64,000 nt of DNA, taken from NCBI GenBank assembly GCA_946481275.1, contig CAMLMV010000033.1, positions 1-64,000 on the forward strand. Direction: 5' to 3'. The position numbers were made by a program, and so were the translations under genes. Each line of letters starts with the position of its first letter. Within the stretch, counting starts at the first letter, position 1. The notes under the pieces were generated by a model that did not search any database, was not told the origin of the DNA, and was given only the letters and a program-made list of their open reading frames with translations. Shown in pieces: positions 1 through 64,000 of the stretch. This DNA is from an uncultured Massilia sp. Lineage in GTDB: Bacteria > Pseudomonadota > Gammaproteobacteria > Burkholderiales > Burkholderiaceae.

Positions 1-1
1 G

Positions 2-100
2 CAGCAGGAGAAAGCCAACATGGCTGCCGAGCTGCAGGCGATGGAAGACCAGCAGAATGCTGCGGCTTCGGTCGAGCAGCATCATGGCGACGGCGAGTGA
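2..100 (+). CDS. C-terminal end of an unidentified protein (partial)
   Basis: An open frame enters from the left edge and ends at TGA 98-100. The 32 visible residues are rich in Gln, Glu, Ala and Met and end in HHGDGE, like a charged, probably flexible or helical C-terminal tail. A strong hairpin with a T-run follows 33 bp later, which supports a real gene end. Too little is visible to name the protein. Confidence 0.55.
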   Translation, partial: QQEKANMAAELQAMEDQQNAAASVEQHHGDGE

Positions 101-132
101 TCTTCGCTTCTGCCTAACTTAAACGGCTGATG

Positions 133-165
133 AAAACGGCACCTCGAGGGGTGCCGTTTTTTTTT
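133..165 (+). terminator. Rho-independent terminator
   Basis: An 11-bp perfect stem, AAAACGGCACC (133-143) with GGTGCCGTTTT (150-160), has a 6-nt loop and runs straight into more T residues (to 165). It ends the gene entering from the left. The A-run on the left arm means it may also work for the leftward glutathione transferase gene ending at 168. Confidence 0.9.
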
Positions 166-167
166 GA

Positions 168-785
168 TCAGAGCGGTGGACGCGGCAGATCGACCCATGC
201 CTGGACCGACGCCCGCTCCCATTGTCTCTTCGCGTAGTCGGCAAATCGCGCCGGCACGTCATCGCCATTCAGGACGAGGCGGTTCAGCATCACGGCGAGA
301 TCCACGTCCGCGATACACCACGTCTCGAACAGATGCTCACGGTCATGTGCCAGCAGCGTATCCGCGGCCTTGAACAGTTTTTGCGCGGCCTGCTCCGCAG
401 CGGTCGATAAAGGCGCATTGGACGGGCCATAAAACAGCACTTCCGTCGTACGCTCCTGGCGGATGGGCAGCAGGTCGCTTCTCAACCACGCCTGGATTTG
501 CCGGGCTCGCGCTTTTGCCTTCGGGTCGGCGGGATACAGGGCGGTGCCGGAATACACCTCATCGAGGTATTCCGTGATTGCCGAAGACTCGGACAAGCGA
601 AAGTCGACGTCGACCAGCGTCGGCACGCGTTGTGTCAGCGAGGTGGCGGCATAGTCGGCCGAGCGGTTCGCACCCGCCCCCAGATCGAGCGTTTGCATAT
701 CGAACGGAATGCCTTTTTCCTTGAGCCCGACAAAAACGGACATCGCATAGGGACTGGCGTACTGGGCGTCGACGTAGAGAAGCAT
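168..785 (-). CDS. yfcF: Glutathione S-transferase, YfcF type
   Basis: A 205-residue cytosolic glutathione transferase. The N-terminal thioredoxin-like domain begins MLLYVDAQYASPYAMS and carries the glutathione-contacting LSESSAITEYL segment. The helical C-terminal domain contains RARARQIQAWLRSDLLPIR and CIADVDLAVMLNRLVL, stretches I recognise as nearly the same in E. coli YfcF. Family members conjugate or reduce electrophiles and peroxides with glutathione. The frame is open 17 codons further upstream, but the ATG at 785 is chosen because AAGGA lies about 8 bp before it and the conserved domain begins there. It is transcribed leftward and ends at the terminator near 133-165. Confidence 0.9.
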   Translation of the reverse strand: MLLYVDAQYASPYAMSVFVGLKEKGIPFDMQTLDLGAGANRSADYAATSLTQRVPTLVDVDFRLSESSAITEYLDEVYSGTALYPADPKAKARARQIQAWLRSDLLPIRQERTTEVLFYGPSNAPLSTAAEQAAQKLFKAADTLLAHDREHLFETWCIADVDLAVMLNRLVLNGDDVPARFADYAKRQWERASVQAWVDLPRPPL

Positions 786-870
786 AATGATCCTTTGGCA
801 CTGTGGTGAATGTTGTTGGACAGGAAACAATAACACCAGATCGCAGCTTCCGCACGACGCCCTTCGGATA

Positions 871-1875
871 TCAATGTTCGATTACCAGCTTGCCAAAATG
901 CCGTGACCCCGCCGCCAGCTCGGCATACGCCGCCGCCGTCTCACCGATCACGAACCGCTGGTCGACCACCGGCACGATGCGATTGACCTCGATGGCGCGC
1001 ACCGCCTCCGCCAGGTCCGCCACCGATCCCGTGCTGTTGCCCACCACGCGCAAGGCCTTGCCGATAATGGAGAACAGGTTGACTGACGTCGTCGCGCCCG
1101 ACAGGAACCCGACCGTGAATACGGTGCCGCCCATCGCGGCCGCGTTCAGCGAGCGCGCGAAGGTTGCGTCGCCGACCGTCTCGACGACGAGGTCGGCGCC
1201 GCGGCCGTGCGTGATCTCCAGTACGGCCTTGTCCCAGTCCGGCACCGCACGATAATTCACCAGGTGGTCCGCCCCGAGCGCACGTCCGCGTTCCAGCTTT
1301 TCGTCCGATGACGACACGAGGATGACGGTCGCGCCGCTCGCCTTCGCGAACTGCAGCGCGAACAGGCTCACGCCGCCCGTGCCCAAAATCACGACCGTGG
1401 AACCGGGCCGTACCGACGCCGATCGCACCGCATTCCATGCCGTCGTCGCCGCGATCGGCAACGTCGCGCCCTGGACGAAATCGAGCTGGTCCGGCAGCCG
1501 CACGACGCTGCGCGCCGGCACGGCCACGTATTCCGACAGCGACCCCGGCAGCGTAATGCCGCGCATGGCCGCGATTCGCTCCGGGCGCATCGGCCCGTCG
1601 AGCCAGTCCGGCATGAAGTGCGGGATGACCCGGTCGCCGATCGCGACATCCGTCACGTCCGCGCCCAGCGCGACAACTTCTCCGGCGCCATCGGCAACCG
1701 GCACAATCGGCAGCGTCGCGCCCGGGAAGCTCCCCATTGCGACGGCGACGTCGATGTAGTTCAGCGCGGCCGCGCGCAGGCGGATGAGGACGTCGCCCGG
1801 GCCCGCCTCCGGATCGGGCAACGACGTCCGGCGGAAGGCGGTCAACGACGGTTCGACAAGCTGGATGGCGTACAT
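871..1875 (-). CDS. Quinone oxidoreductase-like medium-chain dehydrogenase/reductase
   Basis: A 334-residue zinc-independent MDR enzyme. It shows the GroES-like N-terminal fold (GPGDVLIRLRAAALNYIDV), the conserved PVADGAGEVVALGADV segment, and a Rossmann nucleotide site around residues 160-185 (LGTGGVSLFALQFAKASGA). The catalytic-zinc Cys/His pattern of alcohol dehydrogenases is not apparent, which points to an NAD(P)H-dependent quinone or enone reductase. The frame stays open far upstream, but ATG 1875 is preceded by AGGAG and starts the conserved domain (MYAIQL). It is divergent from the LysR-type gene at 1972 with 96 bp between starts, the usual arrangement for a regulator and its target. 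Confidence 0.85.
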   Translation of the reverse strand: MYAIQLVEPSLTAFRRTSLPDPEAGPGDVLIRLRAAALNYIDVAVAMGSFPGATLPIVPVADGAGEVVALGADVTDVAIGDRVIPHFMPDWLDGPMRPERIAAMRGITLPGSLSEYVAVPARSVVRLPDQLDFVQGATLPIAATTAWNAVRSASVRPGSTVVILGTGGVSLFALQFAKASGATVILVSSSDEKLERGRALGADHLVNYRAVPDWDKAVLEITHGRGADLVVETVGDATFARSLNAAAMGGTVFTVGFLSGATTSVNLFSIIGKALRVVGNSTGSVADLAEAVRAIEVNRIVPVVDQRFVIGETAAAYAELAAGSRHFGKLVIEH

Positions 1876-1971
1876 GGGTTGGCTCCTGTGAAATGAGGTG
1901 CCCAGTGTGATTGCCAACCGAAAAACGATAAACTCGGCATTTCTTGCAACATTTCCAACCAGGACTTGCGA

Positions 1972-2865
1972 ATGGATCTGCTGGACAGCATGAAGGTCTA
2001 CGTGTGCACCGTCGAGAAGGGCAGCCTGAGCGCGGCCGCGGACGCGTGCGGCATGTCGGCGACGATGGCCGGCAACCACGTGCGTGCGCTCGAGCAGCGG
2101 CTCGGCATGCAGCTGATGCACCGCACGACGCGGCGCCAGCACGTGACGGCGTTCGGCGAGGAATACTATGCGCGCTGCAAGGAGATCCTGCGGCTCGTGG
2201 CCGAGACGGACGCCCAGGCGCACACGATGCGTCTCGCGCCCGCGGGCACGTTGCGCGTCAGCGCGCCCGTCACGTTCGGCACGGAGGCGCTGGCGCCGGT
2301 GCTGTCCGATTATCTGGCGCGCTATCCGCAAGTGGACGTCGAACTGGATATATCCGATCGCTTCGTCGACCTGATGGAAGACGGCTACGAGGCCATCATC
2401 CGCGTCGGCCAATTGCCGCCGGATGCGAACGTCGTCGCCCGGCCGCTGGCGCCGTACCGGCTGATGCTGTGCGCGTCGCCCGATTACCTCGCGCGGCGCG
2501 GCGTGCCGGAAACCCCGGCCGACCTGGCCAGTCACGACTGCCTCGCGTTCGGCGCCGCCAGCATCAACCAGTGGCGGTTCCAGCACGACCACGACGTCTG
2601 CCAGGTGCCCGTCAACGGCCGCGTCAGGATCAACAACGGACAGGCCTTGCGCACCGCGGCGCTGCAGGGACTGGGCATCGTGCTGCAGCCGACGATCCTG
2701 CTCGAGGCCGACGTGCGGGCAGGGCGGCTCGTCCAGCTGTTTCCCGAGTACGGCCTGCCGGAGCGGCCGATGCACATCGTCTACCTGCCGGACCGGTATC
2801 GCTCGCCCAAGCTGCGCAGTTTTATTGATTTCATCGTTGAACGTTTTGGAGCGCCAACCCAATGA
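1972..2865 (+). CDS. LysR-family transcriptional regulator
   Basis: A 297-residue regulator. Residues 1-60 form a winged helix-turn-helix (SMKVYVCTVEKGSLSAAAD, then RALEQRLGMQLMHRTTRR); the rest is the periplasmic-binding-like effector domain. The APAGTLRVSAPVTFGTE linker is typical of the subgroup regulating oxidoreductases. ATG 1972 has AGGA 8 bp upstream; a TTG two codons earlier is possible but less well placed. It is divergent from the quinone oxidoreductase gene and its stop overlaps the isochorismatase-like ATG by 4 bp (ATGA), so it is likely co-transcribed with that gene. Effector unknown. Confidence 0.9.
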   Translation: MDLLDSMKVYVCTVEKGSLSAAADACGMSATMAGNHVRALEQRLGMQLMHRTTRRQHVTAFGEEYYARCKEILRLVAETDAQAHTMRLAPAGTLRVSAPVTFGTEALAPVLSDYLARYPQVDVELDISDRFVDLMEDGYEAIIRVGQLPPDANVVARPLAPYRLMLCASPDYLARRGVPETPADLASHDCLAFGAASINQWRFQHDHDVCQVPVNGRVRINNGQALRTAALQGLGIVLQPTILLEADVRAGRLVQLFPEYGLPERPMHIVYLPDRYRSPKLRSFIDFIVERFGAPTQ

Positions 2866-3404
2866 CCGCACTGCTCATCATCGACATGCAAAAAGGCATG
2901 CTCAGTCCCACGCTGCCGCCCCGGAACAATCCGCAGGCGGAAGCGAACATCGCCCGCCTGCTGGCCGCGTGGCGCGAACGGGGAGCGCCCGTCGTCCTCG
3001 TCCGCCACATCAGCCGCTCGCCGACGTCGGTGTTCGCGCCCGGCCAGGGCGGCGCCGAGTTCCAGGAAGCGTTCCTGCCGCTGGCGCACGAGCACGTCGT
3101 GGAAAAGAACGTGCCGGACGCCTTCATCAATACGGGGCTCGAGCGGTGGCTGCATGCGCGCGGCATCCGCGACGTCGTCATCGCCGGCGTAAGCACGAAT
3201 AATTCGGTCGAGGCGACGGCGCGGACGGCCGGCAATCTCGGTTTCTCGACGGTCGTCGTGGCGGATGCCTGCTTCACGTTCGACAAGACGGATTTCGGCG
3301 GCACGTTGCGCAGTGCCGAGGAGGTTCACCTGATGGCGCTGGCGAACCTGCATGGCGAGTATGCCGAGGTGCGCACGACCGCCGAGGTCCTCACTCCCGC
3401 CTGA
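2862..3404 (+). CDS. Isochorismatase-like cysteine hydrolase family protein (catalytic Cys replaced by Ser)
   Basis: A 180-residue alpha/beta hydrolase of the isochorismatase/nicotinamidase superfamily. It has the family Asp (IIDMQ, D8) and Lys (EKNVPDAF, K82). At the nucleophile position of the usual TNxCVExTAR motif it reads TNNSVEATAR, so Ser115 replaces Cys. Some family members (isochorismatase proper, E. coli YecD) also lack this Cys, so the substitution does not by itself mean inactivity. The start overlaps the LysR stop, with GGAG 10 nt upstream. Substrate unknown; linkage to the LysR and quinone oxidoreductase genes suggests a small detoxification or catabolic unit. The 3' end overlaps the convergent gene 3391-3681 by 14 bp. 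Confidence 0.85.
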   Translation: MTALLIIDMQKGMLSPTLPPRNNPQAEANIARLLAAWRERGAPVVLVRHISRSPTSVFAPGQGGAEFQEAFLPLAHEHVVEKNVPDAFINTGLERWLHARGIRDVVIAGVSTNNSVEATARTAGNLGFSTVVVADACFTFDKTDFGGTLRSAEEVHLMALANLHGEYAEVRTTAEVLTPA

Positions 3405-3681
3405 ACCCAGACTTCACCCGCATGAGCACATCCGCGAACCGCTGCTCGACCGGCTGTCCTGGCCGCCGGAGCCAGGCGTCGATCGCGGGCTGATGGTAGA
3501 AATTTGGCGCCGTCGCTTCGTAGCGGAGGAAGCGGGCGATGGCGTCGGCATCCGTGAATCCCAGGACCACGGCATGCGCATACGCGCGCTCGAGGCGGTC
3601 CGGCAGGCTGGCGTCGAGGGCCAGTTCCGGGTGGAGGTCGATGATGTGCTGGCGGATTTCTGAGAGCAGGTTAGCGGACAT
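3391..3681 (-). CDS. Small hypothetical protein (96 aa)
   Basis: I do not recognise a named family. The 96-residue product has no signal peptide or membrane segment, is rich in Arg, Ala and Asp, and contains an aromatic stretch near the middle (FLRYEATAPNFYHQPAIDAWL). This resembles short helical proteins that read as ordinary soluble cytosolic proteins. ATG 3681 is preceded by GAGGAGACATC, a strong ribosome binding site, which is the main reason for calling it real. It converges on the isochorismatase-like gene and overlaps its last 14 bp. Confidence 0.65.
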   Translation of the reverse strand: MSANLLSEIRQHIIDLHPELALDASLPDRLERAYAHAVVLGFTDADAIARFLRYEATAPNFYHQPAIDAWLRRPGQPVEQRFADVLMRVKSGFRRE

Positions 3682-3801
3682 GATGTCTCCTCGGTCGACT
3701 CGCCATTGTTCCTGCCGCGCTCACCGTATCCGTTGCGTCAACTCAGCTAGTTATCGAATACACTATTCCCGCGACACATTCCCAACCTGAAAGGAGACGG
3801 T

Positions 3802-4332
3802 ATGACCATCAAATCGCTCATCGCGCTTGCATGCGCGCTGACCGCAGCCGCCGGCGCCCAAGCCGCCAATCAACTGCAAGCTTCGATGACGCTCGTCGGA
3901 CCCGACGGCACCGGCAAACCGATCGGCGTCGTGACGATCACCGAATCGAAGAGCGGGCTCGTGTTCACGCCGAACCTGACGAACCTGCCGCCGGGATCCC
4001 ACGGCTATCACGTGCATGAAATGGCGAGCTGCGGCACGAGCGAGAAGGATGGCAAGAAGGTCCCGGCCGGCGCGGCCGGCGGTCACTACGATCCGACCGG
4101 CGCCAAGCACCATGCCGGCCCGTCCGGCGACGGCCACCTGGGCGACCTGCCGCCGCTCGTCGTCACGGACAATGGCGGGGCCAGCACGGCCGTGACGGCG
4201 CCACGCCTGACGAAGCTGTCCGAAGTGAAGGGCAAGGCGCTGATGATCCACGCCGGCGGCGACAATTTCTCTGATCAGCCGAAGCCGCTGGGCGGCGGGG
4301 GCGACCGCATCGCCTGCGGCGTCATCCAGTAA
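3802..4332 (+). CDS. sodC: Periplasmic Cu/Zn superoxide dismutase
   Basis: A 176-residue precursor that dismutates superoxide in the periplasm. Residues 1-21 are a signal peptide ending AQA. Metal ligands are visible: copper ligands H70 and H72 in GSHGYHVHE, the bridging His in GGHYDP, zinc ligands in KHHAGP and HLGDLP, and the last copper His in MIHAGGDNF. The disulfide Cys pair (ASCG and ACGVI) and the C-terminal GGGGDRIACGVI signature are complete. The start has AAAGGAGACGGT before ATG. Single-gene transcription is likely, since the next gene is convergent 4 bp away. Confidence 0.95.
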   Translation: MTIKSLIALACALTAAAGAQAANQLQASMTLVGPDGTGKPIGVVTITESKSGLVFTPNLTNLPPGSHGYHVHEMASCGTSEKDGKKVPAGAAGGHYDPTGAKHHAGPSGDGHLGDLPPLVVTDNGGASTAVTAPRLTKLSEVKGKALMIHAGGDNFSDQPKPLGGGGDRIACGVIQ

Positions 4333-4336
4333 GGGA

Positions 4337-4813
4337 TTACAACCCCAGCTCCGACAAGCCGGGGTGATCGTCCGGCCGCCGACCCAGCGGCCAGTGAAAC
4401 TTGCGCTCGGCTGCCTGGATCGGCATGTCGTTCAGGCACGCATAGCGCCGCTGCATGAGGCCGTTCTCGTCGAATTCCCAGTTCTCGTTGCCGAACGTGC
4501 GGAACCAGTTGCCGGAATCGTCGTGCCACTCGTAGGCATAGCGCACGGCGATGCGGTTCCCTTCGAAGGCCCACAACTCCTTGATCAGGCGGTAGTCCAG
4601 TTCCTTCTTCCATTTGCGGTCCAGGAACGGGACGATCTGCTCGCGGCCGGTGACGAATTCCGCGCGGTTGCGCCAATAGCTGTCCGGCGTGTAGGCCAGT
4701 GCGATTTTTTCCGGATTGCGGCTGTTCCAACCGTCTTCCGCCAGGCGGACTTTCTCGATGGCGGTTTCACGCGTGAACGGCGGGAGTGGCGGACGGGGTT
4801 CGATCGTGGACAT
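4337..4813 (-). CDS. SnoaL/NTF2-like protein, DUF1348 family
   Basis: A 158-residue protein of the DUF1348 group of the NTF2/SnoaL-like fold. Typical segments are [57 protein letters not shown] and [14 protein letters not shown]. The family is small, cytosolic and of unproven function; the fold often binds small hydrophobic ligands or acts as an isomerase/hydrolase. ATG 4813 has AAGGAG upstream. It is divergent from the TetR gene, and one of two identical operator-like repeats (4836-4852) lies 23 bp before its start, so it is the probable target of that repressor. Confidence 0.85.
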
Positions 4814-4835
4814 GTAGGCTCCTTGTAGAAGTGAG

Positions 4836-4852
4836 GTAGACAGGTCTGTATC
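4836..4852. promoter_or_regulatory. Operator copy 1 for the divergent TetR repressor
   Basis: GTAGACAGGTCTGTATC. Its core AGACAGGTCT is an inverted repeat (AGAC..GTCT). An identical 17-mer occurs at 4899-4915. It sits between the DUF1348 start and the TetR gene, placed to block leftward transcription. The core resembles the TAGACC/GTCTA type operators of LmrA/YxaF-like TetR regulators. Confidence 0.7.
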
Positions 4853-4893
4853 GTAAGCTAAACGCGCCTGATGTGGCCCATCCATCCAGCTAG

Positions 4894-4922
4894 TTGATGT
4901 AGACAGGTCTGTATCATATAAT
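4894..4922 (+). promoter_or_regulatory. Sigma-70 promoter of the TetR gene containing operator copy 2
   Basis: The -35 TTGATG (4894-4899) and -10 TATAAT (4917-4922) are separated by 17 bp. The second exact copy of the 17-bp operator (4899-4915) fills that spacer almost completely, the classic position for repression. The two operator copies are 63 bp apart start to start, six helical turns, so both sites face the same side of the DNA. Confidence 0.75.
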
Positions 4923-4948
4923 GGAGTCCCGCACTCCGACCCGACCTG

Positions 4949-5515
4949 ATGACCATGGCTCAACCCTCCGCCCGCGACCGCATCCTCGACACGGCAAAAC
5001 GCCTGTTCTACCGCGACGGTTTCCGCGCCACCGGCATCGACCGGATTGTCGCGGAATCCGGCGTGGCGAAGATGTCGCTGTATCGCCATTTCCCATCGAA
5101 AGACGACCTGATCGCCGCCTTCCTCGACTGGCGCCACGACCACTGGACGTCGTGGTTCACGGCCGCCGTCGATGCCAGGCTCGCACGCGGGGAGGGGCTC
5201 GCTGCCGTGGCCGATGCGCTGGGCGAGTGGTTCGCCCAGGAGGATTTCCGCGGCTGTGCCTTCATCAACGCCGTCGCGGAGACGGGCGCGGCGGACGATC
5301 CCCGCCACCGGGAGCAGGCCGTCCGGCACAAGCGCGACCTGGCGCGCTATCTCGGCGACGTCGCCACACGGCTGGGGCTGGGGGCGCCGGACCAGGTGGC
5401 GGAAGAGGCGTTGCTGTGCGTGGAAGGCATGATCGTGCGCGCGCAGATGGACCCGGGGCCCGGGATCGTCGATGCGGGCCGGCGCCTGCTCGCACGGATC
5501 GAACGGGATGCGTAA
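4949..5515 (+). CDS. TetR/AcrR-family transcriptional regulator
   Basis: A 188-residue repressor. The N-terminal domain shows the TetR helix-turn-helix ([31 protein letters not shown], about residues 26-56). The C-terminal ligand-binding part carries [12 protein letters not shown] and [18 protein letters not shown], features seen in regulators of small oxidoreductase or SnoaL-like genes. It probably represses itself and the divergent DUF1348 gene through the two identical operators at 4836 and 4899. ATG 4949 or ATG 4955 could be the start; both follow the clear -10 at 4917-4922 closely. Ligand unknown. Confidence 0.88.
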
Positions 5516-5625
5516 CATTTTCCCATCTCTTTGTTACAATATTTCAACATATGCACACGTCGGGTTCGTGCCGCCTGTTATGATGGGTAGCTGAGCCGCT
5601 CCGGCTTGCCTCCGACTACCACGAT

Positions 5626-8301
5626 ATGCCCTGGCCGTTCGATCCTGCGTCCCTGGATGACACATCCGCCCGCAAGCCGGGCGACATGGAATTGCAGATG
5701 CGGCACCACCCGTGGGAGACGACGCCCGTCGGGCCCGTCGCGCACTGGCCCTTCAGCCTGAAACTCGCCGTCCGTACGCTGCTCGATTGCCAGCTGCCGA
5801 TGTACCTCGCCTGGGGCGACGCGTACACGCAATTCTTCAACGATGCCTACGTGCCGATCCTCGGCGCCAAGAAGGACGAGGCGCTGGGCGGCGACGTCCG
5901 CGCGACGTGGCCGGAAATCTGGCCGACCATCGGCCCGATGTGGGCGCGCGTGCTGCAGGGGGAGCCCGTCGGCTCGAGCGATCTCGCATTGACGATCAAC
6001 CGCTACGGCTATTTCGAGACCTGCCACTTCGCTTATTCGTACAGTCCCGTCTACGGCGACGACGGCCGGCCCGAAGGCGTGCTGGTGACCTTCGTCGAAA
6101 CGACGGAGACGGTGCTGGCCGAACGCCGCCGCGCCTTCCAGCTCGAACTGGCCGACATCCTGCGCCGCGAGACGTCGTCCGGGCCGCTGCTGCGGGCCGC
6201 GCTGCGCCAGGTCGGCGCCTACGTCGACGACGCCACCGTGACGTATGCCGAGACGCGGCCGGGCATGGATGCGGCCGTGATCCTGGAACAGTGGGACGGC
6301 GGCGCGCGCACGCCGCAGTCCGGGCGCACCGTGCCGCTGGCGGAGCTGGCTCTCGGCGTGCCGGAACGCCTGTGCGCCGGCGAGACCGTGTGGTCGGCGG
6401 ATGGCGCGGAAGGCAGCAGGGCGGGCATCGCGGTGCCGCTGATGGACGGCGACCGCCTGGCGGCCGTGCTGGCGCTGCATGCGCCGCTCGACGCGGGCCG
6501 CATCGCGGACGAGGTCCGCCTGCTCGAAGACGCCGCGCGCCGCACCTGGGAAGCGCTGCGCCGCATCCGCGCCGAGGAAGCGCTGCGCGAAGAGACGCGC
6601 GTGCTGGAACTCATGAAGGGCGCGACCGAGACGCTGGCATCGACCATCGCCCTCGAACCGCTGATGCAGGCCATCACGGATGCCGCCACGCAGCTCGTCG
6701 GCGCGGAATTCGGCGCGTTCTTTTACAACAACAAGGACGACGACGGCGATGCGTATTCGCTGTACGCGCTATCCGGCGCGCCGCGCGCCGCGTTCGAGCG
6801 CATCGGCAAGCCCCGTCCCACGCCCATGCTCGTACCCACGTTCGACGGCAGCGCGCCGATTCGCAGCGACGACATCCGCAACGATCCGCGCTACGGCACC
6901 ATGCTGCCGCACCGTGGCATGCCGGCCGGGCACCTGCCCGTCGTAAGTTATCTTGCCGCACCCGTCGTGTCGCGCTCGGGCGAAGTGATCGGCGGCCTGT
7001 TCTTCGGCCATCCGCAGCCCGCGATGTTCAGCGAACGCAGCGAAGAGCTGATCGGCGCGTTCGCCGTGCAGGCCGCGATCGCGATCGACAACGCGCGCCT
7101 GTACGACATGGCCCAGCGCGCGGCCGAGGAGCGCGAGCACCTGCTGGCCAGCGAGCGCGCGGCGCGCGCCGAGGCCGAGCGGCACAACAAGATGAAGGAC
7201 GAGTTCCTCGCGATGCTGGCGCACGAACTCCGGAATCCGCTGGCGCCGATCACGAGCGCGGCCCAGCTCCTGCGCCTGCCCGAAGTGAACGAAGGGCTGC
7301 GCCTGAAGGCCAGCAACATCATCTCGCGCCAGGTGCGCCACATGACGGAGCTCGTCGACGATCTGCTGGACGTCTCGCGCGTTACCCGCGGTCTCGTAAA
7401 ACTGGAGAACGAGATCCTCGACCTGAACAAGGTCGCGATGGCGGCGGTGGAGCAGGCGCGCCCGCACATCGAGGAGCGCCAGCACGGCCTCACGGTGGAG
7501 CTGCCGGATGCGCCGGTGCCGGTCGCAGGCGACCGCACGCGCCTGATCCAGGTGCTCGTCAACCTGCTCAACAACTCGGCCAAGTACACGCCGCCGGGTG
7601 GACGCATCGCCCTCGTCGTCACCGCCTGCGACGGCGCGGCGCGGGTTGCGGTGCGCGACAACGGCACCGGCATCGACGCGCAACTGCTGCCGCACGTGTT
7701 CGACCTGTTCACGCAGGCCGACCGCGCGCCCGACCGCTCGCAGGGCGGCCTCGGGATCGGCCTCGCGCTCGTGAAGAGCATCGTCCGCATGCACAACGGC
7801 CAGGTGGCCGCGCACAGCGCCGGACCGCAGCAGGGCACGACGATGACCGTTACCCTGCCGCTCGCGCAGGCCGAGGTGGGGCAGGTCGTGCGGTCGGGCG
7901 AGGGCAGCGGGGCGGCACGTCCGCTCACGGTCACCATCGTCGACGACAACGGTGACGCCGGCCATTCGCTCGCGGTGCTGCTGCGCGCGCACGGCCACAC
8001 GGTGCACGTGCACGAGGACGCGGCCGGCACGCTGGAGCATGCCGATCCCGCCACCGAAGTCTTCATCCTCGACATCGGCCTGCCCGACATGACGGGCTAC
8101 GAACTGGCGCGCCGCCTGCGCCGCGACGCGCGCCACGCGCAGGCCGTCTACGTCGCGCTGACGGGCTACGGCCAGCAGCGCGACCGCGAGCTGTCGCGCC
8201 AGGCGGGTTTTGATCACCACCTCGTCAAGCCGGTCGAAATCGGCAAGCTGGCGCAGATCCTGGCAGCAAAGGCATCGAACCAGCCTGCCATGGAAGGTTG
8301 A
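5626..8301 (+). CDS. Hybrid sensor histidine kinase (PAS-like, GAF, HisKA, HATPase, receiver)
   Basis: An 891-residue soluble hybrid kinase without membrane segments. Order: PAS-like N-terminal domain (about 20-165, with YLAWGDAYTQFFNDAYVPILG), a weak GAF-like segment (170-320), a clear GAF domain (about 335-500), a coiled linker, and a HisKA domain with phospho-acceptor H533 in FLAMLAHELRNPLAP. The HATPase domain has NLLNNSAKYTP, DNGTGID and GGLGIGLALVKSIV. The C-terminal receiver has D816 in ILDIGLPDMTGYE and the conserved Lys in HLVKPVE. The signal is probably sensed in the cytosol by the PAS/GAF part. No partner response regulator is adjacent; the next gene (8354) is a LuxR-like protein that may act with it. 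Confidence 0.93.
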   Translation: MPWPFDPASLDDTSARKPGDMELQMRHHPWETTPVGPVAHWPFSLKLAVRTLLDCQLPMYLAWGDAYTQFFNDAYVPILGAKKDEALGGDVRATWPEIWPTIGPMWARVLQGEPVGSSDLALTINRYGYFETCHFAYSYSPVYGDDGRPEGVLVTFVETTETVLAERRRAFQLELADILRRETSSGPLLRAALRQVGAYVDDATVTYAETRPGMDAAVILEQWDGGARTPQSGRTVPLAELALGVPERLCAGETVWSADGAEGSRAGIAVPLMDGDRLAAVLALHAPLDAGRIADEVRLLEDAARRTWEALRRIRAEEALREETRVLELMKGATETLASTIALEPLMQAITDAATQLVGAEFGAFFYNNKDDDGDAYSLYALSGAPRAAFERIGKPRPTPMLVPTFDGSAPIRSDDIRNDPRYGTMLPHRGMPAGHLPVVSYLAAPVVSRSGEVIGGLFFGHPQPAMFSERSEELIGAFAVQAAIAIDNARLYDMAQRAAEEREHLLASERAARAEAERHNKMKDEFLAMLAHELRNPLAPITSAAQLLRLPEVNEGLRLKASNIISRQVRHMTELVDDLLDVSRVTRGLVKLENEILDLNKVAMAAVEQARPHIEERQHGLTVELPDAPVPVAGDRTRLIQVLVNLLNNSAKYTPPGGRIALVVTACDGAARVAVRDNGTGIDAQLLPHVFDLFTQADRAPDRSQGGLGIGLALVKSIVRMHNGQVAAHSAGPQQGTTMTVTLPLAQAEVGQVVRSGEGSGAARPLTVTIVDDNGDAGHSLAVLLRAHGHTVHVHEDAAGTLEHADPATEVFILDIGLPDMTGYELARRLRRDARHAQAVYVALTGYGQQRDRELSRQAGFDHHLVKPVEIGKLAQILAAKASNQPAMEG

Positions 8302-8353
8302 CATCCATTGTCATAACGATCAGTATTAGCCTCCCAACTTCATCCAGCCGACC

Positions 8354-9358
8354 GTGTCCCGCAAAAAGAACAGCCGTCAATGGGCCCGCCTGCGCATCCT
8401 GTGCTACGCGGGACTGGACCTGATGACGATCGTCCAGGATGCGTTTACCCTGGTGCGCGAACTCGTGCCGAATTCCTGCGCCGAGCTGGCGCTGCGCGTC
8501 GATCCGGCCGAGGCGTCGCCGCTGGCCGGGAACGACCCCGCCTACGTGTCGGTGCTGCCGCCGCCGAGCGGCTATGCGTACCGCGACCACGCCGGCTTCA
8601 CGGCGAACGGCACGCCCGCATTGCATACGCTGCAGGTGCCGCTCATGAACGCCGGCCGCCGGTTGGGCGAGATCACGCTGTGGCGCCACGAAGGGCCCGC
8701 GTTCGACCGCCACGACGAGGAAGACCTGCAGCGCGTGGCGACGTATTTCGAGCACGTGCTGCGCAACGCGCCCGAACTGGCGGCCGGCAGCGCCGGCGTC
8801 ATCGAGGACGAGGCCATGCTGCTGGCCACCGTCGACGGCCAGATCCTGTACCTGAGCGATTCGGCCGGCGCGCTGCTCGACCAGCTCGCGGCGCAGGAGC
8901 GCCAGGTCTTCAACCGCCGCACCTTGCCCCCGTTCTGCCTGCGCCTCGTGGAATCCGTCGCGCACGGCGACCGCTATCCATGGCTGCTGCCGCTCGGGAC
9001 CCTCGCCATGGCCGGCGGCGTGCTGGAGGCGCGCGCGCAGTGGATGAGCGCCGGCGGCGCGGCCGCGCTGCATGCCGAGGACCCGGCGTACATCCGCACG
9101 GTCGGCATCTTCATGAAATTCGTCGTGCCGCTGCCGCTGCGCATCTGGCGCGCGCTCGGCTCCGTCGAACTGTCGCCGCAACAGGCCGAGGTGGCGTTCT
9201 GGATGGGCGTCGGCGGCGGCCGCGAATCCGCGCGCGCCAACATGGAAGTCAGCGACGCCGTGCTGCGCGATTGCGTGAAGGCCGTCTACGAAAAATTCGG
9301 CTGCTCGTCCGAGGCCGGGCTGCTGGAACAGCTGCGTCCCACCGTCTCGCGGATGTAA
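8354..9358 (+). CDS. GAF/LuxR-like protein with a diverged C-terminal helix-turn-helix
   Basis: A 334-residue protein starting at GTG. The first 150 residues look like a diverged GAF or PAS-type sensor. The C-terminal 55 residues (VELSPQQAEVAFWMGVGGGRES to EAGLLEQL) follow the LuxR/FixJ helix-turn-helix layout, with LSPQQAEVA matching the usual LSxREREV and SDAVLRDCVKAVYEKFG matching the recognition region. The central turn has an unusual GGGRESARAN in place of the normal turn. I infer a transcription factor, possibly downstream of the hybrid kinase 52 bp upstream. It has no receiver domain, so any link to phosphotransfer would be indirect. Confidence 0.7.
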   Translation: MSRKKNSRQWARLRILCYAGLDLMTIVQDAFTLVRELVPNSCAELALRVDPAEASPLAGNDPAYVSVLPPPSGYAYRDHAGFTANGTPALHTLQVPLMNAGRRLGEITLWRHEGPAFDRHDEEDLQRVATYFEHVLRNAPELAAGSAGVIEDEAMLLATVDGQILYLSDSAGALLDQLAAQERQVFNRRTLPPFCLRLVESVAHGDRYPWLLPLGTLAMAGGVLEARAQWMSAGGAAALHAEDPAYIRTVGIFMKFVVPLPLRIWRALGSVELSPQQAEVAFWMGVGGGRESARANMEVSDAVLRDCVKAVYEKFGCSSEAGLLEQLRPTVSRM

Positions 9359-9359
9359 C

Positions 9360-9442
9360 CCCACCGGTGGGGCTGGGACCGCGCGGTCCCGTTCCTTATC
9401 ATGTCTTCAAGCTCGAAGCAGGGGCGCGGCACGGGCCGTGCC
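9360..9442. repeat. Cluster of GC-rich palindromes after the LuxR-like gene
   Basis: Three hairpin-forming palindromes lie in the 130-bp gap. CCCACCGGTGGG (9360-9371) is perfect, GGGACCGCGCGGTCCC (9375-9390) is perfect, and GGCACGG (9428-9434) pairs with CCGTGCC (9436-9442). No T-run follows, so this is not a standard intrinsic terminator. They could shield the 3' end of the LuxR-like mRNA or form part of the 5' region of the PEP-CTERM gene. Confidence 0.6.
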
Positions 9443-9488
9443 CCTTGCCCGCTTTCTCATCACAACATCAATAAACGGGAAACACGAC

Positions 9489-10187
9489 ATGACCTTCCGC
9501 AGTATCCTCACGACGCTGGCCCTGTGCCTGGCCTTCGACGCACACGCCGCGCTGATCCACCAATACGAGTTCAACGGCAACCTGGCGGACACGCTGGGCG
9601 GCCCGGCCCTCGTCGCCAACGGCGGCACAGTCGCCACGGGCCGCTACGGCTTCGCCGCCAACCAGGGCCTGCGCCTGCACGAGAACCTCGGCGCCTCGTA
9701 CACGATCGACATGCGCTTCCGCTTCGACACGCTGGGCACCTGGCAGAAAGTGGTCGACTTCAGCGGCCTGCTGCAGGACTACGGCTTCTATACGTCCGGC
9801 AGCGGCTACGACCTGTACAACTACGGCGGCGTCTACGGCCACCTGACGGCGAAGCAGGACACGCGCCTGACGCTGACCCGCGGCGCCGACGCCGCCGTCC
9901 GCATCTACCAGGACGGCCTGCTCGTGGGGACGGTGGCGGACACGCAAGGCCATGCCGACTTCGCCGGCCGCGACGCCAACTTCTTCCGCGACGACCGCGG
10001 GCTGAACGAGGCGGCGGCGGGATCGGTGGACTTCATCCGCATCTACGACAACGTGCTGACGCAGGCGCAGGTCTACGCGCTGATGGACCCGTCGAAGGTG
10101 CCGGAGCCGGCCAGCGGCGCGCTGATGGTCATGGGGTTGTCGCTGCTCGGGCTGTCGGTAGGTAAAGGACGGCGACAGCGTCGATAA
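9489..10187 (+). CDS. PEP-CTERM anchored, LamG-like surface protein
   Basis: A 232-residue exported protein. A signal peptide ends DAHA (about residue 20). The body resembles a concanavalin/LamG fold (HQYEFNGNLADTLGG near the start, SVDFIRIYDNVLTQAQVYALM near the end). The C-terminus is a complete PEP-CTERM sorting tail: VPEPASG, a hydrophobic stretch, then KGRRQRR. Such proteins are processed by exosortase and usually reach the surface or exopolysaccharide matrix. No exosortase or EPS gene is in this window. ATG 9489 is chosen over an upstream frame start because the signal peptide begins there; GGGA lies about 10 bp upstream. Confidence 0.9.
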   Translation: MTFRSILTTLALCLAFDAHAALIHQYEFNGNLADTLGGPALVANGGTVATGRYGFAANQGLRLHENLGASYTIDMRFRFDTLGTWQKVVDFSGLLQDYGFYTSGSGYDLYNYGGVYGHLTAKQDTRLTLTRGADAAVRIYQDGLLVGTVADTQGHADFAGRDANFFRDDRGLNEAAAGSVDFIRIYDNVLTQAQVYALMDPSKVPEPASGALMVMGLSLLGLSVGKGRRQRR

Positions 10188-10195
10188 CGGTACGC

Positions 10196-12472
10196 TCAGC
10201 GGAACCGCAGCACGTCGGCCGTCACCGTGGTCCCCGACAGCGGCAGCAGCGGCGTCAGGTCGACAGGGCGGGGCGGCAGGTCGCGGCGGGGCAGGCCGGG
10301 GATGCGCTCCTGCACGTACACGAGGAACGGCGGATCGCCCTGGAAGTCGAACGCGAAGCGCAGCGCCTCGTCTTCCATGCCGTGCAGGGCGAGGTTCCAG
10401 CTGAAGCACGACTTTTCCGTGAGCACGCGGCCGTTGACGCTCGTGCGCCACGGGCAGGCGCCCTGCACGCGCACGAGGATGTCGGGCGCGCGGTTCTTCG
10501 AGCGCAGTGTGAATTCCACGTGCCGCCGCGTCTTGCTGCGCTCGTCCTTGTCGATGACGAGGTCGGGCCACGCGATGCTGTCGTCCTTCTGCGCGGCCGC
10601 GTACCACACCGGGTCGGCATCGGGGCCGAACAGATAGGGCAGCGGATACGGGTGCAGGGTGTTGGGAAAGACCTGCCGCGTCCACGCATCGAGCGGCCCG
10701 GCCGGATGCAGCCAGAACGCCTGCCAGCTCGGGGTGTCCTTGTAGTACACGAGCCGGTTCGGCGCGGGCAGGTCCGCGACCGGCGGCACGGCCGCATACG
10801 CCATGCCGAACGAGACGCCGGCCCCAAGCAGCAGCGGCCGCACGAGCCAGCGCCGCGCGAGCGCATCGAGCGCCATGCCGCACAGTCCCGCCAGCAGGCA
10901 CACGAGGGCGCACGGCAGCACGAGCCAGGCCGGCGTGCAGAACGCGAAGCTCGCATGTGCCGCGGGCAGTAGCAGGACGAGTGCCGGCAGCGTGCCGGCA
11001 ACCGCGACGGCCGCGCGCCGGGCCGGCGTCCACGCCCGTTTTTCCATGAGCACGAGCCATGCCGCGTGCGCGGCCAGCAGCGGCCAGGCCAGCGCGTAGC
11101 TGGCGCCGGGCGCGCGCACGCTGGTCGCGACGAGGGCGGCGTCGGCGGCGAGCAGCACGCCCAGCGCCGCCGCCGCGACGCCGAGCCGCCGCTGCAGGCG
11201 CCGCTGCAGCGCGATGAAGACGGCGGCCGGCACCAGCATGAAGGCCGCCAGCTGCCAGCGCACGCCCTCGTCGTTGGCGAGGACGGCGGCCGGATAACGG
11301 GCCTGCAGCACGGGCAGCGCCTCGCGGCACAGGTAGGTGGCGAAGGTCGCGGCGATGGCGATGAACACGACGCTGAACATCGCGTCGACGACGTCGGTGC
11401 CGGAGATGCGGTTGCGCAGGGCCGAGCGGCAGGCGCCAGCGCCCAGCGCGCAGCAGAGCAGCGTCAGCGGCCAGATCATCCGGTAGTCGTAGTGGACCAT
11501 GCCGGCGAATGGCAGCGCGAAAAAGACCTGGCCATGCGGGGAGGACGCGAGCGCCAGGTCGGCGTTGCCGAGGCGGCGCAGCAGCGCGAGCATCGTGTCG
11601 CCTTCGTGTTGCAGGCTGGCGCTGGACAGGCGCTGCGGCAGGTCGTGCATGCCTTCCCAGCCCAGTGGCCCCTGCGTCGTCGCGAAGTGCAGCACGGGAA
11701 AGGTGCCCGCGGCCAGCGGCGCTGCGCCCCCGCTTTGCGGCAGCCGCTCGTACAGCTCGGCCATGAAGGATGAGCCTTGCGGTGCCGGCGCGCCGCGTGC
11801 CCAGGCGCCGGTCGCAAAGCCGTCCGCATGCGCGGCACCGATCAATTCCAGCGGGCCGCGGTTGCCGGCGTTGTCGAAGCGCAGGGCGACGCGCACCTGC
11901 TTCGCCCACGGGTGCGATTGCATGAAGGCGCGCGCACCCATCGCCTGCACCGTGTCGGCGTCCGTGAAGACGAACAGCAGGTCGTTGTCGAGCGGTGGCC
12001 CGGCCTGGAGGACGCGCAGGGTTTCCAGCAGCGCGGCGGCGGAGGCGCCGCCGTCGGCCGCGCCCGGCGTCGTCGCGGCGGAATCGTAATGGACCATGGC
12101 CAGCACGGCGCCGCCGCGCGCGATGCCCGGCTTGCGCACGACGATGTTGCGCGCGGTCGCCATCGTGCTCTGCCCATGCGACATCCAGTCCCACGACGTC
12201 GCGGACACGGTGCCGACCTGCACTTCCGGTTCGAGGCCGAGGGCGCGGATGCGCGCCAGCAGGTACTCGCGCGTGCGTGCGTTGGTGCCGCTGCCGGCCG
12301 GACGGGGCGCCTGCGCGAGCACCTGCACGTGCGCCTGCGCGCGCGCCGCGCTGAACCCGGGGACGAACGGGCCAGCCGGCACCGGTGCCGCATGCGGCTG
12401 CAGCATGAGCCAGGCGAGGAGGAAGGCCAGGCCGCAGGCCGCCCAGGCAGCCAGTCGAGGTACGTGACGCAT
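10196..12472 (-). CDS. Membrane-bound M28-family peptidase homologue with altered active site
   Basis: A 758-residue protein. An N-terminal signal anchor (AAWAACGLAFLLAWLML) is followed by an M28 peptidase-like domain (about 40-310), six or more membrane segments (about 330-590) and a C-terminal extracytoplasmic domain. This is the layout of membrane-tethered M28 proteins related to Pff1/ER aminopeptidases. The HYD pair (H128, D130) and D140 of the metal site are present. The usual DGEE reads D171-A-D-T174, so the catalytic Glu is Asp and the next zinc ligand Glu is Thr. Activity is therefore doubtful. GGGAGACG precedes ATG 12472. It follows the TonB gene by 22 bp on the same strand, suggesting one transcript. 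Confidence 0.85.
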   Translation of the reverse strand: MRHVPRLAAWAACGLAFLLAWLMLQPHAAPVPAGPFVPGFSAARAQAHVQVLAQAPRPAGSGTNARTREYLLARIRALGLEPEVQVGTVSATSWDWMSHGQSTMATARNIVVRKPGIARGGAVLAMVHYDSAATTPGAADGGASAAALLETLRVLQAGPPLDNDLLFVFTDADTVQAMGARAFMQSHPWAKQVRVALRFDNAGNRGPLELIGAAHADGFATGAWARGAPAPQGSSFMAELYERLPQSGGAAPLAAGTFPVLHFATTQGPLGWEGMHDLPQRLSSASLQHEGDTMLALLRRLGNADLALASSPHGQVFFALPFAGMVHYDYRMIWPLTLLCCALGAGACRSALRNRISGTDVVDAMFSVVFIAIAATFATYLCREALPVLQARYPAAVLANDEGVRWQLAAFMLVPAAVFIALQRRLQRRLGVAAAALGVLLAADAALVATSVRAPGASYALAWPLLAAHAAWLVLMEKRAWTPARRAAVAVAGTLPALVLLLPAAHASFAFCTPAWLVLPCALVCLLAGLCGMALDALARRWLVRPLLLGAGVSFGMAYAAVPPVADLPAPNRLVYYKDTPSWQAFWLHPAGPLDAWTRQVFPNTLHPYPLPYLFGPDADPVWYAAAQKDDSIAWPDLVIDKDERSKTRRHVEFTLRSKNRAPDILVRVQGACPWRTSVNGRVLTEKSCFSWNLALHGMEDEALRFAFDFQGDPPFLVYVQERIPGLPRRDLPPRPVDLTPLLPLSGTTVTADVLRFR

Positions 12473-12494
12473 CGTGCGTCTCCCTTTGTTCTTG

Positions 12495-13163
12495 TCAGTC
12501 GAGCGTCCAGACGAAGGCGAGCCTGGCCCAGCCGGCTTCCGGCACGCCGTTGTTGGTGGCGGGTTTGAATGTGCACTGGCTCAGCGCGTTGAGGGCGGCA
12601 CTGTCGAGCACGCGCGAGCCGCTCGAGTGCTCGATGCGCGCCGAGCTCACGCGGCCGTCCGTGCCCACCAGCAGGGCCAGCGTCGACGTGCCCGTGATGC
12701 CCTCGCGCGCGGCGGCCGGCGGATACGCGGGCAGGGTGCAGCCGCTGGCGTCCGCGAAGACCGCCGTGCGCATCTGGCCGGGGTTGGCGCTGGGCTTGGC
12801 CGGCGCTTCCGGCACGGGGTCGGACGGCATGGCGGGGAACGGCGACGGGTCGGACGACGTGGCGGCCTGGATGGGGCTCGGCACCGGCGGCGGAGCGACG
12901 TCCACGTCCGTCTTCGGCACGAACAGGTCCGGCGGCGCCAGCTGCTGCGCCGGTTTCGGCGGCTCGGGCTGTGGCGGCGGCGTCGGGCGCTCGGGCTCGA
13001 TCATGACGAGCACCTGTTCCGGCAGTTTAGAAAGCGAAATTGTCTTCGTGTTGATGCTGTGGACGAACACGGCACCCACGGCCACGTGCACGGCGGCGAT
13101 GAGGGCAAATTTCGCGGCTTTCGCATCGGGGCGGTTGCCGCCTGGGAGACTCGTGAATTGCAT
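12495..13163 (-). CDS. TonB-family energy transducer
   Basis: A 222-residue inner-membrane protein. A short cytosolic tail is followed by one membrane helix (FALIAAVHVAVGAVFVH, about residues 20-36), a Pro-rich periplasmic spacer (PTPPPQPEPPKPAQQ), and a TonB C-terminal domain with ITGTSTLALLVGTDGRVSSARIEHSSGSRVLDSAAL. It couples the proton-motive force to outer-membrane transport. ATG 13163 is chosen because AAGGAGG lies 6 bp upstream; ATG 13169 two codons earlier would sit too close. No ExbB/ExbD or TonB-dependent receptor is adjacent. It is probably co-transcribed with the M28-like gene. Confidence 0.88.
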   Translation of the reverse strand: MQFTSLPGGNRPDAKAAKFALIAAVHVAVGAVFVHSINTKTISLSKLPEQVLVMIEPERPTPPPQPEPPKPAQQLAPPDLFVPKTDVDVAPPPVPSPIQAATSSDPSPFPAMPSDPVPEAPAKPSANPGQMRTAVFADASGCTLPAYPPAAAREGITGTSTLALLVGTDGRVSSARIEHSSGSRVLDSAALNALSQCTFKPATNNGVPEAGWARLAFVWTLD

Positions 13164-13239
13164 GGCCATCCTCCTTGTTGTTGTACCGGCATTGCCGGAA
13201 GTAAATCGGAGTGAAGCGGGATATCCAACGAACGGAACC

Positions 13240-13269
13240 AATATATGCTATCTCCTAGCAATCGGTAAA
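13240..13269 (-). promoter_or_regulatory. Candidate sigma-70 promoter of the TonB/M28 transcript
   Basis: On the minus strand TTTACC (13269-13264) and TATATT (13245-13240) are separated by 18 bp, in an AT-rich patch of otherwise GC-rich DNA about 77 bp before the TonB start. The match is moderate. I see no equally clear promoter for the divergent response regulator gene in the 260-bp gap 13164-13423. Confidence 0.4.
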
Positions 13270-13423
13270 GCGATTTTGTAGCAAAGTTGAATGCCATTTA
13301 ATTGCCGAGGCCGTCTTGACATGTGGGAAAATGGATGCATGCCGCCTCGCGCCCGGTGCTGTTGTGTGGAATAATCGTCTCTGTGCTTTCGCCTGAAAGC
13401 AGAAGTAGCCTGGAGAATCGAAC

Positions 13424-14074
13424 GTGCAGAAAGAGCAAAAGCCGATCCGCGTGATGCTGGCGGACGACCACCCGATCGTGATGACCGGGTTCGCGATGTC
13501 GTTGTCGGCGCAGGGAATGGAAGTGGTGGGCCAGGCCAAGAGCCCGAGCGAGGCGGCCGCGATGTATGCGGAATTCAAGCCGGACGTGGCGGTGCTCGAC
13601 ATCCGCTTCGGCACCGAACTGACGGGGATGGACGCGGCGCAGAACATCCTCAGGACCGACCCGAAGGCCAAGATCGTGTTCCTCAGCCAGTTCGACCAGG
13701 ACAGCCTGATCAAGGAAACCTACCGCCTGGGCGCACACGCGTTCGTGACCAAGGATTGCGACCCGGCCGACCTGGCCGACGCCGTGCGCCACGCGCATGC
13801 GGGCAAGCTGTACTTCCTGCCGCAGATCGCGGAGCGCCTGGCCAGCCTGGCCGTGCGCGGCGACGTCTCGCCGCAGTCGCAGCTGGACGAGCGCAGCCTG
13901 GAGATCTTCAAGCTGATGGCCGAGGGCCTGACCAACATGGAGATCGCCGAGCGCCTCAACCTGTCGACCAAGACCATCAGCAACATCAGCCAGTCCGTGA
14001 AGGAGAAGCTCGGCGTGCACCGGCAGGCGTACATCACCAAGCTCGCCGTCAAGCATGGCTTGATCGAGCCCTGA
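13424..14074 (+). CDS. NarL/FixJ-type response regulator
   Basis: A 216-residue two-component regulator starting at GTG with GGAG about 8 bp upstream. The receiver domain has the acidic pair ADDH, phospho-acceptor D59 (VAVLDIRFG), T/S at FLSQFD and Lys in FVTKDCD. The C-terminal LuxR helix-turn-helix (LDERSLEIFKLMAEGLTNMEIAERLNLSTKTISN) binds DNA. Spacing of 38 bp to the next gene and strand continuity place it in an operon with a binding protein (14113) and a HisKA_3-type kinase (15006), its likely partner. Confidence 0.92.
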   Translation: MQKEQKPIRVMLADDHPIVMTGFAMSLSAQGMEVVGQAKSPSEAAAMYAEFKPDVAVLDIRFGTELTGMDAAQNILRTDPKAKIVFLSQFDQDSLIKETYRLGAHAFVTKDCDPADLADAVRHAHAGKLYFLPQIAERLASLAVRGDVSPQSQLDERSLEIFKLMAEGLTNMEIAERLNLSTKTISNISQSVKEKLGVHRQAYITKLAVKHGLIEP

Positions 14075-14112
14075 ACCGTTTCGTTGCCGTGCCGTCGTTC
14101 GTGTTCCGGTTG

Positions 14113-15009
14113 ATGAGAACAGGCCTGCTGGCCGCGCTGGCGCTGGCGAACTCCGCCCACGCGTTGGCCACCCGCGACATCAAGCCGGAACCCGTGCAGG
14201 GCTACCGCTTCCAGATCGTCACGACGGACGACAGCGCCATCACGCGCCGCATCGTGGACGACATCACGCGCCGCCTCGTGCCCGTGTTCGCCGTGTTCCG
14301 CACCGAACTGGCCCAGCACCGGCGCATGCTGTACGTGACCGTCGGACCGGCCGCGCTGCGCGACGTGGCGCAGCGCCGCTGCGACTGCGTCGTCGTCTCC
14401 ACGTTCACGTCGAGCCAGGTCGTGCGCTCCATCCTCGGCACCCTGCCGCCCGCGCGCGCGGCCATGTTCACGGCCGTGTACGCGGAGCCGGCGCCGGCCG
14501 ACCAGCTGAGCCTCGTGGCCCTGCTGTACCGGCGCATCCCGCGCGTGGCCGCCATCCTGGGGCCCGACACCGCGTTCCTCAGGCCCATGCTGGAAAACGA
14601 GCGCGTGAACGTGCTCCAGGCCGAGCCCGACGAGGACATCAACCGCCTGCTGGGCCAGATCGGCCAGACCGACGTGCTGCTGGCGCTGCCCGACAGCGCC
14701 GTCTACAACACGGAAAACTTCCGCAACATCCTGCTCTCGACCTATCGCCACAAGCAGGGCGTGATCGGCTTCTCGGCCGACATGGTCAAGGCGGGCGCGC
14801 TGGCGACGACGTATTCCGAGGTCGAGGACATCAATGCCCAGGTGGCCGAGATCGTGGCCAGCTACGTGGCCGGCGGCGAGCTGCCGGCGCCCCAGTTCCC
14901 GCGCTATTTCCACACCATCGTCAACGAGGGCGTCGCGCGCTCGCTCGACGTCGAGGTGCCGGACACCGCGCGCAATTTTGCCCGGCCCGCGCCGGCACGC
15001 CATCCATGA
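14113..15009 (+). CDS. Periplasmic ABC-type substrate-binding protein (PF04392-like)
   Basis: A 298-residue exported protein with an N-terminal signal (MRTGLLAALALANSAHA). The body resembles the ABC substrate-binding family PF04392: two alpha/beta lobes with VTVGPAALRDVAQ, RIPRVAAILGPDTAFLRPML and TDVLLALPDSAVYNTENFRNILLSTYRHKQGVIGFS. A GTG four codons upstream (14101) is an alternative start. No permease or ATPase is nearby. It sits between a response regulator and a sensor kinase and overlaps the kinase start by 4 bp (ATGA), so I infer that it presents a ligand to the kinase rather than feeding a transporter. Confidence 0.8.
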   Translation: MRTGLLAALALANSAHALATRDIKPEPVQGYRFQIVTTDDSAITRRIVDDITRRLVPVFAVFRTELAQHRRMLYVTVGPAALRDVAQRRCDCVVVSTFTSSQVVRSILGTLPPARAAMFTAVYAEPAPADQLSLVALLYRRIPRVAAILGPDTAFLRPMLENERVNVLQAEPDEDINRLLGQIGQTDVLLALPDSAVYNTENFRNILLSTYRHKQGVIGFSADMVKAGALATTYSEVEDINAQVAEIVASYVAGGELPAPQFPRYFHTIVNEGVARSLDVEVPDTARNFARPAPARHP

Positions 15010-16589
15010 AGCGACCCGCCGCCCTCCGTGACGCCTCGCTGCGCGCCGCCAAACTGCGCTCGGCGAAACTGCGGCCCGCCCGGCTGCGCCCCGGCGCGCT
15101 GCAGTTCTGGCGCGGCTGGAGCATCGGCCTGCGCATGGCCTTCATCACCATGCTGCCCGTGACCCTGCTGTTCACGTCGTTCGTCTGGTATTCCTGGTAC
15201 GCGCACCGTGCCCAGGTCGACGAGGAACTGGCGGAACGCGGCCGCATCCTCGCGCGCGCGCTGGCGGAAACCAGCGAATACAACGTCATCTCGGGCAACC
15301 TGTCGGACCTGCGCCTGACCATGAACGGCCTCGTGCAGTCGGACAGCAGCGTGTACCGCATCGACGTCATCGACATGAACGGCCAGAACGTGGTGCCCGT
15401 CATTTCCGAACACCCGATCGAGGCGGAGAGCCGTTCGTTCGAGGCGCCGATCCGCAAGCAGGTCGTGTGGATCAACCTGTTCTCGGACAACGGCACGCCG
15501 CACGTCTCCGCCTCCAGCGACACGCGCCCGCCGACCCTGACGACGGAGGTCGTGGGCCTCGTGCGCGTGACGATGTCGCCCACGAACATGCTGGCCAAGC
15601 AGCTGCACCGTTTCCGCGTCGAGCTGGCGATGGCCGCGCTGGCGCTGGCCGCGAGCGGCGCGCTCGCGTACATCCTCGCGCGCAGCCTGACGGTGCCGCT
15701 GCGCGAGGCGATCTCGGTGCTGCGGCGCATCCGCGGCGGCAACTACCGCGTGCAGCTGCCCGTCACGACGGGCGGCGAGGTGGGAGAACTGCAGGCGTCG
15801 ATCGGCGACATGTCCGTCGCCCTGGACCAGTCGAAGCAGGACCTGGAAAACAAGGTGGCCGAGCGCACGCGCGACCTGCTCGCATCGCGCAACGAGGCAC
15901 TGCGCGCCGACGCCGACAAGCGCAAGCTGATCCAGAAGGTCAACAGCATCATCGAGGACGAGCGAAAATCCATCGCGGTCGAGATCCACGACGAGTTGAA
16001 CGCGTCGCTGATCGCCGTGCGCCTGGAATCGCAGACGATCCAGCAGCTGGCCGCCAAGGTCACGCCGGGCGAGGAAATCGACCAGATCCGCGCCAAGGCG
16101 CAGGCCATCACGAAGCTGGCGCTGGACCTGTACGCGAACGGCCGCCGCCTCGTGCGCCGCCTGCGTCCGGAAGTGCTGGACATGCTCGGGCTGCACGGCG
16201 CCGTCGAGGAGATGGTGAGCCACTACCGCAGCAGCTCCGGCGTGCACTTCGAATTCGAATCGCAGGGCGATTTTTCCAGGATCGGCAACGAGCTCGCGAT
16301 CTCCGCCTACCGCATCGTGCAGGAAGCGCTGTCGAACATCATGAAGCACTCGCAGGCCGGCTTCGCGCGCGTGAGCCTCGCGCTGTCCGACGAGGACGGC
16401 GCCCTGCACATCGAAGTGCAGGACGACGGCGAAGGCTTCGATCCGGCCGTCGCGTCGGAAGGCATCGGCATCATCGGCATGCGCGAGCGCGTGTTCGCCC
16501 TCGGCGGCAGCATCCACGTGCAGTCGCGCCCCGGCGAGGGCACCCTCGTCGCCATCACCCTCCCGCTGTCCGACGTGGCGACTGCCTGA
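15006..16589 (+). CDS. Membrane sensor histidine kinase, HAMP plus HisKA_3
   Basis: A 527-residue NarX/UhpB-like kinase. A basic Leu/Arg-repeat leader (about 8-33) precedes TM1 (MAFITMLPVTLLFTSFVWYSW). A periplasmic sensor domain (about 65-190) and TM2 (LAMAALALAASGALAYILA) follow, then a HAMP domain. A coiled coil leads to the HisKA_3 region with H328 in RKSIAVEIHDELN. The HATPase_c domain has ISAYRIVQEALSNIMKHS, DDGEGFD and GIGIIGMRERV. It probably phosphorylates the NarL-type regulator at 13424, and its periplasmic domain is well placed to read the binding protein encoded just upstream. Confidence 0.92.
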   Translation: MKRPAALRDASLRAAKLRSAKLRPARLRPGALQFWRGWSIGLRMAFITMLPVTLLFTSFVWYSWYAHRAQVDEELAERGRILARALAETSEYNVISGNLSDLRLTMNGLVQSDSSVYRIDVIDMNGQNVVPVISEHPIEAESRSFEAPIRKQVVWINLFSDNGTPHVSASSDTRPPTLTTEVVGLVRVTMSPTNMLAKQLHRFRVELAMAALALAASGALAYILARSLTVPLREAISVLRRIRGGNYRVQLPVTTGGEVGELQASIGDMSVALDQSKQDLENKVAERTRDLLASRNEALRADADKRKLIQKVNSIIEDERKSIAVEIHDELNASLIAVRLESQTIQQLAAKVTPGEEIDQIRAKAQAITKLALDLYANGRRLVRRLRPEVLDMLGLHGAVEEMVSHYRSSSGVHFEFESQGDFSRIGNELAISAYRIVQEALSNIMKHSQAGFARVSLALSDEDGALHIEVQDDGEGFDPAVASEGIGIIGMRERVFALGGSIHVQSRPGEGTLVAITLPLSDVATA

Positions 16590-16649
16590 AAGCAGTCTTC
16601 TGGGGTACAGTAGCGACCTCAGTCTTTCCACAAGATAGCAAACCACATC

Positions 16650-18338
16650 ATGCTCAACGCATTGCAGACGCCTTTCGAGAAGGGCAACCAGAATCAGACC
16701 ACGACCTGGTCCGATTGCATCGCCTGGTACGACAACCTCGCACACCAATACCCCCAGGTGCTGCGCTTTTCCGTGGTCGGGACATCCGACGCGGGCGTGC
16801 CGATCCACGCCGGCGTGATCTCGGCCGACGGCGTGTTCGACCGCGCGCGGATCAAGGCCGCGGGCCGTCCCGTCTTCTTCAACAACAACGGCATCCATCC
16901 GGGCGAACCGGAAGGCGTCGATGCATGCATGGCGCTCGTGCGCGACTTGTGCCAGCAGCCGGACCGCCTCGCCGCGCTGGGCAAGACCGTGTTCCTGTTC
17001 GTCCCGCTGTACAACGTGGACGGCGCGTTCAACCGCGCCAATACGTCGCGCGTGAACCAGGACGGCCCGGAGTCGTTCGGCTTCCGCGGCAACAGCCGCC
17101 ACCTCGACCTGAACCGCGACTTCGTCAAGTGCGACACCCTGACGGCGCAGACGTTCAACAAGCTGTTCACGGAGTGGGACCCGGACGTGATGGTGGACAC
17201 GCACACGTCCAACGGCGCCGACTACAGCTACACGATGACCCTGATCCCGACCCAGGCCGACAAGCTGGGCGGAGAACTCGGCACATTCCTGCGCGATACC
17301 ATGCTACCCGCGCTGTACGCGGAGATGGACAAGCGCGGCTGGCCTACGTGCCCGTACGTGAATCCGCTCAAGGACAGCCCGGATGACGGGATCGCCGACT
17401 TCCTCGAGACGGCGCGCTTCTCGACGGGTTACGCGGCGCTGCACGACACGATCGGCTTCATGCCCGAGACGCACATGCTGAAACCGTTCGCCGACCGCTA
17501 TCACTCGATGCGCGCACTCGTCGAGACGGCGCTGGACTTCACGATCGCCAACGGCGACAGGATCGTGCAGATGCGCCGTGCCACGCGCGCGGCCGGCCGC
17601 ACGCGCCGCGAATGGCCCGTGCACTGGGCGATGGACGAGGCGAATCCGTCCACGTTCCGTTTCAAAGGCTATGCGGCCAAGTACAAGGCCAGCGTCCTCG
17701 GCGACTACCAGCGTCTCTACTACGACCGCAACGAGCCGTTCGAACGCGACATCGCGCACTACAACCGCTTCCCGGCCGACGTCGTCGTGCCGGCGCCGAC
17801 AGCCTACGTCGTGCCGCAGCAATGGCGCGAAGCGATCGAGCGCCTGCGCTGGAACGGCGTCAGGCTGGAGCGCGTGGAAGCCGAGCGCACGCAGGAAGTG
17901 TCGGTGTACCGCATCGCGGCCCTGACGACGCGTCCGCATGCGTATGAAGGCCACATGTTCCACGACGACGTGCAACTGGAGCGCGTGCGCGAGACCGTCA
18001 CGATCCGCGCCGGCGACTACCTCGTCCCGCTGGACCAGGACCAGGCCCGCTACGCCGTCGAGACGCTGGAACCGCAGGCCCACGACAGCTTCTTCCGCTG
18101 GGGCTTCTTCAACAGCGTGCTGGAAAAGAAGGAAGCGTATTCGGACTATGTGTTCGAGGACGAGGCCGAGCGCCTGTTGGCCGCCGAGCCGGAGCTGGCC
18201 GCGAAGTTCGGCGCCTGGAAGGCCGCGAATCCGGACCTGCTGCAGGACCAGGGCGCGGTGCTCGACTTCATCTTCGCCAACTGCGCGCGCTGGCGCGAGC
18301 CGGAGTGGCGCCGTTATCCGGTCTTCATGATCGACTGA
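16650..18338 (+). CDS. M14-family zinc carboxypeptidase-like protein
   Basis: A 562-residue metallopeptidase of the M14 superfamily. Zinc ligands are visible as H83 and E86 in GIHPGEPEG and H185 in VDTHTSNG; the likely catalytic Glu is E273 in FMPETHML. The substrate-binding DLNRDF segment is present. No signal peptide is seen, so a cytosolic role in peptide or modified amino acid hydrolysis is likely. The C-terminal 200 residues (rich in Tyr, Arg and Glu) are an extra domain common in this bacterial subfamily. It begins 60 bp after the kinase gene, without a clear terminator between them. Confidence 0.85.
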   Translation: MLNALQTPFEKGNQNQTTTWSDCIAWYDNLAHQYPQVLRFSVVGTSDAGVPIHAGVISADGVFDRARIKAAGRPVFFNNNGIHPGEPEGVDACMALVRDLCQQPDRLAALGKTVFLFVPLYNVDGAFNRANTSRVNQDGPESFGFRGNSRHLDLNRDFVKCDTLTAQTFNKLFTEWDPDVMVDTHTSNGADYSYTMTLIPTQADKLGGELGTFLRDTMLPALYAEMDKRGWPTCPYVNPLKDSPDDGIADFLETARFSTGYAALHDTIGFMPETHMLKPFADRYHSMRALVETALDFTIANGDRIVQMRRATRAAGRTRREWPVHWAMDEANPSTFRFKGYAAKYKASVLGDYQRLYYDRNEPFERDIAHYNRFPADVVVPAPTAYVVPQQWREAIERLRWNGVRLERVEAERTQEVSVYRIAALTTRPHAYEGHMFHDDVQLERVRETVTIRAGDYLVPLDQDQARYAVETLEPQAHDSFFRWGFFNSVLEKKEAYSDYVFEDEAERLLAAEPELAAKFGAWKAANPDLLQDQGAVLDFIFANCARWREPEWRRYPVFMID

Positions 18339-18356
18339 TTTACTGGGGGAGAAAAA

Positions 18357-20033
18357 ATGAACTACAAGATCGCCGCCGCACTGGCGCTGATGGGCGCTGC
18401 CTCGACGGCATCGGCCGCACCATCCGCGGGCCAGACCTATTTCGAACAGAACTGCGCCAGCTGCCACACGGCCGATGCCGGCATGGCGTCGCGCGCGGGG
18501 CCGCCGCTGTTCAACCTCGTGGGCCGCAAGGCCGGTTCGGCGCCGGGCTACAACTACACGGATGCGCTGTCGAAGGCCGGCGCCGTCGGCAAGACGTGGA
18601 CGCGCGCGGAGCTCGACGTCTTCCTGCGCGACCCGGCGAAGGACGTGCCGGGCACCGCGATGCCGATCGGGATCGCGGATGCGAAAGCACGCGCCGCCGT
18701 GATCGATTACCTGGCCGCGCAAAGTGGCACGACTGCTGCACCGAAAGCCGCCGCGGCGACGGGCGCACGCGCGGGCGCGTGGACCGACGACAAGCCGGGC
18801 GACGTGCATCACATCACGGTCGACCAGCTGGTCGCACCGTTTGCCAGCGAGAGCGCGGGGAATGGGCCCAAGCTCCAGAAGCGTCCGGACGGCGCGCTGC
18901 CGGCCGTGCCGAAAGGCTTCAAGGTCGGCATGCTGGCCGAAACGGGCAAGGCGCGCCATGCGCTGCGCGCGCCGAACGGCGACATCATCCTGGCCGATTC
19001 CGGCAAGGGCGAAGTCCGCATCCTGCGCCTGTCCGCCGATGGCGCCAAGGTGGGCACGGACAGCGTGTTCGCAACGGACCTGTCGCGCCCCTACGGCCTC
19101 GCGCTGTGGCCGGCCGCGAATCCGAAATACCTGTACGTGGCCAACGCGAATTCCGTCGTGCGCTTCCCGTACGCCGCGGGCGACCTGAAAGCGAAGGGCA
19201 AGCCCGAGACGATCGTCGACAAGATCGTCGACGGCCTGGGCAACCACATCACGCGCTCGCTCGCGTTTTCGCAGGATGGCAAGACCCTGTTCGTCTCGGT
19301 CGGCTCGGCCACCAACGTCGGCGAAGGCATCGGCGCCAAGCCGCCGCAGCCGCTCGCGCAATGGGAAGCGGCGCACGGCCTCGGCGGCACGTGGAACCAG
19401 GAGACCGACCGCGCCACCGTGCTCGCGTTCGACCCGGACGGCAAGAACCGCCGCAACTACGCGAACGGCCTGCGCAACTGCGTGGGCATGTTCGTGCATC
19501 CGGACACGGGCGACCTGTATTGCAGCGTCAACGAGCGCGACGAACTGGGCGACAACCTGCCGCCCGACTACGTCACGCGCGTGAAGCGCGGCGGCTTCTA
19601 CGGCTGGCCGTGGTACTACCTGGGCGCGCACGAAGACCCGCGCCTGAAGGGCGTCCGCCCGGACCTGAAGGACAAGGTCATCGTGCCCGACACGCTGATC
19701 CAGGCGCACTCCGCGCCGCTGGGCATGACCGTGTACCACGCCCCGGCGGGCGCGAAGCACGCGTTCCCGAAAGAGTACGACGGCGACATCTTCCTGGCGC
19801 TGCACGGCTCGTGGAACCGCGGCATCCGCACCGGCTACAAGGTCGTGCGCGTGATGATGAAGAACGGCGTGCCGACGGGCCAGTACCAGGACTTCATGAC
19901 CGGCATGGTGCTGTCCGACCGCGACGTGTGGGGCCGTCCGGCCGCCGTGACGGTGGCGGCCGATGGCGCGCTGCTCGTGGTCGATGACGGCGGCGGCGTC
20001 GTGTGGCGGATCGTCCCGGCGGACAAGCCTTGA
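18357..20033 (+). CDS. Cytochrome c fused to a PQQ-type sugar dehydrogenase (sorbosone dehydrogenase-like)
   Basis: A 558-residue periplasmic protein. A signal peptide ends ASA (about residue 20). A class I cytochrome c domain (about 22-125) has heme site C33-A-S-C-H37 and axial Met in GTAMPIG. After a linker, a six-bladed beta-propeller (about 175-555) resembles soluble glucose/sorbosone dehydrogenase, with FARPYGLA-like blade motifs such as LSRPYGLALWP, LAFSQDGKTLFVSVGSATNV and GLRNCVGMFVHPDTGDLY. It probably oxidises an aldose-type substrate with PQQ and passes electrons directly to its own heme. The next gene begins inside its stop codon (TTGA). Confidence 0.88.
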   Translation: MNYKIAAALALMGAASTASAAPSAGQTYFEQNCASCHTADAGMASRAGPPLFNLVGRKAGSAPGYNYTDALSKAGAVGKTWTRAELDVFLRDPAKDVPGTAMPIGIADAKARAAVIDYLAAQSGTTAAPKAAAATGARAGAWTDDKPGDVHHITVDQLVAPFASESAGNGPKLQKRPDGALPAVPKGFKVGMLAETGKARHALRAPNGDIILADSGKGEVRILRLSADGAKVGTDSVFATDLSRPYGLALWPAANPKYLYVANANSVVRFPYAAGDLKAKGKPETIVDKIVDGLGNHITRSLAFSQDGKTLFVSVGSATNVGEGIGAKPPQPLAQWEAAHGLGGTWNQETDRATVLAFDPDGKNRRNYANGLRNCVGMFVHPDTGDLYCSVNERDELGDNLPPDYVTRVKRGGFYGWPWYYLGAHEDPRLKGVRPDLKDKVIVPDTLIQAHSAPLGMTVYHAPAGAKHAFPKEYDGDIFLALHGSWNRGIRTGYKVVRVMMKNGVPTGQYQDFMTGMVLSDRDVWGRPAAVTVAADGALLVVDDGGGVVWRIVPADKP

Positions 20034-21508
20034 GGGCCGCGGTCGCGGCGCTCGTCCTGGCCGGCGTCTCCCACGCGCACGCGCATGTGATCACCTCGGT
20101 GCCGCAGACGCCGGATGCATGGCGCCAGGCCGCCGTCCAGGATATCGAGGAAGCGGTCCGGATCACGCTCGCCAACCATCCCGGCGCGCATGACCCGGCC
20201 AATCCGCGCTTCCGCGCGAATCTCGAGAACGCGCGGCGGCAGGGCCTGGCGCTGGCCGCGCGGGTGGACAGCGCGGCCGGCTACCGTGCCGCGCTCCAGC
20301 GCTTCAACGTGACGATCGGCGACGGGCATGCGGGCCTGTACGCGAACCTCGACGCCTCCACGCTGCCGGTCGCGCGCTGGCCCGGATTCGTCACTGCGTG
20401 GCGCGGCACGGGCTTGTACGTGGTGGCGGCGGAAGACGGCGGTCCGCCCGCCGGCGCGCGGGTGGAATCCTGCGACGGCAAGCCGGTGGAAGACCTGATC
20501 CGGCAGAACGTGTTTGCGTTCGATGGCCACGTGAACGAGCCTGGCCACTGGTGGTCGCGGGCGCGCAAGGTCTTCGTCGACTACGGCAATCCGTTCGTCA
20601 CGGTGCCCCGGCGCTGCCGCTTCACGGTGGACGGCAAGACCGTCGAACTGGACCTGGCATGGCAGTCGAAGAGCGAGCGGATGGACCGGGCGCTGGCCGA
20701 GAGCTACAACGGCAAGACGCTGGACGTCGGCCTGACGGAGCCGCGCAAGGGCCTGTTCTGGGCCGCGATGCCCACGTTCATGCCGGACGATAAACAGCGC
20801 GGGGCCTACCGCGCCATGGTGCGCGCCGTCGAGACGGGGCGCCAGCGCTTCCTCGATGCCGATGCCGTCGTCATCGACCTGCGCCAGAACCAGGGCGGCT
20901 CGTCGGTCTGGAGCCGCACGTTCGCGGAGGCACTGTGGGGCAAGGAGCGCGTGCAGCGGCGCCTGGCGGCCCGGTCCGCGCGGACCGAGGTATGGTGGCG
21001 CGCGTCGCAGGGCAATGCGGACCATTTCGCCGGCCTTGTCGAGCAGCTCACGCGCGAGGGGCAGGTGGAAAGCCTGGAATGGGCAAAGGAGAAAAGCGCC
21101 GGCCTGCATGCGGCGCTGGCGCGTGGCGACACCTGGTATGTCGAGAAGGACGGCACGCCAGGGACGCCGGATGCCGACCTGCCGACGGACCCGCCGGCGT
21201 TCACGCGGCCCGTGTACGTGATCGTGCCCGGCCAGTGCGCCAGCGCATGCCTCGACGCGCTCGATGCGTTCACGCGCTTTCCGAACACGAAGCTGATCGG
21301 CGCGCCGAGCAGCTCCGACTCCACCTACATGGAAGTGCGGTGGCAAAAGGTCGCATCCGGCCTGGCCCTGGTCGTCATCCCGAACAAGATGTACGTGAAC
21401 CGGCCGCGCGCGAACGGGCAGGGCTACCCGCCGGCGATCTACGTGAACGATCCGGTGTGGTCCGTCGACGTGTTCCGGAAGGTCGTGGAGGACGACCTGG
21501 CGCTCTGA
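20030..21508 (+). CDS. Exported S41/ClpP-like serine hydrolase
   Basis: A 492-residue protein with a signal peptide (RAAVAALVLAGVSHAHA). The C-terminal half has the S41 tail-specific protease fold: a substrate-recognition beta segment (ADAVVIDLRQNQGGSS) and a nucleophile-like Ser405 in GQCASACLDALDAF. The TTG at 20030 is favoured because the signal peptide starts there and it overlaps the stop of the dehydrogenase gene (TTGA); a GTG at 20003 would add nine hydrophilic residues. Co-transcription with the cytochrome/dehydrogenase gene is likely. A strong terminator at 21514-21539 ends the unit. Substrate unknown. Confidence 0.75.
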   Translation: MRAAVAALVLAGVSHAHAHVITSVPQTPDAWRQAAVQDIEEAVRITLANHPGAHDPANPRFRANLENARRQGLALAARVDSAAGYRAALQRFNVTIGDGHAGLYANLDASTLPVARWPGFVTAWRGTGLYVVAAEDGGPPAGARVESCDGKPVEDLIRQNVFAFDGHVNEPGHWWSRARKVFVDYGNPFVTVPRRCRFTVDGKTVELDLAWQSKSERMDRALAESYNGKTLDVGLTEPRKGLFWAAMPTFMPDDKQRGAYRAMVRAVETGRQRFLDADAVVIDLRQNQGGSSVWSRTFAEALWGKERVQRRLAARSARTEVWWRASQGNADHFAGLVEQLTREGQVESLEWAKEKSAGLHAALARGDTWYVEKDGTPGTPDADLPTDPPAFTRPVYVIVPGQCASACLDALDAFTRFPNTKLIGAPSSSDSTYMEVRWQKVASGLALVVIPNKMYVNRPRANGQGYPPAIYVNDPVWSVDVFRKVVEDDLAL

Positions 21509-21513
21509 GCGAA

Positions 21514-21539
21514 AAAAACCGGGGCACGCCCCGGTTTTT
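21514..21539. terminator. Bidirectional Rho-independent terminator
   Basis: Left arm AAAAACCGGGG (21514-21524), 4-nt loop, right arm CCCCGGTTTTT (21529-21539): an 11-bp perfect stem with A- and T-runs on both sides. It separates the convergent S41-like gene (ending 21508) and DUF885 gene (ending 21542). Confidence 0.92.
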
Positions 21540-21541
21540 CG

Positions 21542-23350
21542 TTATTTGCTCTCGGCGATCCAGCGATCGACCTTCTTTTCCAGCAGCGCCAGCGGCAGCG
21601 TGCCTTCGCCGAGCACGATCTCGTGGAACTTGGGCAGGCTGAATTTCGGGCCGAGCTCTTTTTCCGCGCGGGCACGCAGTTCCTGGATCTTCAGCGCGCC
21701 GATCTTGTAGCCCAGCGCCTGCGCCGGCCACGCCATATAGCGTTCGGTCGCATTGCGCGCGTCCGCTTCCGTGTAGCCCAGCGTCTCGCGCATGTACTGG
21801 ATCGACTGCTCGCGCGTCCAGCCCTTCGCATGCATGCCCGTGTCGACGACGAGACGCACGGCGCGCAGCATCTCGTCGTTCAGGTGGCCGAAGTAATCCT
21901 CGGGCTTGTCGAACAGGCCCATCTCCTTGCCCAGCGTCTCGGCGTACAGCGCCCAGCCTTCCGTGAACGCGTTGTTGCCGCCGAACTTGCGGAAGTTCGG
22001 CAGGCCCAGCTCCTGCATCAGCGCGATGTGGAAGTGGTGGCCCGGCTGGCCCTCGTGCAGGAACAGCGTGACCATGCCCGTGCTGCCGTACTGCTTCGGG
22101 TCGTTCACGACGGACCAGAACACGCCCGGACGCGATCCATCGACCGCCGGCGGCGTGTAGTGGTCGGACGCGGTCGCACGCGACAGTTCCGGTTCCAGGC
22201 GCAGGTCGAGCGGCGTCTTCGGACGCAGCGAGAACAGCGCCGGCAGTTTCGCCTGCAGCACCGTGTTCAGGTGGCGGTAGACGTCGATGATCTCGCCCTC
22301 GGTCTTGAACGGCTTGTACTTCGCCTGTTCCGACACCCACACCGGCAGGCCGGCGGCGGGGCCGTTGTAGCCCATCTTGGGACCGATGCGCGCGAACTCG
22401 CCCTGGATGCGCGCGACTTCCCGCAAGCCGATCTGGTGGATCTGTTCCGGCTGCAGGTCGGTCGTCGTCTGGCTTGCGACGCGCGCGAGGTACCAGTCCA
22501 TCCCCTGCGGCAGCGCGCTCCAGCCCGTGCTCGTGCGGCAGGCCGGCAGGTAATCGTGTTCGATGAAGTCGGCCAGGCGCTTCAACGCCGGATTCAGCTT
22601 GGCGTCGATGGTGCTGCGATACGCGGCCGTCAGCTTCTTTTTATCCGCATCCGAAAACGCGGCCGGGAAGTTCTTCACGGGCGAGTAGTAGATGCTGTCC
22701 TCGGCCTTGGCGGCCACCAGCTGCTTGAACTGGGGCAGGGCGGCCTCCATGATCGCCTTCGGCTGCACGATCCCGCGCTTCATCCCTTCGCGCATGTTGG
22801 CGATGGCCTGGTCGATCCACGGGCCGAGCTGGTCCAGGCGGCTCAGGTAAGCCTGGTAATCCTTCACGGTGGCCAGCGATTGCGCCTGCTGGCCGCTGCT
22901 GTAGTTCGCGAGCGTGACGGGCAGGGCGTCCATCTGGTTCAGCGGCAGCAGGTGCTCGGGGAACGGCTCGAAGCGCAGCGCGGTCTTCAGTTCGTAGTCG
23001 AGGATGTCGTAGCTCGTCTGGTCGCGCTGGGCGAGGCCGTCGCGGCGGATCGCGTGCAGGCGTTTCAGGTAGCCCTTGTACAGCGCGAACTGGTGCGCGC
23101 GGTTCTTCGGTGCGATCGACATGCCGATCTGGTCGGGGAAGCGGTTGTCGCCGCTTTCGCCGGCGGAGACGGGGTCGAAGCGCGCCTGCGCGTCCCAGTA
23201 TTCGTCGGCCAGTTGATTCAGCTGTTTCGATGCGGCGCTGGCGTTCGTGGCGCCGGCGGTGGGCTTGGCCGCGGTGTCGGCGGCGATGGCCGGCGCGCAG
23301 GCGATGAGGCAGGCGGCGGCGAGGGTGCCCAGGGTAAGGGTCTGTTTCAT
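21542..23350 (-). CDS. DUF885 family exported hydrolase
   Basis: A 602-residue protein. The N-terminal signal peptide (LGTLAAACLIACAPAIA) could also be read as a lipoprotein signal. The family signature is HEGQPGHHFH starting at H432, an HExxPGHH variant that suggests a zinc metallopeptidase or carboxypeptidase of the M32/DUF885 type. Conserved GNNAFTEGWALYAE follows at the expected distance. Likely a periplasmic peptidase of unknown specificity. ATG 23350 is chosen at the signal peptide start although no strong Shine-Dalgarno is visible; the frame is open 16 codons upstream. It lies 78 bp downstream of the amino acid binding-protein gene on the same strand. Confidence 0.87.
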   Translation of the reverse strand: MKQTLTLGTLAAACLIACAPAIAADTAAKPTAGATNASAASKQLNQLADEYWDAQARFDPVSAGESGDNRFPDQIGMSIAPKNRAHQFALYKGYLKRLHAIRRDGLAQRDQTSYDILDYELKTALRFEPFPEHLLPLNQMDALPVTLANYSSGQQAQSLATVKDYQAYLSRLDQLGPWIDQAIANMREGMKRGIVQPKAIMEAALPQFKQLVAAKAEDSIYYSPVKNFPAAFSDADKKKLTAAYRSTIDAKLNPALKRLADFIEHDYLPACRTSTGWSALPQGMDWYLARVASQTTTDLQPEQIHQIGLREVARIQGEFARIGPKMGYNGPAAGLPVWVSEQAKYKPFKTEGEIIDVYRHLNTVLQAKLPALFSLRPKTPLDLRLEPELSRATASDHYTPPAVDGSRPGVFWSVVNDPKQYGSTGMVTLFLHEGQPGHHFHIALMQELGLPNFRKFGGNNAFTEGWALYAETLGKEMGLFDKPEDYFGHLNDEMLRAVRLVVDTGMHAKGWTREQSIQYMRETLGYTEADARNATERYMAWPAQALGYKIGALKIQELRARAEKELGPKFSLPKFHEIVLGEGTLPLALLEKKVDRWIAESK

Positions 23351-23428
23351 GATGTTTGAACGATGTGAAAGAAGCGGCGCCAAGGATACTCCCGGCACCG
23401 CCCGAGGCCCAGTCTTTACGGGCGATCT

Positions 23429-24562
23429 TTAATAATTGGCCAGCGGCGCCAGCTGCCCGCCCTTGAAGGTGTAGACCGTGACGGCCGTCTTCTTCAGGTT
23501 GCCGCTCGCATCGTAGCCGTACGTGCCGGCCACGCCCTGGTAGGTCATCGTGTGCAGCTGCTTGCCGACGGCCGCGGCGTCCGTCGTGTTCGCGGCCTGC
23601 ATGGCCTTCGCGATGAACATCGTCTGGTCGTAGAACGCGGGCGCGTACACGTCCGGGGCGCGCTGGTAGCGCTGTTTGTAGCGTGCCTTGAACGCGGGGC
23701 CGCCCGCCTGCTTGTCGAGCGTGGCGCCGGCCTGCGCGCACATCACGTTCTCGCCGACGGCGTCGCCGCCCAGCTTGGCCATCTCGGGGCTGCACAGCGT
23801 ATCGCCGCCCAGCAGGCGCACGTTCGCCATGCCCAGCTGCTTCATCTGGCGCGCCATCGGGGCGCCCTGCGGCGCATAGCCGCCAAAGAAGATGGCGTCC
23901 ACTTTCTTCGCGCGGAACGCGGTGAGGATGGCGGAAAAGTCGCTGGCCTTGTCGTTGGTGAATTCGCGGCCGACGACGGTCACGCCGGAGGCGCGCGCCT
24001 GCTTCGCGAATTCGTCGGCGATGCCCTGGCCGAACGCGGTGCGGTCGTCGATCACGCCGACGGTTTTGATCTTGAGTTCCTTCGCGGCGTACGACGCCAT
24101 CGAGCTGCCTACCTGCGAATCGCTGGCGACGATGCGGAACACGTTCGGGTAGCGCGCCTGGGTGATCTTGGGGCTCGTGCCCACGGTCGACATCAGGATG
24201 CCGGCGTCGTTGTAGACGCGCGACGCGGGGATCGCCACGCCCGAGTTGTACGGGCCGAGCACGAACTTGACGCCGGCGTCGGCGAACTTCTGCGCGACGC
24301 TCACGCCGGCTTTCGGGTCGCCCTGGTCGTCTTCGGACAGCAGTTCGAATTTCAGCGTCTTGCCGCCCACCTTGAGCTTTTGCGCGTTGAGTTCTTCGAC
24401 CGCGAGGCGCACGCCGTTCTCGTCGTCCTTGCCGGCAAAGGCGTTGGAACCCGACAGCGGGCCGCTCACGCCGATACGCACGACCTGGTCCTGGGCGAGC
24501 GCGGTGGTCCCGGTCGCGAGCAGGATCGCCGCCAGCGCCACGGTTTTCAATGTTGATGCCAT
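23429..24562 (-). CDS. Branched-chain amino acid ABC transporter substrate-binding protein (LivJ/LivK-like)
   Basis: A 377-residue periplasmic binding protein. A signal peptide (LAAILLATGTTALA) is followed by the type I periplasmic-binding fold typical of the LivK/HAAT family: VVRIGVSGPLSGSNAFAGKDDENGVRLAVEELNAQ, FVLGPYNSGVAIPAS and DDRTAFGQGIADEFAKQ. It captures Leu/Ile/Val or related amino acids. GGAGA precedes ATG 24562. Permease and ATPase genes are absent from the window, so it is an orphan binding protein. It is 64 bp downstream of the Lrp-type regulator on the same strand and may be in its regulon. Confidence 0.92.
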   Translation of the reverse strand: MASTLKTVALAAILLATGTTALAQDQVVRIGVSGPLSGSNAFAGKDDENGVRLAVEELNAQKLKVGGKTLKFELLSEDDQGDPKAGVSVAQKFADAGVKFVLGPYNSGVAIPASRVYNDAGILMSTVGTSPKITQARYPNVFRIVASDSQVGSSMASYAAKELKIKTVGVIDDRTAFGQGIADEFAKQARASGVTVVGREFTNDKASDFSAILTAFRAKKVDAIFFGGYAPQGAPMARQMKQLGMANVRLLGGDTLCSPEMAKLGGDAVGENVMCAQAGATLDKQAGGPAFKARYKQRYQRAPDVYAPAFYDQTMFIAKAMQAANTTDAAAVGKQLHTMTYQGVAGTYGYDASGNLKKTAVTVYTFKGGQLAPLANY

Positions 24563-24626
24563 TCGTTTGTCTCCGTTGTAGTCAACGGGCGCCATCATCG
24601 CACGATCGCGCGGGCGTGCAAACAGC

Positions 24627-25121
24627 TTACGCGGGCAGCCCGTGCGAGATCAGTTCCAGCGGCAGCGCGGTGGTGCACTTGATCTGCTCCATCGAGAACG
24701 CGGAGGAGACGCCGGACAGTTGCGCGGTGCGGATCAGTTTTTTGTAGAAGCGGTCGTAGCCGTCGATGTCGGTCGTGACGACCTTCAGCAGGTAGTCGAC
24801 GTCGCCGCTCATGCGGTGGAATTCCAGGACTTCCGGCAGCGCGACGACGGCGGAGGCGAAGCGCTCCAGCCATTTTTCGTCGTGCTCGTTGGTGCGCACG
24901 CTGACGAACACCGTCACGGGCAGGCCGACCTTGTGCCGGTTGACGATGCTCACCCGGCTCTCGATGTATCCCTCTTCCTCCAGGCGTTTGACGCGTTTCC
25001 AGCAGGGGGTGCTGGAGAGCCCGACCTTTTCGCTCAGGCCGGAAATCGACAGCGTGGCGTCGGCCTGCAGGGCCGCCAGGATCGCGCAGTCGTATTTGTC
25101 GAGTGAATTCATCTTGTCCAT
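24627..25121 (-). CDS. Lrp/AsnC-family regulator, DecR (YbaO)-like
   Basis: A 164-residue Lrp-type regulator. The N-terminal helix-turn-helix (ILAALQADATLSISGLSEKVGLSSTPCWKRVKRLEEEGYI) is joined to a RAM/Lrp effector domain. The segments STPCWKRVKRLEEEG, LPEVLEFHRMSGDVDYLL, YDRFYKKLI and MEQIKCTTALPLE closely match E. coli DecR as I remember it, the cysteine-responsive activator of cysteine desulfidation. That it sits divergent from a cysteine desulfurase fusion gene makes a cysteine/sulfide-sensing role likely (inference). Start ATG 25121; ATG 25112 three codons later is an alternative. Confidence 0.88.
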   Translation of the reverse strand: MDKMNSLDKYDCAILAALQADATLSISGLSEKVGLSSTPCWKRVKRLEEEGYIESRVSIVNRHKVGLPVTVFVSVRTNEHDEKWLERFASAVVALPEVLEFHRMSGDVDYLLKVVTTDIDGYDRFYKKLIRTAQLSGVSSAFSMEQIKCTTALPLELISHGLPA

Positions 25122-25264
25122 CGCACGGTCTCTAGAATGTTCGTTCTTCAGCCTAGGAAAAATCAAAGATTCTTTAGTACGTCATTTTCGGCACCAAACC
25201 GTAACATATTACTCAACAATCGCGCTGCTGGCGCATTTATTTTTGGACTTTTAGCAATTATTTT
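25122..25264. promoter_or_regulatory. AT-rich divergent control region between Lrp-type and desulfurase genes
   Basis: A 143-bp region, markedly more AT-rich than its surroundings. It contains AAAGATTCTTT (25165-25175), an 11-bp palindrome with an AT centre like an Lrp-family half-site. The desulfurase ATG at 25265 has no Shine-Dalgarno (upstream reads AGCAATTATTTT), which hints at leaderless or weak, regulated translation. Exact promoter elements are not clear. Confidence 0.5.
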
Positions 25265-27199
25265 ATGGCCCCCGACCTCTACCTCGACGCAAACGCCACT
25301 TCGCCAGTGCTGGCTTCCGCAATCGCCGCCGCGGTCGAGGCGATGGAGGCCTCGTTCGGCAATCCGAGCAGCAGCCACGCCACCGGCCTGCGCGCCAAAT
25401 GCATCCTCGACACGACCCGTGCGCGCGCCCGCCGCGTGCTCGGCGCCGGGCCGGGCCGGGTGCTGTTCACCAGCGGCGCCACGGAAGGCATCCAGACCGC
25501 GGTGCTGTCGGCTTTATGCGCCGTGCGCGAACGCCGCGCCGCCGGGGAGGACTGCGGCGACCTGCTGGTCTATGGCGCCACCGAACACAAGGCCGTGTCG
25601 GAAAGCCTCGCGCACTGGAACCGCCTGCTCGGCACCGGACTCACCTTGCAGGCGCTGCCCGTCGATGCCGCCGGACGCCATCGCCTGGACGTCCTGCGCG
25701 ACCTGGCGCCGCGCGCCGCGCTGGTCTGCACGATGGCGGCCAACAACGAGACGGGCGTCATCTCCGACCTGGACGGCATCGCCCGCGTGCTGCGCGCGAG
25801 CGGATCGAAAGCCTACTGGATGGTCGACTGCGTGCAGGCGCTGGGCAAGCTGCCGCTCGACCTGGCGAACACGCGCATCGACTACGCGCCGTTCTCCGGT
25901 CATAAGCTGCATGCGCCGAAAGGCATCGGCATCCTGTACGTGCGCGACGGCGCGCCGTACACGCCGCTGATGATCGGCGGCGGCCAGGAAGGCGGGCAGC
26001 GCTCCGGCACGGAAAACATGGCCGGCATCGCCGCCCTCGGGGCCGTGCTGGCCGCACTGGAAGACGGCACGACGTTCCGCACGCACGCCGAGCTGGCCGC
26101 CATGCGCGACCGTCTCGCGGCCGCGCTGCGCGACGCGTTTCCCGGCATCGTCTTCAACGCCCCGTTCGAACACACGTTGCCGACCACCCTGAATTTTGCC
26201 GTGCCCGGCGTCTCCAGCAAGGACCTGCTCGACCTGTTCGATGCGGCCGGCGTGCGCGTCAGCGCGGGGTCGGCCTGTTCCGCCGCCAAATCAACTCCCA
26301 GTTATGTGCTGGAGGCGATGGGACTGCCAACGTGGCGCAGCGGCGGTGCCGTGCGCCTGTCGATCGGGCCGCTCGCGGACGACGCGTTCATCGACGCCGC
26401 CTGCGCGCGCATCCGCCGCTGCGGCGACGCGTTGCGCGCGTCGCCGCTCAAGGGCGATCAACTTCGCGGCAACCCGGGCGTGATGCAGGTCAGCGGCGAC
26501 GGGCGGCATGGCTGGATCGTGTTCGATGCCGAAACCTGCGTCGCGATCGATCCGCCGCCCGGGCAGCTTGAGCGCATCGCCGCGCTCGCGCGCGACGCGG
26601 GCCTGCGTATGGAGGAATTCGACGCTGCGGAGCGCGCCGCCGTCGCGCTGGACGACGGCAGTCATGCGCCCTGCATGACCATCGGCGGCGCCGTGCTGGC
26701 CCGTTTGCCGGATGGCTGGCTGCTGGGCGACGCGCAAGACGGCCGCTTGCCGCGCACGGCCGTGCGCCATGTCTTCGGCGCCGTCGACGCCGCGCGCCTG
26801 GCGCAGGTCGCGCACGATACGGCCGTCGTCTGCCACGGCACCGACGTCGACGGCCTGGCCTGCGCCACGCTGGGAGCCGTCCGCGACGCCGGTGCGCCCG
26901 GCCAGCTGCACCCGGACACGCTGGACGTGTTCCTGCGCCGCCACGCGGACGCGCTGCTCGTCGACGTGCGCGAAGCCGGCGAAGCTGCAGCGGGTGCGAT
27001 GACCTTGCACGGCCGCGCGGCGCAGCACGTGCCGCTGTCGCGCCTCGCGGAGCATCTGCCGGGGTGGTTGTCCGATCCGCCCCGGCCGATCGTGTTCGTC
27101 TGCCGCAGTGGGAACCGTAGCGCGAAGGCCGCCCAGTGCCTGCGCCGCGCGGGACATGCGCAGGCGTGGACCCTCGTGGGCGGGCTCGCGCTGGCGTAA
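25265..27199 (+). CDS. Cysteine desulfurase fused to a degenerate MBL-like segment and a rhodanese domain
   Basis: A 644-residue fusion. Residues 1-385 are a NifS/IscS-type PLP enzyme: ANNETG, the Schiff-base Lys K214 in FSGHKLHAPKG, conserved His in ATEHKAV, and catalytic C338 in SAGSACSAAKSTPS. Residues about 400-530 look like a decayed metallo-beta-lactamase fold of the persulfide dioxygenase kind (IVFDAETCVAIDPPPGQLERIAALARDAGLR) but no THxHxDH metal site is visible. Residues about 550-644 are a rhodanese with active-site C613 in FVCRSGNRS. I infer persulfide made on C338 is handed to C613 within one chain. No IscU or tRNA thiolation gene is adjacent. Confidence 0.88.
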   Translation: MAPDLYLDANATSPVLASAIAAAVEAMEASFGNPSSSHATGLRAKCILDTTRARARRVLGAGPGRVLFTSGATEGIQTAVLSALCAVRERRAAGEDCGDLLVYGATEHKAVSESLAHWNRLLGTGLTLQALPVDAAGRHRLDVLRDLAPRAALVCTMAANNETGVISDLDGIARVLRASGSKAYWMVDCVQALGKLPLDLANTRIDYAPFSGHKLHAPKGIGILYVRDGAPYTPLMIGGGQEGGQRSGTENMAGIAALGAVLAALEDGTTFRTHAELAAMRDRLAAALRDAFPGIVFNAPFEHTLPTTLNFAVPGVSSKDLLDLFDAAGVRVSAGSACSAAKSTPSYVLEAMGLPTWRSGGAVRLSIGPLADDAFIDAACARIRRCGDALRASPLKGDQLRGNPGVMQVSGDGRHGWIVFDAETCVAIDPPPGQLERIAALARDAGLRMEEFDAAERAAVALDDGSHAPCMTIGGAVLARLPDGWLLGDAQDGRLPRTAVRHVFGAVDAARLAQVAHDTAVVCHGTDVDGLACATLGAVRDAGAPGQLHPDTLDVFLRRHADALLVDVREAGEAAAGAMTLHGRAAQHVPLSRLAEHLPGWLSDPPRPIVFVCRSGNRSAKAAQCLRRAGHAQAWTLVGGLALA

Positions 27200-27302
27200 G
27201 ACATACCGATCGTCAACGAGCGTTCGCTAACGCACAGTTTCCAGACACCTGATTGCTTAGCATGGCGGCAGCCGTGCGCCCTCGTCTTCACGCTGTATCC
27301 GA

Positions 27303-30300
27303 ATGGTCGCGTCCCGCGTCAGCCGGCGGTCGGTTGCGCACGCCACCATGAGGTCTCTGTTGAAAGAAGAAAAAGCGCTGCCGCCCGCAGCCGCCGGCGT
27401 CGCCGACGATGACGCCCCGCTGCGCGCCGAACTGTTTACTGCCGCCCAGATGGCCGTCCACGGCCGCCGCCTCGCCGCGCGCCATCAACTGGCCGACCAG
27501 GCGGGCAGCGACCGCCTGCTGGATCGCCTGGACGACAATGCCGCCGTCATCGCCGACGCCTGCGCCGGCCTCGCCCGCGCGGCCCGTGCCGGCGTGCGCC
27601 TGCCGCCGGCGGCCGAAGCGCTGCTCGACCACGCCTGGCTGATCGACGACCACGTCCGCCTCGCGCGCCGCCACCTCCCCGACGACGATTGCCGCGCGCT
27701 GCCCTGTTTGCAGGACGCTGAAGCGCGGGGCAATCCGCGCGTGTACCAGCTGGCGCTGGACGTGATCGCGCATGGCGACGGCCGGCTGGACGCGGAAAGC
27801 CTGGCACGCTTCGTCGCCGCCTACCAGGAAGGCGCGCCGCTGGCGCTGGCGGAACTGTCGGCACTGCCGGTCATGCTGCGCCTCGCGCTGATCGAGAACC
27901 TGCGCCGCCTCGCCGTGCGCCAGGCCGACACCCGCCGCCAGCGCGTGCAGGCCAACCGCTGGGCCGACCGCATGACGGCCAGGGCCGAGGAGCGCCCCGG
28001 CGACCTGATCCTCGTCGTGGCCGACATGGTGCGCGACGTGCAGCCGATGAGTTCCGGCTTCGTGGCCGAACTCGCGCGCCGGCTGCAGGGCCGCGGCGGT
28101 CCGCTCACGCAGGCCTTGCAATGGATCGCCACGCGCCTCGCGGACGAAGGCCGCACGATCGACCAGGCCATGCAGGCCGACGTCACGCAGCAGGCCGCCG
28201 ACGACGTCTCGGTCGCGCATTCCATCGCCAGCCTGCGCCTGCTGGGCAGCATGGACTGGCGTGAATTCGTCGAGACGATGAGCGCCGTCGAGCAGGCGCT
28301 GCGCGGCGACCCGGCCGGCGTCTACGGCCGCATGGACGGCGCCACGCGCGACCATTACCGCCACGTGGTCGGGCGCCTCGCGCGCCAGGGCGGAAGGCGC
28401 GAGATCGAAGTGGCGACGGAGGCGCTGGCGCTGGCGGCGGAAGGGCATGACGCGCGCCGGCGCCACGTGGGCCACTACCTGGCCGGCGAAGGGCTGTCCT
28501 TGCTGAAGCAGCGCCTGAACATGCGTCCCGGCCGCGTACGGGCGCTGCCGGCCTGGCTGGGCGCCGCCGGCGCGTGCACCGCGGCGTTCGCGGGGGCGGC
28601 CGTCGTCCATGCGGCACAGGATGGCGCCGGCCCCGCGCTGCTCGTCGCGATCGGCCTGCTGGGTGCGCTCGGTGCGAGCCGGCTCGCGCTGGCCCTCGTC
28701 GACCTGATGGCCGCGCGGCTCGTCGCGCCGGCGCCGCTGCCGCGCATGGATTTCGGCGCCGGCATCCCGCCCGACGCCCGCGCCATCGTCGTCGTGCCCG
28801 CGCTGCTGTACAGCCGCGACAACGTGACGGCCCTCGTCGAGGCACTGGAGGTGCACTATCTCGCCAACCGCGACCCGCATGTGCGCTTCTGCCTCCTGAC
28901 CGACCTGCCCGACGCGCCGCAGCAAGAGGTGTTCGGCGATGCCGACCTGGTCGAGCAGGCGCGCGCCGCCATCGCCGCGCTGAATGCGAAACACGGAGAA
29001 CACCGGCCATTCCTGCTGCTGCACCGCCAGCGCACGTGGAGCGACGGCGAGGGCGCATGGATCGGCCGCGAGCGCAAGCGCGGCAAGCTGGAAGACCTGA
29101 ACGCGTTCCTGCTGCGCGGCGAGCGCGCGCCGTTCGCCGTGATCGAAGGCCCCGTCGACGGCCTGGACGAGATCCGCTACGTGATCACGGTGGACGCCGA
29201 GACCCGGCTGCCGCGCGACGCCGCCCGCGCCCTCGTCGCGACGATGGCGCATCCGCTGAACCACCCCGTGCTCGACGACGCGGGCCGGCGCGTGGTGGCC
29301 GGCCACGGCGCGCTGCAGCCGCGCGTGACGGCCGCGCTGCCGCCGGAACATGCGTCGCGCTACGAACGCCTGTGCGGCGGCGCCGCACCCGGCATCGACC
29401 AGGACCTGTTCGGCGAAAGCACGTTCGCGGGCCAGGGCATCTACGACCTGGCCGCGTACGACCGTGTGCTGCGCGGACGCCTGCCGGAGGACCGCGTGCT
29501 GTCGCACGACCTGCTGGAAGGCTGCTACCTGCGTGCCGGCCGGCCCGCCGACACCCACCTCGTGGCGCCGTGCCCGGCGCGCTACAGCGACGACGTCGCC
29601 CGCCGCCACCGCGCGATCCGCGGCGACTGGCAACTGGCCGGCTGGCTGCGCGACCGCGTGCCGCGGGCGGACGGCAGCCGCGAAGCGAATCCGTTGCCGC
29701 CGCTGGCGCGCTGGACCCTGTTCGACAGCCTGCGCCGCAGCCTCGTCGCGCCCGCGCTGTGCATCCTGCTGGTGCTGTGCTGGGCGCTGCTGCCGGCGCC
29801 CCCGTTCTGGAGCGCGGCCGTGCTGGCCGTGTTCTTCGTGCCGTTCGCGCTGCGCACGCTCGTCGCCCTGGCCGACAAGCCGCACGACGCCGCGCCCGGC
29901 GCGCACCTGCTGCATTGCGCGCACGACGCGCGCATCGGCCTGTATCACGCGCTGCTGGATACGGCCTTCCTGCCGCACGAGGCCAGCTACAGCGTGGACG
30001 CGATCGCGCGCGGCGCGTGGCGCATGCTCGTGTCGAAACGGCACCGCCTGGAATGGCGCGCGCCCAGCCTGTCGCGCTCCAGCACGGACATGGAGTCGAA
30101 CTGGCAGAACATGTGGTTCGCGCCCGCGTTCGCGGTGGGCGTCGCCGTGCTGCTCAGCTTTGCGAATCCGCTGGCGCTGTTCGCGGCCGCGCCCCTGCTG
30201 CTGCTGTGGTTCCTGTCGCCCGTGGTGGCGTGGTGGGTCAGCCTGCCGGCCGCGCGTCACGCACCGCACCTGGCGGACGCGCAACGCCGCTTCCTGCGCA

Positions 30301-33300
30301 CGACGGCGCGCCGCACGTGGGCATTCTTCGAGGACCACGTCACGGCGGAGGAGAACTGGCTGCCGCCGGACCATGTGCAGGAACATCCGGCCCCCGTCGT
30401 GGCGCACCGCACGTCGCCCTCGAGCATGGGCCTTGCGCTGCTGGCCAACGTGACGGCCTGGGATTTCGGCTATGCCGCCACGGGCGACCTGCTGGCGCGC
30501 ACGCGCGCGACACTCCAGACGATGGGCCGGCTGGAGCGCCGGCGCGGCCATTTCCACGACGGGTACGATACGCGCACGCTGGAGCCGCTGTCCGCGTCGA
30601 TCAGCGGCAGCGGCAATCTGGCGGCGCACCTGCTCACGCTCGCCGCCGGCCTGGAACGGCTGGCCGACGAGCCCATCGCCTCCAGCCGCGCGCTGGACGG
30701 CATCCGCGACACGCTGGACGTCGTCGAAGACCACGCGGTATCGTCCGCGCCCGCCGTGCGCGCGGCGATCGCCGCGCTGCGCCTGCACCTGACGCCGGAG
30801 CGTTGCCGCACCGCGGGCACGTTGCCGGGCCTCGCCGATTGCCTGCAGGCGCTGGCGCGCCACGCCGAGGCGCTGTGTGCCGCCGTGCCGGACGACGCCG
30901 ATGCGCACGTACGCGACTGGGCCGGCAGGCTGGCGCGGCAGGCGGCGGCCGCGCACGCGGACCTGCTGGCGATGGCGCCGTGGATGCGCGTCGTGCAGGA
31001 ATACGTGATCGATTCGAGCCTCACGCGCATCCCGACCGTGCGCGAGCTGGCCGGCTTCGGCATGAAGGCGCCCGGCGACGGCCTGGAGCCGGACGAGCGC
31101 ACGCGCCAGCTGCTGCTCGCCGGCCTCGTCGAGGAAGGCAGCGCCAACGCGCGCGCGCGCCTGCAGGAGATCGAACAGCTGGCCCACGCCGCGCGCGCGT
31201 GCGCCGACATGGACCTTGGCCTGCTGGCCGACGAAGATCCGGGATGGCTCGCATCGGATGCGCGCCTGGCCACCTTCACCGGCATCGCGCGCGGCCAGCT
31301 CACGCAGGAACGCTGGTACGCGCTGGGCCGCCAGTTGTGCCGCGCGTACGGCCAGCAAATGCTGCTGTCGTCGAACGGCGCGCTGGACGAGTACCTGGCG
31401 CCGCTGCTGGTGATGCCGACGTACCGCGACACGCTGCTGGACCGGACGTACCGCGGCATCGTCCTCGCGCAGGCCGAATACGGCCGCCGCCGCGATGTGC
31501 CGTGGGGCTTTGCGGCGTCCGGCTGCAACGCGATGGACGCCGCGCTGCACTACCAGGTCCGCGCCTTCGGCATATCCGGGGCGGCCACGCAGCGGACGGC
31601 GGGCGAGGACCTCGTCGTCGCGCCGTACGCCGCAATGCTGGCCTTGATGGTCGAGCCGGAGCGTGCCTGCGCCAACCTGGAACGCATGGCGCAGCTGGGC
31701 TTCGCGGGCCGCTACGGTTTTTATGAAGCCGTCGACTACACGCCGGCGCGGCGGCCCGCGGGCCAGGCGTATGCCGTCGTGCGCGCGTTCATGGCGCACC
31801 ATCAGGGCATGGGTTTCCTTGCGCTGTCTTATTTGCTGCACGACCGGCCCATGCAGCGCCGCTTCGCCGCCGAACCGCAGTTCCAGGCCGCGTTGCCGCT
31901 GCTGCAGGAGCCGGCGCCGCCGGCGGGCACGGGGCGGCACGTGGAGACCGGTGATGTGCGCCAGCCGGCAACGGCGACCGATACGACCGCGCGCACGGTG
32001 ACGCGGCCGGATACCGCGCCGCAGGACGTGCAACTGCTGTCCAACGGCCGCTACCACGTGATGGTGACGGCGGGCGGCGCCGGCTACAGTGCCTGGCGCG
32101 ACCAGGCCGTCACGCGCTGGCGCGGGGATCCGACCGCCGACGACAGCGGCCATGTCTGCTACGTGCGCGACGTGGACAGCGGCGACGTGTGGTCGAACGC
32201 GTGGCGGCCCACGCTGGCGCGTCCCGAGCATTACGAAGCCCGGTTCTCCGAAGGCCGCGCGGCATTCCGCCGGCGCGACCACGGCATCGAACTGCACACG
32301 GAAATCACCGTCGCGCCCGACGACGACGTCGAACTGCGCCGCCTGCGTATCGCCAACCGGACGGGCGCAACGCGCACCATCGAGCTGGCGAGTCATGCGG
32401 AGGTGGTGCCGGCAGCCGTGCAGGTGGAGATCCTGGCGGAGCTGGGCGCGATCCTGTGCACGCGCGATCGGCAATGGCTGCTGAACGTGATGACGGTGCA
32501 CGGCGCGGACGCACCCGCGGCGCAGTTCGGGACGGACCGCGCCATGCCCGATCCGGCGCTGGCGATCCGCCGCATCGTCACGCTGGCGCCGCACCAGGAA
32601 GCGACGGTCGACGTCGTGCTGGGCGTGGCGGAGACGCGCGACCACGCGCTGCGCCTGATCGACAAATACAGCGACCGCCACGTGGCCGACCGCGTGCCCG
32701 AACTCGCCTGGACCCATGGCCAGGTCATGCTGCGCCAGTTGAACGCGAACGAGGCGGACGCCCAGCTGTACGCGCGCCTGGCCGGCAGCGTGCTGTATCC
32801 GCAGCCCGCGCTGCGCGCCGATCCGGCCGTCATCGCGCGCAACCAGCGTGGCCGCGCCGACCTGGAAGCGCTCGGCATTCCGGGCGACCGTCCCCTCGTG
32901 CTGCTGCACCTGCGCGACGCCGCGAACCTCGACCTCGCGCGCCAGCTGGTCCAGGCGTACACGTGGTGGCGGGCGAAAGGGCTCGCCGCGAACCTCGTGA
33001 TCTGGTGCGACGGCCCGGCGGCGCTGCACGACGAGGTTGCGCACCTGCCCGGCGCGGGCGGCGTGTTCTTGTGCGCGTCCGAGCAACTGACGATGGAAGA
33101 CCGCATGCTGATGCAGGCCGTGGCGCGCGTGGTCCTGGCGGACGGGCAGGGCAGCCTCGCCGAACAACTGCGCCGTGCGGCCGCGCGCAAGGTGGAGCTG
33201 CCGCCGGCGCTCGTGCCGGCGGCACAGCCGGCGCAGTACGAACCGGACGCGCCGGCCGTGCCGGAACTCGTGTTCGGCAACGGCATCGGCGGCTTTACGG

Positions 33301-35432
33301 CCGACGGGCGCGAATATGTCATCCGCACGGGGGCGGGCCGGCACACACCCGCACCCTGGGTCAACGTGCTGGCGAGCCCGATGTTCGGCACGGTGATCTC
33401 GGAGAGCGGCCAGGCGTACAGCTGGAACCAGAACGCCCATGAATTCCGCCTGACGCCGTGGGGCGGCGGCGAAGTGTTTTATCTGCGCGACGAACAGACG
33501 GGGGTATTCTGGTCGCCCACGGCGCTGCCGGCGCCGTCCGGCGGCGACCACGTCACGCGCCACGGCTTCGGCTACAGCGTGTTCGAGCACGCGGCGCACG
33601 GCATCCGCAGCGAGCTGCTGACGTATGTGGCGCTGGACGCCCCGCTGAAGCACATCGTGCTCAAGCTGCGCAACGACGGGACCACGGCACGACGCCTGTC
33701 CGTCACGGGCTACGTGGAATGGGTGCTGGGCGAGCTGCGCGCGGAATCCGCGCCGCACGTGGTGACGGAACAGGATCCCGTCAGCGGCGCGCTGTTCGCC
33801 CGCAATGCGTGGAACGGGGATTTCGCCGGCCGCGTCGCGTTCTTCCACCTCGATGCCGAGCACGTGGCGTTTACCTGCGACCGCGCCGAATTCATCGGCC
33901 GCGACGGCAGTCTGGCCCATCCCGCCGCGCTCGGGCGCACGACGCTGTCGGGCCGCAGCGGCGCCGCGCTGGATCCGTGCGCGGCGCTGCAGACCTTCGT
34001 TGACCTGGCGCCGGGCGAGGAGCAGGAACTCGTGTTCATGCTGGGTGTGGGCGGACGCCGCAACCTGGACGCCACCGGCATGGTCCAGCGCCACAGCGGG
34101 CTGGCAGCGGCCGCCGCCGACCTGGCGCGCGCGCGCGACTTCTGGGACGACACGCTGGGCGCCGTCCGCATCGAGACGCCGGAGCCGGCGCTCGACGTGC
34201 TCGTCAACGGCTGGTTGATGTATCAGGCGATCGCGTGCCGCATGTGGGCGCGCACGAGCCATGACCAGCCGGTCGGCGCGTACCGTTTCCGCGACCAGCT
34301 GCAGGATGCGATGGCCGCCGTGCACGTGCGTCCGGAACTGCTGCGCGACCACATCCTGCTGTTTGCCGGCCACCAGTTCGTCGAAGGCGACGTGCAGCGC
34401 TGGTGGCATCCGCCGACCGGACGCGGCGAGCGCACGTCCAGCCCCGACGACGCCCTGTGGCTGCCGCTCGCCGTGCACCGCTATGTCGGCGTCACGGGCG
34501 ACTACGCGCTGCTGGACGAGATCGCGCCGTTCATCGAAGGCCGCGTGCTCAAGCAGGACGAGGCGGCGTATTGCGACCTGCCGGTCCGTTCGCAGGAGCA
34601 GGCCAGCATCTACGAACACTGCGTGCGCGCGCTGCGCCGCGCCCTCGTGTTCGGCCCGCACGGCCTGCCGCCCGGCGGCGGCGGCGAGAGCGTCAGGCTC
34701 GGGTTCTTCCTGTACGACGCGCTGTGCCGCTTCGCCGAACTCGCCGAGCGCCGCGGCGACTACGGCTTCTGCACGACGTGCCGCAGCGCGGCCCAGGTCC
34801 TCGCGCACAACATCGACGGCAACGCGTGGGACGACGGCCGCATCGATGCGGCCACGCAAAGCTGGGCCGTGCTGTCCGGCGCGGCCGACCGGGACCGCGC
34901 GCGCAGCGCGATGGACGCGGTGGACGCGGATCTCGTGCGCGACGGCGGCGGCGACCAGGACACGCAGGCGGCGATCTGGGCGGCGATGGCGTTCGCGCAC
35001 CTGGGCGACACGGAGCGCGCGTGGGCACTGGCGCGCCTGCTCGTTCCGGTCGGGCACGCACGCACGGCGCCGTATGTGATGACGGCAAGCTGGTACGCGG
35101 GCTCGGCCGGCTGGATGTACCGGTTGATCGCCGAATCGTTGCTCGGTGTGACGCGAGCCGGCGAAACCCTGACCTTGATGCCACGCCTGCCTGCCGCCTG
35201 GGAAGGCTTCCGTCTACACTACCGCTACCGCGGCAGCCAGTACACGATCGCTGTGCGGCGCGCGGACGAGCCGCTGCTCCGTGTGGACGGGGTGGCGCAG
35301 CAGGGCAATACGATCGCGCTGGTGGACGACGGCCGGACGCACGAGGTGGAGCTGCACGTGGCCAGCCGCCACGACATGGCCGCCCCGGCGCCGCACATGA
35401 ACTGGACGACCTGCGAAAAGATGCGACCATGA
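27303..35432 (+). CDS. Cyclic beta-1,2-glucan synthase-like membrane glycosyltransferase/GH94 protein
   Basis: A 2709-residue inner-membrane enzyme similar in size and layout to rhizobial NdvB and Brucella Cgs (about 2800 residues). Membrane helices occur near 416-475, 812-860 and 937-985. The GT84 glucosyltransferase domain begins about residue 482 (VVVPALLYSRDNVTALVEALEVHYLANRDPHVRF). The middle region holds the glucoamylase-like part (about 1000-1500). The C-terminal GH94 phosphorylase-like domain (about 1990-2640) has Y-R-F-R-D-Q-L-Q-D ending at D2335, the position of the GH94 general acid. The product would be a cyclic periplasmic glucan made from UDP-glucose. The next gene starts inside its stop (ATGA). 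ATG 27303 is assumed; ATG 27348 is an alternative. The 103 bp before it show no clear promoter. Confidence 0.88.
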   Translation: MVASRVSRRSVAHATMRSLLKEEKALPPAAAGVADDDAPLRAELFTAAQMAVHGRRLAARHQLADQAGSDRLLDRLDDNAAVIADACAGLARAARAGVRLPPAAEALLDHAWLIDDHVRLARRHLPDDDCRALPCLQDAEARGNPRVYQLALDVIAHGDGRLDAESLARFVAAYQEGAPLALAELSALPVMLRLALIENLRRLAVRQADTRRQRVQANRWADRMTARAEERPGDLILVVADMVRDVQPMSSGFVAELARRLQGRGGPLTQALQWIATRLADEGRTIDQAMQADVTQQAADDVSVAHSIASLRLLGSMDWREFVETMSAVEQALRGDPAGVYGRMDGATRDHYRHVVGRLARQGGRREIEVATEALALAAEGHDARRRHVGHYLAGEGLSLLKQRLNMRPGRVRALPAWLGAAGACTAAFAGAAVVHAAQDGAGPALLVAIGLLGALGASRLALALVDLMAARLVAPAPLPRMDFGAGIPPDARAIVVVPALLYSRDNVTALVEALEVHYLANRDPHVRFCLLTDLPDAPQQEVFGDADLVEQARAAIAALNAKHGEHRPFLLLHRQRTWSDGEGAWIGRERKRGKLEDLNAFLLRGERAPFAVIEGPVDGLDEIRYVITVDAETRLPRDAARALVATMAHPLNHPVLDDAGRRVVAGHGALQPRVTAALPPEHASRYERLCGGAAPGIDQDLFGESTFAGQGIYDLAAYDRVLRGRLPEDRVLSHDLLEGCYLRAGRPADTHLVAPCPARYSDDVARRHRAIRGDWQLAGWLRDRVPRADGSREANPLPPLARWTLFDSLRRSLVAPALCILLVLCWALLPAPPFWSAAVLAVFFVPFALRTLVALADKPHDAAPGAHLLHCAHDARIGLYHALLDTAFLPHEASYSVDAIARGAWRMLVSKRHRLEWRAPSLSRSSTDMESNWQNMWFAPAFAVGVAVLLSFANPLALFAAAPLLLLWFLSPVVAWWVSLPAARHAPHLADAQRRFLRTTARRTWAFFEDHVTAEENWLPPDHVQEHPAPVVAHRTSPSSMGLALLANVTAWDFGYAATGDLLARTRATLQTMGRLERRRGHFHDGYDTRTLEPLSASISGSGNLAAHLLTLAAGLERLADEPIASSRALDGIRDTLDVVEDHAVSSAPAVRAAIAALRLHLTPERCRTAGTLPGLADCLQALARHAEALCAAVPDDADAHVRDWAGRLARQAAAAHADLLAMAPWMRVVQEYVIDSSLTRIPTVRELAGFGMKAPGDGLEPDERTRQLLLAGLVEEGSANARARLQEIEQLAHAARACADMDLGLLADEDPGWLASDARLATFTGIARGQLTQERWYALGRQLCRAYGQQMLLSSNGALDEYLAPLLVMPTYRDTLLDRTYRGIVLAQAEYGRRRDVPWGFAASGCNAMDAALHYQVRAFGISGAATQRTAGEDLVVAPYAAMLALMVEPERACANLERMAQLGFAGRYGFYEAVDYTPARRPAGQAYAVVRAFMAHHQGMGFLALSYLLHDRPMQRRFAAEPQFQAALPLLQEPAPPAGTGRHVETGDVRQPATATDTTARTVTRPDTAPQDVQLLSNGRYHVMVTAGGAGYSAWRDQAVTRWRGDPTADDSGHVCYVRDVDSGDVWSNAWRPTLARPEHYEARFSEGRAAFRRRDHGIELHTEITVAPDDDVELRRLRIANRTGATRTIELASHAEVVPAAVQVEILAELGAILCTRDRQWLLNVMTVHGADAPAAQFGTDRAMPDPALAIRRIVTLAPHQEATVDVVLGVAETRDHALRLIDKYSDRHVADRVPELAWTHGQVMLRQLNANEADAQLYARLAGSVLYPQPALRADPAVIARNQRGRADLEALGIPGDRPLVLLHLRDAANLDLARQLVQAYTWWRAKGLAANLVIWCDGPAALHDEVAHLPGAGGVFLCASEQLTMEDRMLMQAVARVVLADGQGSLAEQLRRAAARKVELPPALVPAAQPAQYEPDAPAVPELVFGNGIGGFTADGREYVIRTGAGRHTPAPWVNVLASPMFGTVISESGQAYSWNQNAHEFRLTPWGGGEVFYLRDEQTGVFWSPTALPAPSGGDHVTRHGFGYSVFEHAAHGIRSELLTYVALDAPLKHIVLKLRNDGTTARRLSVTGYVEWVLGELRAESAPHVVTEQDPVSGALFARNAWNGDFAGRVAFFHLDAEHVAFTCDRAEFIGRDGSLAHPAALGRTTLSGRSGAALDPCAALQTFVDLAPGEEQELVFMLGVGGRRNLDATGMVQRHSGLAAAAADLARARDFWDDTLGAVRIETPEPALDVLVNGWLMYQAIACRMWARTSHDQPVGAYRFRDQLQDAMAAVHVRPELLRDHILLFAGHQFVEGDVQRWWHPPTGRGERTSSPDDALWLPLAVHRYVGVTGDYALLDEIAPFIEGRVLKQDEAAYCDLPVRSQEQASIYEHCVRALRRALVFGPHGLPPGGGGESVRLGFFLYDALCRFAELAERRGDYGFCTTCRSAAQVLAHNIDGNAWDDGRIDAATQSWAVLSGAADRDRARSAMDAVDADLVRDGGGDQDTQAAIWAAMAFAHLGDTERAWALARLLVPVGHARTAPYVMTASWYAGSAGWMYRLIAESLLGVTRAGETLTLMPRLPAAWEGFRLHYRYRGSQYTIAVRRADEPLLRVDGVAQQGNTIALVDDGRTHEVELHVASRHDMAAPAPHMNWTTCEKMRP

Positions 35433-36298
35433 ACACGCGACGAGCGCATGCGGTGGCTTTCCTGATCGGGATGGTGAGCACGTCGGCGCACGCCGCCGAC
35501 TGGAGCGACACGGCGCTCAGCTGGCGCTATGGCCAGCGCTTCCGCGAACCGTTCAATCCGTCCGACATTAAAAAACACATCTTCGCGCTGACGCATGCGA
35601 GCGGCTACAAGTACGGTTCCAATTACTTCAACGTCGACCTGCTGCAGTCCGACCGCAACGATCCCGCGTCGCTGACGCAGGACGAGGGCGCGCAGGAGGC
35701 CTACGTCGTCTACCGCCACACACTCGATATCGGCGCGTTGCGCGGCGCGCCGCTGGCCTACGGCGCCGTCAAGGGCGTGGGCCTCGTGCTGGGCTTCGAC
35801 TGGAACACGAAGAACGACGTCGGCTATAACTCGCGCAAGCGCATGCTCGTGGCCGGGCCGGCCCTGATGTGGAACGTCCCGGGCTTTCTCAGCACGGGGC
35901 TGCTGCTCGTCCACGAAAGCAATGCGCCGAGCGGCGCCTTTCCGCCGATTTCCGGGGTGCGCGGGCGCACCACATACGACATCCACCCGATGTTCTCGGC
36001 GAGCTGGGGCATCCCGATCCCCGAAGACTGGGCGCCGGGCTGGGCGTTCGAAGGTTACCTGAACTTCATCGGCGCCAAGGGGCGCGACGAGGTCGGCAAC
36101 GGCACCGGCGCCGAGACGAACCTCGACATGCAGCTGATGTACGACGTCGGGCCCCACTTCGGCCAGCCGAAAAAACGCTTCCGGATCGGCCTCGAATACC
36201 AGTTCTGGAACAATAAATTCGGCAACACGGCCGCCACGACCGGCAGCCGGGGCCAGCGCGCCAGCACGCCGATGGTGCGGGCGGAGTATCACTTTTGA
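35429..36298 (+). CDS. Tsx-like outer-membrane channel protein
   Basis: A 289-residue exported protein with a signal peptide (MVSTSAHA ending about residue 23). It has the alternating beta-strand pattern and C-terminal aromatic residue (VRAEYHF) of outer-membrane barrels. Segments such as ADWSDTALSWRYGQRFREPFNP, YKYGSNYFNVDLLQSD and KRFRIGLEYQFWNNKFG match the nucleoside-specific channel (Tsx/OmpK, PF03502) family. Its ATG overlaps the stop of the glucan synthase gene, so translation is coupled. Rather than nucleoside uptake, the context suggests an envelope partner of glucan production (inference). Confidence 0.82.
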   Translation: MNTRRAHAVAFLIGMVSTSAHAADWSDTALSWRYGQRFREPFNPSDIKKHIFALTHASGYKYGSNYFNVDLLQSDRNDPASLTQDEGAQEAYVVYRHTLDIGALRGAPLAYGAVKGVGLVLGFDWNTKNDVGYNSRKRMLVAGPALMWNVPGFLSTGLLLVHESNAPSGAFPPISGVRGRTTYDIHPMFSASWGIPIPEDWAPGWAFEGYLNFIGAKGRDEVGNGTGAETNLDMQLMYDVGPHFGQPKKRFRIGLEYQFWNNKFGNTAATTGSRGQRASTPMVRAEYHF

Positions 36299-36310
36299 AG
36301 CCTTTAAAAT

Positions 36311-36339
36311 TTGTCAATAAATTAATATCTAATTGACAA
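36311..36339. promoter_or_regulatory. AT-rich inverted repeat before the PHP-domain gene
   Basis: TTGTCAAT (36311-36318) and ATTGACAA (36332-36339) form an 8-bp inverted repeat with a 13-bp AT-only-rich centre, in the 94-bp gap 36299-36392. It is a candidate operator or promoter region; the low GC of the arms makes a terminator unlikely. Confidence 0.45.
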
Positions 36340-36392
36340 TTTTATGAGTCGTGGATCAAGGTCGACGTGCATGCAATTGCAAAAATTGCATC

Positions 36393-38003
36393 ATGAAAAC
36401 CTCAATTCCCACTCTCTCCCTGGTGCTGGCCGCGGCCGGCGTGTTCAACCCTGCCGTGGCGGCCACGCTCGAACACCGCGAGTTCGAAGCGACCCTGCTC
36501 GCGCCGTACCATGGCGAAGCCCGCGACGCGCGCACGTTCACACTCTCGTTCGAGTATCCCGGCCTGCGCGCGCGCCGTCCCGTGACATGGCGCCTGGAGC
36601 TTGTCGCGCCGTCCGGCCGCCGCGTCGCGCTGTGGCAGGGGCGGCTGGCGCTGGGCGGCACGCCGCGTGACGTGGCGGTGCGCTGGCCGGGCCTTCTCGC
36701 CGGCCGCAAGCCCGCGCCCGGCATCTACCGCGTGCGCCTGCATGCCGTCAGCGGCAGCGAGACGGCCGACCAGGCCTGGGACATCGCCGTCGGCAGCGTG
36801 CCGGCGCCCGCGCTGCCCGCCTTTTCTCCATTGCCGACGGGCCGCACACGCACGATGGCCACGCCGGCGCCGGGCGCGCTGCCGTACACGGTCTATTACG
36901 GCAACCTGCACAGCCAGACGCGCGACAGCGACGGCGGCGCCCCCGTCGACAACTGCCACGGCGCGCAAGACCCGCAGACGGCGCCCTACGGCCCGGACGC
37001 CGCCTACCCGTATGCGCGCAAACATGGCCTGGACATCCTGATGGTCTCGGAGCACAACCACATGTACGACGGCTCGGACGGCACGAACGCGGACGCCGAT
37101 CCTGCGCAAGCCCGGGCCAGGTACCAGGCCGGCCTGAAGACGGCGCGCGATTACTCCGATGCGAATCCGGGCTTCCTGGCGTTGTACGGCATGGAATGGG
37201 GCGTGATCGGCAACGGCGGCCACCTGAACATCTTCGACAGCGACGAGCTGCTCGGCTGGGAGAAGAACGCGAAGGGCGAGCTGCTTGCGGATACCGCGAC
37301 GGCCAAGAGCGACTATGCGGCGCTCTATTCTCTGATGCGCCAGCGCGGCCTGACCGGCCAGTTCAACCATCCGGCGCTCACCGGCCAGTTCACCGTGAAC
37401 GGCACGCCGCTCGCGTACACGCCGGACGGCGACGCCGCCATGGCCTTGTGCGAAGTGGTGAACAGCTCCGCGTTCTCCATCAGCGAGAACGAGGGCGAGA
37501 CGCGGCGCAGCAATTTCGAGCTGGCCTGCAACAAGCTGCTGGAAGCGGGGTATCACGTGGCGTTCAGCAGCAACCAGGACAACCACTGCGCCAACTGGGG
37601 CGCGTCGTACAGCAACCGCACCGCCGTGCTGGTCCCGAACGGCGTGCCGCTCACGCGCGCCAGCTTCGTCGAGGCCCTGCGCGCGCGCCGCGTGTTCGCG
37701 ACGATGGACAAGGATGCGCAGGTGGTCCTCACCGCGAACGGCCACCTGATGGGCGAGCGGTTCGACAACACGGGCGCGGTGCGGCTGCAGGTGGCCTACG
37801 CCAGCGCGGCGGGCCGGCAGGCCGCGACGGTGGCGATCATCGAGGGTGTCCCGGGGCGCAACGGCGACGTGAGCCAGCTCGCCGACAAGGCCGACGTCAC
37901 GACGACGCCGTCGCCGGGCGCGCATTTCTATTATGCGAAGGTGACGCAGGACGACGGCAGGATCCTGTGGTCGGCCCCGGTGTGGGTGACGCAGCAGCCT
38001 TAG
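36393..38003 (+). CDS. Exported PHP-domain metal-dependent hydrolase (CehA/DUF3604-like)
   Basis: A 536-residue protein with a signal peptide (TLSLVLAAAGVFNPAVA). An immunoglobulin-like N-terminal part (about 25-150) precedes a PHP phosphoesterase-like domain. Metal-site motifs include YYGNLHSQTRDSDGG, DILMVSEHNHMYDG, LYGMEWG, GQFNHPAL and SNQDNHCANWG, the pattern of CehA/McbA and DUF3604 proteins. The domain hydrolyses phosphoesters or carbamates in characterised members; the substrate here is unknown. The start at ATG 36393 gives the signal peptide directly. It converges with, and overlaps by 4 bp, the TMEM165-type gene. Confidence 0.83.
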   Translation: MKTSIPTLSLVLAAAGVFNPAVAATLEHREFEATLLAPYHGEARDARTFTLSFEYPGLRARRPVTWRLELVAPSGRRVALWQGRLALGGTPRDVAVRWPGLLAGRKPAPGIYRVRLHAVSGSETADQAWDIAVGSVPAPALPAFSPLPTGRTRTMATPAPGALPYTVYYGNLHSQTRDSDGGAPVDNCHGAQDPQTAPYGPDAAYPYARKHGLDILMVSEHNHMYDGSDGTNADADPAQARARYQAGLKTARDYSDANPGFLALYGMEWGVIGNGGHLNIFDSDELLGWEKNAKGELLADTATAKSDYAALYSLMRQRGLTGQFNHPALTGQFTVNGTPLAYTPDGDAAMALCEVVNSSAFSISENEGETRRSNFELACNKLLEAGYHVAFSSNQDNHCANWGASYSNRTAVLVPNGVPLTRASFVEALRARRVFATMDKDAQVVLTANGHLMGERFDNTGAVRLQVAYASAAGRQAATVAIIEGVPGRNGDVSQLADKADVTTTPSPGAHFYYAKVTQDDGRILWSAPVWVTQQP

Positions 38004-38590
38004 AAGCCCAGGCTGCGTCCGGCGCCGAACAGGGTGGCGATGCCCAGCACGGCGAAGACCAGCGCGGCCAGGCCGTGCACGAGCTTTAACAAGGAAGAGC
38101 TGGTACTGAGGCGGCCCGCGATCCGATCGCCGAAATACACGGCCGGCACGTTCGCGAGCATCATGCCGAGTGTCGTGCCGGCGACCACCGCCACGGCGGA
38201 CGAGTAGCGCGCGGCCAGGGCGACGGTCGCGACCTGCGTCTTGTCGCCCATCTCGGCGACGAAGAACGCGAGCACGGTGGTCAGAAAAACGCCGAAGCGC
38301 GCGAGCGGCGTCTCGTCCTCGTCCACCTCGTCCGGCACCATGATCCAGGCGGCCATGCCGAGAAAGGCGATGCCCAGCACCCAGCGCATGACGTCGGGAC
38401 CAAGCAGGCGGCTCACGAGCGCGCCGACGGCGGCGGCGAAGGCGTGGTTGGCGATGGTCGCGACGAAGATGCCGGTCACGATCGGCAGCGGACGGCGAAA
38501 ACGTGCGGCGAGCAGGAAGGCCAGCAACTGCGTCTTGTCGCCGATTTCGGCGAGGGCGACGATGCCGGTGGAAACGAGGAAGGCATCCAT
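38000..38590 (-). CDS. TMEM165/GDT1-family transporter (UPF0016)
   Basis: A 196-residue membrane protein with six predicted helices. It has two copies of the family signature, E15-I-G-D-K-T20 and E113-M-G-D-K-T118, one in each inverted half, with an acidic loop between halves (PDEVDEDE). Bacterial members export manganese (MneA type) or exchange Ca/Mn for protons. ATG 38590 fits the first transmembrane signature. The 84 bp to the divergent hydrolase start are too short for a yybP-ykoY manganese riboswitch, which often controls this family. Confidence 0.92.
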   Translation of the reverse strand: MDAFLVSTGIVALAEIGDKTQLLAFLLAARFRRPLPIVTGIFVATIANHAFAAAVGALVSRLLGPDVMRWVLGIAFLGMAAWIMVPDEVDEDETPLARFGVFLTTVLAFFVAEMGDKTQVATVALAARYSSAVAVVAGTTLGMMLANVPAVYFGDRIAGRLSTSSSLLKLVHGLAALVFAVLGIATLFGAGRSLGF

Positions 38591-38674
38591 TGAATGGGGG
38601 ATCATAGCAGAGGTGTGCGGCCGACGCGAACATGCTATCCTCCCCGCGCTTCCACCATCCGAGGAACCCAAGCC

Positions 38675-40300
38675 ATGACCCGTATCGCAGCAGCGATCCT
38701 GCTCGCTTTCTCCAGCGCCGCACTGGCGCAGGCACCCGCCACCGCCCCCGCCGCAACCGTCATTACACAGGATGCCTCAGCCCTGGATGCCTGGCTGGCC
38801 ACCGACGTCGAACGCACGATGAAGCTGTTCGACGTGCCCGGCATCGCTATCGCCATCGTCAAGGACGGCAAGGTCGTCGCCACGCAAGGCTTCGGCGTGC
38901 GCAAGCTGGGTGCACCGGACAAGGTCGATGCGAAGACGCTGTTCGAGGTCGCGTCGAACTCGAAGGCGTTCACCGCGGCCGCGCTGGCGATGCTCGTCGA
39001 CGAAGGCAAGCTCGCGTGGGACGATCCGGTCACGAAGCACCTGCCGGATTTCCAGATGTACGACGCATACGTGACGCACGAGATGACGGTGCGCGACCTG
39101 CTCACGCACCGCAGCGGCCTGGGTCTCGGCGCGGGCGATCTGCTGTGGTGGCCGACGACGAATTTCTCGACCGACGAGATCATCCACAAACTGCGCTACA
39201 TCCGCCCCGCCACGAGCTTCCGCAGCAGCTATGCGTACGACAACCTGCTGTACATCGTGGCCGGCAAGATCATCGCGGCCAAGTCAGGTAAAACGTGGGG
39301 CGAGACGATCCGCGAACGCATCCTGGCGCCGGTGGGCATGTCGGCGACGACGACGAGCCTCGCGGAGAGCGCGGGCAATCCGGACGTGGCGAACGCCCAC
39401 AGCAAGATCAACGACAGGATCGCGGCCGTGAAGGCGATGCCCGTGGCGAATGCGGTGGGCGCCGTCGGCATCAATACGAATGCCGAGGACATCGCGCGCT
39501 GGATGAACGTGCTGCTGGCCGGCGGCAAGGTGGGCACGGACGCGAACGGGAAGGAGATCCGCCTGTACAGCGCGAAGCAGGCGCGCGAGATGTGGACGGC
39601 GCAGACGCCCATGCGCATCAGCGAGCCCGATCCGAAGCTGGCCGCCACGCGCCCGAACTTCCTCGCGTACGGCCTCGGCTTCCAGCTGCGCGACTGGCAG
39701 GGCAGGATGCTCGCGATGCACAGCGGCGCGCTGCAGGGCTTTTATTCGAAGGTCGTGCTGGTGCCGGAAGCGAAGCTGGGCATCGCCATCCTGACCAATG
39801 CGGAAAGCGGCGGTTCGCTCAACGCGCTGCAGTACCAGCTGCTCGACCGCATGCTGAATCCGGCGGCGGCGGCGACCGACTGGATCGGCATCGTGAAAGC
39901 CGTCGAGGACGAGAATCATGCAAAGGAACTGGCGCGCATTGGTAAAGCGAACGCCGCGCGCGCGGCGAAGTCGCAACCGTCGCTCGCACGCGCGGCGTAC
40001 GACGGCGAATACCAGGATCCGTGGTACGGCATCGCGACGATCCGGCATGAGGGCAACCGCCAGATCCTGACGATGTCGCGCACGCCCGACCTGACGGGCG
40101 AACTGGAACACTACCAGCACGACACGTTCATCGTGCGCTGGAAGGAGCGCAACTTCAACGCGGATGCGTATGTCACGTTCGCGCTGAATCCGGACGGGAG
40201 CATCGAGCGCATGCGGATGCAGCCCATCTCCACGGAGACGGATTTCAGCTATGACTTCCAGGATCTGAACTTCACGCCGGTCAAGAAGACCGCGCCATGA
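38675..40300 (+). CDS. Exported serine hydrolase, class C beta-lactamase/esterase family
   Basis: A 541-residue exported protein. A signal peptide (ILLAFSSAALA) precedes a beta-lactamase-like domain (about 40-400) with the S-x-x-K motif S94-N-S-K97, a Y-x-N at Y188 (YAYDN), and an H-x-G near AMHSGALQG. A C-terminal domain (about 430-541) resembles DUF3471 (YDGEYQDPWYG, FIVRWKERNFNADAYVTF). Family members are D-aminopeptidases, esterases or penicillin-binding-like enzymes; true beta-lactamase activity is not implied. GAGGAA lies 8 bp before ATG 38675. It converges with the gene ending at 40302 with one base between. Confidence 0.87.
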   Translation: MTRIAAAILLAFSSAALAQAPATAPAATVITQDASALDAWLATDVERTMKLFDVPGIAIAIVKDGKVVATQGFGVRKLGAPDKVDAKTLFEVASNSKAFTAAALAMLVDEGKLAWDDPVTKHLPDFQMYDAYVTHEMTVRDLLTHRSGLGLGAGDLLWWPTTNFSTDEIIHKLRYIRPATSFRSSYAYDNLLYIVAGKIIAAKSGKTWGETIRERILAPVGMSATTTSLAESAGNPDVANAHSKINDRIAAVKAMPVANAVGAVGINTNAEDIARWMNVLLAGGKVGTDANGKEIRLYSAKQAREMWTAQTPMRISEPDPKLAATRPNFLAYGLGFQLRDWQGRMLAMHSGALQGFYSKVVLVPEAKLGIAILTNAESGGSLNALQYQLLDRMLNPAAAATDWIGIVKAVEDENHAKELARIGKANAARAAKSQPSLARAAYDGEYQDPWYGIATIRHEGNRQILTMSRTPDLTGELEHYQHDTFIVRWKERNFNADAYVTFALNPDGSIERMRMQPISTETDFSYDFQDLNFTPVKKTAP

Positions 40301-40301
40301 T

Positions 40302-41216
40302 TCAGATCGCCGGCACCGGCGAGAACCCCGACACCGCCCGGTACTTGCCGTTCCCGTACCGGAGCACCTGCTTCTGGTCGATCGCCGCCGGCGGCCCCGC
40401 ATACGATTCGGCGCGGCTGATCGCCCCCTGGTAGCGGATGGTCAGGTCGCCCGGCTGTTCATGCGTCGCATCGATGCTCCAGCTGCTGTCGATCGCATAG
40501 CAGTCGTGCGCGTCCGGTGCGCCGCCGTCGTCGCGTGCGACGGGGCCCAGCTGGTGCGGCTTCACGAGCGGGGCCAGGCGGCGCTGGCAGTCGGCCGCGC
40601 TGTCGACGTTGATGCCGGACAGCGCCAGCTCCACGGCCGGCTCGCGCCGGACGGCGTCGCGGCCGACTTCGTACACCGCGAGCCAGGTACCGCAGTAACC
40701 CTCCCAGCAACTGCCGTATTCCACCGCGACGGCCGAGCGGCGCGCGGCCAGCGCGACTTCGCGCACGGCGGCGGCGCCGGAAAAGCCGCGCAGCGCGAAG
40801 ATGCCCTGGCGTCCGCTCACGCCCCACGTGCCGCGACGCTGTTCGAACTGGTAGGCCGCCAGCGCCAGCGGCGTCGCGTGGACGGCGGCGGTGCGGCCGT
40901 CGTCCCCGGCCGGCGCGAGGCCCGCGATCAGGGTCAGGTGCGTGGGGTCCGTGCGCAGCACCAGTTTCGGTTCGACGAGTACGCGGTTCGTGCCCACGTT
41001 CCAGCCGGCGTAGAGGCCGTGCCCGGTGCCGGGAAGCGGCGGCAAGGTCGCGCTGTGCACGCGGCCGGCCGCGCTCTCGCTCCAGCCGGGAAAGGCCAGC
41101 GCAGCCAACTGGGCCGGCGTGGGCAACGGCTGTGCGCCCGCGCTGACGCCAGGCACGCACGCCGACAGCACGGCCACGCCCAATGCGGCGTGGCGTAACG
41201 AAAACGCAGCCGCCAT
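40302..41216 (-). CDS. Exported protein of unknown function, coupled to the HtrA-like protease
   Basis: A 304-residue protein with a signal peptide (LGVAVLSACVPGVSAGA) that may instead be a lipoprotein signal at LSAC. I recognise no family. The sequence is rich in Ala, Gly and Val with a Cys pair in YGSCWEGYCGTW and further Cys residues (DCQRR, HDCYA), suggesting a disulfide-bonded periplasmic domain. Its ATG shares a base with the stop of the upstream protease gene (TGATG), so translation is coupled and a joint function, for example a protease partner or inhibitor, is plausible but unproven. Confidence 0.75.
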   Translation of the reverse strand: MAAAFSLRHAALGVAVLSACVPGVSAGAQPLPTPAQLAALAFPGWSESAAGRVHSATLPPLPGTGHGLYAGWNVGTNRVLVEPKLVLRTDPTHLTLIAGLAPAGDDGRTAAVHATPLALAAYQFEQRRGTWGVSGRQGIFALRGFSGAAAVREVALAARRSAVAVEYGSCWEGYCGTWLAVYEVGRDAVRREPAVELALSGINVDSAADCQRRLAPLVKPHQLGPVARDDGGAPDAHDCYAIDSSWSIDATHEQPGDLTIRYQGAISRAESYAGPPAAIDQKQVLRYGNGKYRAVSGFSPVPAI

Positions 41217-42757
41217 CAGTTCTTCTTGCCGTTCCAGACGTCCAGCATGTCTTGCGAACCTTGCGAGCGGATGCCGTTGTCCTGCAGGACGCCCTCGGTC
41301 GCGTCGACCATCGCCTGGCGCGGCAGGACCATCGTCTCGCCCAGGCGCTGGTCGAAGCGCAGAACGACGAGATCGTCCTTCAGGTCGCGCAGCAGCGCCA
41401 CCAGGTGGCGCAGGCTGGCTACCTTCACGCCGTTGATGGAGTCGACGACGGAGCCGAAGCGGTTGCTGTAGCCCGTCACGAGCTTGTGCGGGAAGAACGG
41501 CGAACTGACGACGACGAGTTCTTCGCGCTGCGCGTCCGGCTCGTCGCCGCGGCGCGTCACGAGCGGGCTCGCGTTGAAACCGTAGGCGTTCAGCAGTTGC
41601 GCGTTGTTGCTGATGAAGGACAGGTATTCGGCCGTGGCGCGCGAGAACACGATCGGACCGTACACGAAGTACGACGGGTAGTCGCCGTCCAGCGCCGGGA
41701 TCAGGAGGGGACGCGGACCGTTCACCGGCACCTGCACCTGCATGGTCTTGCCGTCGCGGACGATGGTGAGCGGCACCTTGCCGTTCTTCGCGACCTGCTG
41801 CACGCGGTACTGGAAGCGTACGCGCAGGTTGGGGCCCAGCCTGACCATGCCCTGGTTGTCGATGGGGTAGTCGCCGATGCGCGTGATGACGTCCCATTCC
41901 TTCAGCGGATACGCGGCATCGCTCCGGTACGGGCGGTGCACGATGACGCCGTCGACCGACTTGTCCAGCTTGAGGTACTGGCGCAGGACCGGATTCTCCA
42001 GCGTCTGGATGTCGTCCAGCAGCAGCGGCTTGCCGTCGTAGCGGCCGTCGGCCACGTCGCGCAGGAACAGCTCCACTTCCTCGTTCGGGATCACGTAGCC
42101 GATGTTCTGGGCGTTCGCCGCCACCGAGAACGCGAGGCCGACCATCTTGTCGCCGTCGATCACGGGGCCGCCGCTGTTGCCGGGGTTGATGGGCGCGTCG
42201 ATCTGCACGCGCAGGCCCGCGCTGCCGTAGCCGTAGGGGACGAATTCGACGCGCGAGACGATGCCCTTGGTGACGGACAGCGACGTGCCGCCCATCGGAT
42301 AGCCGTACGCCATCACGGCTTCGCGCACGTCCGGCAGGACGCTCGTGCGCTTGACCGGGCGGTGCTTGTCGAAGAACGATTCGTCGTCCAGCTTCAGCAG
42401 GGCCAGGTCCATGCCGCGCGCGATGGCGACGACGGTGGCGCCGACCTTGTCGCCGTCCTGGCTCGCCTGCACCTGCACCTGGCTCGCGTAGCCGACGACA
42501 TGGGCGTTGGTGAGGATCCGCTTGCCTTCGATGACGACGCCCGATCCCGTGATGTCCTGCGGCGTGGCCTTGGTCCAGGGCTTGAACGGGTCCGGCCGGC
42601 GCACGGTGCTGAAGATCTTGACGACCGAGTTCTCGACGGCGGGCGACACGGGTGGAGCGGCAGTCGGCGGGGCGGTGGCCTGGCTGGCTTCCTGGGCCTG
42701 GAGCGTGCAGCTGGCCAGCGCGATCGCGGCGGCCGCCGCAAGGCGAACGATCTTCAT
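41216..42757 (-). CDS. HtrA/Deg-like periplasmic serine protease (S1C)
   Basis: A 513-residue trypsin-like protease. A signal sequence (LAAAAAIALASC) has C17 after LAS, so it may be a lipoprotein. The catalytic triad is visible as H86 (TNAHVVG), D117 (RGMDLALL) and S195 (GNSGGP). A PDZ-like region follows (about 270-370: KEWDVITRIGDYPIDNQG), plus a second C-terminal PDZ-like half (FGSVVDSINGVKVASLRHL), an arrangement closer to Deg9/Deg-type proteins than to DegP. Role: envelope protein quality control. AGGGAA precedes ATG 42757. It is the first gene of a two-gene leftward unit with the exported protein 40302-41216. Confidence 0.9.
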   Translation of the reverse strand: MKIVRLAAAAAIALASCTLQAQEASQATAPPTAAPPVSPAVENSVVKIFSTVRRPDPFKPWTKATPQDITGSGVVIEGKRILTNAHVVGYASQVQVQASQDGDKVGATVVAIARGMDLALLKLDDESFFDKHRPVKRTSVLPDVREAVMAYGYPMGGTSLSVTKGIVSRVEFVPYGYGSAGLRVQIDAPINPGNSGGPVIDGDKMVGLAFSVAANAQNIGYVIPNEEVELFLRDVADGRYDGKPLLLDDIQTLENPVLRQYLKLDKSVDGVIVHRPYRSDAAYPLKEWDVITRIGDYPIDNQGMVRLGPNLRVRFQYRVQQVAKNGKVPLTIVRDGKTMQVQVPVNGPRPLLIPALDGDYPSYFVYGPIVFSRATAEYLSFISNNAQLLNAYGFNASPLVTRRGDEPDAQREELVVVSSPFFPHKLVTGYSNRFGSVVDSINGVKVASLRHLVALLRDLKDDLVVLRFDQRLGETMVLPRQAMVDATEGVLQDNGIRSQGSQDMLDVWNGKKN

Positions 42758-43130
42758 GAATTCCCTGTTTTGATGTGCAAATGTGACATGCAAGCGTTGC
42801 CGTCGCAATATACACGGTGCTTAAGTGTAAAAATGCACGAATTCTCACGCGTAACCATTCAGTAATGTCGTGTTGCATCCAGGTGTAATGACGCGTGCAT
42901 ATGCGAGGTGTCCGGCACCCGCCCGGCGGACACCGGGCGGACAGTCGCGGACACCGCGAAACGCCGGAACCCGTGCAAATCCGCCGCCTGCCACGTGGCA
43001 CGAAGATTGCCTATTCAAAACGTCAACTTGCTGCTAAGGTGCATCGGCTTCATCACCCCGCAGTAAAAAAAGGAGCGGCCCGCCACCCGGGCCGCTGACC
43101 AAAAAGAAGTGTGTGATTTCAGGAGAACCC
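42758..43130. promoter_or_regulatory. 373-bp divergent intergenic region before the TldD operon
   Basis: No gene found. The left half (42770-42870) is relatively AT-rich and should carry the leftward promoter of the protease gene; a TATATT-like -10 is visible on the minus strand (in GTGTATATTGCG) but no good -35. The right half holds the hairpin at 43074-43096 and the AGGAGAA ribosome site (43121-43127) of the first TldD gene. Confidence 0.5.
43074..43096. other. GC-rich hairpin in the leader of the TldD operon
   Basis: AGCGGCCCG (43074-43082) pairs with CGGGCCGCT (43088-43096) around a 5-nt loop. An A-run (43065-43071) precedes it, and AAAAAGAAG follows soon after. For leftward transcripts it would be hairpin plus T-run, a terminator; for the TldD mRNA it is a stable 5' leader hairpin 34 bp before ATG. 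Confidence 0.65.
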
Positions 43131-44768
43131 ATGGAACGCCGTACCTTCCTTAAAATCGGTGCCGGGACCGCCGGTGCCATGCTGGTGCCCGTCTTCGGCA
43201 ACGCCATCGCCGCCGAGGAGCTGCTGACCGCGATGCCCATCGCGGCCAAGAAGGCGTTGGCCGACACCGCGCTGAACGCCGCCACCAAGGCCGGCGCGAG
43301 CTATTGCGACGTGCGCATCGGCCGCTATCTCAACCAGTACATCATCACCCGCGACCTGAACGTCGAGAACGTGACGAACACGGAATCGGCCGGCGTCGGC
43401 GTGCGCGTGGTGGTCAACGGCGCGTACGGCTTCGCCGCCACCAACGACATGACCCCGGACGGCATTGCGGGCGCGGCGCGCCAGGCGGTGGCGATCGCCA
43501 AGGCGAACGCCAAGCTGCAGTCCGAGCCGGTTCGTCTCGCACCGGTCAAGGGCGTGGGCGAGGTGTCGTGGGCGACCCCGATCGTCAAGGACTGGCGCGC
43601 GGTGCCCATCAAGGAGAAGGCCGAACTGCTGATCGCGGCGAACAAGGCAGGCATGGATGCCGGCGCGAGCTTCATGCAGTCGATGCTGTTCCAGGTGAAC
43701 CAGCAGAAGTACTTCGCATCGACCGACGGCTCGTACATCGACCAGGACCTGCAGCGCCTGTGGGCGCCGTTCTCCGCGACCGCGGTGGACAAGGCCAGCG
43801 GCAAGTTCCGCTCGCGGAACGGCCTGTCGACGCCGGTCGGCATGGGCTACGAATACCTGGAGGCCCGCAAGGAAGACAAGATCAAGGCGGCGGGCGGCGT
43901 CGCCACGCTGTACACGAAATCGTACGACATCGTCGAGGACGCGCGCGCCGCGGGCCGCGACGCCAAGCGCAAGCTGACCGCGAAGTCGGTCACGCCGGGT
44001 AAATACGACCTGGTGCTATCGCCCGAACACCTGTACCTGACGATCCACGAATCCGTCGGCCACCCCACCGAGCTCGATCGCGTGCTGGGCTACGAGGCGA
44101 ACTACGCCGGCACCAGCTTCGCCACGCTGGATAAATGGGAGTCGAAGTCGTTCAAGTACGGCTCGCCGCTGGTGAACATCGTCGCCGACAAGACGACCCC
44201 GGGCTCGCTGGGCAACGTGGGCTACGACGACGAAGGCGTCAAGACCAAGCGCTGGGACATCATCAAGGACGGCATCCTCGTCAGCTACCAGGCCACGCGC
44301 GACCAGGCGCACATCATCGGCAAGGAAGAGTCGGACGGCTGCTCGTACGCGGACAGCTGGAGCAACGTGCAGTTCCAGCGCATGCCGAACGTCTCCCTGC
44401 AGTCCGGGAAGAAGAAGCTGACGCCGGACGAGATGGTCAAGGACATCAAGAAGGGCATCTACATCGTGGGCGAGGGTTCGTTCTCGATCGACCAGCAGCG
44501 CTACAACTTCCAGTTCGGCGGCCAGCTGTTCTACGAGATCAACAACGGCAAGATCGGCCAGATGCTGGAAGACGTGGCGTACCAGTCGAACACGCAGGAC
44601 TTCTGGAATGCGTGCACGGCGATCTGCGACGAACGCGACTGGCGCATGGGCGGCTCCTTCTTCGACGGCAAGGGCCAGCCTCCGCAAATCAGCATCGTGT
44701 CGCACGGGTCGTCGACCGCGCGCTTCAACGGCATCAACGTCATCAACACCGCCCGCAAGATCGGCTAA
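43131..44768 (+). CDS. TldD-family metalloprotease with Tat signal (copy 1)
   Basis: A 545-residue zinc peptidase of the TldD/PmbA superfamily. The N-terminus MERRTFLKIGAGTAGAML is a twin-arginine (Tat) signal (RRTFLK, hydrophobic core, GNAIAA cleavage region). The zinc motif is H306-E-S-V-G-H311, matching TldD HExxxH, and C499 (TAICDERD) fits the third ligand Cys of E. coli TldD. TldD cleaves unfolded peptides as a heterodimer with TldE. E. coli TldD is cytosolic, so the Tat signal is unusual. AGGAGAA precedes ATG 43131. First gene of the nine-gene run 43131-54668 and very similar to copy 2 at 46173. Confidence 0.9.
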   Translation: MERRTFLKIGAGTAGAMLVPVFGNAIAAEELLTAMPIAAKKALADTALNAATKAGASYCDVRIGRYLNQYIITRDLNVENVTNTESAGVGVRVVVNGAYGFAATNDMTPDGIAGAARQAVAIAKANAKLQSEPVRLAPVKGVGEVSWATPIVKDWRAVPIKEKAELLIAANKAGMDAGASFMQSMLFQVNQQKYFASTDGSYIDQDLQRLWAPFSATAVDKASGKFRSRNGLSTPVGMGYEYLEARKEDKIKAAGGVATLYTKSYDIVEDARAAGRDAKRKLTAKSVTPGKYDLVLSPEHLYLTIHESVGHPTELDRVLGYEANYAGTSFATLDKWESKSFKYGSPLVNIVADKTTPGSLGNVGYDDEGVKTKRWDIIKDGILVSYQATRDQAHIIGKEESDGCSYADSWSNVQFQRMPNVSLQSGKKKLTPDEMVKDIKKGIYIVGEGSFSIDQQRYNFQFGGQLFYEINNGKIGQMLEDVAYQSNTQDFWNACTAICDERDWRMGGSFFDGKGQPPQISIVSHGSSTARFNGINVINTARKIG

Positions 44769-44786
44769 GGCAGGGGACCCCACATC

Positions 44787-46124
44787 ATGACCATCCTGAC
44801 CCAGGAACAGACCAAACATATCACCGACCGCGTCCTCTCGTTCTCGAAGGCGGACGAATGCATCGTCACCGTGAGCGGCAGCCGCAACGGCAATATCCGC
44901 TTCGCGCGCAACCAGGTCTCCACCGCCGGCCTCGCGGACGACACCAACATCGCCGTGACGGTCGCTTTCGGCAAGCGCCAGGGCACCGCCACCATCAACG
45001 AATTCGACGACAAGTCGCTGGAAAAAGTCGTGCGCCGCGCCGAGGACCTGGCGCGCCTGGCGCCGGAGAATCCGGAGTTCATGCCGGCCGTCTCGAAGCA
45101 GGAGTACAAGGCGTCGCAGACGTTCAGCGCGAAGACGGCCGCCATCGATCCGGAATTCCGCGCCCAGACCGCGGCGTACGCGATCGAAGCCTGCAAGAAG
45201 AACAAGCTCGTGGCCGCCGGCTTCTTCACGGACGGTAACCAGTTCTCCAGCGTGGCCAACTCGAACGGCGTGTACGGCCACCAGCAGCAGACGAGCCTCG
45301 ACTTCACCTGCACCGTGCGCACGGAAGACGGCCGCGGCTCCGGCTGGGTCAAGCGCTCGGCCACCGACGCGAACAGGTTCGACGCGCGCGAAGCGGCCGA
45401 CGTCGCGATCGAGAAGGCGCTGCGCTCCGTCGACGCGAAGGCGCTGGAACCGGGCCGCTACACCGTGATCCTGGAACCGGCCGCCACGTCCGAGCTGCTG
45501 GGCTACATGCTGTTCGGCTTCGACGCGCGCCAGACCGACGAAGGCCGCAGCTTCCTGTCGAAGAAGGGCGGCGCCTCGCGCCTGGGCGACAAGCTGTTCG
45601 ACCAGCAGGTCAACATCTGGGCCGACCCGTGGAATCCGGACGTGCCCGTGCTGCCGTGGGACACCGAGAACCTCATCGCCCGCAAGCGCATGGACCTGAT
45701 CAAGGACGGCAAGGTCAATGCACTGAACTACTCGCAGTACTGGGCCAAGAAGAAGGGCGTGCCGGCGACGGCCACGCCGGGCAACATCATCATGGCCGGC
45801 ACGGACAAGTCGACGGCGGAGCTGATCGCCAACACGAAGAAGGGCGTGCTCGTGACCCGCACGTGGTACATCCGCATGGTTGACCCGCAATCCGTGCTGC
45901 TGACGGGCCTGACCCGCGACGGCACGTTCTACATCGAGAACGGCAAGATCAAGTACCCGATCAAGAACTTCCGCTTCAACGAGAGCCCCGTCACGATGCT
46001 CAACAACATCGAGGAGATCGGCAAGCCGGTCGTCATCGGTGGCGACGAGGTGCCGTTCCAGATGCTGATTCCGCCGATGAAGGTACGCGACTTCAACTTC
46101 ACGTCGCTGTCGGACGCGGTTTGA
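44787..46124 (+). CDS. TldE/PmbA-type partner protein without signal peptide
   Basis: A 445-residue TldD/PmbA superfamily protein. It lacks the HExxxH zinc motif, as TldE proteins do, and has family segments VAFGKRQGTATINEFDDKSLEKVVRRAEDLARLAP and EPGRYTVILEPAATSELLGYMLFGFDAR. The N-terminus (MTILTQEQTKHITDRVLSFSK) is hydrophilic with no Sec, Tat or lipoprotein signal. The gene lies 18 bp after TldD copy 1 and 48 bp before copy 2. In E. coli TldD and TldE form a heterodimer, so this is the expected subunit for either TldD; lack of its own signal suggests export in complex with TldD through Tat, or a cytosolic location. Confidence 0.88.
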   Translation: MTILTQEQTKHITDRVLSFSKADECIVTVSGSRNGNIRFARNQVSTAGLADDTNIAVTVAFGKRQGTATINEFDDKSLEKVVRRAEDLARLAPENPEFMPAVSKQEYKASQTFSAKTAAIDPEFRAQTAAYAIEACKKNKLVAAGFFTDGNQFSSVANSNGVYGHQQQTSLDFTCTVRTEDGRGSGWVKRSATDANRFDAREAADVAIEKALRSVDAKALEPGRYTVILEPAATSELLGYMLFGFDARQTDEGRSFLSKKGGASRLGDKLFDQQVNIWADPWNPDVPVLPWDTENLIARKRMDLIKDGKVNALNYSQYWAKKKGVPATATPGNIIMAGTDKSTAELIANTKKGVLVTRTWYIRMVDPQSVLLTGLTRDGTFYIENGKIKYPIKNFRFNESPVTMLNNIEEIGKPVVIGGDEVPFQMLIPPMKVRDFNFTSLSDAV

Positions 46125-46172
46125 TGTGAACGGGTGGGCACGGCGTGCCCACCCTGCCACGATGGAGACACA

Positions 46173-47810
46173 ATGGAACGTCGTACCTTCCTCAAAATCG
46201 GTGCCGGCACGGCCGGCGCCATGCTGGTTCCCGTGTTCGGCAACGCGATCGCCGCCGAGGAACTGCTCAATCCCCTCGCGTTGAGCTTCAAGAAATCGCT
46301 GGCCGACACCGCGATGGACGCCGCGAAAAAAGCGGGCGCCTCGTACTGCGACGTGCGCATCGGCCGCTACCTGAACCAGTACATCACCACGCGCGACCTG
46401 AACGTCGAGAGCGTGACGAATACCGAATCGACGGGCATCGGCGTGCGCGTGATCGCCGCCGGCGCCTACGGCTTCGCCGCCACGAATTCACTGACGCCGG
46501 ATGCCGTCGCCGGCGCCGCGCGGCAAGCCGTCGCCATCGCGAAGGCCAACGCGAAGCTGCAGACGGAGCCCGTGCAGCTCGCGCCGGTGAAGGGCGTGGG
46601 CGAAGTCGCGTGGGCGACGCCGATCAGGAAAGACTGGCGCAGCGTGCCCGTGAAGGACAAGGCCGACATGCTGATCGCCGCGAACAAGGCGGGCCTCGCG
46701 GCCGGCGCCAGCTTCATGACGGCGAACCTGTTCCAGGTGAACCAGCAGAAGTATTTTGCATCGACCGACGGCTCGTACATCGACCAGGACATCCACCGCC
46801 TGTGGGCGCCGATCAACGCGACGGCGGTCGACAAGGCGACGGGCAAATTCCGTTCGCGGGCGGGCCTGGCGCCGCCGGTCGGCATGGGCTACGAGTATTT
46901 CGACGTGAAGCCGGAGCACAAGGTGCGCGCGGCCGGCGGCGTGGCCACGCTGTACAACGGCGGCTACGACATCGTCGAGGAAGCGAAGAACGCGGGCCGC
47001 CAGGCGCGCGAAAAGCTCACGGCGAAGAGCGTGGACCCGGGCAAGTATGACCTCGTGCTGGCGCCGGAAAACCTGTTCCTGACGATCCACGAATCCGTCG
47101 GCCACCCCACGGAACTGGACCGCGTGCTGGGCTACGAAGCCAACTACGCCGGCACGAGCTTCTGCACGCTGGATAAATGGGAATCTCGTAAGTTCAACTT
47201 CGGCTCGAAGATCGTCAACTTCACGGGCGACAAGACGGCGCCGGGATCGCTGGGCGCCGTCGCCTACGACGACGAAGGCGTGCCGGCGAAGCGCTGGGAC
47301 ATCATCAGGGACGGCATCCTCGTCAACTACCAGGCCACGCGCGACCAGGCGCACATCATCGGCGAAAAGGAATCGCACGGCTGCTCGTACGCGGACAGCT
47401 GGAGCAAGGTGCAGTTCCAGCGCATGCCAAACGTGTCGCTCGTCCCCGGCAAGCAAAGGCTCACGCCGGACGAGATGGTCAAGGACGTCAAGAAGGGCAT
47501 CTACATCCTCGGCCGCGGTTCCTACTCCATCGACCAGCAGCGCTACAACTTCCAGTTCGGCGGCCAGCTGTACTTCGAGATCAAGGACGGCAAGATCGGC
47601 CAGATGCTGGAAGACGTGGCCTACCAGTCGAACACGCAGGACTTCTGGAATGCGTGCACGGCGATCTGCGACGAGCGCGACTGGCGCATGAGCGGCTCCT
47701 TCTTCGACGGCAAGGGCCAGCCGAGCCAGGTCAGCGCCGTGTCGCACGGCACGTCGACGACGCGCTTCAACGGCATCAACGTGATCAACACGGGCCGCAA
47801 GATCGGCTGA
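46173..47810 (+). CDS. TldD-family metalloprotease with Tat signal (copy 2)
   Basis: A second 545-residue TldD, the same length as copy 1. The Tat signal MERRTFLKIGAGTAGAML continues identical to copy 1 through about residue 32, while codons differ at many third positions, so it is an old duplication under selection rather than a recent copy. The HESVGH zinc motif and the C-terminal CDERDWRM segment are kept. Differences cluster in surface segments (for example FDVKPEHKVRAAGG versus LEARKEDKIKAAGG). GGAG lies before ATG 46173. It is followed 5 bp later by the DUF4159 gene. Confidence 0.9.
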   Translation: MERRTFLKIGAGTAGAMLVPVFGNAIAAEELLNPLALSFKKSLADTAMDAAKKAGASYCDVRIGRYLNQYITTRDLNVESVTNTESTGIGVRVIAAGAYGFAATNSLTPDAVAGAARQAVAIAKANAKLQTEPVQLAPVKGVGEVAWATPIRKDWRSVPVKDKADMLIAANKAGLAAGASFMTANLFQVNQQKYFASTDGSYIDQDIHRLWAPINATAVDKATGKFRSRAGLAPPVGMGYEYFDVKPEHKVRAAGGVATLYNGGYDIVEEAKNAGRQAREKLTAKSVDPGKYDLVLAPENLFLTIHESVGHPTELDRVLGYEANYAGTSFCTLDKWESRKFNFGSKIVNFTGDKTAPGSLGAVAYDDEGVPAKRWDIIRDGILVNYQATRDQAHIIGEKESHGCSYADSWSKVQFQRMPNVSLVPGKQRLTPDEMVKDVKKGIYILGRGSYSIDQQRYNFQFGGQLYFEIKDGKIGQMLEDVAYQSNTQDFWNACTAICDERDWRMSGSFFDGKGQPSQVSAVSHGTSTTRFNGINVINTGRKIG

Positions 47811-47815
47811 AGAGA

Positions 47816-48436
47816 ATGGCGACGTACGACTTCTACTTCACGCGGCTGACGTACGAGTCGGGCGACTGGGACGTGGACCAGCGCATGCCCAGCAACGTCC
47901 TGAACTCGCTCGTCGAGTACACGACGTTGCGGGTGGATACCGCCGAGCGCATCGTCGCATTGGCGGACCCGAAGATTCTGGAAGCGCCGTTCTGCTACCT
48001 GGCCGGGCACAAGCTCGTGCAATTCACGCCGGCCGAGCGGCGCAACTTCGAGCGCTACGTGAAGGGCGGCGGCTTCGTGTTCGTGGACGACTGCAACCAC
48101 GACATCGACGGCCTGTTCGCCAAATCCTTCGAGGCCGAGATGGCGCGCATCTTCGGCCCGAAGGCGCTGCACAAGATCCCCAACAACCACCGGCTGTATT
48201 CCAGCTTCTTCCACTTCGACGGGCCGCCCAACACGGCGGTGGAACTGAACGGCTGGGGCGACGATCTCGTGCACGAATACCTGCGCGCCATCGAGGTGGG
48301 TGGCCGCATCGGCGTGCTGTACTCGAACAAGGACTACGGCTGCGAGTGGGACTACGACTTCCGCAACAAGCGCTGGCTCGCGGTCGACAACACGCGCTTT
48401 GCAGTCAACATCATTCAATACGCGTTAGGAGCATAG
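47816..48436 (+). CDS. DUF4159-domain protein
   Basis: A 206-residue protein of the DUF4159 family (PF13709). Motifs: FYFTRLTYESGDWDVDQRMPSNVLNSLVEYTTL, GGFVFVDDCNHDIDGLF (a glutamine-amidotransferase-like turn) and GVLYSNKDYGCEWDYDF. Members usually sit beside MoxR ATPase, DUF58 and BatA genes, as here. No signal peptide or membrane helix, so cytosolic or membrane-peripheral. It starts 5 bp after TldD copy 2 and ends 2 bp before the MoxR gene; co-translation is likely. Biochemical role unknown. Confidence 0.85.
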   Translation: MATYDFYFTRLTYESGDWDVDQRMPSNVLNSLVEYTTLRVDTAERIVALADPKILEAPFCYLAGHKLVQFTPAERRNFERYVKGGGFVFVDDCNHDIDGLFAKSFEAEMARIFGPKALHKIPNNHRLYSSFFHFDGPPNTAVELNGWGDDLVHEYLRAIEVGGRIGVLYSNKDYGCEWDYDFRNKRWLAVDNTRFAVNIIQYALGA

Positions 48437-48438
48437 AA

Positions 48439-49434
48439 GTGGCAGAAGCGGCATGGACTGAGAACGAGATCGCCGACCTCGCGGCGAAGGTGGACGCGCT
48501 CAAGGCGAGCATGGGCCGCGTGATCATCGGCCAGCGCGACGTGATCGACCTGCTGGTGACGTGCCTGCTGGGCGGCGGCCATGCGCTCGTCGAGGGCGTG
48601 CCGGGCCTCGGCAAGACGCTGCTCGTGAAATCGCTGGCGCAGGCGACCGACATGCAGTTCCGGCGCGTGCAGTTCACGCCGGACCTGATGCCGTCCGATA
48701 TCGTCGGCACCGAGATCCTGGAAGAAGACCAGGCCACGCGCCAGCGCGTGTTCCGCTTCCAGCCGGGCCCCGTGTTCACGCAGGTGCTGCTCGCGGACGA
48801 GATCAACCGCGCGCCGCCGAAGACGCAGTCCGCGCTGCTGGAAGCGATGCAGGAACGCAGCGTGACCTTCGCCGGCCAGACGCACAAGCTGCCCAAGCCG
48901 TTCTTCGTGCTCGCGACGCAGAACCCGATCGAGCAGGCCGGCACGTATCCGCTGCCGGAAGCGCAGCTCGACCGCTTCCTGCTGCGCATCGACGTCGGCT
49001 ACCCGACCGAGGATGAAGAGATGATGATGGTCGGCGCGACGACGCATGCCGGCCTGCGCGATGCCGATCCCGCGATGGACCTCGAGACGCTGCTGCGCCT
49101 GCAGCAGCTCGTGCGCGACATCGAGATCTCGGATGCGATGCTGCGCTACGCGACGCGCCTCGTGCGCGCGACGCGCCCGGCCGATTCGCCCGTCGAAGCG
49201 ATCCGCAAGCACATCGGCTGGGGTGCCGGCCCGCGCGCCGGCCAGGCCCTCGTGCTGGCGTCGAAGGCGCGCGCGCTGATGCATGGGCGCCTCGCCGTCA
49301 CGCGCGACGACATTGGCGCGATGCTGCTGCCCGTGCTGGCGCACCGCGTGCTGCGCAATTTCGAGGCCGAGGCGGACGGCGTCGCCATCGCGGACATCCT
49401 CGCCGCGCTGCATGCCGGCATCCGTGCCGAGTAA
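48439..49434 (+). CDS. MoxR-family AAA+ ATPase
   Basis: A 331-residue AAA+ chaperone-like ATPase starting at GTG, with AGGAG 7 bp upstream. Walker A G53-V-P-G-L-G-K-T60, Walker B LLADEINRAPPK (D120, E121), sensor 1 VLATQNPIEQAGTYPLPEAQLDRF and arginine-rich sensor 2 region RKHIGWGAGPRAGQ are complete. MoxR proteins act with vWA-domain partners to mature or load metal cofactors or assemble protein complexes. The partners here should be the DUF58 and BatA-like proteins encoded directly downstream. Confidence 0.95.
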   Translation: MAEAAWTENEIADLAAKVDALKASMGRVIIGQRDVIDLLVTCLLGGGHALVEGVPGLGKTLLVKSLAQATDMQFRRVQFTPDLMPSDIVGTEILEEDQATRQRVFRFQPGPVFTQVLLADEINRAPPKTQSALLEAMQERSVTFAGQTHKLPKPFFVLATQNPIEQAGTYPLPEAQLDRFLLRIDVGYPTEDEEMMMVGATTHAGLRDADPAMDLETLLRLQQLVRDIEISDAMLRYATRLVRATRPADSPVEAIRKHIGWGAGPRAGQALVLASKARALMHGRLAVTRDDIGAMLLPVLAHRVLRNFEAEADGVAIADILAALHAGIRAE

Positions 49435-49437
49435 CAC

Positions 49438-50322
49438 GTGCTTGATAGTTCGGCGCTGATCGCGCACACGACCAACCTCGACCTCGTGGTGCGCCACGTG
49501 CTGGCGGGGCTCGGCCACGGCATCCACGCCGGGCGCGAGCGGGGCGCCGGCGTCGAGTTCTCGGAATACCGGGCCTATGCACCCGGCGACGAGTGGCGCC
49601 GCGTCGACTGGAAACTCCTCGCGCGCGCCGATCGATATTATGTGCGCGAGGCCGAGCGCGACAGCCACGTCGCCGTCTGGCTCGTGCTGGACGCGACCGC
49701 GTCGATGGCGGAACCCAGCCGCAGCGTGGAAGGGCTCACGAAGCTGCAGTACGCACGCGTGCTGCTCGCGTGCGTAGCCGCCATCGCGCAGCGCCAGGGT
49801 GACGCGTTCGGGCTCGTCGTGTGCCGCGGCGAGCGCGCCGATTTCACGCCGGCCGCGCGCGGGCCGCGCCAGCTGCAGCGCGTGCTGGCGCGCCTGAACG
49901 GGGTGGACGCGGGCGGCGTGCTGCCCGGCGCCGACACCCTGCGCGCCAGCCTGCATTTCAGTCGTGCGCCCGGCGTCGTCTGCGTGGCGAGCGACTTCCT
50001 CGACTGGCCGTCGCCGCTGTCCGACGCACTGCTGCGCCTGCGCCGCATGCGCCACGACGTGCGCGCGCTGTGCCTGCACACGCAGGCCGAGGTGGATGCC
50101 GCGTTCGACACCGCGCCGGCTTATCGCGACCCCGAGCACGGCGGCGCCGTCTACCGCTTCGGCCGCGACGTCAAGGACGCGTACGTCCGCAACCGCGCGG
50201 TGCACTTCGACGAGGTCGTGCGTGCCTGCCGCAAGAACGACGTGCCGCTGGTCCAGGCGCGTATCGAGCAGGCGCCGGGAGAGGTCCTGCGCGCCTGGTT
50301 ACGGGGAGCGCGGGCCGCATGA
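49438..50322 (+). CDS. DUF58 protein with vWA-like fold
   Basis: A 294-residue protein of the DUF58 family. It contains the diagnostic FSEYRAYAPGDEWRRVDWKLLARADRYYVREAERD (residues about 41-75) and a vWA-type metal site LVLDATASMA (D85, T87, S89). The start is GTG 49438, three bases after the MoxR stop, and the end overlaps the next gene (ATGA). DUF58 proteins are the usual MoxR partners; this one appears soluble. Confidence 0.92.
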   Translation: MLDSSALIAHTTNLDLVVRHVLAGLGHGIHAGRERGAGVEFSEYRAYAPGDEWRRVDWKLLARADRYYVREAERDSHVAVWLVLDATASMAEPSRSVEGLTKLQYARVLLACVAAIAQRQGDAFGLVVCRGERADFTPAARGPRQLQRVLARLNGVDAGGVLPGADTLRASLHFSRAPGVVCVASDFLDWPSPLSDALLRLRRMRHDVRALCLHTQAEVDAAFDTAPAYRDPEHGGAVYRFGRDVKDAYVRNRAVHFDEVVRACRKNDVPLVQARIEQAPGEVLRAWLRGARAA

Positions 50323-51188
50323 ACGGAATGAGCTTGTGGTGGTGGGCGCTGCCTGTCGTGGTGCTGCCCATCCTGTGGCACCGCCAGAAGCGCGAGCAGA
50401 CGAAGACGTCGCTGCTCGCCTCCGCGCGCTTCCTGCCGGCGGCGGAACCGAAGCTGCGGCGCGTGTGGCGCTGGCACGACGTGATCCTGCTGGCGCTGCG
50501 CTGCCTGTTGCTCGTGACCCTGATCGCGCTGCTGGCCGACCTCGTGCTGGCGTGGCGCGGGGACACGGTGCTGGTCGTGCCGGGGACGCCGCCGGCCGTC
50601 GTTGAAAAAGAAGCTGGGCAGCGCATCGCGCTGCCCGATCGCGACGCGGTGACGTGGCTGCACGCGCATGAGCGCGAATTCGAACCGGGCGCGCGCGTGG
50701 TCGTCGTCGGCGACGCCGTCATGCCGGCCGTGCGGCCGCGCTTCCGGCATGCCGTCGAGCTGCGCACGGTGGCGGCACCTGCCGTACCGGCCGAGCGCCA
50801 TGTCGCCGTCTTCAGCGACCGCGCCGAAGACTGGCGCCGGCTGTTCGCGGCGGCCGAGGGCGCGTGGCATATCGTCGTCGATGCGGCGCCCGGACCGCGC
50901 ACGGACCTCGTCGTGTGGGACCGGCCCGACGCGCCGCCGGCCGGCCTGCGCGCACCGCTGTGGCGCGCAGAGCCGCCGCACGATACCGACGGCGCACGCG
51001 CCCTGTTCGCCGCGTGGCAGCGCCAGTATTTCGGCGTACAACCCTACACGGCGCCCGCACAGGCACTCGCGCCGGACGCCGCCGCGCCGGCCGGACCGGC
51101 TTCCGGCGCGCTGCGCCACTGGCTGGGTCTCGCGCTCGTCGTGCTGTTCGCACTCGAAAGGATTGTCACCCATGTCCGGCGCCGCTGA
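50319..51188 (+). CDS. BatA-N-terminal-domain membrane protein
   Basis: A 289-residue membrane protein with the N-terminal aerotolerance BatA signature (MSLWWWALPVVVLPILWHRQKREQTKTSLLASARFLP). The first helix is at about residues 4-20, a second at about 55-75 (LLALRCLLLVTLIALLADLVLAW) and one near the C-terminus (LGLALVVLFALERIV). No vWA metal site is seen, so it may be only an anchor or scaffold for the MoxR/DUF58 pair. ATGA overlap with the DUF58 stop; it overlaps the next gene by 17 bp. Confidence 0.85.
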   Translation: MNGMSLWWWALPVVVLPILWHRQKREQTKTSLLASARFLPAAEPKLRRVWRWHDVILLALRCLLLVTLIALLADLVLAWRGDTVLVVPGTPPAVVEKEAGQRIALPDRDAVTWLHAHEREFEPGARVVVVGDAVMPAVRPRFRHAVELRTVAAPAVPAERHVAVFSDRAEDWRRLFAAAEGAWHIVVDAAPGPRTDLVVWDRPDAPPAGLRAPLWRAEPPHDTDGARALFAAWQRQYFGVQPYTAPAQALAPDAAAPAGPASGALRHWLGLALVVLFALERIVTHVRRR

Positions 51189-53157
51189 TCTTGCGCGCTC
51201 ATTGCATATCACCTTGTGGCGCGCCGCATTGCTGCGCCGGGCCGGCTTGTGGTTCGTTGGTGCGCTGCCCTGGCTGCTGCTGCGTTCCGGCCCCGGCCTG
51301 CTGGCCTGGTCCGCGTTCTGCGCGTGGGATGGCCTGCACCTGCAACGCCGCGTGGCGCACGGCTGGACACACTGGATCGACGGCGCCGTGCCCGAGATGG
51401 AAGACAGCGCCGCGTTGCTGGCGCAGGAACCGGAGACGCCCGTCGCGCGCCTGCAGCGCGAGCGCCTGCTGAAGCGTATCGATGCCGCGCTGCCGCCGCG
51501 CCGCGTGCGCGCGATCGTGGCTGCGCACGTGCCGTTCGGCTGGACCTGGCTGCTCGCGAATCTCGCGCTCGCGGGCCTGGCGTGGGGTTCGTCCCTGCTG
51601 CCGCACGCGGCGGGCACGCCGCCCACCAAGGCGCCCGGCCGTCAGGCAGCCGCACCCGTCGCGCACGCGGGGCTGGTCGTAAAACTGGCGCCGCCGTCGT
51701 ACACGGGCGTCGCGCCGTCGTCGTCCGCACCGAAGGATGCGCAGGTGCCGGAGCAGACGGCCGTCGAATGGTGCCTGGACGACCCGCACAAGGCGGATGA
51801 AACCATCGAGCTGAGCGACGGCCAGACCCTGCACGCGGGCCCGCAATGCGCGCGCTGGACGGCGACGGAATCCATCTTCTGGCGTTGGCGCGGCACGCGC
51901 TACACGCTGAAGGTGGTCCCGGACCAGCCGCCGGAGATCGCGATCACGCAGCCGAACGAGATGACGAAGGACCTGCCGCGCGATGCGAGGAACGCTGTCA
52001 TTGCCGTCACCGTCACGGATGACTACCGCGTCCAGCAGGCCACGCTGCACCTGACATTGGCGCGCGGCAGCGGCGAGAACATCCGCTTCAGCGACCGCGA
52101 ACTGCCGGTGCCCGCATCGTCGGACCCGCGCCGGCGCAACTGGAGCCGCGATTGGCTGCTGGCGGACCTCGGCATGGAGCCGGGCGACGAGCTGTACTTT
52201 TTCGTGCGTGCGAGCGACAACGCGGCGCGGCCGCACACGGTGCAATCGCCCACGGTCACGCTGCGCCTGCCCGCGCCGCCGTCGGAACAGGATGAAGAGA
52301 CGACGGCGCTGCCTACGCTCGTCAAGCCGGAAAGCCTGCGCAGCCAGCGCCAGGTGATCATCGACACGGAGCAGCTGGTCGCCGATATGCGGGTCAAGAA
52401 GATGCGCGAGGACGAGGTGCGCGAACGAAGTGAAAGCATCGCCGCCGACCAGACCGCGCTGCGCCGCCGCTACGGCCAGTTCCTCGGCGAGGAATCCACG
52501 CTGTTCGGCAAGGACGACGACCATGACGAGCATCCCGGCCAAAAGCTCGACGTGCTGCACGAATTCGGCCACGCGCACGACTCGGTCGAGAACGCGACCC
52601 TGTTCGACGACGCGACGAAAAAGCTGTTGCGCCGCGCGCTGTCCGCGATGTGGGATGCGGAAAAGGCACTGCGCGCCATCACGCCGAAGACGGCGCTGCC
52701 GCCTGAGTACAAGGCGCTGGAAGCAATCAAGGAATTGCAGCAGTCGGAACGCATCTACCTGCACAAGACGGCGTTCGCCCCGCCGGCCATCAAGGAGGAC
52801 AAGCGCATGAGCGGCGACATGGCCGGCGCGGCCAGCTACAAGCGCGCGCAGGCGGACGCCGCGGAGATCGTGCCGGCGAACCTGCGCGACCTCGTGCAGG
52901 CGCTCGGCGGCGAGGGTCCGCTGCCCGCGCTGTGGACGCGCACGGCGCACGACTGGGTGCGCGAGCGCATCGCGGACGATGAGCAGCGGCTCGCGGCGCA
53001 GCGGGCGATCCAGGACGTTGCCGACGGCAAGCCCGCCGCGCGTGCGCAACTGGCCGCGTGGCTGCGCGGCGGCGTGCTTGACGCGCCCGTGCTGCTGCAG
53101 GCGCGGCCCGTCGTCGAGACGCCGTTCGCGAAAGCGCTGCGGGGAGGCGGGCGATGA
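51172..53157 (+). CDS. DUF4175-like large membrane protein
   Basis: A 661-residue protein. Two membrane segments in the first 150 residues (LRRAGLWFVGALPWLLLRSG; FGWTWLLANLALAGLAWG) are followed by a large extracytoplasmic region. That region starts with an Ig-like domain (AHAGLVVKLAPPSYTGVAP and VVPDQPPEIAITQPNEMTKDLPRDARNAVIAVTVTDDYRV) and ends in long coiled-coil helices (about 390-640). DUF4175 proteins have this build. It starts 17 bp inside the BatA-like gene and ends in a 4-bp overlap with the next gene. Probably an envelope structural component of the MoxR-linked complex. Confidence 0.75.
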   Translation: MSGAADLARSLHITLWRAALLRRAGLWFVGALPWLLLRSGPGLLAWSAFCAWDGLHLQRRVAHGWTHWIDGAVPEMEDSAALLAQEPETPVARLQRERLLKRIDAALPPRRVRAIVAAHVPFGWTWLLANLALAGLAWGSSLLPHAAGTPPTKAPGRQAAAPVAHAGLVVKLAPPSYTGVAPSSSAPKDAQVPEQTAVEWCLDDPHKADETIELSDGQTLHAGPQCARWTATESIFWRWRGTRYTLKVVPDQPPEIAITQPNEMTKDLPRDARNAVIAVTVTDDYRVQQATLHLTLARGSGENIRFSDRELPVPASSDPRRRNWSRDWLLADLGMEPGDELYFFVRASDNAARPHTVQSPTVTLRLPAPPSEQDEETTALPTLVKPESLRSQRQVIIDTEQLVADMRVKKMREDEVRERSESIAADQTALRRRYGQFLGEESTLFGKDDDHDEHPGQKLDVLHEFGHAHDSVENATLFDDATKKLLRRALSAMWDAEKALRAITPKTALPPEYKALEAIKELQQSERIYLHKTAFAPPAIKEDKRMSGDMAGAASYKRAQADAAEIVPANLRDLVQALGGEGPLPALWTRTAHDWVRERIADDEQRLAAQRAIQDVADGKPAARAQLAAWLRGGVLDAPVLLQARPVVETPFAKALRGGGR

Positions 53158-54668
53158 TCGCCGTCGCCGCTGTCGCCATCGGCGTGCTGGCCGCGCTGGC
53201 GTATGCCGTGGGCCGGCGCTGGATCGATGCTGTGCTGGCGCTCGTCGCGGGTGTCGCGTTGGCCGGCGCGGTCGGTGAATTCGCGTTGCCGGGCGAGGCG
53301 GGGACCACGCTGACGGTCGATGCGGCCGATCCGCCGCGCACGCTGGCCGGCATACGGACGTTGCGCCTGTCCGGCGACGGCCTGCGCGCGGCCGAGTGGG
53401 ACGACCTGCCGGCCCGTCCGCTCGACTGGAAGCAACCGGATACGCCCGCCATCGATCTCGACTTCCCGCGCACGATCGCGCTGGGCCGCGTGTTCCCGCT
53501 GAGGGTGCACCGCTCGTGGTCCGCGTCCGGCCGTCTGCAACTGCTGGCGGAGAACGGTCAGATATTGGCCGAAGCGAAGGGAGACACCGACCTCGCCGTG
53601 CAATGGCTGCCGCCCGTCGCGGAGCGGCTGGTCTTGAGGGCGCGCCTGCTTGATGCTGCCGGCAAGGTCGTCGATGAGGGCCCGGTACCGTTCACGGTGA
53701 CGGAGCCCGCGCCGCTGCAGGTGCGCGGCCGGTTCGGCGCGCCTTCGTTTGACCTGCGCGTGCTGGACGACCTGCTGGCGGCCAGCGGCGCCGTCATCGA
53801 CTGGCAGGTCGAACTGGGCAAGGGACTGGAGCGTGCCGAGACGGCGCGTGCGGAGATGGACAAGCCGGACATCGAGATCGTCGACGCGGCGTGGTTCGAG
53901 CGGGCCGGTGCGGGCACCCGCGACGCGCTGCTGTCCCGCGTGGCCGGCGGCACGCGGCTGCTCGTGCTGGGCGCGAACGCGCGCGATGCCGGTACGTGGG
54001 CGCGCAGCGTGCAGTTGCCGCTGGCGCCGCAGCCGGCCAACAAGACCGCCGGCACGGTGCTGCCGATGGCGTCCGGCGGCCTGAATCCGAACGGCGACCG
54101 CGCCGGCGAGTGGACAGGTAAAGACGGCTTGTGGACGCGCGACTGGAAAGACGGCCGCATCGCCTGGCTGGGCGTGGGCGACTGGCATCGCCACGCGATC
54201 GCGCAGCCGCGCCAGCTGGCGCTGTGGTGGCAGGACATTCTCGACCGCCTGCACGTGCAACGCCGCGCTGACGTCGCATGGCTCGACCCGGAGGAGATGC
54301 CGCTGCCGCACCGGCGCCTCGCGATCTGCGCGCGCGGCGTGAGCGGGAACGTGACCGTGGCGGAACTGAAGCAGACGCTCGCCTGGCAGCGCCGCCCGGA
54401 ACACGTGGACGCCGCCTGCGTGGCCGTGTGGCCCGCGGCCAGCGGCTGGCTGCATCTGCAAGCTGACAAGAACGAGGGCCAGGTGTACGTGTACGCGCCG
54501 GGCGACTGGCCATTGTGGCAACGCAGCGAACGCCGCGCGGCGACGGTGCAGTATGCGGCGCGCACACCGGCGCCGGTCGCGCCGGGTACGCGGCTGCTCC
54601 CTGTGTGGCCGTTCGGCGTCGCGTTCGCGCTGGCGATGCTCTGTCTCTGGTGGCGCGAACGGCGCTGA
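53154..54668 (+). CDS. Membrane protein at the end of the MoxR operon
   Basis: A 504-residue protein with two helices at the N-terminus (MIAVAAVAIGVLAALAYAVG; WIDAVLALVAGVALAGAV) and one at the C-terminus (VWPFGVAFALAMLCLWW). The middle resembles the glutamine-amidotransferase-like domain of proteins next to BatA genes (GGTRLLVLGANARDAGTWARSV; GRIAWLGVGDWHRHAIAQPRQLALWWQDILDRL). It begins in a 4-bp overlap with the DUF4175-like gene and closes the nine-gene run. No catalytic residues recognised. Confidence 0.75.
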   Translation: MIAVAAVAIGVLAALAYAVGRRWIDAVLALVAGVALAGAVGEFALPGEAGTTLTVDAADPPRTLAGIRTLRLSGDGLRAAEWDDLPARPLDWKQPDTPAIDLDFPRTIALGRVFPLRVHRSWSASGRLQLLAENGQILAEAKGDTDLAVQWLPPVAERLVLRARLLDAAGKVVDEGPVPFTVTEPAPLQVRGRFGAPSFDLRVLDDLLAASGAVIDWQVELGKGLERAETARAEMDKPDIEIVDAAWFERAGAGTRDALLSRVAGGTRLLVLGANARDAGTWARSVQLPLAPQPANKTAGTVLPMASGGLNPNGDRAGEWTGKDGLWTRDWKDGRIAWLGVGDWHRHAIAQPRQLALWWQDILDRLHVQRRADVAWLDPEEMPLPHRRLAICARGVSGNVTVAELKQTLAWQRRPEHVDAACVAVWPAASGWLHLQADKNEGQVYVYAPGDWPLWQRSERRAATVQYAARTPAPVAPGTRLLPVWPFGVAFALAMLCLWWRERR

Positions 54669-54740
54669 ATTTGCAACCCTTCGGCACGATGTTCGGGAAC
54701 GTGCGATGATCGCCCATCGTCCGCACGCTCCGTTATCGCC

Positions 54741-55772
54741 ATGTCTGAAACCAACGCCCCACGTCTCCCCGACGGCCGTTTCCGCAACGTCGTCCCGCGT
54801 CGCCGCCAGGGCATCCTGGAGATGCTGGCGCTGTTCTGGAAAGTGTCGACGACGAAGCCGAAGACAGCCATGCCCGACCAGCCGCTGCCCGTGCAGCCGG
54901 TGACAAGGGCCGACATCGAATCCGCACCCGACGCGAGCCTATGGCGCCTGGGCCATTCGACCATGCTGTTCAAGCTCGCCGGCCGCTACTGGCTCACGGA
55001 CCCCGTGTTTTCCGAGCGCGCCGCGCCGGTGCAGTGGGCCGGTCCGAAGCGTTTTCACGCAGCGCCGATCGATATCGAGGCGCTGCCGCGGCTTGCCGGC
55101 GTGATCCTGTCGCACGACCATTACGACCACCTGGATCACGCCAGCATCAAGCGCCTGATCCCGAAGACCGACCAGTTCATCGCGCCGCTGGGTGTGGGCG
55201 ACCGCATCGTCCGCTGGGGCGTCGATGCCGCGAAGGTGCGCCAGCTCGACTGGTGGCAATCGACGGACGTCGAGGGCCTGCGCCTGACGGCCGCGCCGTC
55301 GCGGCATTTTTCGGGCAGGAGTCTCAGCGACGGCGACCGCACCTTGTGGGTGTCGTGGGTGATCGAGGCGGCCGGCCTGAAGCTGTTCTTCAGCGGCGAC
55401 ACGGGTTACCACGATGATTTCAAGACCATCGGCGAGCGTTTCGGCCCGTTCGACGTGACGTTCCTCGAAAACGGCGCGTACAACGAGATGTGGCCCGAGG
55501 TGCACATGCTGCCCGAGGAGACGCTGCAGGCGCACCTGGATTTGCGCGGACGCTGGCTGGTGCCGGTCCACAACGGCACGTTCGATCTGGCGCTGCATCC
55601 GTGGTACGAGCCGTTCGAGCGTATCGCCGACCTCGCGCGCGCGGCCGGCGTGAAGCTGGCGACGCCGATGATGGGCGAGCGCCTGGCGCTGGCGCAGCCG
55701 CAGGAAGGCGCCAGCTGGTGGCGCGAGGCGATGCCGGCGCCGGCCTTGCCGCTCACGCCCGCAGCGCGCTGA
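54741..55772 (+). CDS. Metallo-beta-lactamase-fold hydrolase, NAPE-PLD/UlaG-like
   Basis: A 343-residue cytosolic metallohydrolase. The signature SHDHYDHLDHASI is the HxHxDH metal motif. Other metal ligands are probably in APSRHFSG and SGDTGYHDDF, with a C-terminal PVHNGTFDLALHPWYEPFERI, the pattern of N-acylphosphatidylethanolamine phospholipase D-like enzymes. It starts 72 bp after the MoxR operon and could be a separate transcript. Its 3' end overlaps the convergent adenylating-enzyme gene by 20 bp. Confidence 0.9.
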   Translation: MSETNAPRLPDGRFRNVVPRRRQGILEMLALFWKVSTTKPKTAMPDQPLPVQPVTRADIESAPDASLWRLGHSTMLFKLAGRYWLTDPVFSERAAPVQWAGPKRFHAAPIDIEALPRLAGVILSHDHYDHLDHASIKRLIPKTDQFIAPLGVGDRIVRWGVDAAKVRQLDWWQSTDVEGLRLTAAPSRHFSGRSLSDGDRTLWVSWVIEAAGLKLFFSGDTGYHDDFKTIGERFGPFDVTFLENGAYNEMWPEVHMLPEETLQAHLDLRGRWLVPVHNGTFDLALHPWYEPFERIADLARAAGVKLATPMMGERLALAQPQEGASWWREAMPAPALPLTPAAR

Positions 55773-57072
55773 CCACCAGCTTGCGCTTGCCGTTCGGCGC
55801 CAGCGGGATGTCGCTTTCTTCCTGCAACGCGATGTCGAACCGGTCACCCCAGCGGCGGCGCTGGGCGTCCAGCAGGAAGGCGCGTTGGGTAGCGTCGAGC
55901 GGGCCGTGGCGTCCCACCACCGCGAGGACGATTTCGCCGGGACGCCGCTGGCGCACCTGGTACAGGCGCACGACGTCCCAGGTGGCTTCGTCGATGACGA
56001 TGGAAAGACCCGGGATGCGGTTGCCCGCGCGGTCGATCAGGAATTCCTGCGCGCGGCCGTCGATGGCGGCGCAGTGGCCGCCCGCGTCGATCACGCCGTA
56101 GTCGCCCGTGCGGTAGCGGATCAGCGGCATCACGTCGTTCCACAGCGATGTCCCGACGATTTCAGCGCGCGTGCCGTCCCAGCGGTTTTCCGACCAGCCG
56201 TACAGGGGCTGGAAGCGGTAGGCCGGGTTCTCCGTGCCGGTACACGTGGCGAAGGCCAGGTTCGTGCGTTCCGACAGGCCGTAATTGAGCGAGACGGGGC
56301 AGTCGAACAGCCGGCGCAGCGCCGCCAGTTGCGCGGGCGTGACGGGCTCGGACGCCAGCAGCACGGCGCGCACGCGGAAATCGAGGTCGCCGGGATCGAG
56401 CAGTTCGGCCAGCGCGGCCGCGGAGCTTGGATACGCGTGCACGTAGTCCGGGCGGAAGCGGTTGAGGGCCGCGAGGATGGCGGCGCGGTGCGCGGGCCCG
56501 ACGTGGTAGGGCGACAGCATCAGGCGGTTGCCCGCCTCGCGCACCGGCGGCTCGTGCGCGAGGCGGCGCGCGTCGGCGCCGATACGCAGGATGCGCGATT
56601 TGTCGAACGAGAAGTCGAAGCGTCCCCACTCGTGTGCGAAGAAGGCTTTTTCGATGTCGGCCAGGCGCTTGCTGCGCCACATGCCGATGCCCTGGCCGGA
56701 CGAGCCGCCGCTCGTCGCGTACAGCAGCCGGCGCGGGTCGAGGCGGCTGTCGAGAAAGTCGCGCTGCCGCGCCATCACGTCGTCCTTGGTCAGGTAAGGA
56801 AAGGCAGCGAGCACCTCGGCGAGCGGTTCATGCGCCGCCTCGGCGACGCTGAGCCGCACGGTGCGGCGGTAGTGCGGCACGTCCGCGAGCGCGTGCACGA
56901 GGATGCGGCGCAGGCGCCATCGCGCCAGCGCATCGACGGCCGCGGCGTCGCCGGCGAGCAGCGCGCGCAGGCGGAAATAGTCCTGGTGGTACAGCAGGCG
57001 GGCCGGAAGATACGGGCGCCACGCGTAATAGCGGCGCGCCAGCCAGCCGTACAGGGCGGCGCGCTCAAGCAT
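55753..57072 (-). CDS. PaaK/CapK-like adenylate-forming enzyme
   Basis: A 439-residue member of the ANL superfamily group containing phenylacetate-CoA ligase, CapK and coenzyme F390 synthetase. Motifs: phosphate loop [14 protein letters not shown], the Y-G-x-x-E equivalent NYGLSERTN, the ribose-binding RYRTGDYG, and a C-terminal lysine in APNGKRKLV. It should activate a carboxylate with ATP. It overlaps the stop of the opine-dehydrogenase-like gene by 8 bp (57065-57072) and must be co-transcribed with it. No CoA or carrier protein gene is nearby, so the acceptor of the acyl-adenylate is unknown. Confidence 0.87.
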
Positions 57073-58162
57073 CGAGCAGGCGGCGGAAGTCGGCCGGCGA
57101 CGCGTCGCCCAGCCCGAGGCTGGCCAAGGTGCGCGCCTCGGGCTCGCTGTGGAAATCGCGGTCGAGCAGGCCTTCGGCGATCACGATCAGCGCGTCCGCC
57201 ACCGGCGTCGGCACGTCCATCAGGCGGCCGATCGAGGACAGCAGGGCAAGGCCCATCGGCACGTCTTCCGTGATGAAGCGCGTCTCCATGCTGGCCGGTC
57301 CTTTCGGACCGCCTTCCCGTGCGTAGCGGCGGAACACGGCCAGCGCGGGTTCGTCCAGGTCGTCGGCGTTGCGGAAGCGGCACTCGTCGAAGTAAGGCGA
57401 CGGCTGGCCGCCCGTGGCCGCGATGACGGCGTTCTTTTCCGCGTCGAGCCGTGCCAGCAGGCGCAGGACCGACGGCGTGAACGCTTCGCGGTACATCCAG
57501 AATTCGCCGTCGGCGTACTCGATGCGGCTGGCCGAGAGCAGCGTGCCGATCGTGTGCACGACGAGGTTCGGGTTGTGCAGCGCGGATTCGACGACGTTGG
57601 TGCGGATCGCGACATAGGTCGGGAACAAACGGGCTGCGCGCGCCAGTCCCTCGGCTGCGCGGGCCCGCGGCACGAAGGCCAGCGCGTTGCGCACGTTGCG
57701 GAACAGGATGTCGACGGTGCCCGGCGCGACGAGGCGCGCATCGTACGGCAGGCTTTCGCCTTCCGCCAGCAGGAACCCGGCGCGGGCCTGCCAGGGCAGG
57801 AAGTGAAATGAACCCAGGTAGCCGGGCGCCAGCAGCACGAGCGGGCGGCCGTCGAGCCGCGGACCGATCAGCGCCGCGACGTGCGGATGGCATTGCGTCT
57901 GCGTGGTGACGACGACGGCGTCCGGCGCGATGTCGAAGGCTTCGTCGGGATCGCGCGTGGCGAGCGCCAGTGCGGCCGTGCGCGGTGCGCCGTCGCCGGT
58001 CTTGCCGTTCACCGTGATCGTGTGCGTTGCGGCGACCGCGTCGAAATTCTCGTCGTGCAGCGCGCGCGACGTCTTGAGCAGGGCGACACGGTGACCGTCC
58101 AGCGCCAGCAGGGCCCCGAGCGCGCAGCCGGCATTGCCGGCGCCAACCATTAACACATTCAT
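57065..58162 (-). CDS. Opine (octopine/nopaline) dehydrogenase-like enzyme
   Basis: A 365-residue NAD(P)-dependent enzyme. It has an N-terminal Rossmann site ([20 protein letters not shown]) and the octopine/nopaline dehydrogenase C-terminal domain with [42 protein letters not shown]. Characterised relatives reductively condense an amino acid with a 2-oxo acid, making opines or, in staphylopine synthesis, a metallophore. GGAGC precedes ATG 58162. The gene is first in a two-gene unit with the PaaK-like gene. The 102 bp upstream (58163-58264) contain no other gene and no clear promoter I can define. Confidence 0.85.
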
Positions 58163-58264
58163 ACTTGAGCTCCGTCAGAATCGTCGATGACGTTTCATGA
58201 CAATGCCCATTACACTTTTGGTTGAGTTGCGCTGGCTCAGTCGTATGCGTTGCGCATGAGGGAA

Positions 58265-58777
58265 CTATTTACGGTAGCGGTAGGTCTGCAGGGGGCCGTC
58301 CGGGAAGCTGACGGTTTCGGCGGCGATGGCGCCGGCTTTGAGTGCGACACGGCGCGACGCTTCGTTGCCGGGCTTGATCAGGCTGATCAACGACGTCATG
58401 CCCAGCGTGCCGAATGCGACGTCGCGCACGGCCCGCGCCGCTTCCGTGGCGAGACCGCGTCCGCGCAGCGCGGGCACGATCATCCAGCTCAGTTCCGCTT
58501 CATCCCACCCGGCCGGCTGGAACAGGCCGACGCGGCCGACGAAGCTGCCGTCGGCGGGATCTTCGAGCATCCACGCGCCGTAGCCGCGCATCTGCCAGTG
58601 CCCGATCAGCATGGCGAGATGCAGCCAGGCGTCCGTCCGGTCCAGCGGGCGGCCCTGGCCGATGTAGCGCATCGTGTACGGGTCCGCATGCAGGGCGGCG
58701 AATGCCGTCGCGTGGCGGGCTGCCGGGACTACCAGTTGCAGGCGCGCGGTGTGCAGGAGCGTGATGTCGGTGGCCAT
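58265..58777 (-). CDS. GNAT-family N-acetyltransferase, RimJ/RimL-like
   Basis: A 170-residue GNAT acetyltransferase. Acetyl-CoA binding region LSWMIVPALRGRGLATEAARAVRDVAF (the RGRGLATEA P-loop) and the C-terminal GNEASRRVALKAGAIAAETV are typical of the RimJ/RimL branch, which acetylates ribosomal protein N-termini, other proteins or small amines. It is 40 bp downstream of the spermidine-synthase-like gene on the same strand and may be the last gene of that transcript. Confidence 0.88.
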   Translation of the reverse strand: MATDITLLHTARLQLVVPAARHATAFAALHADPYTMRYIGQGRPLDRTDAWLHLAMLIGHWQMRGYGAWMLEDPADGSFVGRVGLFQPAGWDEAELSWMIVPALRGRGLATEAARAVRDVAFGTLGMTSLISLIKPGNEASRRVALKAGAIAAETVSFPDGPLQTYRYRK

Positions 58778-58817
58778 GCCCCATGCTAGCCCGAGCGGGG
58801 CCGGGGCCGGCGCACGA

Positions 58818-59588
58818 TCAGCCGGCGTGGTCGCGCATCCACTCCTTCAACCCGTTGACCCAGCTCTTGGCCGGCAGGTTGTAGCGCCGCTTGATGTCGG
58901 CCGCGCGCTCGTACAGCACGGCGAAATCGATCTGCGGCGCGTCCTTGAACGCGATGACGACGATGTTGGCGTCGTGGACCTCGGGCAGCCAGACGACGGC
59001 GTCGAATGCGTCGCGCATCGCATCGAGGTTCTTGTCGTAGTTGGAAAAATCGCCGAACACGTTGGCCGTCATGACGCCGCCATCCTTCAGGCAGGCGGCG
59101 CAGGCCGCGTAGAACTCGGGCGTGTCGAGCACGGGGCCGCGCGCTTCCTCGTCGTACAGGTCGACCTGCAGCACGTCCACCGTGCCGTGGTTCGCGTCAT
59201 CCATCACGAAGTCCAGCGCATCCATCTCGCGCACGTCCAGGCGCTCGCCGTCGGACGGCAGGCCGAAGTGTTCGCGGCAGATGGCGATCACGTTCGGATT
59301 CAGCTCGACGGCCGTCACGCGCGCCTGCGGAAAACGCTGGTGGCAGAACTTGGTCAGCGCGGCGCTGCCGAGTCCCAGCTGCACGATGCGGCGCGGGTCC
59401 GGCAGGAACAGCATCCACATCATCATCATCTGGACGTATTCCAGCTCGATCGCATCGGGCCGCGCCAGCCGCATCGCGCCCTGCACCCACGAGGTGCCGA
59501 GGTGCAGCGAGCGCACGCCTTCGAATTCGGTGATCGTGGCCGGCGGGTGGCCGGGCCGGGCAAAGCGGGGATCCCTGGCGTTGGTCAT
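58818..59588 (-). CDS. Spermidine synthase-like methyltransferase-fold protein
   Basis: A 256-residue cytosolic protein of the spermidine synthase family. SAM-type nucleotide site IVQLGLGSAALTKFCHQRFPQARVTAVELNPNVIAICREHFG, then DVREMDALDFV and the aminopropyltransferase-like DVLQVDLYDEEARGPVLDTPEFY. The DxY/YD acceptor-acidic residues look diverged from true polyamine synthases, so this belongs to the spermidine-synthase-like group of unknown product. Its ATG shares a base with the stop of the TonB-domain lipoprotein gene (TAATG), giving translational coupling. Confidence 0.85.
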   Translation of the reverse strand: MTNARDPRFARPGHPPATITEFEGVRSLHLGTSWVQGAMRLARPDAIELEYVQMMMMWMLFLPDPRRIVQLGLGSAALTKFCHQRFPQARVTAVELNPNVIAICREHFGLPSDGERLDVREMDALDFVMDDANHGTVDVLQVDLYDEEARGPVLDTPEFYAACAACLKDGGVMTANVFGDFSNYDKNLDAMRDAFDAVVWLPEVHDANIVVIAFKDAPQIDFAVLYERAADIKRRYNLPAKSWVNGLKEWMRDHAG

Positions 59589-59968
59589 TACGGCAGCGAC
59601 CACGCGTACTGGACGGGTTGCCAGGCGGCGACCGTGTGGCCGTTCTTCAGCGCGGGCTTGAAGCGGCACAGCCGCAGCGCGGCCTCCGCGGCGTGATCGA
59701 GGATCGCGTAGCCGCTCGACTTGAGCAGGCGCGATTCACGCACGGTGCCGTCGCTGCCGACCAGGAAGGCCATCATCGACACGCCGCTCATGCGCGCCTG
59801 CAGCGCTTCCTGCGGGTAGACAGGCGGCGCGCAATGCTGGTCCGGCACCTGCTGCTGCGGCGGTTGCTGCGGCTGCGCGGGCGCGGCGGCCGTGCGGGTG
59901 GCAGGGGACTGGACGCAGCCGGCCAACAGCGCCAGCGCGGTCATGCAAAACAGGGGTAGTCGGATCAT
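59588..59968 (-). CDS. TonB C-terminal-domain lipoprotein
   Basis: A 126-residue precursor. ATG 59968 (GGAG upstream) gives a lipoprotein signal MIRLPLFCMTALALLAGC with C18. A Gln/Pro-rich linker (QPQQPPQQQVP) precedes a TonB C-terminal domain (PPVYPQEALQARMSGVSMMAFLVGSDGTVRESRLLKSSGYAILDHAAEAAL). It has no cytoplasmic-membrane anchor helix, so it cannot be a normal TonB energy transducer. It resembles the 12495-13163 TonB only in this domain. Coupled to the spermidine-synthase-like gene by TAATG. Confidence 0.85.
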   Translation of the reverse strand: MIRLPLFCMTALALLAGCVQSPATRTAAAPAQPQQPPQQQVPDQHCAPPVYPQEALQARMSGVSMMAFLVGSDGTVRESRLLKSSGYAILDHAAEAALRLCRFKPALKNGHTVAAWQPVQYAWSLP

Positions 59969-60032
59969 TCTTCGCGTACTCCAACGTCGACGAAACCGGG
60001 AGTATCGCACGATCGTGCGCTTTCGCGGCAAA

Positions 60033-60190
60033 TTCGGGGTCAGAGCACATTATAAATGGTCGTTGCGCCCAACGTCGTCTATTGTGCGGGTAAGTACGAA
60101 GAACGGCGTTCAATGCGCGAGACGGCGCTGGAAAAACGGGACCTGACCCCGAATCTGAGCAATTTCCTAAAACCGGGCTCTGACCCCGAA
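60033..60190. repeat. 158-bp element bounded by 13-bp inverted repeats (REP/MITE-like)
   Basis: TTCGGGGTCAGAG (60033-60045) and CTCTGACCCCGAA (60178-60190) are perfect inverted repeats at the ends, and the 11-mer CTGACCCCGAA also occurs internally at 60143-60153. This is the sort of repeat seen in REP elements tied to RAYT (REP-associated tyrosine transposase) genes. No transposase is in the window. It fills the gap between the TonB-domain lipoprotein start (59968) and the kinase stop (60200), ending 10 bp before that stop. The 65 bp 59969-60032 hold only the lipoprotein leader. Confidence 0.65.
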
Positions 60191-60199
60191 GTGTCGAGT

Positions 60200-61518
60200 T
60201 CAGGCTGGGAGGATCAGGGTGACGGCCAGGCCGCCGCCCTCGCGGTTGCCGAGGGTGATGCGGCCGCCGTGGGCTTCGGCGATTTCCCGCGCCAGCGCCA
60301 GGCCGAGGCCCGTGCCGCTGCGCTTCGTCGAGTAGAAGGGGACGAGGGCGTTCGTCAGCACGGCGTCGTTCATGCCCGTGCCGCGGTCGAATACGTCGAT
60401 GCGCACGACGTCCTGCACGCGCCGTACGTGCAGTTCGACGTCTTCCGGGCGCGAGCCGGATTCGTGGGCGTTCTTCAGTAGATTCAAAAGAGCCTGTTCC
60501 ATCTGCGCGCGGTCGATGTGGGCCGGCGTCTCCGGCAGTTCGCCGCCCACGCGGAACGCCACCTGGTCCGCCAGGCCGGCCACGAAGTCGGTCCAGGCGA
60601 TCGTCTCGAGGCGCGGTGCCGGCAGCTTGGCGAAGCGCGCGTAGCCGAGGATGAAGCTCTCCAGGTGGCGCGTGCGCTCGCCGATGGTCTGCAGGATCTG
60701 CGGCAGGCGTTCCGTCTGGCCGCGCCGCACGAGTTCCGTGCCGGAGTGGGCGAGCGATGCGAGCGGGGCGAGGGAGTTGTTCAGTTCATGACTGATGACG
60801 CGGATGACTTTTTTCCACGTCTGCACTTCCTGGCGCCGCAGTTCGGCCGTCAGCTGGCGCAGCAGCAGCAGCTCGTGGCGCCGGCCGTTCAGGCTGAAGT
60901 TGCGGCGGGCGAGGTGGTAGACTTCTTCCTCTTCGCCGTCGCCGGCCGTGAACAGGCCATCGCCGCCGCGCGCCAGCGCTTCCACGAGGGCCGGTGTCTT
61001 TTGCAGCACGTCGTGCAGCGCATGGCCTTCCAGTTTATGCCCCTCGAACAGCAGCTGGCGCGCGGCCACGTTCGCGTAGACGATCACGCGATCCGACGCG
61101 CCCGGCGGCTCCGTCACGAGCAGCATGGCGACGGGCGTGTTCTGCACCATCGTGTCGAGCAGCAGTTCGCGCTGCACGAGGTCGAGTCTCTGCTCGCGCA
61201 GCACTTCGCCCAGCGCGTTGTGGGCGGCGATGAGATCCGACAGTTCGTCGTTCTGCGGCCAGTGCAGGCTGAACGAAAAGTCGCCGTCGCGGTAACTGGT
61301 GACCGTGCCCTCCAACGCGCGGAACAGCGACAGGATCGGCTGCACCTGCGAGCGCAGCGTGATGATGGAAATCGGCACGACGCACAGCAGACAGATGCCC
61401 AACACGGCCAGCGGGCGGCCCGGCAGCAGATGGTCGAGCGCCAGCGCGATGATGATCCCGACGGCCAGCAGGGTGCCGACGAGGGCCGACCAGCGCGTGA
61501 CGAGCGACAGCCGGAATT

Positions 61519-61522
<4 letters not shown>
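60200..61522 (-). CDS. NtrY-like membrane sensor histidine kinase
   Basis: A 440-residue kinase. Two N-terminal helices (LVGTLLAVGIIIALALDHLL; LAVLGICLLCVVPISII), a HAMP-like linker (LFRALEGTVTSYRDGDFSF), a PAS domain (about 120-230), then a HisKA region with H245 in RVISHELNNSLAPL and a HATPase domain with LLNLLKNAHESG, DRGTGM and GTGLGLALAREIAEAHGG. The stop of the sigma-54 regulator gene overlaps its start by 4 bp, so the two are made together. Likely controls the adjacent ABC transporter operon. Confidence 0.92.
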
Positions 61523-62853
<1,331 letters not shown>

Positions 62854-62877
62854 GCCCGCTAGCATATCACTGCCGGG

Positions 62878-64000
62878 TCACACGCTGCGCGTCGCGGTGG
62901 CCGGCGAAATGCTGGCCGCGCGCCATGCCGGACCGTACGCCGCCGCCACGCCCAGCAGCCAGAAGCCGAGGGCGCCGAACACGAGATACCCGGCCGGCAG
63001 GCGGGCCATTTCCAGCTTGCTGACGAGGAGCTGGTTCAGCGCGAGGCCCAGCGCCACGCCGCCGAACACGCCGGCGCTCGTGATCATGAAGTTCTCCGTG
63101 ATGAAGTAGCGCAGGATGTCGGTCTTCTTCGCGCCCAGCGCGCGGCGCACGCCGATCTGCTTGCGGCGCTGCGTGACCCACAGGCTGGCCATGCCGACGA
63201 TGCCGCTCGCGGTGATCAGGAGGAGCAGCACGCTCACCGTGATCAGCATCCACTGCAGCGCGACGTCGGCGCGGTAGCGGTCCTTGCGGTCTTCGTCGAC
63301 GGTCTTCAGCTTCGTGATCATCGGCGTGGCGGACGACTTGTGCAGCGCTTCCTCCGCTTCCTTCATCACGCGGTCGCGCTGGCCCGGCTCGGTGCGGATC
63401 GCGTACAGCACGACCGGTTCGCTGCCGTACAGGCGCGCCGGCATGATCACGGACTGGTTGCCGCGTTCGCCGACTTCGCCGTGGGCGCTCATCAGGCCTT
63501 CGACGACGCCGACCACCTGCACGCCGCGCGCATCCTTGCCGGTGCCGAAGTACATGGTCTTGCCGACGGCCGCCTGGTCCGGCCACAGTTTATCCGCCAG
63601 CGGTTTCGTCAGGATGACCTGGGGCGGCGGCTCGGCCGTCGTGTCCTCGTTGACGTCGAGGAGCTCGCCCGGCAGGAAGTCGCGGCCCTCGACCAGTTTC
63701 AGGCCGAAGGTCTGTACGAGCGAGTCGCCCGAGACGAACTGGGAGGCGACGGCGCTGGGCTTGTCCTGGCGCGGATCGACGGCCACGCTCGTGTTGCTGC
63801 CGCTGCGCGACAGCGGCATCTGGCTGACCTGGGCGACGGACGCCACGCCGCCCACGGCGCGCAGCAGCGCGGTCTGGCGCTTGATGTTGGCGAGGCGCTG
63901 TTCCGGGGTGTCGTTCGACAGGCTGCGCACGGTGACGTAAAAGGTCGAATGTTCGTCGGACAGGCCGGACGGCCGCGCGGCGACGGCGCGCCGCTCGTTG
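62878..64000 (-). CDS. MacB/FtsX-type ABC transporter permease (partial, runs off right edge)
   Basis: A 373-residue C-terminal portion; the reading frame continues past base 64000 with no start. The visible part has the periplasmic MacB-like core (LKLVEGRDFLPGELLDVNEDT, GKTMYFGTGKDARGVQVVGVVEG) and three C-terminal helices (ALQWMLITVSVLLLLITASGIVGMASLWV, RYFITENFMITSAGVFGGVALGLALNQ, AGYLVFGALGFWLLGVAAAYGPAWRAA). The signature TQRRKQIGVRRALGAKKTDILRYF is typical of FtsX-fold permeases. Upstream genes outside the window probably encode the ATPase and periplasmic adaptor. The two-component pair 60200-62853 follows on the same strand. Confidence 0.9.
   Translation of the reverse strand, partial: NERRAVAARPSGLSDEHSTFYVTVRSLSNDTPEQRLANIKRQTALLRAVGGVASVAQVSQMPLSRSGSNTSVAVDPRQDKPSAVASQFVSGDSLVQTFGLKLVEGRDFLPGELLDVNEDTTAEPPPQVILTKPLADKLWPDQAAVGKTMYFGTGKDARGVQVVGVVEGLMSAHGEVGERGNQSVIMPARLYGSEPVVLYAIRTEPGQRDRVMKEAEEALHKSSATPMITKLKTVDEDRKDRYRADVALQWMLITVSVLLLLITASGIVGMASLWVTQRRKQIGVRRALGAKKTDILRYFITENFMITSAGVFGGVALGLALNQLLVSKLEMARLPAGYLVFGALGFWLLGVAAAYGPAWRAASISPATATRSV

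Follow-up and report, generated by a model that had tools for sequence, protein, structure and literature searches.

A conserved operon that joins predicted-exported TldD/TldE proteins to a MoxR/DUF58 membrane module

Inside the cell, TldD/TldE is known to act on unfolded peptides as a peptidase. The locus described here lies in a stretch of 64,000 nucleotides from an uncultured Massilia sp. (contig CAMLMV010000033.1), here called the window, and its best protein hits bear names of the Massilia/Telluria group. As far as sequence comparison can tell, an altered and predicted-exported TldD/TldE appears to be joined there to an ATP-driven membrane machine in one conserved operon.

The nine genes and their surroundings

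Inspection of the open reading frames of the window gives nine co-oriented frames on the plus strand between 43131 and 54668 (Table 1), separated from the first gene to the ninth by 18, 48, 5, 2, 3, -4, -17 and -4 bases, so the same-strand arrangement with tight spacing and overlaps that a preliminary description of this DNA had claimed is confirmed. Its list of parts, TldD-TldE-TldD-DUF4159-MoxR-DUF58-DUF4175, is also correct by Pfam domains above cut-off: both TldDs and TldE have all three PmbA_TldD domains, and the scores are 168.5 bits for DUF4159, 218 for AAA_3 (MoxR), 109.8 for DUF58 and 54.2 for DUF4175. The BatA-like protein falls just below the Pfam BatA cut-off (25.2 vs 25.9) but well above that of TIGR02226 (35.8 vs 23.05), which gives its type. 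The ninth protein has no match in Pfam or NCBIfam, and Foldseek searches with its model returned low TM-scores. As for the three membrane proteins of the earlier account, simple hydropathy finds membrane segments in the BatA-like and ninth proteins and none above threshold in the DUF4175 protein, and the membrane nature is thus certain for two of the three.

Table 1. Features of the nine-gene locus and its flanks (positions in the window)
Feature	Position	Strand	Basis
Upstream flank, periplasmic trypsin-like protease	41216..42808	-	inspection
Sigma-54-like element	42996..43010		TGGCACGAAGATTGC
TldD-A, 545 aa, predicted catalytic subunit of TldD/E-type metallopeptidase	43131..44768	+	three PmbA_TldD Pfam domains; HESVGH 306-311; DGKGQ 512-516
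Predicted Tat signal peptide of TldD-A (ERRTFLK ... AIAAEE)	43131..43214	+	Pfam TAT_signal 18.4 bits vs cut-off 22.7; RR motif kept in relatives; cleavage site inferred
HExxxH metal motif, TldD-A	44046..44063	+	invariant in TldD alignment and in 143/143 TldDs
DGKGQ motif, TldD-A; Asp at position of E. coli metal ligand Cys454	44664..44678	+	profile alignment; ligand role of Cys454 from extracts of PMC5810440
TldE, 445 aa, partner lacking both HExxxH and a signal peptide	44787..46124	+	Pfam; alignment; RR motif in 2/92 relatives
TldD-B, 545 aa, second TldD, 81% identical to TldD-A	46173..47810	+	Pfam and sequence comparison
Predicted Tat signal peptide of TldD-B; residues 1-30 identical to TldD-A	46173..46256	+	Pfam and sequence inspection
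HExxxH metal motif, TldD-B	47088..47105	+	sequence inspection
DGKGQ motif, TldD-B	47706..47720	+	sequence inspection
DUF4159 protein, 206 aa, amidotransferase/ThuA-like fold, no signal peptide in window copy	47816..48436	+	Pfam; model pTM 0.86; 4i66 by fold and sequence
MoxR AAA+ ATPase, 331 aa, GTG start	48439..49434	+	Pfam AAA_3; Walker A GVPGLGKT; LLADE
DUF58 (vWA-type) protein, 294 aa, GTG start	49438..50322	+	Pfam DUF58, weak VWA_2; MIDAS-like DATAS
BatA-like membrane protein, 289 aa	50319..51188	+	TIGR02226 above cut-off; hydropathy
DUF4175 protein, 661 aa	51172..53157	+	Pfam DUF4175
Ninth protein, 504 aa; membrane segments at the N-terminus (two) and the C-terminus (one), with Ig-like and ThuA-like domains in the middle	53154..54668	+	hydropathy; model pTM 0.74; fold matches
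Downstream flank, metallo-hydrolase	54741..55772

The two flanking genes were matched, among the loci searched, solely at the locus of the nearest genome (L072), and they are therefore placed outside the nine-gene unit. From the spacing and the conservation we infer that the nine genes form a single transcript. Of 23 upstream regions compared within the genus, 14 have an element like the sigma-54-like one of the window, or 16 with a relaxed pattern; because seven of the 23 do not have it, and because conservation extends beyond the element, sigma-54 control of the operon is only possible. A scan for sigma-70 promoters found none, and terminator-like sites numbered 8 where 8.5 were expected.

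Distribution of the operon

When 348 Pseudomonadota genomes were searched for DUF4159, 107 had a single match each, and these matches divide by open-frame length into 13 stand-alone proteins (216-299 aa) and 94 "fused" ones (578-1253 aa). All 13 stand-alone loci have TldD, TldE, MoxR, DUF58, DUF4175 and the ninth gene nearby, three of the ninth genes being recognised by profile only. Six of the 94 fused loci were examined; MoxR and DUF58 are present in all six, and Tld genes within 20 kb in none. Searching the same 348 genomes with a TldD profile at E 1e-90 returned 14, namely the 13 with stand-alone DUF4159 and, with a distant and signal-less match (467 bits vs at least 1000), G226, where TldE is the only other operon gene near the match; G226 is also the only one of the 94 fused-type genomes that passed this threshold. 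Thus 13 genomes have both parts, none has a stand-alone DUF4159 alone and one has a distant TldD relative alone. In Pseudomonadota the Tld and MoxR parts thus do not show the independent distribution that would have spoken against the association first proposed.

The public genomes of named species gave at least 599 stretches, of which at least 585 were confirmed, and the best 80 of these at least 585 were taken as named loci. The carriers among these 80 include Stenotrophomonas, Xanthomonas, Lysobacter, Luteimonas, Tahibacter, Nevskia and Microbulbifer, and further Sphingobium, Erythrobacter, Brevundimonas and a few Bacteroidota. At least 9 kb of sequence follows the last TldD in 54 of the 80, the 26 shorter ones being excluded, and the operon is present in 51 of these 54 loci, Fibrisoma among them. 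Gene by gene, TldE was found in 54, DUF4159, MoxR, DUF58 and DUF4175 in 52 each, and 51 have the ninth gene. In most loci the BatA-like gene has diverged too far to be recognised by the profile, and it is clear at the sequence level only in some. Fibrisoma and Rufibacter have the full gene set. Two loci of Bacteroidota/Chlorobiota (L182 and L185) have TldD-TldE pairs that the other operon genes do not adjoin; in both genomes DUF4159 is elsewhere, for Rufibacter within a full operon. A locus labelled Verrucomicrobia (L142) has TldD/TldE at a contig end, and its genome gave no DUF4159 match. Among viral contigs 33 stretches fitted the pattern and none encodes a relative.

Closer to the window, the nearest comparison genome has 44% of sampled words in common with it. 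With the DUF4159 protein of the window as query, this type of DUF4159 was found in 36 of 37 genomes of its genus, whereas the 24 genomes searched from other Burkholderiales families gave none. The co-occurrence expected in the preliminary description holds across Pseudomonadota, and well past close strains, but within Burkholderiales it is narrow. Many families, and also a second phylum, have this gene set, which is beyond chance, and judged by these comparisons the nine-gene set is a conserved operon of several bacterial groups.

It could still be that the Tld genes are no more than neighbours of the MoxR module, the two being co-regulated envelope functions without contact. The existence of a related module without exported TldD and the separate TldD/E of L182 and L185 would agree with this, but the joint presence in the 348 genomes is near-perfect, the gene order is constant across many families, and the only genus member without DUF4159 (G032, with two Tld genes in all) lacks both. 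We consider mere neighbourhood unlikely.

A tree of 48 TldD rows has the two Massilia copies as sisters, and likewise the two Microbulbifer copies, while the second copies of Lysobacteraceae form a separate clade; TldD therefore appears to have been duplicated more than once. The alphaproteobacterial copies are nested among Lysobacteraceae, which suggests horizontal transfer. Cys93 of DUF4159 is invariant in the Tld-type proteins (alignments of 23 and 32 rows), and it is absent from all eight other DUF4159s that were added (five fused, three from Bacteroidota/Chlorobiota); a catalytic Cys of a general DUF4159 hydrolase is therefore unsupported, though the residue may have a role in the Tld-type proteins.

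Metal site and export of TldD

The metal of E. coli TldD is, in the extracts of PMC5810440, bound by the two His of HExxxH and by Cys454, and Lys456 is tied to Glu270 and Asp272. The operon proteins have the marks of the same superfamily: HExxxHxxExD was found in 143 of 143 TldDs of the subfamily, a set that counts one Brevundimonas genome twice (L066 and L150), and HExxxH in one of 92 TldEs. They differ from the canonical E. coli type at the third ligand, since all 143 have DGKGQ and none has CGK. In a profile alignment to 13 canonical TldDs, Asp falls on Cys and GK on GK. These 13 were the frames with CGK kept out of 17 that passed a first filter, and "13 of 13" for CGK is therefore circular; of the four that were dropped, two are in operon loci of G181 (L093 and L107) and two are on the opposite strand and were taken as spurious (L097 and L098). 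The TldD relative of G226 serves as a bridging sequence, with no visible signal and with CGK at that position in a gapless alignment. The third metal ligand would then have been replaced in the operon TldDs, Cys454 by Asp, a carboxylate for a thiolate, and it is plausible that this swap is an adaptation to the periplasm. The Cys of "ICDER" was also considered as a metal ligand and was dropped, as it varies among TldDs.

Both TldDs of the window have the N-terminus MERRTFLKIGAGTAGAMLVPVFGNAIAAEE, with a twin-arginine motif that was absent from the earlier account. Of the Tat features, RRxF[LI], a short hydrophobic stretch and an AxA-like end, the motif is clear, and the Pfam score is below cut-off (Table 1). 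An RR motif ahead of the mature domain is found in 129 of 131 readable TldDs from two phyla vs 2 of 92 TldEs, counts that leave out 25 TldD, TldE and DUF4159 frames without a readable anchor; of the two TldDs scored without it, one had its anchor misplaced by the search pattern (L115) and the other reads KRKDF (L184). A canonical TldD has no export signal. The Tat motifs together with the lost Cys ligand favour export, and the operon TldDs are probably not cytosolic, contrary to what was first assumed. TldE, lacking a signal of its own, presumably leaves the cytosol with TldD. TatC is present in 22 of 22 operon genomes tested, but as it is also common in controls (11 of 14 genomes) this is a mere consistency check and a weak test.

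The first version, in which the ATPase feeds peptides to a cytosolic TldD/E and the N-terminal motif plays no part in export, would agree with the sub-threshold Tat score and with the absence of a signal from TldE and from the Massilia DUF4159. The near-constant RR motif over two phyla, and the DGK that replaces CGK throughout, whereas the signal-less relative keeps CGK, make it quite improbable. For a periplasmic machine the signal-less DUF4159 is the weakest point, and a poor fit unless it is co-exported with TldD. Many DUF4159s outside Massilia have signal-like N-termini, often TRAxFLR with a single Arg, and the RR pattern (26 of 73) is too loose here to be used as a figure. No such signal is found in the 23 readable Massilia loci (of 30), 18 of which have a stop at most 26 codons upstream of the domain and five longer frames, nor in Fibrisoma and Rufibacter. 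The protein may stay in the cytosol in these bacteria, or leave with TldD.

A separate canonical Tld pair, two genes besides those of the operon, is present in nine of ten operon genomes examined, and the operon Tld set is thus an addition. G181 has just the three Tld genes of the operon and no canonical pair, and there the operon set could do cytosolic work.

A possible mechanism and its known relatives

We hypothesize that the operon encodes a machine of the envelope for which MoxR/DUF58 would provide the power and TldD/E a peptidase arm in the periplasm, and we would give this about an even chance of being right. TldD would fold, bind its metal and pair with the signal-less TldE in the cytosol, and the pair would leave through the Tat system with TldE as a passenger. 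The periplasm is an oxidising space and a compartment without ATP. TldD/E would there act as a peptidase for unfolded peptides, with the Asp ligand standing in for a thiolate prone to oxidation. With less certainty, MoxR and DUF58 on the cytosolic side could use ATP to drive the BatA-like, DUF4175 and ninth proteins together with DUF4159, and these might remodel or quality-control envelope proteins with TldD/E as the proteolytic arm. That the machine would serve the envelope, and not TldD alone, is argued from the alphaproteobacterial relatives without exported TldD. More tentative, and rather doubtful, is ATP-powered proteolysis for the periplasm by a trans-membrane complex, energised by cytosolic MoxR/DUF58, that unfolds envelope proteins and feeds the chains to a Tat-exported TldD/TldE chamber with a metal site rebuilt from Cys to Asp.

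The main rival is that the MoxR/DUF58/membrane module activates the exported TldD/E itself, by metal insertion or conformational activation, by analogy with methanol dehydrogenase; the extracts of PMC3893208 describe MoxR proteins as maturation factors, the MoxR of methanol dehydrogenase being one of them. A one-sided dependence would speak for it, as all 13 genomes with the close exported TldD also have the machine, and the fused-type machine occurs without this TldD. On the other hand, the fused-type module must have another client, the TldD/E of L182 and L185 sit away from the machine genes, and the active TldD/E heterodimer of E. coli has been purified, with no dedicated machine indicated in the extracts of PMC5810440. 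Such a maturation is possible, though we would not expect it.

If the peptidase-arm reading is right, the operon links a predicted exported-type TldD/E with a changed metal site to a MoxR/DUF58/Bat-type machine, and periplasmic peptidase activity becomes a candidate output of this machine that is open to assay. The CGK/DGK swap would be a testable mark of exported TldDs, and many of the carriers belong to common genera of soil and water, where deletions can be made. Searches of the open-licence literature found nothing on TldD with DUF4159, on TldD with MoxR and DUF58, or on DUF4159; for TldD, twin-arginine and periplasm it gave only work on another subject by title; and no functional study of the operon was found in it, also under TldD with MoxR and PmbA with MoxR. 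This agrees with the earlier statement that no such system has been characterised. The extracts of PMC7688217 describe a "not-yet-characterized operon" of S. maltophilia that encodes, besides two TldD proteins and a MoxR-like ATPase, a putative protease, a membrane protein and three hypothetical proteins; some of its genes were down-regulated when any of the isolates grew as a biofilm. We infer from the loci of this species in our set (L121, L122 and L144) that it is the nine-gene operon.

The Tld part resembles E. coli TldD/TldE (PmbA) in the three-domain superfamily, in HExxxH in TldD only with ExD after it, and in TldD and TldE being encoded together, but it differs in the N-terminal Tat motif, the Asp for Cys454, the often two TldDs and the link to a MoxR module. 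The other part has an AAA_3 ATPase adjoining a vWA/DUF58 protein, here and in relatives, as in MoxR-vWA/DUF58 systems. The mxa activation genes comprise MoxR, DUF58 and vWA membrane proteins together with MxaA, C, K and L. By this gene content the likeness is a cytosolic MoxR with vWA/DUF58 and membrane partners that act on a periplasmic enzyme, but no methanol dehydrogenase is among the nine genes and the candidate client is a peptidase. The Bat operon of Bacteroidota and spirochaetes comprises MoxR, DUF58 and a BatA-type protein, which are shared, and BatB, BatC, BatD and BatE-type proteins; Pfam recognised none of the latter and no TPR protein among the nine, which instead add Tld, DUF4159 and DUF4175. 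A module related to the genes other than Tld is the alphaproteobacterial one of MoxR, DUF58, a BatA..DUF4159 fusion and a membrane protein, which we take to be the envelope-integrity operon RL3499-RL3502 of Rhizobium leguminosarum. MoxR adjoins DUF58 there too, and in five alphaproteobacterial loci hhalign gave counterparts of the BatA-like protein, DUF4159 and the ninth protein with probabilities of 97.0, 91.7 and 95.8. The present operon differs in having DUF4159 separate and not fused, and in the addition of TldD, TldE and DUF4175, the D4175 profile having no match in either fused-type protein. The Rhizobium MoxR, RL3499, is important for membrane integrity and morphology according to the extracts of PMC3893208.

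Upstream region and starts of the two TldD genes

The sigma-54-like element, in its strict pattern TGGCA[CT]N5TTGC, is found in 14 of the 23 genus upstream regions, and a relaxed form of it in 16. TldD-A and TldD-B share 81% identity over their full length, but their first 30 residues are 100% alike, and this could reflect gene conversion or selection acting on the signal.

Features discussed (window positions, except for L202, a locus from another genome)
Feature	Positions	Remark
Sigma-54-like -24/-12 element TGGCACGAAGATTGC	42996-43010	121 bases ahead of TldD-A
G+C-rich hairpin, 9 pairs	43074-43096	between sigma-54-like site and the operon's first gene
TldD-A, residues 1-30	43131-43220	
TldD-B, residues 1-30	46173-46262	
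DUF4159 protein	47816-48436	
Distant TldD-TldE pair	L202, 7362-10259	genome G226, same lineage

DUF4159 proteins

Cys93 and Cys176 are both invariant in the alignment of the Tld-type DUF4159, and Cys93 is missing from all eight of the other DUF4159s compared. The proteins of Massilia, Fibrisoma and Rufibacter carry no signal peptide, while many DUF4159 relatives do. An extra, distant DUF4159 with a hydrophobic N-terminus is also encoded in a Rufibacter, a Fibrisoma and a Thermochlorobacteriaceae genome (loci L203, L205 and L207), with no Tld genes nearby.

Unusual Tld gene sets

One operon genome (G181, locus L070) has no canonical, E. coli-type pair, and the operon's three are its only Tld genes. 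The TldD-TldE pair of G226, which sits apart from any operon of the nine-gene kind, keeps the CGK motif and has no visible signal, and is a useful intermediate.
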